DNA of 50,272 nt from Arenicella sp. (GTDB taxonomy: Bacteria > Pseudomonadota > Gammaproteobacteria > Arenicellales > Arenicellaceae). The stretch is taken from NCBI GenBank assembly GCA_023301745.1, contig JALZVW010000041.1:1-50272 (forward strand). Reading direction: 5' to 3'. This document shows positions 1 to 50,272 of the stretch, piece by piece; position 1 is the stretch's first letter; each line of letters begins with the position of its first letter. The notes beneath the pieces are model-generated. The model ran no database searches, was not told the DNA's origin, and worked only from the letters and a program-made list of their open reading frames with translations. A program made the position numbers and the translations under genes.

Positions 1-962
<962 letters not shown>

Positions 963-990
963 TTATCTCTAATTTGAACGAGTAGATAGC

Positions 991-1022
991 AAAAGAGGAA
1001 GACCACTGGCCTTCCTCTTTTA
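991..1022 (-). terminator. Hairpin terminator or attenuator between rplT and pheS
   Basis: Inverted repeat AAAGAGGAAG / CTTCCTCTTT around a short loop, with a T run on the minus strand. It lies between the rplT stop and the pheS start, so it can end the ribosomal transcript or attenuate pheS. No Phe-rich leader peptide was found upstream; the only short ORF reads MLRALML. Confidence 0.6.
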
Positions 1023-1090
1023 TTCTTAGAAATCTAAAGCATTAGAGCTCTAAGCATCAGCCTCTGAATAGATCAAAAGCTTATATCGGC

Positions 1091-1450
1091 TTAAGCCGCT
1101 AAAGCCGCTTTCGCTTTTTCAGCTAATTGTGCGAATGCCGCAGCATCGTGTACGGCAATATCAGCCAGCACTTTACGATCTAGCTCAATTTCAGCTTTCA
1201 TCAAACCGTTGATAAAGCGACTGTAGTTGATACCATTCAACTGCGCTGCAGCTGAAATACGCGTAATCCAAAGACGACGGAATTGGCGTTTACGTTGACG
1301 ACGATCGCGATACTCGTACTGACCAGCACGTGTAACAGCTTGCTTAGCAACACGAAAAACGTTTTTACTACGTCCTCGGTAACCCTTAGCTTGGGCGATG
1401 ACTTTCTTGTGTTTTGCTCGGGCGGTGACGCCGCGTTTTACTCTAGGCAT
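1091..1450 (-). CDS. rplT: Large ribosomal subunit protein bL20
   Basis: A 119-residue, Arg/Lys-rich protein starting [16 protein letters not shown], the bL20 signature; the basic N-terminal tail is followed by the globular RNA-binding domain ([12 protein letters not shown]). bL20 is a primary 23S rRNA-binding assembly protein and, in E. coli, represses its own operon by binding the rpmI leader. It sits 49 bases downstream of rpmI in the conserved infC-rpmI-rplT order. Full length for the family (about 118 residues). Confidence 0.98.
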
Positions 1451-1499
1451 TTTTTATGTCCTCTCCGAGGAGCCAAAAGCTCCCCAAATCTCATTTAGG

Positions 1500-1697
1500 T
1501 TATGCGTATGGCATCATTCGTTGAATCAACTTGGCATCGGGTGACGATGCAAGCAGCTGTTTACGCAAATGGCGTTTACGCTTAGTCGATTTCTTGGTCA
1601 AAATGTGACGCAAGTGAGATTGAGAGCGTTTAAATTTACCGCTGCCCGTTTTTTTGAAGCGTTTTGCAGCTCCACTATTACCTTTAATTTTAGGCAT
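1500..1697 (-). CDS. rpmI: Large ribosomal subunit protein bL35
   Basis: A 65-residue basic protein starting [20 protein letters not shown], typical of bL35. The open frame extends upstream, but the family start is this ATG at 1697, and an SD-like AGAAAT lies just before it. Small structural protein of the 50S subunit, co-transcribed with rplT. The 43 residues upstream in the same frame are not bL35-like and are treated as untranslated leader. Confidence 0.96.
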
Positions 1698-1911
1698 GAT
1701 TTCTCCAAGTGCTATCGCACCGTTGCCGTTACTTGATAGCCGAGAGAAGTTTAAAAGTTGCACTTCAATCGGCCCTAATATGAGCTCACAACCAGAACAT
1801 TCTGATCGGCCCGTCTTACTAAACATTCAAACCCAAAATATTTGAGTTTAAATTAGTCGTTAAGCTGAGTACTTCCTCAACTCAAAGTTTTTCTATAATG
1901 TGTTGAACTAA
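1698..1911 (-). promoter_or_regulatory. Long infC-rpmI leader, candidate bL20 autoregulatory region
   Basis: 214 bases separate the infC stop from the rpmI ATG. In E. coli bL20 represses translation by binding a leader in this interval, so a comparable element may exist here. I see an open frame without a stop through most of it but no motif I can identify with certainty. The assignment rests on position only. Confidence 0.3.
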
Positions 1912-2430
1912 TTACTTCTTCAACGGCCCTAACACCATAACCATCTGTCGGCCTTCCAATTTAGGAAATTGCTCGACTGCGCCAAATTCAACTAAATCGG
2001 CTTCGACACGCTTTAGCAATTTTAGACCAAGGTCTTTGTGTGCCATTTCTCGACCGCGAAAACGAATAGTTACTTTCGTCTTATCACCATTACTCAAAAA
2101 CTTTTGCAGCTTTCCGAGCTTGATGTTGTAGTCACCAATATCAGTGCCTGGGCGAAATTTAATTTCTTTAACTTGAGTTTGCTTTTGATTCTTACGAGCG
2201 GCGGCCTTGCGCTTGCTGTCTTCGTACAAAAACTTACCATGGTCCATTATGCGACAAACTGGAGGATCGGCATTTGGTGAAATTTCGACCAAATCCATGC
2301 CAGCTTTTTCTGACATGTCTAACGCAACTGCACGATCAACAATCCCGGCTTGCTCACCGTTTTGATCAATTAATCGAATGCTCGGCGCGGTGATACTGTC
2401 GTTCATGCGCTGTTTTTTCTTAATGGCTAT
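1912..2430 (-). CDS. infC: Translation initiation factor IF-3, probable non-AUG (AUA) start
   Basis: IF-3 binds the 30S subunit and proofreads the start codon. The sequence carries the N-domain ([14 protein letters not shown]), the linker ([16 protein letters not shown]) and the C-domain ([34 protein letters not shown]). The first ATG (2406) gives 164 residues and trims the N-terminus. Upstream in frame lie ATA (2430) and ATT (2424, 2436) codons; the SD-like AGAGG is 7 bases before the ATA, giving an added MAIKKKQR. E. coli infC uses AUU, which lets IF-3 autoregulate, so I extend to 2430. The ATG at 2406 remains possible. thrS, usually the upstream neighbour, is absent. Confidence 0.9.
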
Positions 2431-2678
2431 GGTAATACCTCTAACTTAGTTAAAATTTGCTGGCGCGACACGAATACAGAAAGTTTAATAACCATGTTCA
2501 GTCACGACTGCGGCATTTGCTGAAACGCTAATAACGCCTCAGACAAATTAATTAATCATCACGAATACAACAATGTGATTCGCAATCATTCAAATCGAAT
2601 GCGGATTCTAAAACCTAATCAAGCCCGCCTCAATAGCTGCCTCTAATAAAAACCACAAAATCGTGTAGAAACAACGAT

Positions 2679-2712
2679 AAAAAGCGCCAAATAACTAGTA
2701 TTTCGCGCTTTT
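2679..2712 (-). terminator. Rho-independent terminator of tRNA-Val
   Basis: On the minus strand, AAAAGCGC pairs with GCGCTTTT around an A/T-rich inner stem (AAATA / TATTT with a mismatch) and is followed by T residues, about 10 bases after the tRNA 3' end. Confidence 0.7.
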
Positions 2713-2722
2713 CACGTAAAAC

Positions 2723-2800
2723 TGGTAGACGCGAGTGGATTCGAACCACCGACCCCCACCATGTCAAGGTGGTGCTCTAACCAACTGAGCTACGCGTCTA
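2723..2800 (-). tRNA. tRNA-Val(GAC)
   Basis: Cloverleaf read on the minus strand: acceptor TAGACGC pairs with GCGTCTA; D arm AGCTC...GAGC; anticodon stem CCACC/GGTGG with loop TTGACAT giving anticodon GAC; T arm with TTCGAAT. The CCA end is encoded (2723-2725). Body and anticodon arm closely resemble E. coli valV/valW tRNAs. Confidence 0.97.
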
Positions 2801-2816
2801 GAAATCTAGGAGCGCG

Positions 2817-2845
2817 ACAATATCAAACAGTGTCAATGGTTTCAA
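2817..2845 (-). promoter_or_regulatory. tRNA-Val promoter with GC-rich discriminator
   Basis: TTGAAA (2840-2845), a 17-base spacer, then TATTGT (2817-2822) on the minus strand, followed by CGCGCTCC before the tRNA. GC-rich discriminators are typical of stringently controlled stable-RNA promoters. Confidence 0.55.
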
Positions 2846-2999
2846 CGCTTTTCGCTATTGTTTTTAAACGTGAGCGAGGGTTAAATTTTTGCTGGCTTGC
2901 CACGGATTAGATTTTGCCCGCAAAATCGATGCTCCCAAGCCTTGCGGCTGGGATTTTAACTAAGCCACGCTGGCGCTAAAAATGTAAAGAACTGTAAGC

Positions 3000-3018
3000 A
3001 AAAATGATAATCAATTGC
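3000..3018. promoter_or_regulatory. Candidate Fur box upstream of the YidB-like gene
   Basis: AAAAATGATAATCAATTGC matches the 19-base Fur consensus GATAATGATAATCATTATC at 14 of 19 positions, including the central ATGATAATCA block. It lies about 85 bases before the ATG at 3104. The rest of 2846-3103 shows no gene. Confidence 0.35.
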
Positions 3019-3103
3019 AATTTTTCCTCTGCGGTCCAATACTATATGCACTTCACAGGCCTGTAGGGGGCTGTACAAACCATCATTAACAAGAGGATTA
3101 CAC

Positions 3104-3526
3104 ATGGACATGATGAAAATAGCGACGCAACTACTAGCGTCAAAATTAGGGGGCAATGCCGGTGGAAACAGCGACATGGTTCAAAACGTAATCGGTAGTT
3201 TACTTGGTGGTTCAGGTGGCTCAGGCCTTGACCTAGGTTCAATCGTAGGCAACCTAAAAGAAGGTGGTTTAGGCGATGTGGCCGAATCATGGTTAGGCGA
3301 TGGCGACAACGCACCTATCTCAAGTTCACAGCTCGAGAGCGTATTTGGTGCTGATAAACTTAAAGATGCGGCTCAACAACTTGGCACCGACGAAGGTTCA
3401 CTACTCAGTGGTCTGCAAGATATGTTGCCACAAGTTGTCGACAAATCATCAAGCGGTGGCAGTCTTCTAGATTCAGTCGGCGGCATCGGTGGCTTGGCCA
3501 GTTTAGCTGGAAAGTTTTTAAAATAA
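3104..3526 (+). CDS. YidB-like DUF937 protein
   Basis: 140 residues, rich in Gly, Ser and Leu. The layout matches the YidB/DUF937 family: an N-terminal helical stretch with Gly-rich loops (IGSLLGGSGGSG), then LGDVAESWLGDGDNAPISSSQLESV, whose Gly-Asp-x-x-x-Ser-Trp segment and PIS(S)xQLE motif are the family signature, then a helix ending LLPQVVDK. Function is unknown, and no signal peptide or membrane helix is visible. The ATG is preceded by AAGAGGA. It stands alone, with a terminator at 3581 and a possible Fur box upstream. Confidence 0.85.
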   Translation: MDMMKIATQLLASKLGGNAGGNSDMVQNVIGSLLGGSGGSGLDLGSIVGNLKEGGLGDVAESWLGDGDNAPISSSQLESVFGADKLKDAAQQLGTDEGSLLSGLQDMLPQVVDKSSSGGSLLDSVGGIGGLASLAGKFLK

Positions 3527-3580
3527 GTAGACACGCATTAAACTAGCCGCACTTGTTTAGTTACCGTGCGCACAGTAAAG

Positions 3581-3613
3581 GGGCTATCTGGTGATATCAG
3601 ATGGCCCTTTTTT
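3581..3613 (+). terminator. Rho-independent terminator of the YidB-like gene
   Basis: GGGCTATCTG pairs with CAGATGGCCC (one G-U pair) around GTGATAT and is followed by TTTTTT. Confidence 0.85.
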
Positions 3614-3757
3614 GTTGGGCGGTAAGATACACTCATGAAGCAGTAGCGGATTAATCCGGCTAGAGGCTCTTTAATATAGCTGTGTACTTAATGCTTACTG
3701 TAGTATAAATAGCAATAACAACAAAAATCTAATAACAACAAAACACTGAAAAATCGA

Positions 3758-5074
3758 ATGAATTTAGCGAATAAAATCCTTATTGCACTGTTACTTGGCA
3801 TCGGCATTGGCCTGATCATTAATATACTGAACCTGGGAGCAATTGCATGGGTTGACCAATACATTATTAATGGCGTATTCCATGTTGTTGGTAAATTATT
3901 TGTAAACGCATTGAAAATGCTCGTCGTGCCGCTGGTTCTGTTTTCATTGATTCCTGGGATAATTGGCATCGGTGACATTAGATTGCTCGGTCGCATTGGC
4001 ACTAAATCATTCGCCCTTTACATTGCCACTACTGCGATCGCGATTACCACAGCCATCATATTCGCTGTCGGCTTTAAAGTAGGCGTTGGCAGCAGCATCT
4101 CAATCGAAGCCGCCAGTGATTTTGAGGCTAAGGAGCCAAGAACGTTCGCCGATACCTTAATAAGCATCATCCCGCCTAATCCCATTCAAGCGCTTGCTCA
4201 GGGAGACATGTTGGCGATTATTTTCTTTTCAATTTTCTTTGGTATCGCCCTACTCTCAGTAGCAAAACGCGCGCCCGAATTGATTAAGGTTATTGACCAG
4301 ATCAACGCTACCGTTATGCAAATGGTCACTATGGTTATGTGGTTTGCGCCCTATGCGGTATTTTGCTTGCTGGCAAAAGTAATCGCTGAACTTGGGCCGG
4401 ATATTATCGGCAGTTTAGCAAAGTATTTTTTCGTATTGATAGCCGCACTGCTTTTCCATATGTTGGTCACACAAATGTTGTTGCTGAAATTATTTACCGG
4501 CTTAAGCCCAGCAAAATTTCTCAAAAAAATCCGCACTGCACAAATCTTTGCTTTCAGCACCGCCAGTTCAGGCGCCACTATTCCAATCACTCTAAAAGCA
4601 GTTCAAGACCGCTTAGGGGTTAATAAATCGGTAGCGTCTTTTAGCGTTCCATTCGGCGCCACCATCAATATGGATGGCACGGCTATGATGCAGGGCGTGG
4701 CAACGGTATTTATCGCTAGCTTATATGGTATTGAGTTAGGCTTAGGTGGTTATGCAACCATTATTTTAACCGCCGTGCTAGCCTCCATTGGCACGGCAGC
4801 AGTGCCCTCTGTTGGCACTGTAATGCTGGTGATGGTGTTTGATCAAGTTGGCTTACCGGCCGAAGCCATCGGCTTAATTATCGGTGTGGATCGTGTGCTT
4901 GATATGGTTCGCACATCGGTTAATGTCACCGGCGATGCTGTGGTTAGCACTATTGTCGCAAAAAGTGAAAGCCGGCTTGACGTCGATATCTACAATGACC
5001 CAGATGCAGGTATGTTAGACGAAGGTGATGTTGGAATTCACCTAGATGAAACAGGGAACATCAAGCCTTCATAG
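3758..5074 (+). CDS. Dicarboxylate/amino acid:cation symporter (DAACS family)
   Basis: A 438-residue inner-membrane transporter of the GltP/GltT/DctA type, which imports glutamate, aspartate or C4-dicarboxylates with Na+ or H+. Visible hallmarks: several N-terminal hydrophobic helices, the re-entrant-loop serine motif STASSGATIP (about 267-276), NMDGTA (about 304-309), and the GVDRVLDMVRTSVNVTGD region in the last helix, where conserved Asp and Arg/Asn residues bind substrate and cation. The substrate cannot be decided by reading. It converges on the gdh/aminotransferase pair, 44 bases away, which would fit uptake of glutamate or aspartate. Confidence 0.93.
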   Translation: MNLANKILIALLLGIGIGLIINILNLGAIAWVDQYIINGVFHVVGKLFVNALKMLVVPLVLFSLIPGIIGIGDIRLLGRIGTKSFALYIATTAIAITTAIIFAVGFKVGVGSSISIEAASDFEAKEPRTFADTLISIIPPNPIQALAQGDMLAIIFFSIFFGIALLSVAKRAPELIKVIDQINATVMQMVTMVMWFAPYAVFCLLAKVIAELGPDIIGSLAKYFFVLIAALLFHMLVTQMLLLKLFTGLSPAKFLKKIRTAQIFAFSTASSGATIPITLKAVQDRLGVNKSVASFSVPFGATINMDGTAMMQGVATVFIASLYGIELGLGGYATIILTAVLASIGTAAVPSVGTVMLVMVFDQVGLPAEAIGLIIGVDRVLDMVRTSVNVTGDAVVSTIVAKSESRLDVDIYNDPDAGMLDEGDVGIHLDETGNIKPS

Positions 5075-5118
5075 TGAAACCACAGGTCGTGCAGGTAGAT
5101 ACCGATATCAGCCTATTA

Positions 5119-6525
5119 CTAAATTCCTAAGGATCCATAAGAATCTTGAATGCGCTCCAAGGCGATCATCATCGCCGCGGTGCGCAAATCTGGAATGCGA
5201 TTGTCGCTGCGCCACTTCTTACTGATCACTTGGTAACCTTCGCGCATCACATCATCTAAACCAGATCGAACTAAATCCAACTCGGTTGGGCCTTCAATGA
5301 TTTTTTCTAAATGCTTAGTCGGAAACTTTGACCCGACCATTTCTTCGATCGCTTCAACCATCTGTAAGGTTTGCTTCTCATGTTGGCGACGTTGCATTCG
5401 ACCAAAGCGAATATGACTCAAGTTTTTAACCCACTCAAAGTAAGATACCGTCACACCACCGGCATTCGCGTATAAATCAGGGATAATTAAACAGCCCTTG
5501 TCTCTTAATATCTCGTTCGCGGTAAATGTAATTGGCCCGTTAGCGGCTTCGATAACGATATTCGCTTTAATATCATTCGCATTTTCTCTGGTGACGATGC
5601 CCTCCATCGCGGCTGGGATAAAAATATCACAATCCATCGTTAGAACGCTGGTCGAATCAGAAGTGTAACCGCTATAACCTTTAACGCCGCCGTTTTCATG
5701 GATGTGTTTATGTAAACCGTCAATATCGATTCCGTTTTCATTGACCACCGCGCCATCGCGCTCCATCACACCAACAATAATCGCGCCATCTTCTTGAGAT
5801 AAGAATTGTGCCGCGTGATAGCCCACATTACCCAGCCCCTGCACAACGACGCGCTTGCCATCCAGCGTACCGGATAAGCCGGCCCATTTAATGTCCTCAG
5901 GGTGCCTGAACGCCTCTTTTAAGGCATATTGAATGCCGCGCCCAGTGGCTTCAACTCGACCTCGAATGCCACCTTTACTCACCGGCTTGCCAGTCACGCA
6001 CGCCCAACTATTAAGATCCGATGGGTAAAGACGCTTATATTCGTCGGCCATCCATGCCATTTCTCGTTCGCCGGTACCCATATCTGGCGCTGGCACATTT
6101 TGAGCGGGGCTAATCAACGACCGTTTAGCTAACTCTTGCGTAAAGCGGCGTGTAATTCGCTCGAGTTCATGTTCTTCCCATTCACTCGGGTCAATCACTA
6201 GCGCACCCTTAGAGCCACCAAATGGCGCTTCAACCAAGGCACATTTATAGGTCATTAATGCCGCCAATGCCTCGACTTCATTTTGGTCTGCGTGTGGCGA
6301 ATATCGAATACCGCCTTTAACCGGTTCACGATGCTCTGAGTGCACAGAACGATAACCGGTGAAGGTAAATAACTTATTTCTGAGTCGCACGCCAAAACGT
6401 ACTGTATAGGTAGAATTAGCCACCTTTATTTTATGCCGTAAACCCTCGGAAACACCCACCAAGTCTGCCGCTTGATCGAACATTCGTTCAACCGACGACA
6501 GAAAAGTTTCAGTTTGTTTTGTCAT
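5119..6525 (-). CDS. Glutamate dehydrogenase (Glu/Leu/Phe/Val dehydrogenase family)
   Basis: A 468-residue oxidoreductase for reversible oxidative deamination of glutamate to 2-oxoglutarate and ammonia. The substrate domain has GGIRYSP (71-77), a conserved Lys in MTYKCAL (K94) and the catalytic-type Lys in PFGGSKG (K106), corresponding to K113 and K125 of the clostridial enzyme. The Rossmann domain has VVVQGLGNVGYHA (GxGxxG). NAD or NADP preference cannot be settled by eye. It lies 25 bases after the aminotransferase on the same strand, probably in one operon, so the pair can recycle amino groups through glutamate. Confidence 0.93.
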   Translation of the reverse strand: MTKQTETFLSSVERMFDQAADLVGVSEGLRHKIKVANSTYTVRFGVRLRNKLFTFTGYRSVHSEHREPVKGGIRYSPHADQNEVEALAALMTYKCALVEAPFGGSKGALVIDPSEWEEHELERITRRFTQELAKRSLISPAQNVPAPDMGTGEREMAWMADEYKRLYPSDLNSWACVTGKPVSKGGIRGRVEATGRGIQYALKEAFRHPEDIKWAGLSGTLDGKRVVVQGLGNVGYHAAQFLSQEDGAIIVGVMERDGAVVNENGIDIDGLHKHIHENGGVKGYSGYTSDSTSVLTMDCDIFIPAAMEGIVTRENANDIKANIVIEAANGPITFTANEILRDKGCLIIPDLYANAGGVTVSYFEWVKNLSHIRFGRMQRRQHEKQTLQMVEAIEEMVGSKFPTKHLEKIIEGPTELDLVRSGLDDVMREGYQVISKKWRSDNRIPDLRTAAMMIALERIQDSYGSLGI

Positions 6526-6550
6526 CTCTCCTCCTCAGATAGATGAATAA

Positions 6551-7858
6551 TTAGTTTATTGAATTCATGAATTTTGCAAACGCAGCCAACGCACCATGAG
6601 TTGCTGGATGCTTGTCAATTGTCATTAAGGTTTTACTCCCTAAGCCTCGATTATACAAGTCAAATATTCGCTGCGAATCAAATTCAGTTTCCATGTCTAA
6701 ATATGAGGTCGATAAGCGCAAAGTCTGCGTTTTTTCGGGTATACCAAAGTCACTTCCGGGCAAGGTAGCAATGTGATACTCAGCAAGCAGGTGACGCGCC
6801 AGGTCGGCCGAGGTGCTGATACCAAGGTGGCTCAAACCAGATCGATATTGATCGAAATTAGCCGCGATGTAAAAGCCGCCTTGCGCACTCGAACAACGCA
6901 CCCCCATGCCAAGCAAGGCGTCTCGAATATATCGCGTACGCACGCCATGTATGGCACAACAATCGACCACATATTGCTCTATGTCATCGTGCTCTTGATA
7001 AGCCGCAATCGCGGCATATTGAATCGGTGCCGAAACCCCGGACCAAGTCTCACTCGCAAACACCACCATTTTTTGCAGTAGTTGCTTGCCGAGTTCCGAG
7101 TCGGGAAATAAAGCGACACCCAGGCGCCAACCACCGATAGACAGATGCTTACTCAAGCCACCAAAGACAAACGTACCTTCTGGGTAATATCGAGATATCG
7201 ATCTGTGTTCAATACCACCGTGACAAACCTGAGAGTAAATTTCGTCACTTAATACCCAAATATTTTTTGCACGGCAATAGGTAGCCAATTGTTGCAAAGA
7301 TTCATCGCTCATAACTTCCCCAGAGGGGTTATTCGGGCTATTGATTACCAACAACTTGCAAGGATTATCTGAGGCGTTTATGAGCGTGTCCAACGCCTTA
7401 AGATCAAGCTTGTAGTTATCTTCGACCTTTGATGGAATATAGCTGACTTTATTACCTAACAAATGAGCTTGAGGCGCATAACTTACCCACGACGGTGTCG
7501 GTAGAAACAAGTCGGCGCCCATCACCATTTGCAAACCGTAAATCAACGATTTACTGCCTGGCCCAATTAGCACTTGAGAGGAAGAAAACGGCCTGCCTAA
7601 CTTGCTTGTATAATAACTCGCAACGCTATCAATTAGCGCAGGCAAGCCACGAGCGGGTAAGTAACTCTTTTTATTTGCGCTGTCGCTGAGTGACTTCTGG
7701 AGCCGCGGATGCACGTCAAAGCGAGACTCACCAAAGCCCATATGGAACGCCTGCTCACCTTGTTGCCATAATTGATTGACGGCTTCATTGATAAATAAAG
7801 TGGATGAAGGCACTAGGCCATCGAATGCTGGGTTAAAAAAATTGTTGTTTGTGTCCAT
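6551..7858 (-). CDS. Class I/II PLP-dependent aminotransferase
   Basis: Fold type I aminotransferase of 435 residues from the chosen start. Counted from there, it shows the loop NSPNNPSG (173-180), SDEIY (204-208), the PLP Schiff-base Lys in GGLSKHLSIGGWRLG (K237) and the carboxylate-binding Arg just after it (R245). The substrate is unassigned. The frame runs open to 7918, but that start lies inside the terminator of the preceding gene, so I take the ATG at 7858, which has only a weak GAG upstream; the ATG at 7867 is an alternative. Probably co-transcribed with glutamate dehydrogenase. Confidence 0.9.
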   Translation of the reverse strand: MDTNNNFFNPAFDGLVPSSTLFINEAVNQLWQQGEQAFHMGFGESRFDVHPRLQKSLSDSANKKSYLPARGLPALIDSVASYYTSKLGRPFSSSQVLIGPGSKSLIYGLQMVMGADLFLPTPSWVSYAPQAHLLGNKVSYIPSKVEDNYKLDLKALDTLINASDNPCKLLVINSPNNPSGEVMSDESLQQLATYCRAKNIWVLSDEIYSQVCHGGIEHRSISRYYPEGTFVFGGLSKHLSIGGWRLGVALFPDSELGKQLLQKMVVFASETWSGVSAPIQYAAIAAYQEHDDIEQYVVDCCAIHGVRTRYIRDALLGMGVRCSSAQGGFYIAANFDQYRSGLSHLGISTSADLARHLLAEYHIATLPGSDFGIPEKTQTLRLSTSYLDMETEFDSQRIFDLYNRGLGSKTLMTIDKHPATHGALAAFAKFMNSIN

Positions 7859-7900
7859 TGATCTCATTAGCGGAAAGTGAAGATGATATGAATTGGAATA

Positions 7901-7942
7901 AAAAAAGCCTGCGCTCAAAAGTTTTGATCGCAGGCCTCTTTT
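7901..7942. terminator. Bidirectional terminator after the TonB receptor gene
   Basis: Near-perfect palindrome: GCCTGCG / CGCAGGC with inner TCAAAA / TTTTGA, flanked by A6 on one side and a T-rich tract on the other. On the minus strand it ends the receptor transcript before the aminotransferase gene. Confidence 0.85.
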
Positions 7943-7969
7943 AACACTATAAAACAGAAAAACGTCTAG

Positions 7970-10777
7970 CTAGAATTCGTAGAGCCCTTTGAGGTACCAA
8001 GAGCCACCTTCGTAGTTGGCGACAGTACGACGAGGGAATTGAAGACCCACACTTTGACGATTAGCAAACACACCGTCATTGTCAATTTCATCAATAAACT
8101 CATCAAAAATATTAGACGCACCTAACACTAACTTCAAATTATCACTGGCCTGCCAAGAAACCTCTGCATCAAAGTAAACCACCGAATCGATCTCGGCGCT
8201 TCGATTACCAGCGTCACCGTTAATCGTGCCACGTTCATCGAAATGATCACCATAAAAATTAGCTCTAACCAATAGACTCACGGCCTCATTTAAGAAGGTG
8301 TTGGTCGTCAATGTAAATCGATCTTCGGGATAATTATTTTCAATGTCTTCTATGGTTGCATCGCTGACCGGGTTCAAGCCTTGCACTTGTGTTTGGCCTG
8401 TTACGTCAATTTCATTGTGCGCATACGCAAAAGTAAGCGATGTACTGGTGTTGCCCCAGTCGATTGAACCATTCAACACAACATCAATGCCTTCGTGCTC
8501 TAGATCGAGCGCGTTAGTATAGAAAGATAAGGTGCTATCCAAGGTGCCAACAACAGGAATGTCGCCGGTACGATAAATTCGATCGTCAATTTCAACGTTG
8601 TAATAATCAACGGTTAGGTCCCACGCACTGCCTAAACTGGTGGCAAAACCAACGCTAATATTGGTTGATTCCTCTTCCACTAATTCACCACCACCGGCCG
8701 CAATAGCCGCCGCACTTGTGGCTGGCACTAGGCCTTCTAAAACGAGATCGCCGGTTCGGCCATCAAAGGTCGTAATAATAGATGAAATATTAGCTTGCCC
8801 AGGCGTTGGAGCATGAAAGCCGGTAGACACAGCGCCACGCAAAGTAAACGCATCGTTCACACTATAACGCGTCGCTACTTTACCATTGACGGTGGAGCCA
8901 AAATCAGAGAAATCTTCATAACGAACGGCATATTGCATTAGCCACTTATCACTGATGTCGTGTTCCAAGTCAGCATAAACAGCAATGTTGTCGCGATCAA
9001 ACTCACCGGCATCTTCAGCGCTCGGCGGCGTGAAACCGCTCGGCCCTGCGCCAACCGTTGAATTCGCATCGCCGAGCAATGCAGTCCAAGTCTCTTCACG
9101 CCATTCAGCGCCATAGGACAATGACAGGGAGTCACTTAACAGCGTTGAGAAATCAGCATTCAAGGTTATCTCTTCTTGTTCATAACCACCGACGTCAAAA
9201 TCTTGTACTGGCGTTCCATCTGCCAACAACGGCAAGCTAGGGTTTATCGTATTATTAAGGAAGTAATCTAACTCGTTTTTGCCATAGCCAACACTAAAAT
9301 CATAAGTCGTACCGCCAGCAAACTCGCCTCTAAGACCAGTTACAAAGCTCACATCGGTTTGATCACCATCAAGAAACGGCGTGAAACCAACATTACAAAG
9401 TTGTAGATCGGGGTTTTGGGCACACGTGCTTGTTACGGCTGAGTTTGAGAGATTGCGATAGAAAAACCGATAGCGACCTTCAGTGTCAGCGTAGTTACCA
9501 AAAGAATACAACTCAGAACCATTAGCGAGTTCGATTCCAGAATTCCATGCAAACCTTAACGCTTGCGTTTCTGGACGCCCCCATGTTTGAGTGAATGGTG
9601 CATCGCCAAAAGGTGAGTCTGCTCCAACTCCCTCAACGCCAGCATCGATCAGAGCCTGTGCGTCTGGGCGAATAACGCCACGAGACAAGGCATCGTTGTC
9701 GACAAACTCTACGCTTGCATTTAAAAAGCCAGTTTCCGAAATCTTAAAGCCGAGATTTGCCGCCACTTTCAGGCTGCTTTCACCTTCATAAAATTCGCCG
9801 TATGTGACTTCAGCGTGACCGCCTTCATTCGCATCTTTGTACTCAAAGTTCATGACACCGGCAATCGCATCAGAACCATATTGAGCCGCCGCGCCATCGC
9901 GCAGAACTTGTATATTTTTTAAGGCAATACTTGGGATCATACCGATATCAACACCGTGCGAGCCATTACCTGCAGCGGGGGCAAAGAACTGTACTAACGA
10001 AGAGCGATGACGGCGCTTGCCATTAACTAAAACGAGTGTTTGGTCAGGCGACATGCCACGCAGAGACGTTGGTCGAATAAACGCGCTACCATCACCGGTT
10101 GCCGGTGTTGCCGTATAAGATGGCACCAATGCTTTTAGGTTATCGGTGATATCGGCGCCATTGCCAAGCGCCGAAAAATCGTCGCCACTAATAACATCAA
10201 CGGGTACGGGGGAGTCACTTGCTGACCTAGCTCGTGCGCTACGGCTACCCAAAACAACAACTTCTTCTAAACCACTGGCTTCTTGCTCCTGAGCATAAAC
10301 TTCAGCGGCGCCAATGCTCGCACTGGCGATGGCCAAACTTATTACGCTCGGGGTCAGTCTTTTTGGTAATGATTTCACGTCTAATTCCTCTTCAATATTT
10401 TGTTGGTTCTGAGATTCTGTTGCCAGTTCTGCAGCTTCATTTTTATTACCAACACCTGCGCTCACCACAATGCCTGTACCTCGAAGCATTTGTTGCAGAC
10501 CATCACGGATCGAATAACGACCAAACAAAGGTTGTGTTTTTACCTTCTTAACCTCTTTGTACGGGAACAGCAATGTCAAATCGGCTTGTCGAGCAAATCG
10601 AGTAAGCGCCTTGTCAGCTGAGAGTCGAGGAACATTGAAATAGAACTCTTCGCCTTCGTCACGGGATTGGCCAATGCTGATCGCAGACCAACATAAACAG
10701 CTAGCCATTAACGCTAGTCGAAACAGCATCGAAAAGTTCACCATGGTCAATAATTTAAACAAAATCACGACTCTCAC
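7970..10777 (-). CDS. TonB-dependent receptor with N-terminal STN signalling domain
   Basis: A 935-residue outer-membrane receptor in the longest frame. In order: a signal peptide (hydrophobic LFRLALMASCLCWSAIS), an STN domain (about 45-108, the FecA-type domain that contacts FecR), an acidic linker, then a second complete signal-peptide-like segment (residues 134-162, ending VYA before Q163), a TonB box (LEEVVVLG, 170-177), a plug (about 190-310, with VLRDGAAAQYGSDAIAGV) and a 22-strand-type barrel ending in Phe. The second signal peptide begins at a GTG with its own ribosome binding site. The first start has no good SD; GTG 10777, TTG 10762 and ATG 10744 are candidates. It follows the sigma and FecR genes. 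Ligand unknown. Confidence 0.93.
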   Translation of the reverse strand: MRVVILFKLLTMVNFSMLFRLALMASCLCWSAISIGQSRDEGEEFYFNVPRLSADKALTRFARQADLTLLFPYKEVKKVKTQPLFGRYSIRDGLQQMLRGTGIVVSAGVGNKNEAAELATESQNQQNIEEELDVKSLPKRLTPSVISLAIASASIGAAEVYAQEQEASGLEEVVVLGSRSARARSASDSPVPVDVISGDDFSALGNGADITDNLKALVPSYTATPATGDGSAFIRPTSLRGMSPDQTLVLVNGKRRHRSSLVQFFAPAAGNGSHGVDIGMIPSIALKNIQVLRDGAAAQYGSDAIAGVMNFEYKDANEGGHAEVTYGEFYEGESSLKVAANLGFKISETGFLNASVEFVDNDALSRGVIRPDAQALIDAGVEGVGADSPFGDAPFTQTWGRPETQALRFAWNSGIELANGSELYSFGNYADTEGRYRFFYRNLSNSAVTSTCAQNPDLQLCNVGFTPFLDGDQTDVSFVTGLRGEFAGGTTYDFSVGYGKNELDYFLNNTINPSLPLLADGTPVQDFDVGGYEQEEITLNADFSTLLSDSLSLSYGAEWREETWTALLGDANSTVGAGPSGFTPPSAEDAGEFDRDNIAVYADLEHDISDKWLMQYAVRYEDFSDFGSTVNGKVATRYSVNDAFTLRGAVSTGFHAPTPGQANISSIITTFDGRTGDLVLEGLVPATSAAAIAAGGGELVEEESTNISVGFATSLGSAWDLTVDYYNVEIDDRIYRTGDIPVVGTLDSTLSFYTNALDLEHEGIDVVLNGSIDWGNTSTSLTFAYAHNEIDVTGQTQVQGLNPVSDATIEDIENNYPEDRFTLTTNTFLNEAVSLLVRANFYGDHFDERGTINGDAGNRSAEIDSVVYFDAEVSWQASDNLKLVLGASNIFDEFIDEIDNDGVFANRQSVGLQFPRRTVANYEGGSWYLKGLYEF
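10376..10391 (-). promoter_or_regulatory. Internal ribosome binding site and GTG start inside the receptor gene
   Basis: On the minus strand AGAGGA (10386-10391) is followed, after 7 bases, by GTG (10376-10378), which opens V/M-KSLPKR and a hydrophobic stretch. Starting here yields an 802-residue receptor with its own signal peptide and no STN domain. Confidence 0.6.
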
Positions 10778-10891
10778 TTATATTGAGAACCAAGGAGATA
10801 TTTTCCGCCATTGGAATACGATATTTATATTCATAAAAAATTAAATATACGAACGAACTAGGCTTTCTACATAAAATCGGCACCACTAGAT

Positions 10892-11944
10892 TCACATGGC
10901 CTTAGATAGGCGAACTTCATTTCCAACGACTTCGCTGGAGACACCAAAGTTACTTTCTAACACCATTAGTAGTTGATCTAGGTCGCCAGTCTTGAAAAAT
11001 CCGCCAACAGAGATAGAGGCAAGCTCTTGATCTAAAAGACTAAACTTCAACGGTGTGTAACGATTAACCTCGGCAATAACCTCGGTTAAACTCTCGCCTT
11101 GAAAGACCACCATACCTTCTCTCCAAGCAAGTAAAGACTCAGGGTCTTGCTCGGAGCTGACTTCAAATGCATCGTCTTTCGCTACCGCTTTTTGTCCAGG
11201 AACAAGGTAGATTGGCAATTGACGATTACCACTCGTTACTTGAACTTTACCTTCCGTGACGATAACTTCTGAAACTGACCGGCGGTCATCAATGACGTCA
11301 CCCGCGTCAATGCTAAACGCTGTTCCGATGGCCGTCACTTTATCGGCCCCGACACTGACCACAAAAGGCCTAGCCGAGTTTTTTGCTACGTCAAAATAGA
11401 CTTCGCCCTGCATCAGTTCTATATTGCGCTGCGTATCAGTAAACCTAACAAGCACCTCAGAATCGGTATTTAACTCCAACGAGCTGCCGTCAGGCAATGA
11501 CACAGTCGAAATTTCACCAACAGCGGTTTTATAACTACGTATGCTCAAACTAGACGACTTTACTGGTGAGTCTGAAACACCACCTCCACCCGTAATATCA
11601 CTCACCGGTTTCATTGCAGGCATACCGACATAAGCGGCCAAGCCTACACACACCATGATACTCGCGGCTATCGACATTGATTTAACAGCGCGAAAAGCCG
11701 ATTGTGGCTTTTCTGAATTAGCGTCGACATCAATTGGCATCAACTTGGCAATCGGTTTTAACACATCGAGTAGGTCCCACATAGACGCCGTTTTAACCAA
11801 CGACGCGCCGTGCAGCGACGATTCCGCTAGCCATGCTTCCAATAGAGCTTCTTCGTCAGCGCTTATTCCTCGATCAATTTTGGCAACCCAATTAGCGGCT
11901 TGATTTTCTATTTCTTCCAAATCTGGAAATTGTATCGTTTTCAT
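10892..11944 (-). CDS. FecR-family anti-sigma regulator
   Basis: 350 residues. An N-terminal cytoplasmic DUF4880-like segment (ANWVAKIDRG...EEALLEAWLAES) would bind the sigma factor; one membrane helix follows at about 91-110 (SIAASIMVCVGLAAYVG). The periplasmic FecR domain has SLPDGSSLELNTDS, GEVYFDVAK and RPFVVSVGADKVTAIGTAF. The C-terminal DUF4974/STN-like domain (FSLLDQELASISVGGFFKT) would receive the receptor's STN domain. The ATG overlaps the sigma-factor stop as ATGA, implying translational coupling. Confidence 0.93.
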   Translation of the reverse strand: MKTIQFPDLEEIENQAANWVAKIDRGISADEEALLEAWLAESSLHGASLVKTASMWDLLDVLKPIAKLMPIDVDANSEKPQSAFRAVKSMSIAASIMVCVGLAAYVGMPAMKPVSDITGGGGVSDSPVKSSSLSIRSYKTAVGEISTVSLPDGSSLELNTDSEVLVRFTDTQRNIELMQGEVYFDVAKNSARPFVVSVGADKVTAIGTAFSIDAGDVIDDRRSVSEVIVTEGKVQVTSGNRQLPIYLVPGQKAVAKDDAFEVSSEQDPESLLAWREGMVVFQGESLTEVIAEVNRYTPLKFSLLDQELASISVGGFFKTGDLDQLLMVLESNFGVSSEVVGNEVRLSKAM

Positions 11945-12534
11945 TGTTCTATTTTCTTCGCTTCTCGAATGCTCTGAACGTCAGCAACCTGCTGCTCGGC
12001 TTGACCAGTTGCTTGCTGCATGTCGTGCGCGCGCGTAATTCGCAGCAGCCCCTTTGCAACGTGCTTTTCTACGGTACTCTCGCTAATACCTAGACGAGTC
12101 GCGATTTCGCGTTGCGATAAGCCGTAGACCTTTTTTAAAACAAACACTTTGCCGCACTGCTCTGGCAACGCACTAACCGATTGGCAGAGAAACTCGAAAT
12201 CCTTGCGGCTAACCACATCGCGCTCTGTCTGGCTGGAGAAATCAGCGGCATGATAAAGTGATGAGCTTTCATTCGATCGTTGGTCAATTTCCGGGTCACA
12301 GTCCATGCGTTTGGCAACAGAAATATGCCGATTAGCCAAACGAATCGCGACTTTGACCATAAACGCTTTAGGGTAGCGAATTTCGCTTAAAAGAGAAGAT
12401 TGATACGTTTTGATATAGGTTTCTTGAAGTATGTCTTCGATATCTTGCTCATTAGCCTGCGGCCGAATCTTATTGAGTAACGACGAGATAATTTTTCGGT
12501 ACTTCAAAAATTCATTTGTTATTTTTTCATTCAT
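11941..12534 (-). CDS. ECF-type RNA polymerase sigma factor (FecI-like)
   Basis: 197 residues from the ATG at 12534; the frame stays open upstream, but that part lies in the TauE gene. Region 2 contains DIEDILQETYIKTYQ (31-45). Region 4 (122-165) has SALPEQCGKVFVLKKVYGLS and the helix-turn-helix LSQREIATRLGISESTVEKH, which recognises the -35 element. The ATG overlaps the tauE stop as TGATG, and its own stop overlaps the fecR ATG. Expected to be held by FecR and released when the receptor binds its ligand. Confidence 0.92.
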   Translation of the reverse strand: MNEKITNEFLKYRKIISSLLNKIRPQANEQDIEDILQETYIKTYQSSLLSEIRYPKAFMVKVAIRLANRHISVAKRMDCDPEIDQRSNESSSLYHAADFSSQTERDVVSRKDFEFLCQSVSALPEQCGKVFVLKKVYGLSQREIATRLGISESTVEKHVAKGLLRITRAHDMQQATGQAEQQVADVQSIREAKKIEQ

Positions 12535-13289
12535 CAAATAGCCCATGCAATTAATATTATGAAACACACTGCGATCACCAAGTAACGCAATAATTCTGGG
12601 TTGATACTCATTAATGAACGAGCACCATACCGAGCACCAACCGCCTGGCCAAGCATCATAAGAAGCCCGATTTTCCAAACAATCTTACCAAATGCAGCAA
12701 ATACCAATAACGCGGCCACGTTGGTAGCAAAGTTAAACGCCTTGGCGGCCATCGTTGAATGCACGATTGCTTGGCCCTGGAGTGACACACCAGACCAAAC
12801 AAAAAATGAGCCCGTACCTGGCCCGAACATTCCGTCATACAAACCAATTCCAGGCACCGCGCTAAACGCATAAGTCGTCGCGCTGATCTTAGGCTCGGTT
12901 TGTTCGATTGACTGCCGCGGTGCGAAAATAAAATACAAGGCAATGACAATTATCACGCCAGGAATAATCACACTTAGAATTGTAGCATCAAAATATTGCA
13001 CAATAACGGCACCAAAGCACGACCCGAAAAATGCCGTGATCATGGCCAGTCGAACGCGGCTAAACTCTAGCTTCCCGCTATAGAGCATCATGAAAGTGGC
13101 CGTACCCGACCCCGCCACCGCCTGTAACTTGTTAGTGCCTAACGCAAAAATAGGCGGTAAGCCGGCAAGCATCAATGCAGGGATGGTAATTAAGCCTCCC
13201 CCGCCTACCAATGTATCGATGTAGCCAGCCACAAACGCAGCTAAAACAAGCAACACCATAATCATTAACGAAGGTTCTATGACGTCCAT
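12534..13289 (-). CDS. TauE/SafE (TSUP) family membrane permease
   Basis: A 251-residue, highly hydrophobic protein with about seven to eight membrane helices in two similar halves. Family motifs are visible: GYIDTLVGGGGLITIPAL near the start, LGTNKLQAVAGSGTA, and in the second half GLYDGMFGPGTGSFF. Members export or import sulfite, sulfoacetate or related organosulfur anions; the substrate here is unknown. First gene of a coupled set with the sigma factor and fecR, which is not its usual company. Confidence 0.9.
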   Translation of the reverse strand: MDVIEPSLMIMVLLVLAAFVAGYIDTLVGGGGLITIPALMLAGLPPIFALGTNKLQAVAGSGTATFMMLYSGKLEFSRVRLAMITAFFGSCFGAVIVQYFDATILSVIIPGVIIVIALYFIFAPRQSIEQTEPKISATTYAFSAVPGIGLYDGMFGPGTGSFFVWSGVSLQGQAIVHSTMAAKAFNFATNVAALLVFAAFGKIVWKIGLLMMLGQAVGARYGARSLMSINPELLRYLVIAVCFIILIAWAI

Positions 13290-13544
13290 TTAGGGTTTCC
13301 AGAATCGGTGTCTAATTGCAGTTGATATTTACACAGCAAGTGCGAATAATCGGCGTTAGTCAAAAACAGTAAAGAATTATGAATAAAGTAAGTCATTGTT
13401 GAATGAATTTATCGAGACTCATGGTCTATATTAATTGAGTCAACGGCAGTTTGAACTTTTTTTGGAAAAAATAACACCTAAATCATTCAACTAAGAACAG
13501 ATTTAGGCCGCTCACTGTTCGCCTGCAAACCCGTTATAAATAGT

Positions 13545-15251
13545 ATGAAAAAATACGCATTAATTCTTATCATTCTAATATTGCTCGGAGTTGGGTTAAG
13601 CGTCCAATTCTTCACGCAAGACGAGAAGCTTGATCAAACAGTGTTTCTTGAAACAACTGAGTCAATACGTAATCTCCAAGCCTTGGATAAGAGTCTATTG
13701 CTATTACTTAATCAATCTCGTTTTGATTCAGAATTTGATCACCTGCAAATTTACGAACTTGACTATCAAATAAGCGAAGAGTTCGACAACCTTCGCTACG
13801 AGGCGCTGTTTGAGGAAATCGAAAATAGTCCAGACCTAAGCGCGTCGATTGAAACCTTTAAGACACAATTTGAGTCTCGTGAAGAACTGCTCGATGCCTA
13901 TGAAGAAGGCAATGTAGCGGTTGCCGAGAACCTAGTATCGATTGCAGGCTTAAGTGCAAACCTTCGAGTGAATGAGCAAATTTCATCACAGACGGAACTC
14001 GCCAATTCATTCACATTGAACGAAACACAACTATTCAGCTTAGCACTGGGTCGAAAAATAGATATAAACCTACAGGTTATTGAATCAGCTATCGAGTTAC
14101 CTGAAACGATAGAAGCGCAACTTAGTGATTACCATGAATCTATAAACACCATCGCTACACGCTACCCTCAGACGGTGCAGGCATACAATAACCTCAATGA
14201 ATTAGGAACTGGCGAGTTATTAGACAATATTGAAGAGCAGTACGTTAGCTATCATAATCAGGCGATCGGAGGCTCAGCGAATCTGACCTATGGCTTGATA
14301 GCTTACGGTATTACCTTGCTCGCGGCGCTAATATTTTTTGGCTTACAACTGCGTCGAAACTTCTTATCGTTGGAGCAACAGGTTGCCGATAGAACAGAAG
14401 AAATTAAGACGGCATACGATGACTTACAAGAATCTCAGGAACAACTTATACAATCTGAGAAAATGGCGTCCCTTGGACAAATGGTAGCTGGCGTTGCGCA
14501 CGAAATAAATACCCCACTTGGTTATGTAACCAGTAATATCGAGACCCTTAGACTCAACCTTGATGACATCAATTTGGTGATGCAAGAAATAGGCAGGCTA
14601 ATGCTGTCAGTGCAAAGGCCGAACCGAGATAATCGAGAAATTACGGCTCATTTGATGCAGACATTGAAGAGTTTCAAAGACTTAGAAGCATCAGAGTTGA
14701 TCGACGAAAGCACGCAACTCTTAGGTGACGGCGCTTATGGCTTATCGGAAATATCAAAATTGGTTGTCAGCCTGAAAGACTTTGCTAGGCTAGACCGTCA
14801 AAATGCTGAAGAGATTGACGTACATAACTGCATCGAGAGTTCAGTGACCATCGCCAGTAACCATATTCGCGAAAACAATGTTAATGTGATAAAAGTTTTT
14901 TCAGCGCTACCGCGCATTGCTTGTTTCCCATCAAAGCTAAATCAATTATTCTTGAATATAATAACCAATGCCTGCCAGGCGATGAGCGCTAAAGGTGGGG
15001 ATCTCACCATAACGACTCACGAATATAACGGCCGTATCCGTATCGACTTAAAAGATCAAGGGGTCGGCATGGACGAAGAGACTAAGCAAAAAATGTTCGA
15101 CCCGTTTTTTACAACGAAAGATATTGGTGTTGGAACAGGTCTAGGTATGTCTATAGCCTATAAAATTATCGAAGCGCATAATGGGAGTATCGAAGTTGAC
15201 TCCAGTGTTGGCGAAGGCACAACATTGTCGATAATTCTGCCAATAAATTAG
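13545..15251 (+). CDS. Sensor histidine kinase with long helical periplasmic sensor
   Basis: 568 residues. A membrane helix at 5-23, a helical periplasmic region of about 220 residues without an obvious PAS fold (perhaps DAHL-like), a second helix at 247-268, a coiled coil (270-305), then the kinase core: H-box MASLGQMVAGVAHEINTPL with phospho-accepting H319, N-box (NIITNACQ, 471-477), G1 DQGVGMD (504-510), F-box FDPFFTTK, G2 GTGLGMSIA (530-538). The HEINTPL H-box is typical of the DctB/HWE-like HisKA group. It is followed after 37 bases by its likely partner. The ligand is not deducible. Confidence 0.92.
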   Translation: MKKYALILIILILLGVGLSVQFFTQDEKLDQTVFLETTESIRNLQALDKSLLLLLNQSRFDSEFDHLQIYELDYQISEEFDNLRYEALFEEIENSPDLSASIETFKTQFESREELLDAYEEGNVAVAENLVSIAGLSANLRVNEQISSQTELANSFTLNETQLFSLALGRKIDINLQVIESAIELPETIEAQLSDYHESINTIATRYPQTVQAYNNLNELGTGELLDNIEEQYVSYHNQAIGGSANLTYGLIAYGITLLAALIFFGLQLRRNFLSLEQQVADRTEEIKTAYDDLQESQEQLIQSEKMASLGQMVAGVAHEINTPLGYVTSNIETLRLNLDDINLVMQEIGRLMLSVQRPNRDNREITAHLMQTLKSFKDLEASELIDESTQLLGDGAYGLSEISKLVVSLKDFARLDRQNAEEIDVHNCIESSVTIASNHIRENNVNVIKVFSALPRIACFPSKLNQLFLNIITNACQAMSAKGGDLTITTHEYNGRIRIDLKDQGVGMDEETKQKMFDPFFTTKDIGVGTGLGMSIAYKIIEAHNGSIEVDSSVGEGTTLSIILPIN

Positions 15252-15288
15252 CATGCAAGACAAACAACTGGGTAATGGGTAATAGGTA

Positions 15289-16257
15289 ATGACTGAATCA
15301 CAGCAAAAATATAGCGTTTTATTCGTCGATGACGAGCCGCGCGTAACCAGCGCGCTTAAGGCGATATTTCGCCGAGAGTACAACGTGCTTATTGCCAATA
15401 GTGGTGCTGATGCCTTAGCGATTTTAAAAAAATCGAAAGTAGATGTTCTGGTTAGCGATCAACGCATGCCGCACATGCTTGGCAATGAATTGCTCGCTAA
15501 AGTAAGCAAACTTTACCCACAAACAATGAGAATTTTGTTAACTGGCTTTATGGACAAAAAGGCCATTGTTGATTCCATTAACCAAGGTGAAGTCTACCGG
15601 TTCATCAATAAGCCTTGGCGCAACGATGAAATGCGCGAAGTCGTTGCCGAGGCGGCTCTCGCCTCAGAAATACCTGTGGTCTCAATGCCTCATAAGCTAG
15701 ATGCATCCGAGACAACCTTAGCGCCAGAGATTGCTAAAGCGCTTAATGCCGCGGCTCCAGTCAATCCAATTGCCGACCAAGCGCTTTTAATGATGGAACA
15801 ACAACAAGATGTTCGTCACCAAATTCGAAAGTTTTGTAGTGAACAAGAAATTATGATCTACGGCACACAAAATATTGAACAAGCGGTTGCGGCCGCAACC
15901 TCGAGAGAAAGTATTGGTGTGGCTGTAATTGAACTATCAGAGGACACCAATAGTGCTCTACAAACAATCAATTTGCTAAAACGTGCTCGCCCCGAACTGA
16001 TCACAATAGCGTTAACTGAAGAGTATGATGCGCATACCGCTGTTGACTTAATCAACCGCGGCCAAGTATTTAAATATCTGGCTAAGCCTCTAGACATTAT
16101 TGGCTTTCAAAATACGATTGAGAACGCATTCGTACGCCATCGTTTTTTGAAAACACACAAAGGCGCAAGTAAACGCTTCAAAGTGGAAAGCCCTCGCGAG
16201 AAAATTGCCGCGGGCTTACAAAGTTTTTTTAATAAGTTCGTGAACGCCCCTAACTAA
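15289..16257 (+). CDS. Double-receiver response regulator without output domain
   Basis: 322 residues. The first receiver (about 8-120) is intact: D14/D15 metal site, phospho-acceptor D57 in VLVSDQRMP, T85 and K108 in FINKPW. The second (about 163-285) is degenerate: no N-terminal acidic pair, and Glu214 (VAVIEL) replaces the phospho-acceptor Asp, although T242 and K265 (LAKP) remain. No DNA-binding, GGDEF, HD-GYP or other output domain follows, only a short basic tail. It may act as a phosphate sink, adaptor or connector for the upstream kinase. Confidence 0.88.
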   Translation: MTESQQKYSVLFVDDEPRVTSALKAIFRREYNVLIANSGADALAILKKSKVDVLVSDQRMPHMLGNELLAKVSKLYPQTMRILLTGFMDKKAIVDSINQGEVYRFINKPWRNDEMREVVAEAALASEIPVVSMPHKLDASETTLAPEIAKALNAAAPVNPIADQALLMMEQQQDVRHQIRKFCSEQEIMIYGTQNIEQAVAAATSRESIGVAVIELSEDTNSALQTINLLKRARPELITIALTEEYDAHTAVDLINRGQVFKYLAKPLDIIGFQNTIENAFVRHRFLKTHKGASKRFKVESPREKIAAGLQSFFNKFVNAPN

Positions 16258-16280
16258 CCAAGCTTAGCAGCCAATATTTA

Positions 16281-16763
16281 ATGTCAAAAAGAACAACGAA
16301 AAGCCGCTCATTGAGAAATAGTTTCATCATTGGATTTATTTTATTATTGGCCAACTTAGCCGCAAATAGCGTATTTGCCGCTAAGCCAATTTACTCGGGT
16401 GGAAAAGAGCGTGCGGCCATTCGCGGTTACGACCCTGTGGCTTACTTCACCCAAAACAAACCGGTGAAAGGCAGCCAAGACTTCTCGTTTAAACACAATG
16501 GTGCAAACTGGTTGTTCTCGAGCCAAGAAAATTTAGACGCGTTTAAGGCCCAACCCAGTGACTATACTCCCCAATATGGTGGCTACTGCGCTTATGCAGT
16601 TTCGAACGGTTCGACTGCATCAATTAAACCCGAATATTTCACTATCTATAACGATAAACTGTATCTGAATTACAGCAAGTCGGTTTATAACAAGTGGCTA
16701 AAAAAGAAAGATACTTACATTGACGACGCTAACGTCGAATGGCCAAAAATACTGGAGAATTAA
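16281..16763 (+). CDS. Exported YHS-domain protein
   Basis: 160 residues. A signal peptide or anchor (FIIGFILLLANLAANSVFA, cleavage likely after FAA) is followed by the YHS-type domain of small periplasmic proteins: GYDPVAYFTQNKPVKGS, WLFSSQENLDAFKAQPSDY, QYGGYCAYAVSNG and KLYLNYSKSVYNKW. One Cys (GGYCAY) is conserved in this family, which is thought to bind metal; function is not established. It starts 23 bases after the double-receiver gene and may belong to the same operon. Confidence 0.88.
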   Translation: MSKRTTKSRSLRNSFIIGFILLLANLAANSVFAAKPIYSGGKERAAIRGYDPVAYFTQNKPVKGSQDFSFKHNGANWLFSSQENLDAFKAQPSDYTPQYGGYCAYAVSNGSTASIKPEYFTIYNDKLYLNYSKSVYNKWLKKKDTYIDDANVEWPKILEN

Positions 16764-16825
16764 TCGTTATTAATATCTAACTTTAGACGGTCGCCTCTTT
16801 ACAACGCGGTCTGATATCCAAACAG

Positions 16826-18826
16826 TTAGCTCTTCAGGTAGTCGCTGCGTAACTCTTCAATGCGGTCACGTGTTCTAGCCGCTTTTTCAAATTCGAGATT
16901 TTCGGCGAATTGGTACATTTCTTTTTCAAGTTCCTTCATCACCTTGGCAAACTCTTTGGGGTCGTTAATGCTCGGTAAGCGCTCATGCTGAGGCTTAATT
17001 CGAGCCAATACCTGAGCCGCCTCACTGGTTGCGCCGTCGATAATGTCGCGCACTGGCTTATTAACCCCTTTTGGGATTATACCGTGCTTAAGATTATGGG
17101 CTTCTTGCTTTTCTCTTCTGCGATCGGTTTCGTCAATTGCGGTTCTCATGGCGTTAGTGATTTTGTCGCCATATAAAATAGCGCGGCCGTTTAAATTTCG
17201 TGCGGCTCGACCGATCGTTTGGATTAACGAACGTGTTGACCTGAGAAAACCTTGTTTATCCGCATCGAGAATGGCGACCAAGGATACTTCTGGCATATCT
17301 AAACCCTCTCGTAGTAAATTGATGCCCACAAGTACATCAAACTCCCCTGCTCTCAAATCACGAATAATTTCTACACGTTCTACAGTGTCAATATCGGAAT
17401 GCAGGTACCTGATTTTCACGCCAGCGTCGGACAGATAATCGGTTAAGTCTTCTGACATGCGTTTGGTTAGCGTGGTAATGAGAACACGTTCATTTTTCAA
17501 TACACGCTTGTTTATCTCAGATAACACGTCATCCACCTGAGTGGCCACAGGGCGAACTTCAATCTGCGGGTCAACTAAACCTGTGGGTCTAACCACCTGG
17601 TCGATGGTCTCAGGATTTTGGGCAATTTCATAGTCGCCTGGAGTTGCCGATACAAACACCGTTTGCGGCATTAAATTTTTGAATTCTTCGAACATCAAGG
17701 GCCGATTATCCATCGCTGACGGCAAACGAAAGCCGTATTCAACCAAGGTTTGTTTGCGCGACCGATCACCCTTATACATTGCGCCTAATTGAGGGACCAG
17801 CACATGACTCTCATCTAGAATCATAAGCGCGTTGGGCGGCAAGTAGTTAATTAACGTCGGTGGCGCCTCACCCGCTTTGGCACCTGAAAGATAACGAGAA
17901 TAGTTTTCAATGCCATTGCAGTAGCCTAGCTCTTGCATCATTTCAAGATCAAATAAGGTGCGCTGCTCTAAACGCTGCGCCTCGACCAACTTATCGTGCT
18001 CGCGTAGAAAAGCTAGGCGCTCACGTAACTCGGCTTTAATATGTTCACAGGCCTCCAATACGCGCACACGCGGTGTGACATAATGTGATTTGGGAAAGAT
18101 AGTAACCCGCTTTAGATCTTCCTCTACCGCTCCGGTAAGCGGGTCAAAGCGTGAAATCTTCTCCACGTCATCGCCAAACAGCTCAACCCGTATTGCATAT
18201 CGCTCAGATTCAGCTGGGTAAATATCAATCACGTCTCCGCGTACTCTAAATGTCGCGCGCTTTAGCTCTGTGTCGTTACGAGTGTATTGCAATTCAGCGA
18301 GACGTTTGAGAACGGCCCGTTGGTCCATAATGTCGCCAATGCTCAAATGCAAGATCATTTCATGGTATGCCTCAGGGTCTCCTAAGCCATAAATCGCTGA
18401 GACCGTCGCCACGATAATAACGTCTTCGCGCTCGAGCATGGCCTTGGTGGCTGACAGCCGCATCTGGTCAATGTGCTCGTTGACCGCGGCATCTTTTTCA
18501 ATAAAAGTATCTGAGCTAGGCACATACGCTTCAGGTTGATAATAATCGTAATATGACACGAAGTACTCAACCGCATTTTCTGGAAAGAAATCACGCATCT
18601 CGGCGTATAGTTGTGCCGCCAATGTTTTATTAGGCGCCATTAAAATGGTCGGCCTCTGCACCGTTTGAATGACGTTAGCCACGGTGAAGGTCTTGCCTGA
18701 GCCAGTAACCCCCAATAGCGTTTGATAAGCCTCGCCGTTATTCAAACCATCAACCAAGGCTTCTATCGCGCCGGGCTGATCGCCCGCTGGCCTGTAGTCA
18801 CTAACTAACTTAAAATCACGCTTCAT
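16826..18826 (-). CDS. uvrB: Excinuclease ABC subunit B
   Basis: 666 residues. DNA helicase-like damage-verification subunit of nucleotide excision repair, loaded by UvrA and recruiting UvrC. Walker A GVTGSGKT (39-46), the beta-hairpin region [12 protein letters not shown] that threads behind the lesion, DESHV (Walker B), helicase motifs [37 protein letters not shown] and QTIGRAARN, and the C-terminal UVR motif ([18 protein letters not shown]) that binds UvrC. Full length. No CTGT-N8-ACAG LexA box is visible upstream, so SOS control is not supported here. Confidence 0.98.
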
Positions 18827-18942
18827 TTCTTGTGGCTCTACGATAAATTTGATGCGGCATTATAATTCAAGCAACCACAAAGACCTGCACCTATTCAGCC
18901 ATAACAAAGAAAAGATTGAGTATTTTCTCGATTTACCCTAAA

Positions 18943-18975
18943 GTTAGTCAGGTTCATGGAATGAACTTAACTAAC
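18943..18975 (+). repeat. Inverted repeat in the 5' region of the gspH-like gene, GGA loop
   Basis: GTTAGTCAGGTTCAT and ATGAACTTAACTAAC pair at 13 of 15 positions around a GGA loop, giving a 33-base stem-loop that ends 22 bases before the ATG at 18998. CAUGGA at the loop and a second GGA in the SD (AAGGAGG) resemble a CsrA/RsmA target. It could instead be a DNA operator. Confidence 0.5.
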
Positions 18976-18997
18976 CCCAGTTTTCAAGGAGGAAATA

Positions 18998-19579
18998 ATG
19001 GGCAACAATCAATTCAAACACATATCTAGGCGCTCTTTGGTTAAGGGCTATACCCTACTAGGGTTACTTGTCACTACGTCAATCGTCGCTATTTTATCGA
19101 GTGTCGCGGTGCCAAGCTTGGCGCGCCTTATCAGTGATGCACATATTCGGTCCGCGTCGACCCAACTATTGTCCACACTCATGTTATCAAGGCACCACGC
19201 GATAAGCTCTGGTTCAACCGTTATTGTTTGTCATGCGAAAGACATCTCAATGACCCAATGCTCAGAAACGCGACAGCGAAATACAAATTGGTCCAATGGG
19301 CTAATTAGCTACGCTGATCTCAATCGAAACGACACCCTAGATCAGAACGACCACATTATCACCACGACTAGCAACAACCCAAAGGCCGCTATTGTGTTCA
19401 ATCAAAACGGGCGATTGCGGTTTTTCTCCGACGGCAGTGCCCGAAGCGCAGGTTTTTACCTATGTATTGGTGCGAGTGCAACTGAACGCCATGTTAAAAT
19501 TTTGCATACTGGGCGGGCTCGCACGGTAGCACAAATGAACCAAGTTCAACGTAATACTTGTCTATCTAAAGCACTTTAG
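18998..19579 (+). CDS. GspH/FimT-like type IV pseudopilin
   Basis: 193 residues with a strong SD (AAGGAGG). A basic leader ends RRSLVKG, followed by YTLLGLLVTTSIVAILSSVA, the prepilin helix, with cleavage expected after G17. The C-terminal part matches GspH/FimT: RSASTQLLSTLMLSRHHAI, then VIVCHAKD and NGLISYADLNRND. The near-invariant Glu at mature position 5 is Gly22 here. No other pilus or type II secretion gene is adjacent, so it is a solitary minor pilin of unknown machine. Confidence 0.85.
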   Translation: MGNNQFKHISRRSLVKGYTLLGLLVTTSIVAILSSVAVPSLARLISDAHIRSASTQLLSTLMLSRHHAISSGSTVIVCHAKDISMTQCSETRQRNTNWSNGLISYADLNRNDTLDQNDHIITTTSNNPKAAIVFNQNGRLRFFSDGSARSAGFYLCIGASATERHVKILHTGRARTVAQMNQVQRNTCLSKAL

Positions 19580-19629
19580 TCAGGCTACCAACAAAATGTG
19601 TTTTTTATACAAAAAAATGCTGAAACTGC

Positions 19630-19658
19630 TTGACCGAAAGTACCTTAGTAAATATTAT
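19630..19658 (+). promoter_or_regulatory. tRNA-Asn promoter
   Basis: TTGACC (19630-19635), a 17-base spacer and TATTAT (19653-19658), followed by the GC-rich discriminator GCGCC. It lies about 20 bases before the tRNA 5' end and resembles stringent stable-RNA promoters. Confidence 0.65.
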
Positions 19659-19678
19659 GCGCCTTCGTTGAAAAACGT

Positions 19679-19754
19679 TCCCTGATAGCTCAGTTGGTAG
19701 AGCAAATGACTGTTAATCATTGGGTCCCAAGTTCGAGTCTTGGTCAGGGAGCCA
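19679..19754 (+). tRNA. tRNA-Asn(GTT)
   Basis: Acceptor TCCCTGA/TCAGGGA with encoded CCA; D arm AGCTCAGTTGGTAGAGC; anticodon stem-loop ATGACTGTTAATCAT with anticodon GTT; T arm CCAAGTTCGAGTCTTGG. 76 nt including the CCA end. Confidence 0.97.
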
Positions 19755-19790
19755 TTCAACGTTTTGATTCAAATAAGTTTGAGTCAAATA

Positions 19791-19828
19791 ACCGCAGTAC
19801 GATCTTACGATTGTATTGCGGTTTTTTT
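19791..19828 (+). terminator. Rho-independent terminator of tRNA-Asn
   Basis: CCGCAGTACGATC pairs with GATTGTATTGCGG (including G-U pairs) around TTAC and is followed by TTTTTTT. Confidence 0.85.
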
Positions 19829-20255
19829 ATGAGAATTGAAAATCCGCCACTTTCCCGCCACTAGAGATTTTGTAGTTTTCACCGCCGAGTTTAAGCTCAC
19901 TGAAAACTTAGGGAGCCTGTCTTAGTTTACGCTCTTTAGACATAAGTTCGGTTGGCTCTTAGCGTCAATTAGGAGACACGGCCGTCTCTGGCATAGCAAA
20001 ATTAGGCTCTCAGTTGATTCGGAACAGTGAACAAATATCTTGTATCGCTAGTAATGAACAATAGCAGCGCCATGACCTCGTTAGCCCATCGATCACGGTG
20101 CTACTCGAATGCCGATTAAATAGACCATTAAATTATTGTTAAAATAACAACCTCTTTGCGCTCTAGCCAAGGAAATTCGTCATATTACAAATAATAAACA
20201 GCCATTACGAAAAATGGACAGTTGCACGATCAAGCAGAAATAGGTTAAAAATAGA
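19829..20255. other. Gene-free stretch downstream of tRNA-Asn
   Basis: No ORF with plausible start, length or composition on either strand. It follows a tRNA gene, a common integration site, but I found no second copy of the tRNA 3' end, no integrase and no flanking direct repeat. Confidence 0.5.
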
Positions 20256-20516
20256 AAAAGGCCCTTGAGCCATTAACTCAAGAGCCTTTATTAAAATAGA
20301 AAGAACCGCCCCCCCGGACAGGCCTTTCTACTAAGTCTCAATGCCGACATCATGTCTAAATCGAGGTCCGAGTAAAACTGCTGATTGAAAATCGGAGACA
20401 CCTCAAGAGGCTTCACCAGAGTTACACGGATGTAACGCGGGGTAAGTCGCGTAACAGAAAGGTATCACATTCGTGATGAGCATCTCGTATTTTATGCGAT
20501 TTTTATGCGTTTTTTT
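20256..20516 (-). ncRNA. Candidate structured small RNA (about 260 nt)
   Basis: No ORF, but a full transcription-unit layout on the minus strand: promoter TTGTCA-N18-TAGAAT just upstream, then a chain of hairpins, then a strong terminator (20256-20290, AAGGCTCTTGAG / CTCAAGGGCCTT with a T-rich tail). Hairpins by plus-strand position: ATCAC/GTGAT 20464-20477, ACGCG/CGCGT 20435-20452, GTTACA/TGTAAC 20421-20436 (perfect, 4-base loop), CCTC/GAGG 20401-20410, TCCGA/TCGGA 20367-20396, GACAT/ATGTC 20346-20356, AGAAAG/CTTTCT 20298-20328. It does not match 6S, tmRNA, SRP, RNase P RNA or a GGA-rich CsrB/RsmZ RNA by eye. Confidence 0.5.
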
Positions 20517-20523
20517 CAATTTA

Positions 20524-20559
20524 ATTCTAGTTGACTTGCACGTTATTTGACAATAGACA
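20524..20559. promoter_or_regulatory. Overlapping divergent promoters (small RNA / nitroreductase)
   Basis: Minus strand: TTGTCA (20548-20553), 18-base spacer, TAGAAT (20524-20529). Plus strand: TTGACT (20531-20536), 17-base spacer, TAGACA (20554-20559), about 75 bases before the nitroreductase ATG. The two would compete for polymerase. Confidence 0.45.
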
Positions 20560-20635
20560 AGCTAGTTATGCAACAGTACTTCTAAAAGCTCTGCTATGAT
20601 CTGCGTTATATTCTGTATTTTCGACTTGATAAACA

Positions 20636-21199
20636 ATGGATGCATTAACGGCCCTACACACGAGAAACTCGATTAACCTTCTTTCTGAGCCTGGGCCCAG
20701 CGAAAGCCAGCTAGAAAACATTGTCAAAGCGGGCCTGCGTGCATGTGATCACCGGTCATTGACGCCTTGGAAATTCTTATTAATTGAGGGCAGCGCTCGA
20801 AACAAGTTCGGAAAACTGATGGTGAAAGCCAAAGAAGCCGCCGACAAGCGCCCTATTTCGCCTGAGCTCGCCGCAAAGCTCGAGACCAAGCCTTTGCGTG
20901 CTCCGACGATATTAGTGGTTGTGGCGTCGATTAAGGAGCACGAAAAAGTACCCGAAATCGAACAAGTATTGTCCGCTGGTGCGGCGGCACAAATGATGAT
21001 GACCGCGGCTCATGCCCAAGGTGTTGGCGCAATTTGGCGGTCGGGAAGCATGATGTTCACACCTGAAATGCACCAGGGGCTTAGTCTCTCAGAGACAGAT
21101 CAGATAGTTGGTTTTATATACTTAGGCACGCCTAAAGTGGCTAAATCGTTGCCCGCACACAAGGTTGCTGATTTCCTAGAGCGTTGGCCCGGAGAATAG
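20636..21199 (+). CDS. Nitroreductase family protein (YdjA-like)
   Basis: 187 residues, the size and pattern of the short FMN-dependent YdjA subgroup: RNSINLLSEPGPS near the start (the FMN-phosphate-binding Arg-x-Ser type), HRSLTPWKFLLIEG, APTILVVVASI, EQVLSAGAAAQMMMTAAHAQG and GAIWRSGSMMF, then GFIYLGTP near the C-terminus. Such enzymes bind FMN as dimers and reduce nitro or quinone compounds with NAD(P)H; the natural substrate is unknown. It is monocistronic and converges on the ferredoxin gene. Confidence 0.9.
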   Translation: MDALTALHTRNSINLLSEPGPSESQLENIVKAGLRACDHRSLTPWKFLLIEGSARNKFGKLMVKAKEAADKRPISPELAAKLETKPLRAPTILVVVASIKEHEKVPEIEQVLSAGAAAQMMMTAAHAQGVGAIWRSGSMMFTPEMHQGLSLSETDQIVGFIYLGTPKVAKSLPAHKVADFLERWPGE

Positions 21200-21200
21200 A

Positions 21201-21234
21201 AACAGTCAACTATTTTAGAACGGTGTTGACTGTT
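21201..21234. terminator. Inverted repeat between converging nitroreductase and ferredoxin genes
   Basis: AACAGTCAAC and GTTGACTGTT pair perfectly around a 14-base loop. The following T run is only TTT, so it may be a weak bidirectional terminator. Confidence 0.45.
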
Positions 21235-21263
21235 TACGGTGCTGACTGCTTAAAGTCGGTACC

Positions 21264-21584
21264 TTAAAACTGGCTCTCGGGTGTCGTAACGATAAGCCCA
21301 TCCATCTCTTGGGTTACGGTTACCTGACACGACAGTCGAGAGGTGTCATTAACCTCTTCAGCAACATCTAACATTTCCGCTTCGAGTTCGGCTGGTTTTC
21401 CCACCACGTTAAGCCAATCTTCTGAGATATATACATGACAAGTGGCACACGCACATGCACCACCACAATCGGCGTCAATACCTGGGACATCATTGCTATT
21501 AGCCGCTTCCATAAGGCTATCACCGATTTTGCCATCAACGGTACGCTGAGTTCCTTCGAAGTCTATAAATGTAATTTTGGGCAT
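21264..21584 (-). CDS. 2Fe-2S ferredoxin, adrenodoxin/ISC type
   Basis: 106 residues from the ATG at 21584, which has GGAGAT six bases upstream; the longer open frame upstream is not ferredoxin-like. Cluster ligands fit Cys-x5-Cys-x2-Cys ... Cys: C40, C46, C49 and C86 (RLSCQ); C44 is an extra Cys. MPKITFIDFEGTQRTVDG is a typical beta-grasp start. Adrenodoxin-type ferredoxins pass electrons to P450s, dioxygenases or Fe-S assembly. No isc, P450 or oxygenase gene is adjacent, so the partner is unknown. Confidence 0.92.
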   Translation of the reverse strand: MPKITFIDFEGTQRTVDGKIGDSLMEAANSNDVPGIDADCGGACACATCHVYISEDWLNVVGKPAELEAEMLDVAEEVNDTSRLSCQVTVTQEMDGLIVTTPESQF

Positions 21585-21731
21585 TTCAATATCTCCGCCA
21601 AACACGTGTAGAACACGTAATAATCTAAAATAAATTGTGTTCCTATTGAGGCATAGGTAAGGCATAGGAAAATTGATTATCCGCCAATAAAAAATTGATT
21701 CATCAAGCTGAATCAGACTTACTACTAATTT

Positions 21732-21817
21732 GGTGTCCAGAGAGGGACTTGAACCCTCACGACTTGCGTCACTACCCCCTCAAGATAGCGTGTCTACCAA
21801 TTCCACCACCTGGACAT
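21732..21817 (-). tRNA. tRNA-Leu(GAG)
   Basis: Class II tRNA with a long variable arm: acceptor TGTCCAG/CTGGACA and encoded CCA (21732-21734), GTGGTGGAATTGGTAGACACGC D region, anticodon loop CTTGAGG (GAG), T arm GGGTTCAAGTCCC. It follows secG, as leuU does in E. coli. Confidence 0.97.
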
Positions 21818-21957
21818 TCTAATTTCAACTTTTACTTTGCTAACGATGCGCTTAAATATATCTATCTTAGGCTTCGCAGATCACTAAATACCCCTTAGGA
21901 TTAATGGTCTTGAAAGCTCGGCATCTCACAATTTTACGTACCACCAATTATACCAAT

Positions 21958-22398
21958 TTAATTTGACTCAGGGATACTTGGCACTTCATTTTCAACCGCA
22001 TCAAGAGACTCTTGAGCTGCGTCTATCGCATCTGATGCAGCAGGGAGTTCATCGTCATCAATTGTCGGAACGTCGCTTGTTTGTTGCTCTACAATCTCAT
22101 CTATTGTCGGGACTTCACTGCTTTGCTCAACCGTTATAGGCGCAATCTCTAAATCTTGAGCATTACGCTTAGCGTAGATATAGGCCAGCGTTAAACTGCT
22201 TATAAAAAACAGCGTAACCATGGTCGATGTGCAACGAGTTAAAAAATTGGCCGAGCCTTTACTGCCAAACATACTTGAAGACCCGCCGCCGCCGAATGCC
22301 GACCCCATATCGCCTTTACTCTGCTGCATGAGTACCAAGGCAATGATCGATATAGCAGCGATTACATTGACGATTATTAGTATATTTGTGATGTTCAT
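21958..22398 (-). CDS. secG: Protein translocase subunit SecG
   Basis: 146 residues. SecG assists SecYEG during preprotein export by topology changes. Two membrane helices: NILIIVNVIAAISIIALVLM at the start and MVTLFFISSLTLAYIYA (about 59-75), separated by the conserved QQSKGDMGSAFGGG and SSSMFGSKGSANFLTR loop. The C-terminal 65 residues are an acidic, partly repeated tail (SSEVPTIDEIVEQ then TSDVPTIDDDE) that the short E. coli SecG lacks. It precedes tRNA-Leu(GAG) and follows tpiA. Confidence 0.96.
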   Translation of the reverse strand: MNITNILIIVNVIAAISIIALVLMQQSKGDMGSAFGGGGSSSMFGSKGSANFLTRCTSTMVTLFFISSLTLAYIYAKRNAQDLEIAPITVEQSSEVPTIDEIVEQQTSDVPTIDDDELPAASDAIDAAQESLDAVENEVPSIPESN

Positions 22399-22460
22399 TT
22401 TATAACTCTATTTTCGCGAAGCACGGCTTAGGACCTTATATTGGTCTAAAAGCTTGGTGT

Positions 22461-23261
22461 TCAAGTCTTTTCAATAATTTTTTGTACAGCTTCGCAGATT
22501 CCTGCGAAGTCATCTACTTCTAAAGACGCACCACCAATTAGGCCGCCATCAATATCTTTTTGAACAAACAGTGCGTGTGCATTGCTTGGTTTAACACTTC
22601 CGCCGTACAAAATTCTCAGCGATTGGGCTATTTTCGCATCCAACTTGTCTAATTTATTGCGAATGAACGCATGAACGTCTTGTGCTTGTTCAGGGCTAGC
22701 CGTCTCGCCTGTGCCAATAGCCCAAACAGGCTCATAAGCAATAACCGAATCGGCAAAGCCAGTAATACCAACCTTATCAATAACCGCATCTAACTGCGCG
22801 GCTATTACAGCCTCAGTAGTTCCTGATTGTCTTTCAGCCAAGGTCTCACCGATACAAAGCAACGGTCTGACCTTTACCGATTCACTAAGACACGCCGCGA
22901 ACTTTTCAGCGACCTCATCATCAGTCTCATTAAACAACTTTCGTCGCTCTGAATGACCTATCAACACATACTCGCAACCGATCTCACTCAGCATTGCCAG
23001 AGACACTTCTCCAGTGTACGCGCCTGAATCAAATTGACTGGCGTTTTGTGCACCTACTGTTATCGGTAGGCTGTCAGAGTTAGCTACAGCTTGACTCAGG
23101 TAAGGCGCTGGAGGAAAGACTAATATGTCGTAACCCAGCTCCCGTTGTTCACTTATTCGGGAGGCTTCAAACGCTCTTCGAGCAACACCAGAAATTAAAT
23201 CGGCGGTCATTTCTGAGCTACCGTGCATCTTCCAATTACCTGCTACTATAATACGTCGCAT
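22461..23261 (-). CDS. tpiA: Triosephosphate isomerase
   Basis: 266 residues. Interconverts dihydroxyacetone phosphate and glyceraldehyde 3-phosphate in glycolysis. Catalytic residues are all present: K11 in NWKMHGS, H103 in IGHSERR and E177 in AYEPVWAIGTG, the active-site loop. LRILYGGSVKPSN and GLIGGASL form the phosphate-binding end. Slightly longer than the usual 250. It sits between glmM and secG, a common gammaproteobacterial arrangement outside the enterics. Confidence 0.98.
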   Translation of the reverse strand: MRRIIVAGNWKMHGSSEMTADLISGVARRAFEASRISEQRELGYDILVFPPAPYLSQAVANSDSLPITVGAQNASQFDSGAYTGEVSLAMLSEIGCEYVLIGHSERRKLFNETDDEVAEKFAACLSESVKVRPLLCIGETLAERQSGTTEAVIAAQLDAVIDKVGITGFADSVIAYEPVWAIGTGETASPEQAQDVHAFIRNKLDKLDAKIAQSLRILYGGSVKPSNAHALFVQKDIDGGLIGGASLEVDDFAGICEAVQKIIEKT

Positions 23262-23361
23262 AAAACCTCTATATTCAGAATCAAGTGAGCGGCGGATATT
23301 AGCATAGCGCCTAGCTTTGCACTAGGAATCTTGGTAACAATTTAACCACAACGAGCCGAGT

Positions 23362-24708
23362 TTAAAGTTGCCGATTAACGACATCAGAAATATCCTTACA
23401 AACGACGCTAACCAACGCAGGGTCTTGCCCCTCAACCATCACTCGGATAACAGGCTCGGTTCCTGAGGCGCGTAATAGTACACGACCGGCACCCGCTAGC
23501 GTGGCTTCAGCCGCGTCAACCGCTTCGCTGACCGCCTCTAACGCACAAATCGATGCCGCATCGGTCCCTGCCGGCAAGCTGACGTTAATCATGGTTTGCG
23601 GGTACATCTGCATTTTTGAGGCTAACTCGTGCAACGGACGTTCCATGAACTTCATTTGCGTCAACACCTGAAGTGCCGATACAAGCCCATCGCCGGTAGT
23701 GGTTTTATCTAGGCAAATGATATGACCCGATGACTCACCCCCTATCACCCAATCACGTGCCTTTAGCTCTTGCATCACGTAGCGGTCACCTACTTTTGCT
23801 CGAACAAAGGGTATATCACGTTCTAGTAGGGCTTTTTCCATACCTAAATTACTCATTACAGTTCCAACAACGCCACCCTTTAGGCGACCTTGCTTTTGCA
23901 AACTATCGGCAATTACAAAAAGCAGTTGATCTCCGTCAACAACATCGCCGTGCATGTCTACCATCAGGACTCGGTCGGCATCTCCATCGAAAGCAATGCC
24001 AACATCACAATTTTCATCCAACACTAGCTTCTGTAGGCCCTCAATATGAGTAGACCCACAGTTGTTATTAATATTAAAACCATTAGGCTGGTTATTAATC
24101 ACATGGATATCAGCACCGAGCTCGTGAAATGCCGCGGGGGCTGATTGATAGGCCGCTCCATTTGCGCAATCGAGTGCGACTTTAAGACCTTTAAAATCCA
24201 TACGCCGAGGAATGGTCGCTTTGCAAAACTCGACATAGCGCCCAACAGCATCATCCATACGATGTGCCTTACCAAGCTCTTGAGCTTTGACGACAGTCAT
24301 ATCTTGAGACATTAGGTCTTCAATTTCTGCTTGAATTTCGTCCGAAATTTTAGCGCCATTGGGTGAGAAGAATTTAATCCCGTTGTCCGCATAATGATTG
24401 TGAGAAGCGCTAATGACAACGCCAGCATTCGCTCGTGCGGTTTGCGTTAGATAAGCAATGGCTGGAGTTGGCAGAGGCCCGAGCATAGCTACATCCATGC
24501 CCGCTGACGACAAACCGGCCTCCATGGCTGACTCTAATAGGTAACCTGATACACGTGTATCTTTTCCTACTAAGACACTGCCTTTGCCATAATGACGTTT
24601 TATGACAGTGCCAAGAGCCCAACCAAGATGGACAATTGTTTTAGGCGTAATCGGTTCAACGCCAACGGTGCCGCGTATTCCATCGGTACCAAAAAAAGGT
24701 TTAGTCAT
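23362..24708 (-). CDS. glmM: Phosphoglucosamine mutase
   Basis: 448 residues. Converts glucosamine 6-phosphate to glucosamine 1-phosphate for UDP-GlcNAc, and so for peptidoglycan and LPS. Starts with FFGTDGIRGTVG; the phospho-accepting serine is S102 in VVISASHNHYADNGIK; the metal-binding loop is DGDADR (241-246); sugar specificity loop GGESSGH; phosphate-binding RASGTEPVIRVMVEG at the C-terminus. It follows folP after 47 bases, as in E. coli. Confidence 0.98.
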   Translation of the reverse strand: MTKPFFGTDGIRGTVGVEPITPKTIVHLGWALGTVIKRHYGKGSVLVGKDTRVSGYLLESAMEAGLSSAGMDVAMLGPLPTPAIAYLTQTARANAGVVISASHNHYADNGIKFFSPNGAKISDEIQAEIEDLMSQDMTVVKAQELGKAHRMDDAVGRYVEFCKATIPRRMDFKGLKVALDCANGAAYQSAPAAFHELGADIHVINNQPNGFNINNNCGSTHIEGLQKLVLDENCDVGIAFDGDADRVLMVDMHGDVVDGDQLLFVIADSLQKQGRLKGGVVGTVMSNLGMEKALLERDIPFVRAKVGDRYVMQELKARDWVIGGESSGHIICLDKTTTGDGLVSALQVLTQMKFMERPLHELASKMQMYPQTMINVSLPAGTDAASICALEAVSEAVDAAEATLAGAGRVLLRASGTEPVIRVMVEGQDPALVSVVCKDISDVVNRQL

Positions 24709-24755
24709 AATAATTAGTTTAGTTTTTTATGGGGTTAGGAGAAACATGTTCCAAC

Positions 24756-25586
24756 CTAACTATCGCGTACGGCCTCTACAGCCCGCACAGCATCATAAGT
24801 TTCACGCACGTCATGCACTCGCACTATTTTAGCGCCATTTAAAACCGACTGCACGGCTAATCCTAAACTTGCCGACAAACGTTGATCCACAGTCCGAACT
24901 AGAAGTTCGTCGATTAACGATTTTCTAGAGACACCAATCAACACGTCACAGCCAGTGTTAGCGCGCAATTCTGGCACCCTATTTAGCAGCTGCAAGTTAT
25001 GCTTTAGAGTCTTTCCAAAGCCAATACCAGGATCAACTAGAATGTTGTTCTTAGCGATGCCCGCTTTCGCCATAACAGCAATCCGTTCGACAAAAAAGCG
25101 TTCTACCTCTGCAACTACATTTCTGTAACTGGGGTTGGCCTGCATGCTCTGAGGCTCACCTTGCATATGCATTATGCAAACAGGCACATTAGCCTGAGCG
25201 ACCACATCAACTGCGCCCTCGGATCGAAGGCCATTCACATCATTAATCATGCTGGCGCCTGCGTTTATAGCGGCGTTCATCACTTCAGGTTTAGACGTGT
25301 CTATTGATATTGGCACAGATGACCGAGAACGTAAGGCTTGAATAACCGGTATCACGCGATCAAGCTCTTGAGCAACACTTACCGCTCGAGCACCAGGTCG
25401 GGTCGATTCGCCACCGATATCAAGAATATCAGCTCCCCGATCTACCATATCTAATGCGCACTCAACCGCCCTAGAGGCATTCAAAAAACGCCCACCATCG
25501 GAAAAAGAATCGGGAGTGGCATTGATAACGCCCATTATCAATGCCTTATCAAGGTTCAACAATGAGCGTAGTGAGTTTTCACTCAT
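24756..25586 (-). CDS. folP: Dihydropteroate synthase
   Basis: 276 residues. Condenses dihydropterin pyrophosphate with p-aminobenzoate in folate synthesis; the target of sulfonamides. Motifs: MGVINATPDSFSDGG, DIGGESTRPGA, SIDTSKPEV, MINDVNGL, CIMHMQGEPQSMQ, ILVDPGIGFGKTLKHNLQ, IGVSRKSLID and RVHDV. A TIM barrel of normal length. It starts 21 bases after the ftsH stop. Confidence 0.98.
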   Translation of the reverse strand: MSENSLRSLLNLDKALIMGVINATPDSFSDGGRFLNASRAVECALDMVDRGADILDIGGESTRPGARAVSVAQELDRVIPVIQALRSRSSVPISIDTSKPEVMNAAINAGASMINDVNGLRSEGAVDVVAQANVPVCIMHMQGEPQSMQANPSYRNVVAEVERFFVERIAVMAKAGIAKNNILVDPGIGFGKTLKHNLQLLNRVPELRANTGCDVLIGVSRKSLIDELLVRTVDQRLSASLGLAVQSVLNGAKIVRVHDVRETYDAVRAVEAVRDS

Positions 25587-25607
25587 AGCACTAAAGCATA
25601 AACCTAT

Positions 25608-27509
25608 TTAAGCGTCGCTCGCGGGCGTATCCATTTGCGGCTTGATGCTTGGGCGACTCTGAGAGTCATCATCTGAACTTTTGCCTTTTGGCTCAGGTAG
25701 GTCAGCTGGTGGTGTAGGGTCTTTGCCGTCCATAATCTCGGCAATTTGATCGGCGTCGATTGTTTCCCACTCCATAAGCGCTTTGGTCATTACTTCAACT
25801 TTCTCACGATTTTCTTCGAGAATAGTTTTAGCCCGATCGTATTCTTCATCAATGATTCTAGACACTTCTGAGTCAAGTAACTTGGCAGTTTCGCCACTAA
25901 TACGTTTCTTTTGGCCTGACATCATTTCTTGCTCGGTCTCGGCATAAACACGAGTACCTAAGGCATCACTCATGCCCCAACGTGCGGCCATGTTGTACGC
26001 CATACTGGTAGCAACTTCAAAGTCATTCGATGCGCCGGTCGTCATTTGGTTCATGAAAATTTCTTCGGCAATACGGCCACCCATAAGAACCGCAATCCGC
26101 GCTAGCAAATAATCACGATCATGACTATACCGATCTTCTTCAGGCAATTGCATAGTCAACCCAAGCGCTCTACCACGTGGAATTATGGTTACCTTATGAA
26201 CCGGGTCTGTATTATCTTTCAATACAGCGGCTACAACTGCATGACCGGATTCATGATAAGCGGTATTTTGGCGTTCATGCTCTGGCATCACCAAAGAGCG
26301 ACGTTCAGCCCCCATCATCACTTTGTCTTTAGCAAACTCAAAGTCGGCCATTTCAACCAGTTTCTTAGCACCACGAGCGGCAAATAAAGCGGCTTCGTTA
26401 ATCAAGTTGGCCAAATCAGCACCCGAAAAACCAGGTGTGCCTCGTGCAATAACAGCCGCATCGACGCTTTTACCGATTGGTACCTTGCGCATATGAACTT
26501 TTAGAATTTGCTCACGGCCTCGAATATCTGGTAGTGGGACAACCACTTGACGATCAAAACGACCAGGGCGCAGCAACGCTGGGTCTAATACATCAGGGCG
26601 ATTTGTGGCCGCGATGACGATAATACCTTCGCTACCTTCAAAGCCGTCCATTTCAACCAGCAATTGATTCAAGGTCTGCTCACGCTCATCGTTACCGCCG
26701 CCAATACCGGCACCACGATGGCGACCAACGGCGTCAATTTCATCGATAAAGATAATACATGGTGCACTCTTCTTTGCTTGTTCAAACATGTCACGCACAC
26801 GAGAGGCGCCAACACCAACGAACATTTCAACGAAGTCAGAGCCTGAAATTGAAAAGAAAGGCACTTGCGCTTCGCCGGCAATCGCTTTAGCTAATAACGT
26901 CTTACCTGTGCCAGGGCTACCGGTCAACAACACACCACTAGGCATGCGGCCACCGAGCTTCTGGAAACGAGACGGGTCTCGTAAAAACTCAACTATTTCT
27001 TGAACTTCTTCTTTTGATTCTTCTACGCCAGCAACATCGTCAAAAGTGACTCGATTGGTGTCTTGGTTTAACAAACGTGCTTTGCTCTTACCGAAGCTCA
27101 TTGCGCCTTTACCACCACCACCTTGCATCTGACGCATGAGGTAAATCCAAATGCCGATGATCAATATAAATGGAATCGCGTTTAGCAAAATCGACATAAA
27201 TATTGAGGTTTTCTTTAGCGGCACAACCTCAAACTGAATTCCTCGGTCGACCAAAGTATCAATAAGTTTTTCGTCGAAGCGCGACATAACAGTCCAAAAT
27301 TCACCACCGGACTTATAATCGCCATCGATGCGAAGTTCGCCTTCATCCAAGGTCAATGTTTTCACATTGTCATTGGTGACTTCGGTCATGAACTCTGAAT
27401 ACTTCAACTCTTTGGCGGCCGATCCCGCAGAGGAATTCTGGTCAGCTAGGAATGAACCTACAATCAAAACCAGTAAGCCAATAATAATTATGTTGGTGAG
27501 TCTATTCAC
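25608..27509 (-). CDS. ftsH: ATP-dependent membrane zinc metalloprotease FtsH
   Basis: 633 residues. Hexameric inner-membrane AAA+ protease that degrades membrane proteins, LpxC and sigma-32 in relatives. Membrane helices at about 5-22 and 103-124 flank a periplasmic domain. AAA module: Walker A GSPGTGKT (197-204; most FtsH read GPPGTGKT), Walker [13 protein letters not shown], the pore motif [14 protein letters not shown], and [23 protein letters not shown]. Protease domain: HESGH (419-423). The C-terminal tail is polar and acidic. It follows rlmE, as in E. coli, and precedes folP. Confidence 0.98.
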
Positions 27510-27622
27510 TACGTAACACCTTTAAACGCCTTCAAATTGACGGCAAATTAGTTTCTATTAATCGGTTCAAGTGTACCAGCCTCTCACGAACTAGTGTGAG
27601 CTTAGCTACACATTAATAATGC

Positions 27623-28246
27623 TTAAGCGAGCCTATTCTTTGCTAAAAAGTAATATTCTCGACTTTTTGGCCTAGAAGCAGCCGGTTTACGCACGACACC
27701 GCTCTTATAGCGACTTTTTACTTCGCGGCGATAATAGTGCGATGCACTACCCTCAAACAACTTAACCAATAAATGACTATTGGCTTTCAAGCGCATTTCG
27801 CAAAAATATAGCACCGAATCCAATAAGCTTTCATATAAGGCATCATCAGAACTACGTACGCCAGTAATATTGGGGGCCATGTCAGAGATTACAAGGTCAA
27901 TTTTGCGGCCGTTTAGCAATTCATCGACTTTATTTAGAACGTCTTGATCTTGAAAGTCGCCTTTAATAAAGTGCACGTTATCAATTTCGCCCATATCCAG
28001 CAAATCTATGGCAATGGTGGTTACCCGATCTCCAAATTTACGGGCAATATACTGTGACCAGCCACCGGGTGCTGAACCAAGGTCAACCACCACCATGCCT
28101 GGCTTGACCAGGTGATCTTGTTCATCGATTTCCTTAAACTTATAGACTGCGCGCGAGCGATACCCTTGACTGATTGCCTTCTTCACATACGAATCATTGA
28201 TGTGGCGTCGAGCCCATTCACCAGTTTTATTGCCTTTTCGTGCCAT
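27623..28246 (-). CDS. rlmE: 23S rRNA (uridine-2'-O)-methyltransferase
   Basis: 207 residues. SAM-dependent heat-shock methyltransferase (also FtsJ/RrmJ) that modifies U2552 in the 23S A-loop. SAM motif DLGSAPGGWSQ (55-65); the K-D-K-E tetrad is present as K38, D122 (SDMAPN), K162 (LLVKLFEG) and E197. Length matches E. coli (209). It is divergent from yhbY and upstream of ftsH; a small inverted repeat (CTCAC/GTGAG, 27583-27600) sits between the two genes. Confidence 0.97.
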   Translation of the reverse strand: MARKGNKTGEWARRHINDSYVKKAISQGYRSRAVYKFKEIDEQDHLVKPGMVVVDLGSAPGGWSQYIARKFGDRVTTIAIDLLDMGEIDNVHFIKGDFQDQDVLNKVDELLNGRKIDLVISDMAPNITGVRSSDDALYESLLDSVLYFCEMRLKANSHLLVKLFEGSASHYYRREVKSRYKSGVVRKPAASRPKSREYYFLAKNRLA

Positions 28247-28342
28247 TTTGGGTGTTTTTTTCCTGAGTTGAGGTAGAATCTCGCGTTCTTAAATTGCATC
28301 AAATGTTGTTAAACTGCTAACGCCCAATAATTATCTCATTAA

Positions 28343-28639
28343 ATGACTCTAACTGGAAAACAAAAAAATTACTTACGCGGAATCGCACACAACTTAAACC
28401 CAGTTGTAATGATTGGTGGCAAAGGCTTAACCGACGCAGTGATGAACGAAATCGAATTGGCGCTAGACCAGCACGAACTAATTAAGATTAAACTTCCTGG
28501 TAATGAAAAAGCAGAGAAAGTCGCGTTGCTAGCCCAAATAACAAGCAAGTCTAATAGCGAACCGGTTCAATTAATTGGACGCGTCGGCGTTATTTTCAGG
28601 GCTAGCGATGAGTCTAAAATCACGATACCAAGTATTTAG
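28343..28639 (+). CDS. yhbY: CRS1-YhbY (CRM) domain RNA-binding protein
   Basis: 98 residues covering one CRM domain: LTGKQKNYLRGIAHNLNPVV, then the GxxG loop in VMIGGKGLTDAV, ELALDQHELIKIKLPG, and QLIGRVGVIFRAS. YhbY associates with pre-50S particles. Divergent from rlmE across a 96-base intergenic region, the same arrangement as in E. coli. Confidence 0.96.
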   Translation: MTLTGKQKNYLRGIAHNLNPVVMIGGKGLTDAVMNEIELALDQHELIKIKLPGNEKAEKVALLAQITSKSNSEPVQLIGRVGVIFRASDESKITIPSI

Positions 28640-28813
28640 CAAACGGCCTACCTAACTCGCCTTCAAATAAAAATTTAAATAGTTCAGCTAGTTAAACAAC
28701 AGTCAAAAAGACCAAGCCGAACAAATAAGACCAGGGCTTGTTATTGCGGCTCGAACATCAAAGCACAGCCGGTAATGGCCAAATAACTATTTCGAACAAG
28801 ACAAAAGTCAGAT

Positions 28814-28841
28814 AAAGCTTAGCGGTGAGCTTTTAATTTTT
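28814..28841 (+). terminator. Weak hairpin terminator between yhbY and greA
   Basis: AAAGCTTA pairs with TGAGCTTT around GCGG and is followed by TAATTTTTG. A competing hairpin, TAGCGGTG with CACCGCTA, overlaps it. Either could serve the converging genes. Confidence 0.45.
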
Positions 28842-28904
28842 GTCCGGCCAGACACCGCTAGAGAAATTAGTTTGTGCAACGAATAACTAAAAGGCGTTAC
28901 TGAA

Positions 28905-29384
28905 TTATACGTCGTAACGTACTTCTAATATTTCGTAAGCTTTCTCACCGGCAGGCGCGTCAAAAGTGAACTCATCACCCTCAAACTTACCAATCAAAGC
29001 CTTTCCAATCGGTGAGCTCAGAGAGATACGCCCTAGCGCTATATCAGCCTCTAAATCACCAACAACTTGATAACTCACTTCGCCGTCGGCGCCTTCATCA
29101 TAGAGTTTCACCAAAGCACCAAAGACGACCTTGCCATTGACATTAAGCTTAGTGGTATCAATTACCTCAGCAATACCAAGATTGCCTTCTAGCTCCTTAA
29201 TTCGCCCTTCGATAAAGCTTTGTTGCTCACGTGCAGCATGATATTCAGCGTTTTCAGACAGATCACCGTGTGCTCGCGCTTCAGCAATCTCTTGAATAAC
29301 CTTTGGGCGATCTTCACTCTTTAGTTTTTTCAATTCGGCCGTCAATCTTTCAGCGCCGTTCTTAGTCAGTAGTACTCGATCCAT
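28905..29384 (-). CDS. greA: Transcription elongation factor GreA
   Basis: 159 residues. Rescues backtracked RNA polymerase by stimulating transcript cleavage. N-terminal coiled coil with the acidic tip typical of GreA ([20 protein letters not shown], in which the Asp and Glu reach the active site), then the C-terminal FKBP-like domain ([14 protein letters not shown]). Full length (E. coli has 158). It lies 158 bases downstream of carB, as carB-greA does in many gammaproteobacteria. Confidence 0.98.
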
Positions 29385-29542
29385 TTCTATTCTTATCTAT
29401 TTTTAAATTTTCAGTAATTTCACAAAACTCAATCGCGCGAAGAGACGTCAATAAATTGAAGCTAAGCAGAAGTGGCTTTGCACACGCAAAACCACTAACA
29501 AACTTGAACCCGTTCCCAGCGTTATTGGCCCTAAGCGAAGCG

Positions 29543-32500
29543 CTAAATAGTCTTATGAAGATCTTGTAGTTTGCTCACTCGCATTTCATCGTGAGCCTTA
29601 TGGCCTTCAACCATAGCACGGGCTGAGGCGATGTTGGTGAAGTAAGTCACGTTATGCATCAAAGCCTCGCGTCGAATGCTATAAGAGTCTTTTACAGTGC
29701 TATTATTGCCGGTGGTGTTAATCACAAGATTCGCTTGGCCATCAATAATCATATCAACAATATGTGGCCGGCCTTCAGTCATCTTATTAGCCGTTTGACA
29801 CTCAACCCCCGCCTCTTTAAATGCCGCCGCAGTACCGCGTGTAGCAACAATTGTAAAACCTGATTGAGATAAATAGCTCGCCAACTCGGTGGCTATTGCT
29901 TTGTCTGAATCACGCACGCTGAACAACACCGTGCCTTCTCGTGGAATATCGGCCCCAGTACCTTGCTGCGCCTTGTTATACGCCGCACCAAATGTTTGCC
30001 CTACTCCCATTACCTCGCCAGTCGACTTCATCTCTGGACTAAGAAGTGTATCAACGCCTGGAAACTTAACAAACGGAAATACCGCCTCTTTAACTGAGAA
30101 ATACGTCGGTATGATTTCATCCGTCACGCCCTGCTCGGCAAGGGTTTTACCGGCCATGCACAGTGCGGCAACTTTCGCCAACGGGCGAGACGTCGCCTTA
30201 GACACAAACGGCACCGTTCGAGATGCTCGAGGATTAACCTCAAGCACATAAATATTCGAACCTTGAATGGCAAACTGAACATTCATTAAACCAACAACAT
30301 TCAAGGCTAGCGCCATTTGTTTAGTTTGTTCCCGCAACTGTACTTTGGTTTCTTCAGACAAACTAAACGGAGGCAACGAACATGCTGAATCACCTGAATG
30401 AACTCCAGCCTCTTCGATGTGCTCCATTATTCCGCCGATGACAACATCAGTGCCATCGCAAATCGCGTCAACATCAACTTCAATCGCGTCATTTAGGAAA
30501 CGATCTAGCAATACCGGCGATTCGTTCGATACCTGAATCGCTGAGTGCATGTAGTTCGCCAAGGCTTGTGCGTCGTGAACAATTTCCATTGCACGGCCAC
30601 CCAACACGTAAGACGGGCGCACAACCAATGGGTAACCAACTTCATCGGCCAGTGCCAACGCCGTGTCTTCACTTGAGGCGATACGGTTAGGCGGCTGCTT
30701 CAAATTTAACTTATTCAATAAGGCTTGGAATTCTTCTCGGTCCTCGGCATCATGAATGGCCTTAGGCGACGTGCCGATTATTTTTGCGCCATGCGCTTTC
30801 AGCGGGCGAGCCAACTTTAGCGGTGTTTGACCACCGTATTGAACGATTACGCCAGAGGGGTTTTCCTTGTGAACAATCTCTAATACATCTTCCAGTGTTA
30901 GTGGTTCGAAATACAGACGATCAGAAGTGTCATAATCCGTTGATACGGTCTCAGGATTACAATTAACCATGATCGTTTGATAACCTTCCTCTCGCAACGC
31001 CATAGAGGCATGGACACAACAATAATCAAACTCGATGCCTTGGCCGATGCGGTTCGGGCCGCCACCTAGTACCATGATTTTATTGGTCTCTTCAGGTTGC
31101 GATTCGCACTCGTGCTCATAGCTTGAATACATATAAGCGGTGGCGGTAGCAAACTCAGCGGCACAAGAGTCGACGCGCTTGTAGACTGGGCGAATATTCA
31201 ATTCGTGACGCTTCGCACGCAGCTCATCCTCGCTCACATTTAATATTTCTGACAAACGTACATCTGAAAAGCCTTTACGCTTCCAAGCAAACATTTGATC
31301 AGCGTCAAGCGAGTTTAATTGATGGCTCGCAATGTGGCTTTCGGTTGTTATTAGGTCTTCAATTTCAGCTAAAAACCAAGGCTCGATGCCTGTTGCTTCG
31401 TGAACTTTCTGAACCGACAAACCTTCACGAAAGGCATCACCGATGTACCACAAGCGGTCGGCCTTCGGCACTCGTAATGCCGCACTCAGACGAGACTCGC
31501 GCTCACTGCCTTGCAGTTCGCCAAGTTGAGGTTCAAAACCATGACTACCGCTCTCCAAGCTACGCATTGCCTTCTGCAATGACTCTTGGAAAGTACGGCC
31601 AATCGCCATTGCCTCACCAACTGACTTCATTTGCGTCGTTAACGTGTCATCAGCTTGCGGAAACTTAACAAAGTCAAAACGCGGGATCTTAGTGACCACA
31701 TAATCGATGCTCGGCTCGAATGAAGCCGGTGTTAAACCACCTGTAATGTCATTGCGGAGCTCGTCTAAGGTGTAACCCACCGCTAACTTAGCCGCCACTT
31801 TAGCAATTGGAAAGCCCGTTGCTTTAGACGCCAATGCAGACGAGCGAGATACTCGCGGGTTCATCTCAATAATGATCATGCGTCCCGTTTTTGGGTCGAC
31901 CGCAAATTGCACATTAGAGCCACCGGTATCAACACCAATTTCACGCAATACGGCCAACGACGCGTCGCGCATGATTTGATACTCTTTATCAGTGAGCGTT
32001 TGCGCTGGAGCCACGGTAATCGAGTCACCGGTATGCACCCCCATAGCATCGAAATTTTCAATAGCACAGATGATAATGCAATTGTCTTCGCGATCGCGCA
32101 CTACCTCCATCTCGTATTCTTTCCAACCGAAGATGCATTCTTCAATTAGCAATTCATTGGTTGGCGAAGCGTCTAAGCCGCGCTCACAGATCTCAACGAA
32201 TTCCTCTTTATTGTAAGCAATGCCGCCGCCAGTTCCGCCCATGGTAAACGAAGGTCGGATAATGACCGGCAAACCAAGCCCCTCTAAAATACCAAAGGCC
32301 TCGTCCATCGAGTGTGCAATGTCTCCACGGGCAATTTCCAAACCAATTTTGGTCATCGCAGTTTTGAATTTATCGCGATCTTCCGCTTTATCGATGGCCT
32401 CTTTAGTGGCCCCAATCATTTCGACGTTGTATTTCGCTAGCACGCCTTCACGGTCCAAATCCAGCGCGCAGTTTAGCGCTGTTTGCCCGCCCATGGTCGG

Positions 32501-32761
32501 AAGCAACACATCTGGGCGCTCGATCTCGATGATTTTTTCAACCGCTTGCCAACTAATTGGTTCGATGTAGGTGGCGTCAGCAAAACCTGGGTCGGTCATT
32601 ATGGTCGCAGGGTTCGAGTTTACTAAGACAACTCGATAGCCTTCTTCTTTGAGTGCTTTACAAGCCTGTACACCGGAATAGTCAAATTCGCACGCCTGCC
32701 CAATAATAATTGGGCCAGCGCCGATGATTAAGACGGTTTGAATGTCATTACGTTTTGGCAT
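29543..32761 (-). CDS. carB: Carbamoyl-phosphate synthase large subunit
   Basis: 1072 residues, the length of E. coli CarB. Uses ammonia delivered by CarA, bicarbonate and two ATP to make carbamoyl phosphate for pyrimidines and arginine. Two homologous ATP-grasp halves are visible, each opening with a GGGPxxIGQxxEFDY-type motif ([18 protein letters not shown] near 13-30 and [16 protein letters not shown] in the middle), and each with an EVNPR or EMNPR metal site. The last 135 residues form the MGS-like allosteric domain ([17 protein letters not shown]). It starts 12 bases after carA. Confidence 0.98.
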
Positions 32762-32773
32762 TTCTAAATCCTC

Positions 32774-33910
32774 TTAAGCGCGAGCGCTATAGTGTGTCAT
32801 CATTTCGATAAATCGCTCAAATAGCGGAGCAACATCTCTTGGGCCTGGGCTCGCTTCAGGATGTCCTTGGAACGAGAAAGCCGCCGCGTCTGTTCGAGAT
32901 ATACCTTGAATTGTATTGTCGAATAGTGAACGATGCGTCACCTCTAAATTATTTGGAAGGCCTGCTTCTTGAACCGCAAAGCCATGATTCTGACTGGTGA
33001 TCATTACTTTTTTAGATGCAAGATCTTGAACCGGATGGTTCGCACCATGATGGCCGAATTTCATTTTTTCAGTCTTTGCACCAGAGGCCAATGCTAAAAT
33101 TTGATGTCCCAAGCAAATTCCAAAAACTGGAACTCCTGAGCTAATGATCTCTCGTGTCGCATCAATAGCATAGCCACAAGGCTCTGGATCACCCGGGCCA
33201 TTAGACAGAAAAACGCCATCAGGGCTGTGAGATAGAACTTCAGAAGCCGGTGTCGTTGCAGGAACAACTTTTACCTCGCAGCCAAGGTCAACCAAGATCC
33301 TTAGAATGTTGTGCTTAACACCAAAGTCGTAGGCCACAACTTTAAATTTACCACCTTCTTTATCTTGGTAACCATTGTCAAGTGACCACTGAGCTTGAGA
33401 CCAAGCATAAGGCTCTTGAGTAGTCACCTCTTTAGCCAAGTCCATTCCCTTCAGACCTGGAAATTCTCTAGCCGCGGCAATAGCGGCGTCGGCATCGATA
33501 TTATCGCCAGCAACAAGACAACCGTTTTGTGCGCCTTTTTCACGAAGAATGCGGGTAAGTTGACGTGTATCAATATCGGCGATCGCAACCGTGTCGTTGT
33601 CTTTGAGGTAATCATCTAAATTTCGAGTATTACGCCAATTATTGGCCATGCGAGGAAGGTCTCGAATAATTAGGCCGTTAGCATAAACAAAGTTTGACTC
33701 GGTATCCTCGTCGTTGGTGCCGGTGTTGCCAATATGAGGATAGGTTAGTGTAACCATTTGTTGTGAATACGACGGATCTGTCAATATCTCTTGGTAACCT
33801 GTCATCGAAGTATTGAACACTACTTCTCCAACTGATTGACCTTCTGCTCCGATTGACTGCCCCCAAAACAAGGTGCCGTCTGCGAGTGCTAGTAGTGCCG
33901 TATATTTCAC
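32774..33910 (-). CDS. carA: Carbamoyl-phosphate synthase small subunit
   Basis: 378 residues from a GTG start with AAGG upstream. Glutamine amidotransferase that hydrolyses Gln and channels ammonia to CarB. The N-terminal domain opens with a typical [20 protein letters not shown]. The class I GATase triad is C266 (VFGICLGHQ), H350 and E352 ([10 protein letters not shown]), matching C269/H353/E355 of E. coli. Same order and strand as carB. Confidence 0.98.
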
Positions 33911-33955
33911 GTTTCGAGCCTTTTTCTTATGTATTTGAACGTTGATGAGCGTACA

Positions 33956-33983
33956 AAATTATCAAGGTTAAATTAAAGTGCAA
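33956..33983 (-). promoter_or_regulatory. Putative carAB promoter
   Basis: TTGCAC (33978-33983), a 16-base spacer and TAATTT (33956-33961) on the minus strand, after the dapB terminator and about 45 bases before the carA GTG. No clear ARG box or PyrR-type leader was recognised. Confidence 0.4.
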
Positions 33984-33995
33984 CAAAATCTGCTT

Positions 33996-34031
33996 AAAAA
34001 AAGGGAGAAGCCTAATTAAAGGCTTCTCCCT
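33996..34031 (-). terminator. Rho-independent terminator between dapB and carA
   Basis: AGGGAGAAGCC pairs perfectly with GGCTTCTCCCT around an 8-base loop and is followed by T7 on the minus strand. A second hairpin (CTCTATTGG / CCAATAGGG, 34062-34083) lies upstream. It may end dapB or attenuate carAB. The rest of 33911-34219 holds no gene. Confidence 0.85.
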
Positions 34032-34219
34032 CTTCTGAATTTTATCGACCAAAACCACTGGCTCTATTGGTGACCCAATAGGGTTTAGAGAGCATTTTAT
34101 GTGGCCTTTTCATCGGGGCGTATTCTAGCCGAAGCGTGCTCTTCTATGCAATGTGAAACCACCTTAAAACCGCAATAAAATTATGCTTCTTTAATCTGGG
34201 CCTTATACACCAATTAGAA

Positions 34220-35044
<825 letters not shown>

Positions 35045-35104
35045 CTAAGCAACACTCAATGAAATTGTTTAAAAAAAACATAATTACGTCGTAACCAGAA
35101 CTGA

Positions 35105-36424
35105 TCAAGTACGGAATACTTCTTTTATTTTACCAAATACTCCGGCGTCATCATTCATTTCAGAAAATTTTTCTAAATCGAATTCTTCCGACACCCTCAA
35201 CAAGTCGAGCTCATTGCAGGCATTAACCAAGCCATAAATCACCGTTCGGCCATAGCCGGATTTTTGCATCAAACTATGAGGGCTTTCAGGCCTAACAAAC
35301 ATCATAGTACAAAGCTTAAGCAACATATTATCCAGTTCTAGCAAATCAAAATGAGGCCAACGCTCAAGAATATACTCAGTTTGAGGATCAAGACCAGCCA
35401 TTAAGCTGCTACTCTTTGTGGCAATCGTGTTGGCCCAAACTAAACGGCTAATTGGAAAAGCTTGCACTTCGTCGGTCGGTCTCCAGCCCGGGGCCAACGT
35501 CACGTTAGTTAGGGTTTTCTTGCGCAGCGCTGCGGTCCATTTACCCGGTTCGCTATGCGAATAAACTAAATCACGCTCAGGCTTAATGAATAACAATTGT
35601 TCGCGACCAGAATAAATTTCGGCATCAGTTTTCCAAAAGTTACTACCTGACTCAACCACAGTACCGCCTTTTAGCTTACGGGTTAACTCGGCTTCCGCTT
35701 CGGCATCGACATAGCTTGAGTCACTATCTATCGAATCTTCGTCATCAACATATTCGTCATCAACATCAGACTCGCTCATTTCCCAAGCATCTAGGCTGTT
35801 CGTTTCGATAACTAAAACGCTGTTAACCGAAGCACTCTCATCATCACTCACCAATACCAGTGGCTGTGGGTAATCAGCCTCGTCGTCGCCATCCTTAAAG
35901 CCTTTTACATCATCGACTACTTTCATGTACTCGCTGTTTGTAAAGCTGTGATAATCAATGCTGAGATTATCTAACTCATAGTCATAATCATCGGCATCAG
36001 GTGCATCATCTGTGTCCTCAGACTGTGATTTATCATCCATTTCAACAATGACAAACTCCATATCTTTTGGCAAAACTTTCTCAACAGGAGCTTCCGGCTC
36101 TTTATCGGCGTTCATATCGAGTCGCGTAAGCTCCGTCTTGAAATCACTCCATTGAACGGGCCGTACGATATAGCCCTCGATATCGTCTAAGTCGTTACCA
36201 ACTCGAATAGTTGGTAAATGATTCAGAGGTTCTTCATCGGCTGAAAATTCGTAGCTTGAATCAGCGATAACGATATTAGGATTTTCGTCAGTGCTACTCA
36301 TTTCTTTTAGAATAATAACTTGGTACTCGAGCTCATTTTTAGCCAAGTTCAAGAATGACTTAAACAGAATTTGTTCTTTCTTTTCAATCCCTTTGAAAAC
36401 TAAATATTTGATTTCGGTGGTCAC
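35105..36424 (-). CDS. Uncharacterised acidic protein with receiver-like N-terminus
   Basis: 439 residues, GTG start; family not recognised. Residues 1-101 look like a degenerate CheY-type receiver: alternating strands and helices, IVIAD at 51-55 (D55 in the phospho-acceptor place), LPTIRVG, and GYIVRPVQW, where RP replaces the usual KP; the N-terminal acidic pair is missing. Residues about 126-265 are very acidic and probably disordered (runs such as DDEYVDDEDSIDSDSS). Residues about 285-439 form a folded domain (FPISRLVWAN, ILERWPHFDLLELDNMLLKL, GYGRTVIYGLVNACNELDLL) that may be a winged helix. No membrane segment. Lone gene between lapB and dapB. Confidence 0.75.
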   Translation of the reverse strand: MTTEIKYLVFKGIEKKEQILFKSFLNLAKNELEYQVIILKEMSSTDENPNIVIADSSYEFSADEEPLNHLPTIRVGNDLDDIEGYIVRPVQWSDFKTELTRLDMNADKEPEAPVEKVLPKDMEFVIVEMDDKSQSEDTDDAPDADDYDYELDNLSIDYHSFTNSEYMKVVDDVKGFKDGDDEADYPQPLVLVSDDESASVNSVLVIETNSLDAWEMSESDVDDEYVDDEDSIDSDSSYVDAEAEAELTRKLKGGTVVESGSNFWKTDAEIYSGREQLLFIKPERDLVYSHSEPGKWTAALRKKTLTNVTLAPGWRPTDEVQAFPISRLVWANTIATKSSSLMAGLDPQTEYILERWPHFDLLELDNMLLKLCTMMFVRPESPHSLMQKSGYGRTVIYGLVNACNELDLLRVSEEFDLEKFSEMNDDAGVFGKIKEVFRT

Positions 36425-36568
36425 AGGAGTACTCGTTATCTACAAATTAATTTATGTATTTATTTATCTAGACTTAATCAAAAGTCGCACATCACTCAAA
36501 AATATATCTAAGTGTAACCTCATATCAGTTCACTTATCGGAGCCCCATTAACCCATCGATCATTACTA

Positions 36569-37726
36569 TCATCGAAAACTCTCCCATTGCCCGCAATTAG
36601 GGCAGAACCAATACATGGCCTTAGTGTCAAAGCCACAGTCTACGCAAGTATACTCAATCTTTTTAGCTTTTGCGCGACCCAACATTTTTTTCAACAAATC
36701 GACTCTGCGAACATCTCCGAGTTTATTGTCGGTCAAGGCACTCAGTAAGTAGTCAGCAAGTGTAGCACTCATGCCCTCGTTCTGCGATTTTTCTAAGATA
36801 TGATCAATCGACTTGGATTGACCTAGTATATCTTCCAAGGACTCTTGCCACAATTTAAACGCATCAGCGTTCTTTGGCACCACAGCCACATTAAGCAAAT
36901 AGTCTTTCATGCCAACAACGTCATTATTGCCGCCAAAGCTGGTAATCATTTTCTCAACGATAAGTTCGGCATAGTTGGGCTGAGATTTTGCTAGGCTCAA
37001 CCAGAGCTCCCGTGCGCCAACATGATCTCCTTCCGCTGAACGCAAATCCCCTCTGAGCATTAAACTACGAGCAATAGAGGAATGTTCACTTCGGGCGTTT
37101 CGCAAGTGTTGCCGAGCAATTTGATATTCGCCAATTTTGATAGAGCGCTCAGCAAGCTCGCAATAGTAATGTGCAACTTGTCTATTTAAACCTTTGCGTT
37201 CGCCACGCTTAAGCAAGCGCAGAACATCTATGGCCTTCTGCCACTCCTTCTCTTGTTCATAAATACGCACTAAGCCTTCTATCGCTAAGACTCTATAGCC
37301 GCTAGAATCTTTTAGCTCGCTAAACAGGTTTTCTGCTCGATCAAGCCAACCCGCTTTATAGTAATCATTTGCTAGCTCGTGAATTGCCTGCATCCGCTGA
37401 TCGTCTGTCAAGCTCGGCCTAGCTATCAAATTCTGATGTATTCGAGTCGCTCGATCAACTTGCCCTTTTCGCCTGAACAGACCCCCTAAAGCAAGGTGCA
37501 GCTCGACAGTTTCACTGTCGACTTCTAGGGCCTTTATAAAAACCTCGATGGCTCTATCAGGCTCTTCATTTAATAGAAAGTTAAGCCCCTTAAAATACTC
37601 CTTATTGACGGTTTGTTTTTGCCCAAAGCCTAGCTTAAAGAACAGCCAACGGCTGCCGACAGCACCCAATAAAAAGGCCAGCGCTATCGCTGGCCATGTC
37701 CAGTTCCATTGGGACAAAATCGCCAT
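36569..37726 (-). CDS. lapB: Lipopolysaccharide assembly protein LapB
   Basis: 385 residues. In E. coli LapB (YciM) is an inner-membrane TPR protein that directs FtsH to degrade LpxC and so controls LPS synthesis. An N-terminal membrane helix (TWPAIALAFLLGAVGSRWLFF) is followed by tandem TPR repeats facing the cytoplasm (about 45-340), then a rubredoxin-like metal site C361-x2-C364 ... C375-x2-C378 at the very C-terminus. It follows lapA by 35 bases, as in E. coli. ftsH, its functional partner, is elsewhere in the window. Confidence 0.96.
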   Translation of the reverse strand: MAILSQWNWTWPAIALAFLLGAVGSRWLFFKLGFGQKQTVNKEYFKGLNFLLNEEPDRAIEVFIKALEVDSETVELHLALGGLFRRKGQVDRATRIHQNLIARPSLTDDQRMQAIHELANDYYKAGWLDRAENLFSELKDSSGYRVLAIEGLVRIYEQEKEWQKAIDVLRLLKRGERKGLNRQVAHYYCELAERSIKIGEYQIARQHLRNARSEHSSIARSLMLRGDLRSAEGDHVGARELWLSLAKSQPNYAELIVEKMITSFGGNNDVVGMKDYLLNVAVVPKNADAFKLWQESLEDILGQSKSIDHILEKSQNEGMSATLADYLLSALTDNKLGDVRRVDLLKKMLGRAKAKKIEYTCVDCGFDTKAMYWFCPNCGQWESFR

Positions 37727-37761
37727 TAAACAAAAAGCTCAATAATACGCATTATTTGAAA

Positions 37762-38070
37762 CTATGCCTCGTCATTCATTGGCTCAGTAATCGGAGCCGC
37801 TCGCAGGTTTTGCACTTCTTTTTCGACTTTTGCCAATTCACGCTTGGTCTTACCAACTTGCATTTTGTTACGAACAACCGAGAAGCTCATTAGCAAAATT
37901 CCAAGCAGCATCCCAATCACAAACGGTATCAATAACACCACAAATAAATCTACCTGGCGTTCGAGGTCAAAATAGTAACGCAATGTCACAGGGTCAGGAT
38001 TTTTGAGATTCAATGTTAGCGCAAACAAAGCGAACACTAAAAACAACATGATTGATAATATTTTTTTCAT
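37762..38070 (-). CDS. lapA: Lipopolysaccharide assembly protein LapA
   Basis: 102 residues, DUF1049 family. Two membrane helices (ILSIMLFLVFALFALTLNL and LFVVLLIPFVIGMLLGILLM) connected by NPDPVTLRYYFDL, followed by a cytoplasmic coiled coil (KTKRELAKVEKEVQNLR). Co-transcribed with lapB and acts with it in LPS assembly control in E. coli. Normal length. Confidence 0.95.
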   Translation of the reverse strand: MKKILSIMLFLVFALFALTLNLKNPDPVTLRYYFDLERQVDLFVVLLIPFVIGMLLGILLMSFSVVRNKMQVGKTKRELAKVEKEVQNLRAAPITEPMNDEA

Positions 38071-38167
38071 AGACTAATACGTCCAATTCCTATTTCAAAG
38101 TTAGCAACTCAAATATGCTTCAAGTTCTAGCGTTCAGTAAATAATACCTAAAAGCCGGATTATTCAG

Positions 38168-38473
38168 TTAAGAGTTAAGGGCGTCAACTCGCTTTTTTAA
38201 CTCTTTTCCAGGCTTGAAGTGAGGTGAAAACTTATCCTCGACTACGACTGATTCGCCTGTTTTTGGATTGCGCCCAACTCTCGCTGGCCGGTAATGCAAT
38301 GAAAAACTGCCGAAGCCACGTATTTCAATACGGTCTCCATCTTCGAATGCCCCGCCCATACGCTCCAAAACGGTTTTCACTGCTAATTCGACATCGCGAT
38401 GCGCTAAATGCGGCTGCTTGCCGACCAGAGATTCAATCAACTCCGATCTTGTGATTGTTGGTGTTTTAATCAT
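38168..38473 (-). CDS. ihfB: Integration host factor subunit beta
   Basis: 101 residues of the HU/IHF fold. Starts with a short [16 protein letters not shown]; the DNA-bending arm carries the family signature [26 protein letters not shown] with the conserved Pro (NPKTG) that intercalates at the kink, and ends [13 protein letters not shown]. It pairs with IHF-alpha (not in the window). It lies downstream of rpsA, as in E. coli and pseudomonads, and upstream of lapA. Confidence 0.97.
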
Positions 38474-38613
38474 TACCCTTTTACCCGTGATTAATTTTTA
38501 CGCGCACAAGTATAGATAGTGAAACGACAACACGCAATGACTCACAGTGCAAAAAAGCTCTAAGCTACTGATATTGTTTCATTTATCCTTCACGTATGTA
38601 ATAAAAGATAAAA

Positions 38614-38655
38614 ATAAAAAAACCTTGGTCAGCATTTTAGCTAACCAAGGTTTTT
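38614..38655 (-). terminator. Rho-independent terminator of rpsA
   Basis: AACCTTGGT and ACCAAGGTT with inner AGC/GCT pair into a long stem; on the minus strand T7 follows. A further hairpin (GCCTCGT / ACGAGGC, 38665-38686) lies between it and the rpsA stop. Confidence 0.9.
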
Positions 38656-38707
38656 CTATTGGACGCCTCGTACCAGAGCACGAGGCATTCAGACTGCTAA
38701 ACCCAGC

Positions 38708-40381
38708 TTACTTATTCAGTTGCTGTTTTAACTTTTCAGCTAGCAAACTACCACCACCTGACTCACTAGAACCACTACCATACTCTTGGATCGCTTCACT
38801 TTCGTGTTGCGCTTCCAATGCTTTGATAGAGAGTGAGATGCGGCGAGTTTTGCGATCGATGGCCGTGATCTTAGATTCTACTTCAGTGCCCACTGGGTAC
38901 AAAGCAGATGCATCTTCAATATGGTCACGCGAGATCTCGGCGGCGCGAAGATAACCTTCAACACCTTGCTCGATCTCAATCGTAACACCACGTGCATCGG
39001 CTTCTTTAACCGTGCCGTTAACCACTGAACCTTTCGAATTAACTGCTACGAAATCAGTGAATGGATCACCAGATACTTGCTTAACACCTAAAGAAATGCG
39101 CTCACGATCAGAATCAACCGCTAGAACAATTGCTTCAAGTTCGTCGCCTTTCGCGAAGTTGCGAATTACGTCTTCGCCTTCTTCGTTCCAAGAAAGGTCA
39201 CTCAAGTGGATTAAACCGTCAATATTGCCGTCTAAACCGATGAATACACCGAAATCGGTGATCGATTTGATCTTACCAATAACTTTGTCGCCTTTCTTGT
39301 GAGTTGCCGCGAAGCTATCCCAAGGGTTAGCACGACATTGCTTCATACCCAATGAGATACGACGACGCTCTGGATCGATTTCAAGCACTACAACTTCAAC
39401 TTCGTCAGTCACTTGACAAACTTTGCTTGGGTGAATGTTTTTGTTAGTCCAATCCATTTCTGAAACGTGAACTAGGCCTTCAACACCATCTTCCAACTCA
39501 ACGAAAGCACCGTAATCGGTGATGTTTGTCACTTTACCGTAATGGCGAGTGTCAACCATGAAACGGCGTGCTAGGTCTTTCCATGGGTCATCGCCCATCT
39601 GTTTAATACCTAGAGACACACGTGCTTTTTCTTTGTCGAACTTCAATACACGAGCTTCAATGTCTTGTCCAACTTCCAATATCTCAGAAGGATGCTTAAC
39701 GCGTTTCCAAGCCATATCGGTAATGTGTAGCAAGCCGTCAATACCGCCCAAGTTGATGAACGCACCGTAATCGGTAAGGTTCTTAACGATACCTTTAACG
39801 ATTTGGCCTTCTTCAATTGTTTTAAGCAGTTCTTCACGCTCAGCACCCAACTCGTTCTCGACCACAGCGCGGCGAGAGACAACAACGTTGTTACGTGCTT
39901 TGTCGATCTTGATAACCTTCAACTCTAGGTCACGGTTTTCAAGATACGCAGAATCTTTTACAGGGCGCACATCGACCAAAGAGCCCGGCAGGAAAGCACG
40001 GACATTTTGTAGAGACACGGTGAAACCGCCTTTTACTTTGCCTGTGATTTGGCCCACAACGATGTCTTCGTTTTCGTGTGCTTTTTCTAGCTCAGCCCAA
40101 ACGCGTACGCGTCGTGCTTTATCGTGAGACAATTTAGTACGGCCATAACCGTCTTCAACGCTTTCGATAGCAACTTCTACTAAATCGCCAACCAGTACAT
40201 TGTACTCGCCATCAACTTTAGCAAACTGAGATAGTGGGATTTCGGCTTCTGACTTTAAGCCTGCTGTAACCATAACATAGTCGTTTTCGACAGATACAAC
40301 TTCAGCTTTGATAACCTCACCGATGGTCATTACGGTGTCTAATAGGCTCTCTTCGAACATTTGGGCGAATGATTCGCTCAT
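38708..40381 (-). CDS. rpsA: Small ribosomal subunit protein bS1
   Basis: 557 residues, as in E. coli. mRNA-binding protein that unfolds messages on the 30S. Six S1 (OB-fold) domains can be read in order, starting near 21, 105, 192, 277, 364 and 451, each with a version of VKGxVKxxxDYGAFVxLxGxxGLxHxSxM. The first two, degenerate, bind the ribosome; the later four bind RNA. It starts [15 protein letters not shown]. Located between cmk and ihfB in the conserved order. Confidence 0.98.
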
Positions 40382-40519
40382 AACTCTACCTTTTTAGCGC
40401 GGCCCTCTTAATCATGGAGAACGAATCGATGTCGTTCGCGGCGGGAGACGCCGGTGGCCCATAAAAAATATTGCGTTGCTTTCTCTAAACCTTGCCTCAG
40501 TCCGACCTGAAGTTCAGCG
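40382..40519 (-). promoter_or_regulatory. rpsA leader, candidate S1 autoregulatory region
   Basis: 138 bases upstream of rpsA with two clear minus-strand hairpins: GGCG/CGCC around TCTCC, and GAACGA/TCGTTC around CATCG. In gammaproteobacteria S1 represses its own leader, which folds into several hairpins. The identity is inferred from position and structure. Confidence 0.4.
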
Positions 40520-41200
40520 TTAATTTACAAGAGTCAAAATGCGCGTAACGACTTCATCAATAGTAAGTTCAGAAGTATCTAAAACCAAGGCATCTTCGGC
40601 GGGTTTAAGCGGAGAAGCATCTCGGCTAGAATCTCGGACATCACGTGCTTGAATCGACTCTAACAGGCGCGCGAGATTAACATCGAAACCTTTTGCTTTC
40701 AACTGATCAAAGCGCCTTTGTGCTCTTATTTCGGCGCTTGCCGTTAAAAACACCTTAAACGGGGCGTCAGGGAATACCGTTGTGCCCATATCTCGGCCAT
40801 CAGCAACCAAGCCAGGTGCTTTTCGGCATCGGCGCTGCATGCTAAGCAGCGCGGCGCGAACCTCTGGTATCGGAGCAATGCCGCTGGCTAATTGCCCAGC
40901 CTCATCGGTTCTTAGCTCATCAGTAACCACGTGGCCGTTAATTTCAATCGTCGCTGAATCGGTTTCACAAACATGGCAGATAAGCTCCATAGAATCGGCC
41001 AAGCTAACCAATGAAACAATATCATCACACAGCACGCCTTCATTTTTAGCTAACCACGCTAAGCCACGGTAAATAGCGCCGCTGTCTAAATAATGCCAGC
41101 CGAATTTAAGTGAGCATATTTGCCCGATAGTGCCTTTTCCGGCACCACTGGGGCCATCGAGCGCTAACACGGGGGCTGCACTCTGCGCCATATTAGACAC
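40520..41200 (-). CDS. cmk: Cytidylate kinase
   Basis: 226 residues. Phosphorylates CMP and dCMP. P-loop LDGPSGAGKGTIG, the CMP-binding region (YLDSGAIYRGLAW), LVADGRDMGTTVFPDAPFKVFLTASAEIRAQRR, and the lid Arg pairs (IQARDVRDSSRDASPLKPAEDA). It overlaps the end of aroA by 8 bases, so the two are probably translationally linked. Start is ATG at 41200 or 41191. Confidence 0.97.
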   Translation of the reverse strand: MSNMAQSAAPVLALDGPSGAGKGTIGQICSLKFGWHYLDSGAIYRGLAWLAKNEGVLCDDIVSLVSLADSMELICHVCETDSATIEINGHVVTDELRTDEAGQLASGIAPIPEVRAALLSMQRRCRKAPGLVADGRDMGTTVFPDAPFKVFLTASAEIRAQRRFDQLKAKGFDVNLARLLESIQARDVRDSSRDASPLKPAEDALVLDTSELTIDEVVTRILTLVN

Positions 41201-42518
41201 TAATATTCAAACCAACAGAGGTTGCCAAATCAACAAAATTAGGGAATGAAGTCGCGACGTTATCGGCTTCATTAATAATAATTTCATTTGCCGACACACC
41301 GCCAGCAACGGCGAATGACATCGCGATGCGATGATCATGATAGCTTTCTACTTCGCCCCCTATAATAGGGCCGCCGGTAACGACCATTCCGTCTTTACGC
41401 TCTTCAACCTCAACGCCAATCGCCCGTAAACCAGCGACCATTGCTGAGATGCGATCGCTTTCTTTATGGCGCAATTCTTCGGCGCCCGAAACAGTCGTTT
41501 CACCGTCAGCACAGGCCGCCGCAATGCATATCACAGGGAACTCATCGATCGCCAAAGGAACAAGCTTAGGGTCGATTACGGCACCCTTCAAACCAACATA
41601 AGCAACTTGAATATCAGCCACAGGTTCGCCGCCAACAGCGCGTGGGTTCAATAGCTTTATATCCGCACCCATCGATTTTAAAATATCAATAATGCCGGTG
41701 CGCGTGGGGTTAATACAGACATGCTCAAGCATTATTTTAGAGCCAGGTACGATCGACGCGGCGACCATAAAAAACGCCGCTGATGAGATATCAGCAGGAA
41801 TATCAATATCAGCCGCCGTTAGTTCGCCACCGCCGCTTAAACGAATAGTACTTACTTCATCATTTATACGCTCAGTTTGGCAGTCATAACCATACGCCTT
41901 AAGCATTCTCTCAGTATGATCACGAGTGGGCGCTGGTTCGGTCACGCTGGTTTCACCGTCAGCATAGAGCCCGGCCAGTAATACCGCTGATTTTATTTGA
42001 GCACTTGCCATAGGCAATTTATAATCGATAGGCTCTAACTGCTCGACGCCTCGAATATGAATGGGCGGACAACCATTTTCGTCGGTAGCACATCGTGCGC
42101 CCATCGCTGACAACGGCACAGTCACACGCCGCATTGGCCGGCCTGTTAACGATTCATCTCCGACGAGTTTGGAGGCGAAATTTTGCGCGGCTAAAATACC
42201 AGACATCAAGCGCATAGCTGTGCCTGAATTTCCCATATCAAGGTCTTGCTCGGGAGCTTGCAAGCCTCTCATGCCAACGCCTTCGACTATTAACTTACCA
42301 TTGTCAGGCCCGTTCGCATTAACGCCCATGGCGCGAAAAGCGGCCAGCGTTGCCATAACATCTTCGCCTTCGAGTAGACCGGTAATATTACTTGTGCCGT
42401 TGGCAAGAGAAGAAAACATAACCGCACGGTGAGACATCGATTTGTCTCCAGGCACACGGACATTTCCTGACAAGCCTTGGGTTGCGATATTGGTGGTTAA
42501 AATCAATTTTGCACTCAT
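41193..42518 (-). CDS. aroA: 3-phosphoshikimate 1-carboxyvinyltransferase (EPSP synthase), class II-like
   Basis: 441 residues. Sixth shikimate-pathway step, joining PEP to shikimate 3-phosphate. GDKSMSHR (24-31), GNSGTAMRLM (96-105), SAQIK (172-176), RDHTE (199-203), NPTR (269-272), RHKESDR and DHRIAMSF. This set (GDKS, SAQxK, RxHTE, NxTR) is that described for class II EPSP synthases. The residue equivalent to Ala100 of the glyphosate-insensitive Agrobacterium CP4 enzyme is Gly99 here, as in sensitive enzymes. It lies between tyrA and cmk, separate from tyrA, whereas pseudomonads fuse the two. Confidence 0.96.
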   Translation of the reverse strand: MSAKLILTTNIATQGLSGNVRVPGDKSMSHRAVMFSSLANGTSNITGLLEGEDVMATLAAFRAMGVNANGPDNGKLIVEGVGMRGLQAPEQDLDMGNSGTAMRLMSGILAAQNFASKLVGDESLTGRPMRRVTVPLSAMGARCATDENGCPPIHIRGVEQLEPIDYKLPMASAQIKSAVLLAGLYADGETSVTEPAPTRDHTERMLKAYGYDCQTERINDEVSTIRLSGGGELTAADIDIPADISSAAFFMVAASIVPGSKIMLEHVCINPTRTGIIDILKSMGADIKLLNPRAVGGEPVADIQVAYVGLKGAVIDPKLVPLAIDEFPVICIAAACADGETTVSGAEELRHKESDRISAMVAGLRAIGVEVEERKDGMVVTGGPIIGGEVESYHDHRIAMSFAVAGGVSANEIIINEADNVATSFPNFVDLATSVGLNISV

Positions 42519-42539
42519 CTATACGTCTTCTTGTTTATT

Positions 42540-43430
42540 TTATACTAATTTAGTTTTCTTCATCGACTCAGCCTTACTAAGCAAGCCGGCATTTCGCGCC
42601 GCTTTCGCTTGACCAAAGTAGTTTAAGATCGCCTCTTGATCCGATCGCTCAACATTGTCACGAATCGCATCAATTTGGTCTCGAAAGCCATCTAATGATG
42701 CAAGCACTTGATCTCGATTAGTGATGCAAATGTCTCGCCACATTTCAGCGTCGCTTGAAGCAATGCGTGTAAAGTCATAAAAGCCGGCGGCCGCGAGGTC
42801 AAATAGTCGCTCTCGATCGTTTTGGTGGCTTAGAAAGTTCACTAAGCTGAACGCAATGACATGCGGTAAATGGCTGGTCTTAGCAAAAATCGCATCATGC
42901 TCCTCAAGACTCATTCGCATAACGTTAGCACCCAAAGCGAGCCACATTTCAGCGACGGTTGAAGCCGCCTGATCAGAGGCTTCATTGGTATGAGTAATAA
43001 TAACGTGTTTGTTTTCAAATAAATCAAGTTTTGATGCCCCTACCCCAGAATTTTCGCCTCCAGCAATTGGGTGAGCCAAGACAAACTGAGGTAACACACT
43101 AGGTGCTCTGCGCTTCAATTGCGCATAAAGATCAGTTTTAACGCTCCCGACATCAGTGATAATCGCATCGTTAGGTATATCATCAACTAAACATTCTAAT
43201 AACGGCACCATTGCTTGCATTGGTGTCGCTAAAACAATTAAGTCGGCATTTTTAACCGCTTCAGTGGCCGGTTCAACTCGGTCAACTACGCCGCTGTCGA
43301 CGGCCGCCTTAGCCGTCGCGTCACTGCGACACACGCCGACAATATGCTTGGCCAAGTGGCGTTTCTTCAGGTCGCGGGCTAGTGAACCGCCCAGCAGCCC
43401 TGTACCAATGATAGTTACCTTTTCAAACAT
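42540..43430 (-). CDS. tyrA: Prephenate dehydrogenase
   Basis: 296 residues. Converts prephenate to 4-hydroxyphenylpyruvate for tyrosine. Rossmann motif IIGTGLLGGSLARDL at the N-terminus, TPMQAMVPLLE, the catalytic-His-type region AHPIAGGENSGVGAS, and SHLPHVIAFSLV. No chorismate mutase or ACT domain is attached, so it is a stand-alone dehydrogenase. It starts 5 bases after the pheA stop and precedes aroA; this is one transcription unit. Confidence 0.95.
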   Translation of the reverse strand: MFEKVTIIGTGLLGGSLARDLKKRHLAKHIVGVCRSDATAKAAVDSGVVDRVEPATEAVKNADLIVLATPMQAMVPLLECLVDDIPNDAIITDVGSVKTDLYAQLKRRAPSVLPQFVLAHPIAGGENSGVGASKLDLFENKHVIITHTNEASDQAASTVAEMWLALGANVMRMSLEEHDAIFAKTSHLPHVIAFSLVNFLSHQNDRERLFDLAAAGFYDFTRIASSDAEMWRDICITNRDQVLASLDGFRDQIDAIRDNVERSDQEAILNYFGQAKAARNAGLLSKAESMKKTKLV

Positions 43431-43435
43431 GAGTG

Positions 43436-44557
43436 TTACAGCGCACCCACTGGGTAAGAACCTATCAGTTTAAAGTACGCTGACCTACTCTCAAGTTCGG
43501 CCAGTGCCGACGCTACTTTAGGGTCTTCTGTATGCCCTGTTAAATCTATAAAAAACACGTACTCCCAATTAGTTTGTCGGCTTGGTCGAGATTCAATGCG
43601 GCTCATATCGACACCGACATCATACAAAGGCTTGAGAAGCTCAAACAGGCTGCCGACCTTGTTTGGTGCAGACACCATAATCGTGGTCTTATCTTCGCCA
43701 CTCGCCGCATAACTATCATTGCCAATAATAAGAAAACGAGTGGTATTGTTTCGCTCATCTTCAATACCACTTGCAAGAATCGCGATATTATACAATTTGG
43801 CGGCAATATCACTGGCGATAGCAGCAACGGAATTATCTTTAGAGGCAATGATGGCCGCTTCGGCATTGCTGCTGGCGGTGAAAATCTCAGCATCTGGTAG
43901 ATAGCGTTCTATCCAATTGCGACATTGCGCTAATGCTTGCGGGTGAGCATAAACCTTCTCAACCGCGGTTAAACCATCTGCGTGGCTCAGCAGCTGGTGA
44001 TTAATAGGCAACTGCACTTCACCACAGACTTTTAAATCTGAAGTGGTGAAGCAATCTAAGGTGTGGGTAATAACACCTTCCGTCGAATTTTCTATCGGCA
44101 CTACGCCAAAATGAGCCTTGCCCTGCTCTACAACACGAAACACATCAGCAATGGTCTTAACATCGAGACTGTTAACCGCTTGGCCAAAATGCTTAACCAC
44201 AGCCGCTTGAGTATAAGTACCCTCGGGGCCAAGGTAGGCTACCGACATTGGCATTTCGGCGGCCAATGAAATGGACATGATTTCGCGCATCAAACGCACC
44301 ATCTCATCGTCACCGACCAGGCCGCTTAGCTCTTCTCTCAACGCGCTGTTTCGTTGCCGCACGCGCCGCAATACTTGCGCCTCGCGTTCAGGGCGGTAGA
44401 ACGACGCGTTGGCATCGACAGCGAGTTTCGCTTTGGCAATGTTGGCGGCAACAAGTACTCGCTCTTGGATAAGCCTCAAAATTTGCTGATCACACTCATC
44501 GATTTGCTTACGCAAAGCGATGAGTTCAGGGGAATCTACTTGCTGTTTTTCGCTCAT
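43436..44557 (-). CDS. pheA: Bifunctional chorismate mutase/prephenate dehydratase
   Basis: 373 residues in three parts: an AroQ-type chorismate mutase (about 1-95, ELIALRKQIDECDQQILRLIQER), a prephenate dehydratase (about 104-280, VAYLGPEGTYTQAA, PIENSTEGVITHTLD, and the catalytic TRF motif in NNTTRFLII), and a C-terminal ACT domain (about 295-365) with GSLFELLKPL and the Phe-sensing ESRPS motif. Makes phenylpyruvate for phenylalanine, with feedback inhibition expected through the ACT domain. Confidence 0.97.
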   Translation of the reverse strand: MSEKQQVDSPELIALRKQIDECDQQILRLIQERVLVAANIAKAKLAVDANASFYRPEREAQVLRRVRQRNSALREELSGLVGDDEMVRLMREIMSISLAAEMPMSVAYLGPEGTYTQAAVVKHFGQAVNSLDVKTIADVFRVVEQGKAHFGVVPIENSTEGVITHTLDCFTTSDLKVCGEVQLPINHQLLSHADGLTAVEKVYAHPQALAQCRNWIERYLPDAEIFTASSNAEAAIIASKDNSVAAIASDIAAKLYNIAILASGIEDERNNTTRFLIIGNDSYAASGEDKTTIMVSAPNKVGSLFELLKPLYDVGVDMSRIESRPSRQTNWEYVFFIDLTGHTEDPKVASALAELESRSAYFKLIGSYPVGAL

Positions 44558-44594
44558 CCGATATCTGTCTATTTGCCCGACTTAGTTTGACTTA

Positions 44595-45764
44595 CTAGGC
44601 TTGAATTGCACGAGCAATCATAACGCCATCTAATGACCGAATGGTCTCAACCACTGAATCCAAGATTTGGCTATCGACGTCTACAATGGTGTAGGCAATA
44701 TCCCCGCGAGACTGATTGATCATGTCATTAATATTGAGCCCAGCATCGGCCATAATGGTCGAAATTTGGCCAACCATATTCGGTACGTTGGCATTACATA
44801 CGACTAAACGATGTTCAGTGCCTCGAGGCATAGAAACGTTAGGAAAATTAACCGAGTTTACGATATTGCCGGTTTCCAAGTACTCGCGCACTTGATTGGC
44901 GACCATAATGGCACAATTGTCTTCAGCCTCACCCGTCGAAGCACCTAAATGCGGCAAACCAATAACAGCCGGCGTTTTCTTAGTGCGGTTATTCGGAAAA
45001 TCAGTAACGTAGGTCGCTAATTTACCCGCATCAATCGCGCCACATACAGCCTCATCATTAATGATGCCGCCGCGAGCGAGGTTAATGACAACAGCGGTGC
45101 TCTTCATTTTACCAACATTATCAACATTGATTAGGTCGCGTGTCGCATCGATTAGTGGCACATGAACGGTTAGGAAATCAACTTTACTGATAATTTCATC
45201 AACGCTATTTGCTCGGGTAATACGTGACGACAAATGCCAAGCGCCGTCAACCGTCAAACCGGGGTCAAAGCCGATCACATTCATACCTAAATCAATACAG
45301 GTATTAGCAACCATACGGCCAATTGCGCCTAAGCCTACAACACCAATTGTTTTACCGGGAAGCTCATAACCACCGTATTTTTTCTTACCAGCCTCAACTA
45401 ACTTAGATAGCTCAGCGTCATCGCCTTCGAGAGCTTCGGTGTATTGAATTGCTTGGCTGATATTGCGTGCGGCCATAAACAAAGATGCAACCACTAGCTC
45501 TTTAACGGCATTAGCGTTTGCACCTGGCGCGTTAAATACGGGCACGCCGGCATCAGTCATTTTATCTAGCGGGATATTATTAACGCCTGCACCTGCACGG
45601 CCAACCGCTTTAAGCGACGACGGAATATCCATTTCATGCATTTTAAATGAGCGAAGTATGATTGCGTCAGGCGACGCTTCATCATCACTAACCGTATAGC
45701 TATCAGCCGGCAACTTATCCAAACCAAGCGGGGAAATATTATTTAGGGTGAGAATTTTATACAT
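44595..45764 (-). CDS. serA: D-3-phosphoglycerate dehydrogenase
   Basis: First step of serine synthesis, NAD-dependent. NAD-binding VVGLGAIGRMVANTC, catalytic Arg in NLARGGIIND, His in GLPHLGAST, and a C-terminal ACT domain (NVPNMVGQISTIMADAGLNI) for serine feedback. 389 residues from ATG 45764, about 20 shorter than E. coli SerA. The frame extends to a GTG at 45779, which lacks an SD, so I prefer the ATG. It sits between serC and pheA, joining serine and aromatic synthesis in one operon. Confidence 0.96.
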   Translation of the reverse strand: MYKILTLNNISPLGLDKLPADSYTVSDDEASPDAIILRSFKMHEMDIPSSLKAVGRAGAGVNNIPLDKMTDAGVPVFNAPGANANAVKELVVASLFMAARNISQAIQYTEALEGDDAELSKLVEAGKKKYGGYELPGKTIGVVGLGAIGRMVANTCIDLGMNVIGFDPGLTVDGAWHLSSRITRANSVDEIISKVDFLTVHVPLIDATRDLINVDNVGKMKSTAVVINLARGGIINDEAVCGAIDAGKLATYVTDFPNNRTKKTPAVIGLPHLGASTGEAEDNCAIMVANQVREYLETGNIVNSVNFPNVSMPRGTEHRLVVCNANVPNMVGQISTIMADAGLNINDMINQSRGDIAYTIVDVDSQILDSVVETIRSLDGVMIARAIQA

Positions 45765-45817
45765 CTTTTTACTCGTCACTATTGTTAGTGATAATTTATT
45801 TTTAAGTGCTAACTAGT

Positions 45818-46900
45818 TTAACTATTAGCGGCTTTGAATGATTTCATGAAGTCGACTAGCGCATCAATGCCGTCCATCCCCATAGCGTTATAGATACTCG
45901 CGCGCATACCACCGACCGAACGATGCCCTTTAAGAGCGTGTAAGCCCGCTGCATGTGACTGCTCTAAAAAGGCCGCGTCTAATTCGCTATTGGCCAAGAG
46001 GAACGGCACATTCATCCAAGAACGGTTTTCGATAGCAACTGGGTTACTATAAAAACCATCGGAGTTATCAATATAACCATAAAGCTTCTCCGCTTTAGCG
46101 GCATTTACTTTAGCCACTGCTTCAACACCGCCGTTTTCTTTTAGCCAGGCAAATACTTTGCCAGCCAAATACCAACCAAAGGTGGGTGGCGTGTTATTCA
46201 TGCTGTCGCTCTCAGCCATCACTTGATAATCCATTAAACGAGGCATGTCAGCGGGAAAGTTGCCAATTAGATCATCGCGGACGATGACAATGGTTAGGCC
46301 TGCTGGGCCGATATTCTTTTGTGCCCCAGCATAGATAATGCCGTATTTAGACACATCTATTGGCCGAGAAAGAATGGTAGAAGACAGGTCGGCACAAATA
46401 GGCTTATCAGTGTCAGGCAACCAATCAAACTCCACGCCAGCAATGGTTTCATTTGGAGTAATGTGAACATAAGCAGCATCATCGCTTAAGTTCCACTGAG
46501 ATGATGACGGCACATGTTTATAGCCTTCAGCTGAGGTGTCGCATACCACATTAACGTCGACAAAACGCTTAGCATCGGCTATTGCTTTTTTGCTCCAATG
46601 GCCGGTATGAGCATAATCAGCTTTTCCGCCTAAAAACTTTAGGTTCAATGGAATGGCTGAAAATTGTGCCGTAGCACCGCCTTGCAAAAACAATACCTTG
46701 TAATTATCAGGAATGCCCATCAAATCACGCAAATCTTGCTCAGCTTGAGCCGCCGCCGCCATGAACGGCTTGCCGCGGTGCGATACTTCCATGACCGATG
46801 CACCAACACCGTTCCACTCGAGCATTTCTTGTTGTACTTGTTGAAGCACGGCTTCAGGTAACGCAGCTGGACCCGCGCTGAAATTGTAAATACGACTCAT
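45818..46900 (-). CDS. serC: Phosphoserine aminotransferase
   Basis: 360 residues. PLP enzyme for serine, and also for 3-hydroxy-4-phosphohydroxythreonine in vitamin B6 synthesis. Starts [32 protein letters not shown] Lys is K195 in [12 protein letters not shown] (K198 in E. coli); the C-terminal [16 protein letters not shown] binds phosphate. First gene of the serC-serA-pheA-tyrA-aroA-cmk-rpsA run. Confidence 0.98.
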
Positions 46901-47201
46901 AATAAGTCCTCGGAAAAGTTTAAAATTGGGTCAGTCGATCAGACTTTGGTAAAGCGATATGGGTACAGACCGTACCAAGCTTCATTCGACTACTTGTTTG
47001 ACGCCGCTATATATAAACGCAACTCTCAAAAAGTTAAAACAGGCTCTAGCAGTAGATTCTAGTGGTGTTATGGCAACAGTGCGGACACGGGTGCTCGTCG
47101 ATAGTGGCTATATTTTAGCAAAACCTTGACCATTCCCCTATAAGCAGAAGTCAAAAGAGTTCTCTTTTTGAACGAAAAACTCTAAAAATCAATTTCTCAC
47201 T
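46901..47201. other. Intergenic region upstream of serC, with inverted repeat
   Basis: No gene. GGTAC/GTACC with a 5-base spacer (46962-46976) forms a small inverted repeat about 60 bases before the serC ATG and could be an operator. A possible minus-strand -10 TATATA with a weak -35 TTAACT 16 bases away lies further upstream. At 47157-47190 a hairpin AGAGTT/AACTCT followed by TTTT could end the upstream M35-like gene. Confidence 0.35.
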
Positions 47202-48683
47202 CTAGTCTTCAAGCAATAACTCTAAGATCGGCGGGACCACTAAAACCGTTCGTCCAACAATAAGCGGCGAAAGTACTGAACAATTATTAGTTGTATTAGA
47301 CTCTCCTTCGACAACCAATACACATAGTTCAGTTAGGTATTCTCCGGGCTCACTCGGGGCTTCAAACTCAAATTCAAAACCAGCACTCTCGCCTTGAACG
47401 ATTGACGGAATTACAACCTCAGTTACCTGAGTACTAAACAATGGGGTTGATAGCGTCAGTCTAAGTCTCGTCGAAAGAGAGACACTACCGCCTTGATTAA
47501 CAACCGCTCCAGAAATCTCAACCAATTCGGTAGCTTGAGGATCTACATTTGAAATTACCACTGACGACAATACCAGGTCAGCATCGACAGGATTAACAGG
47601 CCCCGGCATTGATAGGAACGGCGTATTTTCAGCAAAATACTCGTACGCGTTTGCAGCGCGAACAGCATTATCCGGTTGAGATAGTGCCAAGTCGCGCACA
47701 CCGGCTTGATTATTGCGAAAGTCGGTAGTACCTGCTGTGACCGTAAAATGACTTATTTCATGAATAATGGTTCCAGATCGCGAATCGGTACCTGATGGAC
47801 GAACCCTAAAAAACACTGGGCAAACATTCATATTGAATGGATCATTAGCAAACACGAACGCAAAAACACTCTCTCGATTATCGATATCACAGGTGCAATC
47901 AAAGCCAATTGGATTATTCACCAAGGCATTGGCTATGCTTTCCATGCCACGCCGAACACGTTCGTAGCGCGATGCGGTATACACCCCAAACCACTCACGA
48001 TAACGCGGCGCCGAAGGTCGTTGATCAACTGGTGCATTATTTAAATCTTGACTGGCCCGCACCCCAATACTCTCAGCTATCGTCAAAGCTTGGTTAATCT
48101 GATCTCGCTGCGCAGCATCACAAGAACTGGCAATGATCGGCGTTCGTCTAAAAAGGCGTATGGGCCGGTCCTCAATCACATTAAGAACAGCGCCGTTCGC
48201 TCCCGCAGGGCTAGACCCTTTCAAATCAATATCTCGATCTTTGTAAAGTACTTGGTAGTGACCTTCAACATTAATTGCATACGAAAGAGATAAATCAATG
48301 ACTTTGCTGACCTTCTGTCCGGGCTGAATCACCACAAAGTCACGATCCACTGGTGGTAATCTTTTGACAAATATACCGATATAGGGAACCTTTTGACCAT
48401 CAAGAGAGAGCGACAAAAACTCATCACCAATAATGCTATCTAACGCCGTGCCTCGTTTTAAAAAACGTATATCTTGTGAACCGACATTAGTGTAGCTAAC
48501 ACGCACTTCAAGCTTGTCGCTAGAATTATATTTTGTTTTTATAGGCTCGATACTTGCGAGAATTTGATTATCTAACTCTCTTGCAAATACGGATAAAGGA
48601 ATCATCAATAAAAGCACAGTGACCAGGCTGGCGTGTCGAATAACACTGGCCACACTATCAAAAACAACGTTAAACGCTTTCAT
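47202..48683 (-). CDS. Secreted M35-like (deuterolysin/aspzincin) zinc metalloprotease with CARDB-like domain
   Basis: 493 residues from ATG 48683 (AAGG upstream; a TTG at 48704 only lengthens the leader). Signal peptide ends near SVFA. An N-terminal beta domain (about 38-180) resembles that of bacterial M35 enzymes. The catalytic domain has HEISH (308-312) followed by GTTD (318-321), the aspzincin HExxH...GTxxD arrangement in which Asp is the third zinc ligand, and AYEYFAENTP, a typical downstream motif. Residues about 365-480 look like a CARDB/Ig-like adhesion domain. Several Cys suggest periplasmic or extracellular disulfides. Substrate unknown. Confidence 0.88.
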   Translation of the reverse strand: MKAFNVVFDSVASVIRHASLVTVLLLMIPLSVFARELDNQILASIEPIKTKYNSSDKLEVRVSYTNVGSQDIRFLKRGTALDSIIGDEFLSLSLDGQKVPYIGIFVKRLPPVDRDFVVIQPGQKVSKVIDLSLSYAINVEGHYQVLYKDRDIDLKGSSPAGANGAVLNVIEDRPIRLFRRTPIIASSCDAAQRDQINQALTIAESIGVRASQDLNNAPVDQRPSAPRYREWFGVYTASRYERVRRGMESIANALVNNPIGFDCTCDIDNRESVFAFVFANDPFNMNVCPVFFRVRPSGTDSRSGTIIHEISHFTVTAGTTDFRNNQAGVRDLALSQPDNAVRAANAYEYFAENTPFLSMPGPVNPVDADLVLSSVVISNVDPQATELVEISGAVVNQGGSVSLSTRLRLTLSTPLFSTQVTEVVIPSIVQGESAGFEFEFEAPSEPGEYLTELCVLVVEGESNTTNNCSVLSPLIVGRTVLVVPPILELLLED

Positions 48684-49117
48684 ATAATAGAACCTTGATA
48701 TCAAGTTCGCAGTATTGTTATTTCAATACCAATCAAATGCATTACTCAGTCTGAATCCGCTGTCACGGATAACGCACACATCAAAATCATCGTACAATTG
48801 GCCTTACAACGTCAATCTATAGTGGCTTATTGACACAAAAATTATGATTTCCAGAGACATTAATAACATTTAAAACGCTGTGATTTGTGCAGAGACCGTA
48901 AGAGTCAACTACTCAACGGATGGCTTTTCCCATGCCCTCTTTAGCTAAATACTGCGGCGTAAGCCTCTAATTTTAGAGTTCGGGCGCACTTCAAACTCGT
49001 CAATTTTTATCTGACAAGTTTACTCACCAAATATTGCTAATCAACAATCTACACCCAAAGCCCTGCTACAGAGTTTTGCTCCATCACCCACATACGATGA
49101 CACTGACATTATGAGGT
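48684..49117. other. Gene-free stretch between the two metalloprotease genes
   Basis: 434 bases without a plausible ORF. A/T-rich, with several short TTGAC-like stretches, but no promoter pair, terminator or repeat that I can defend. Confidence 0.4.
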
Positions 49118-50272
49118 CTACTGAACCGAGATTGCGAAATTGCCGGTAAACGGGCCACTAAAGGTGGTCGCCTCGATGGTATACAAACCAGGGCTTAACG
49201 TTATATTAATCCGAGAATCAAACAAGTTTCCTCCATCGTCATCAAAGGCTAATGGAGTGAGCGAGGTGCTACACCCACTAGTTATATACAAAAAAGTATC
49301 GACCGTGCTGGTCAGGTCTATTTGAACAGTCTGAATCGCTCCAATCTCTAGCGAGTAGTAACGTGCGAAAGTAGTGAATGGCCGATTCAATGATAATAAG
49401 TCTGAGCTCTGCCACTCATCAGCAACCGAGCCACCAACAGCGATCGACGGAAAAGAACACTCAGAAGGTTCACTCACCACTACTGGGCCACTCACCACTG
49501 CTTGGTCATCCGCTAACAAGAAGCTAACGATAGGTGCCATCACCGTTTGAGACTGAGAGGTGAGCGGCAAGCATTCATTCATTGTTCGCCAGCCCATATC
49601 TTTAAGCGCTAAAACAGTCGCGCAAGCGTTGCTCGTTGCTGTGGCAAACGGCTCCATTAGCTCATCTGGTGAAACAGTAACGTCCCAATGCGAAACCGAA
49701 GAACCTGGTTGAAATGTGCTCGGTGCAAACAATCTGAGGCTGCCACTCGTTCTACCACCAGTAAACACACCAGCGCCAGCCGATACATTTTGGCCGGTCC
49801 AAACCAAGCCACCATTATTAGTTGACGAAGTTCGACGACGAGCATCAGTCATAGACGGCCAAGCAAGCCCCTGTGAGACGTCGAATAAATTCAAGGTATA
49901 GGCATCATTTAGATTGGCTAATCTAGCGCCATTTTGATCTACCAAAGACAAAAATCCTATGCCATGCCCTATTTCATGTAGCACAGTATCAAATAACGAA
50001 ATAGTCCCAGCTGGGGCTGGAGAATTAATCCCTAACCACCAACTTAGCTGAGTGAGACAACCAGGTGTACCCAAATTGCTATTGAACGTCGCTACAATAT
50101 CGCTGTTTTGGGTATCCAAATCGACACCAGCTAGGCTATTCGCTTGAGCAACCACATAAATTGTGTTTTGCCGGGGCGCATTTGGGAAGTCGATAAAACC
50201 ATTCAACGGCCCTGCCGCGCCCAAAACGCCCGATGTAGGGGCGCAATCCAAAGGATCCAGGCGAGCATCAAT
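49118..50272 (-). CDS. Leishmanolysin-like secreted metalloprotease (5' end outside window)
   Basis: About 384 residues are visible; the frame runs through the right edge (IDARLDPLDCAP...), so the start is missing. Zinc motif HEIGHGIGF (HEIGH near 49978-49964). There is no His or Asp at the metzincin position three residues after the Gly, but a later SHWD (His at 49690-49688) followed by DELMEP fits the distant third ligand and Met-turn of M8 leishmanolysins. The C-terminal 100 residues (YYSLEIGAIQTVQIDL, FDDDGG, GLYTIEATTF) look like a PPC-type domain. Secretion is inferred from these domains. Confidence 0.8.
   Translation of the reverse strand: MDARLDPLDCAPTSGVLGAAGPLNGFIDFPNAPRQNTIYVVAQANSLAGVDLDTQNSDIVATFNSNLGTPGCLTQLSWWLGINSPAPAGTISLFDTVLHEIGHGIGFLSLVDQNGARLANLNDAYTLNLFDVSQGLAWPSMTDARRRTSSTNNGGLVWTGQNVSAGAGVFTGGRTSGSLRLFAPSTFQPGSSVSHWDVTVSPDELMEPFATATSNACATVLALKDMGWRTMNECLPLTSQSQTVMAPIVSFLLADDQAVVSGPVVVSEPSECSFPSIAVGGSVADEWQSSDLLSLNRPFTTFARYYSLEIGAIQTVQIDLTSTVDTFLYITSGCSTSLTPLAFDDDGGNLFDSRINITLSPGLYTIEATTFSGPFTGNFAISVQ

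Follow-up and report, generated by a model that had tools for sequence, protein, structure and literature searches.

Two candidate starts in one frame: a TonB-dependent receptor gene nested in an STN-receptor gene of Arenicella

Does a single long frame in a genome of the marine bacterium Arenicella encode one TonB-dependent receptor or two? The window, by which we mean the whole stretch of DNA analysed (50,272 nucleotides of contig JALZVW010000041.1), carries on its minus strand a frame at 7970-10777 that is open over 935 codons. Its domain order is signal peptide, STN signalling domain, linker, AGAGGA followed after 7 nt by GTG, second signal peptide, TonB box, plug and barrel. The first-pass annotation had read this as a receptor with its own Shine-Dalgarno (SD) sequence, GTG and signal peptide nested in an STN-receptor frame, a description confirmed by sequence, Pfam and profile comparison. 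It was also correct in placing AGAGGA exactly 7 bases before the GTG (the spacer is ATTAGAC) and a TonB box after the signal peptide (residues 170-178). The features of the locus are as follows.

11941..12678, minus: ECF sigma factor (FecI-like), by Pfam Sigma70_r4_2 and Sigma70_ECF; adjoins nested orthologues
10892..11944, minus: FecR-type anti-sigma regulator, by Pfam FecR and FecR_C; upstream of nested genes
10779..10806, minus: putative ECF-like promoter motif, GGAAA-N19-TATA, 5' of the STN start
10742..10744, minus: ATG at residue 12 of the listed frame, probably the first start, by orthologue comparison
10667..10744, minus: putative N-terminal signal peptide of the long form, with the hydrophobic stretch MVNFSMLFRLALMASCLCWSAISIGQ
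10451..10651, minus: STN signalling domain; weak Pfam STN match, profile match to PupA/PupB/FecA, pN/pS about 0.2
10379..10450, minus: variable linker ending in the SD-encoding codons; pN/pS about 0.85, lowered pS
10386..10391, minus: internal SD, AGAGGA, by sequence and comparison
10376..10378, minus: GTG as internal start codon, where six of the other nested orthologues have ATG
10292..10378, minus: internal signal peptide, residues 134-162, cleavage VYA^Q, by sequence and orthologue conservation
10244..10270, minus: TonB box LEEVVVLGS, residues 170-178, by sequence; conserved in the orthologue alignment
9854..10222, minus: plug domain, residues 186-308, Pfam PF07715
7970..9487, minus: beta-barrel (residues 431-890) and stop codon, Pfam PF00593

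The internal signal peptide reads VKSLPKRLTPSVISLAIASASIGAAEVYA^Q over residues 134-162. The Pfam STN match of the window gene is weak (20.4 bits against a cut-off of 28.4), and a profile built from the orthologues picks up the PupA, PupB and FecA signalling domains of solved structure, with E values from 2.6e-6 to 6e-4. An AlphaFold model of residues 12-326 from 11 sequences is of low confidence (mean pLDDT 46) and was given no weight; it has a plausible strand and helix pattern in STN, with the linker and the internal signal peptide disordered. FecR and the ECF sigma factor lie upstream of the receptor, and an aminotransferase and a glutamate dehydrogenase downstream (Pfam). Judged by its sequence context, the window gene sits in an ECF sigma/FecR cell-surface-signalling operon. 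The listed sigma-factor frame begins at TTG and overlaps a TauE-family gene (12534-12678); the actual start is probably more internal.

The receptor, aminotransferase and glutamate dehydrogenase genes (5119-10777 in the window) are linked in most orthologues (L031-L042), and a dicarboxylate/glutamate-type symporter (3758-5074) lies beside the group, again in most orthologues. This company hints that the substrate of the receptor enters amino-acid catabolism. The glutamate dehydrogenase of G011 carries a frameshift (L037, 12919-12923), which, in a single assembly, may be a mutation or an assembly error.

Within the genus, 12 relatives of the same syntenic gene were read. Eight genes, including that of the window, are nested (G000, G006, G007, G008, G011, G012, G013 and G017), the one in G007 being divided between two contigs at the STN/receptor junction. 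In these, the STN frame is open without a stop into the SD, an ATG or GTG, the signal peptide and the receptor. The homologue alignment proposed in the first-pass annotation was thus carried out: SD, start and internal signal peptide are retained in all eight, and they recur in other clades. Six have ATG as start and two, which are sister species, have GTG. Across the alignment the linker varies strongly, its conserved columns being essentially just the start and the codons encoding the SD (GAG GAG, GAA GAG GAA or GAC GAG). Loss of the internal start goes together with loss or erosion of the SD and signal peptide. In G004, G015 and G005, SD, start and signal-peptide character have disappeared together (G004 has ATA in place of the others' ATG), and sigma, FecR and STN are kept. 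In G014 and G016, which have no sigma, FecR or STN, the receptor starts where the internal start lies in the others, behind an SD and with an ordinary signal peptide; because the tree nests both inside the nested Arenicella genes, their state is most simply a loss. Either form can be lost alone, which suggests that each suffices for something. In G020, from the neighbouring genus, STN, an AGGAGAG SD and an ATG share one frame, and a frameshift then interrupts the internal signal peptide (L043, 6090-6190), here too a mutation or an assembly error in a single assembly.

Beyond the genus, a scan of one genome per species over about 85,000 species yielded 80 relatives that were kept. The majority are STN-less receptors with their own signal peptide at the position of the internal one. 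The nested layout is found in a Kangiellaceae genome (L055), in Alteromonadaceae/Colwellia-like genomes (L057, L068, L074) and in Paraglaciecola/Glaciecola (L077, L098, L109). In a quick maximum-likelihood tree, nested genes occupy three regions with STN-less receptors between them; at least eight state changes are implied, and the tree alone cannot separate gain from loss. The earlier proposal that an STN module was joined in frame to a complete receptor gene agrees with this topology, namely, separate nested clades among STN-less receptors with the same start, and with the gene neighbourhood. FecR lies upstream in 10 of the 12 nested genes with enough sequence and in 1 of 59 other relatives (Fisher p 1.5e-9, kinship ignored); as the genes are related, pooled p values overstate independence. 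No FecR was found upstream of L055 and L074 with the FecR query used.

The inner unit is able to stand alone, in that relatives lacking STN or with a broken STN retain the receptor. Among the Colwellia genes, L069 has a frameshift in the STN part, L070 a degraded STN part and L122 one full of stops, and the SD, ATG and receptor are intact in each; the codon directly before the SD is TAA in L122 and TAT in L070. The receptors at these three loci are in tandem (L069 867-, L070 683-, L122 490-), the upstream copy having kept STN with an eroded internal signal peptide, and the downstream copy having a broken STN with an intact internal start.

The layout is not confined to this subfamily. A Pfam STN search of the relatives returned mostly long, secretin-looking frames that are not receptors, and a receptor-STN profile was used instead, covering 369 genomes from the class together with 61 relatives. 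It revealed in-frame nested layouts in other receptor families (L157/L159, L160-L162, L238, L240, L262, L263 and L274). Several of L157, L159, L160, L161, L162, L238, L262, L263 and L274, which belong to non-orthologous families, have sigma/FecR upstream. Altogether, the layout was counted in 28 genes from several receptor families. In the canonical FecA-like transducers that the survey also covered, the linker contains no start-plus-signal-peptide, in keeping with the single signal peptide that the first-pass annotation had ascribed to FecA-type receptors.

The strength of the internal SD can be judged against chance in two ways. In the window its energy is -6.0 kcal/mol (local rank 0.065), weaker than in most orthologues, and by a synonymous-codon null it is not improbable given its amino acids (p = 0.47). 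The same null applied to individual genes gives p values of 0.09-0.47 and a combined value of 0.03. Since the single-gene signal is weak, the nested-start claim rests on comparison. Among the 28 genes, which were picked by eye for a start codon and a hydrophobic stretch and not for an SD, 22 have an internal SD energy that ranks among the top 10% of local positions, and 17 have one among the top 5%. Moreover, the SD is built in other codon phases and from other amino acids in different genes: ACA GGA GAG...ATG in G020, TAT AGA GGA...ATG in Colwellia and AGGAGGAAGGGGAAATG in L238. This argues that the constraint acts on RNA. Internal start and SD are thus conserved beyond the needs of the protein when genes are compared, the window taken alone being non-significant. 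RNA folding at the STN/receptor junction gave no shared structure that would occlude the SD.

Translation of the long form probably begins at the ATG at 10744 rather than the GTG at 10777, because the frame is closed a few codons upstream of the first ATG in several Arenicella orthologues and an ATG at the position of 10742-10744 is common to all those that bear STN. The first-pass annotation had held that the first start has no SD comparable to the internal one. There is indeed little SD there, but the start that it had used is probably misplaced by 33 bases. Little SD precedes the first start in any Arenicella species, even where the long form is the sole one, and for this reason the relative use of the two starts is unpredictable. 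In most Arenicella orthologues (L031-L045), the place where an SD would be expected, about 7-15 bases ahead of the STN ATG, holds a conserved stretch resembling GCGTAgAAT; it is poorly kept in the window (10745-10760). Further upstream of the STN start, an aligned block GGAA...T(A/G)TAG is present in most Arenicella orthologues; the ECF-like promoter pattern by itself is no rarer than chance within the window. A sigma-70 scan of 10200-11000 found no promoter-like minus-strand site able to yield a short transcript.

Substitution patterns bear on both layers of the frame. In comparisons between nested Arenicella genes, pN/pS rises from 0.06 in the plug through about 0.2 in STN and 0.5 in the internal signal peptide to about 0.85 in the linker. 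The value for STN indicates that its frame is translated and useful. Synonymous divergence, although near saturation, is 0.44-0.57 in the linker and SD plus start versus 0.72-0.86 elsewhere, and the region therefore looks constrained as nucleic acid. Internal and standalone signal peptides have the same core hydrophobicity (KD10 2.39 versus 2.38), but differ in the cost of inserting 19 residues into the membrane, 5.4 kcal/mol for internal against 3.65 for standalone peptides (p 3e-5, made optimistic by kinship). Harder insertion is what export of the long form would require. The internal segment thus fits a peptide that would serve as a signal peptide at the N-terminus and yet not as an inner-membrane stop when internal.

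In the reading that we consider probable, a sigma-FecR-STN cassette came to lie ahead of an entire receptor gene and in frame with it. The resulting nested gene would have two starts, one for a long transducer and the other for a short transporter. The receptor gene would have retained the SD, start codon and signal peptide that it had before. A single mRNA, likely sigma-dependent and made from the ECF-like motif upstream of STN, would be read from the ATG at 10744 into a long, STN-bearing transducer able to engage FecR, and from the GTG at 10378 into a short, STN-less receptor for transport only. The long form would cross the inner membrane with the internal segment intact. One locus would thus probably make a plain transporter and a sensing version of it in the same cell, and the ratio of the two may matter or be regulated. 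Support for this two-start reading comes, at the level of sequence, from the anatomy, the SD, start and signal peptide behaving as a unit, the constraint on STN, the recurrence and the survival of either form. With somewhat less assurance, though still on the favourable side, we extend it to marine gammaproteobacteria: repeated in-frame capture would be a general birth route of their TonB-dependent transducers, the nested stage being selected for dual receptors from one mRNA, and the same segment acting as signal peptide when N-terminal and passing the translocon when internal.

The retained AxA-Q cleavage motif of the internal segment would allow a different outcome, in which only the long form is made and signal peptidase I cuts it after export into a free STN and a receptor. 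A barrel-less STN product would have a counterpart in VreA, an exported STN-domain protein linked to an ECF sigma factor and its regulator, which, unlike the window protein, has no receptor barrel and ends in a TolA/TonB-like domain (PMC2729926). Such cleavage, however, gives no reason for conserving a start codon and an SD in different codon phases, nor does it explain the genes with a broken STN and an intact start. In addition, a segment that follows a translocated STN would be wrongly oriented for signal peptidase, and an STN free of the barrel would be unable to report ligand binding. We regard this course as unlikely.

Two further readings do away with one of the products. If fusion had left the long form as sole product, the internal start and signal peptide would be decaying relics, as their absence from one Arenicella clade and the apparent remnants in upstream tandem copies of Colwellia and in L156 might indicate. 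Decay is nevertheless hard to reconcile with retention in several receptor families and in three separate clades, where GTG and ATG interchange and the SD persists within an otherwise unconstrained linker, or with SD and start conserved in different codon phases, and we give it little credence. Conversely, the short receptor might be all that matters, the upstream STN being effectively its own gene that lost its stop codon with little consequence. The receptor is indeed kept where STN is lost or broken, but with few exceptions the STN frame continues open into the receptor, and G004, G015 and G005 have the fused form exclusively, with sigma/FecR kept; this last reading seems to us very improbable.

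The two-start reading provides a concrete series between transporter and transducer, from STN-less receptors through nested two-start genes to fused genes without the internal signal peptide, visible inside one genus and partly repeated in other clades. If both forms are made, sensing and transport capacity would be separated at translation, tuning cell-surface signalling; we found no description of such tuning by paired forms in the literature searched. Nor did we find any account of STN receptors with an internal signal peptide, dual starts or the nested layout, which is weak evidence, as subscription journals were mostly outside the search. For annotation, having to choose one start for receptors of this kind, many of them given as about 800 or 930 residues, may be a false alternative. 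The layout also poses the question of when the translocon and signal peptidase ignore a signal peptide.

With the transducers FecA, FpvA, FoxA and PupB, the window gene shares the sigma-FecR operon and the order signal peptide, STN, TonB box, plug and barrel, and the PupB and FecA domains are matched by the STN profile of its family. STN precedes TonB box, plug and barrel in one frame, and the cognate ECF sigma factor and FecR are adjacent. It differs in that an extra signal peptide (residues 134-162), equipped with an SD and a start of its own, separates STN from the TonB box. On sequence grounds, the protein belongs among the cell-surface-signalling transducers and breaks their usual feature of a single N-terminal signal peptide. 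Its inner part shares signal peptide, start, TonB box, plug and barrel with the STN-less receptors of the subfamily, which are without an upstream STN frame and almost never have sigma/FecR adjacent. Bacteria also have a class of genes in which an internal in-frame start yields a second, N-terminally shortened protein. The window gene resembles these in having two predicted products per frame, the shorter without the N-terminal domain. Unlike in that class, the internal start opens its own signal peptide, so that both products would be exported, and one segment must serve as signal peptide in one product and not in the other.
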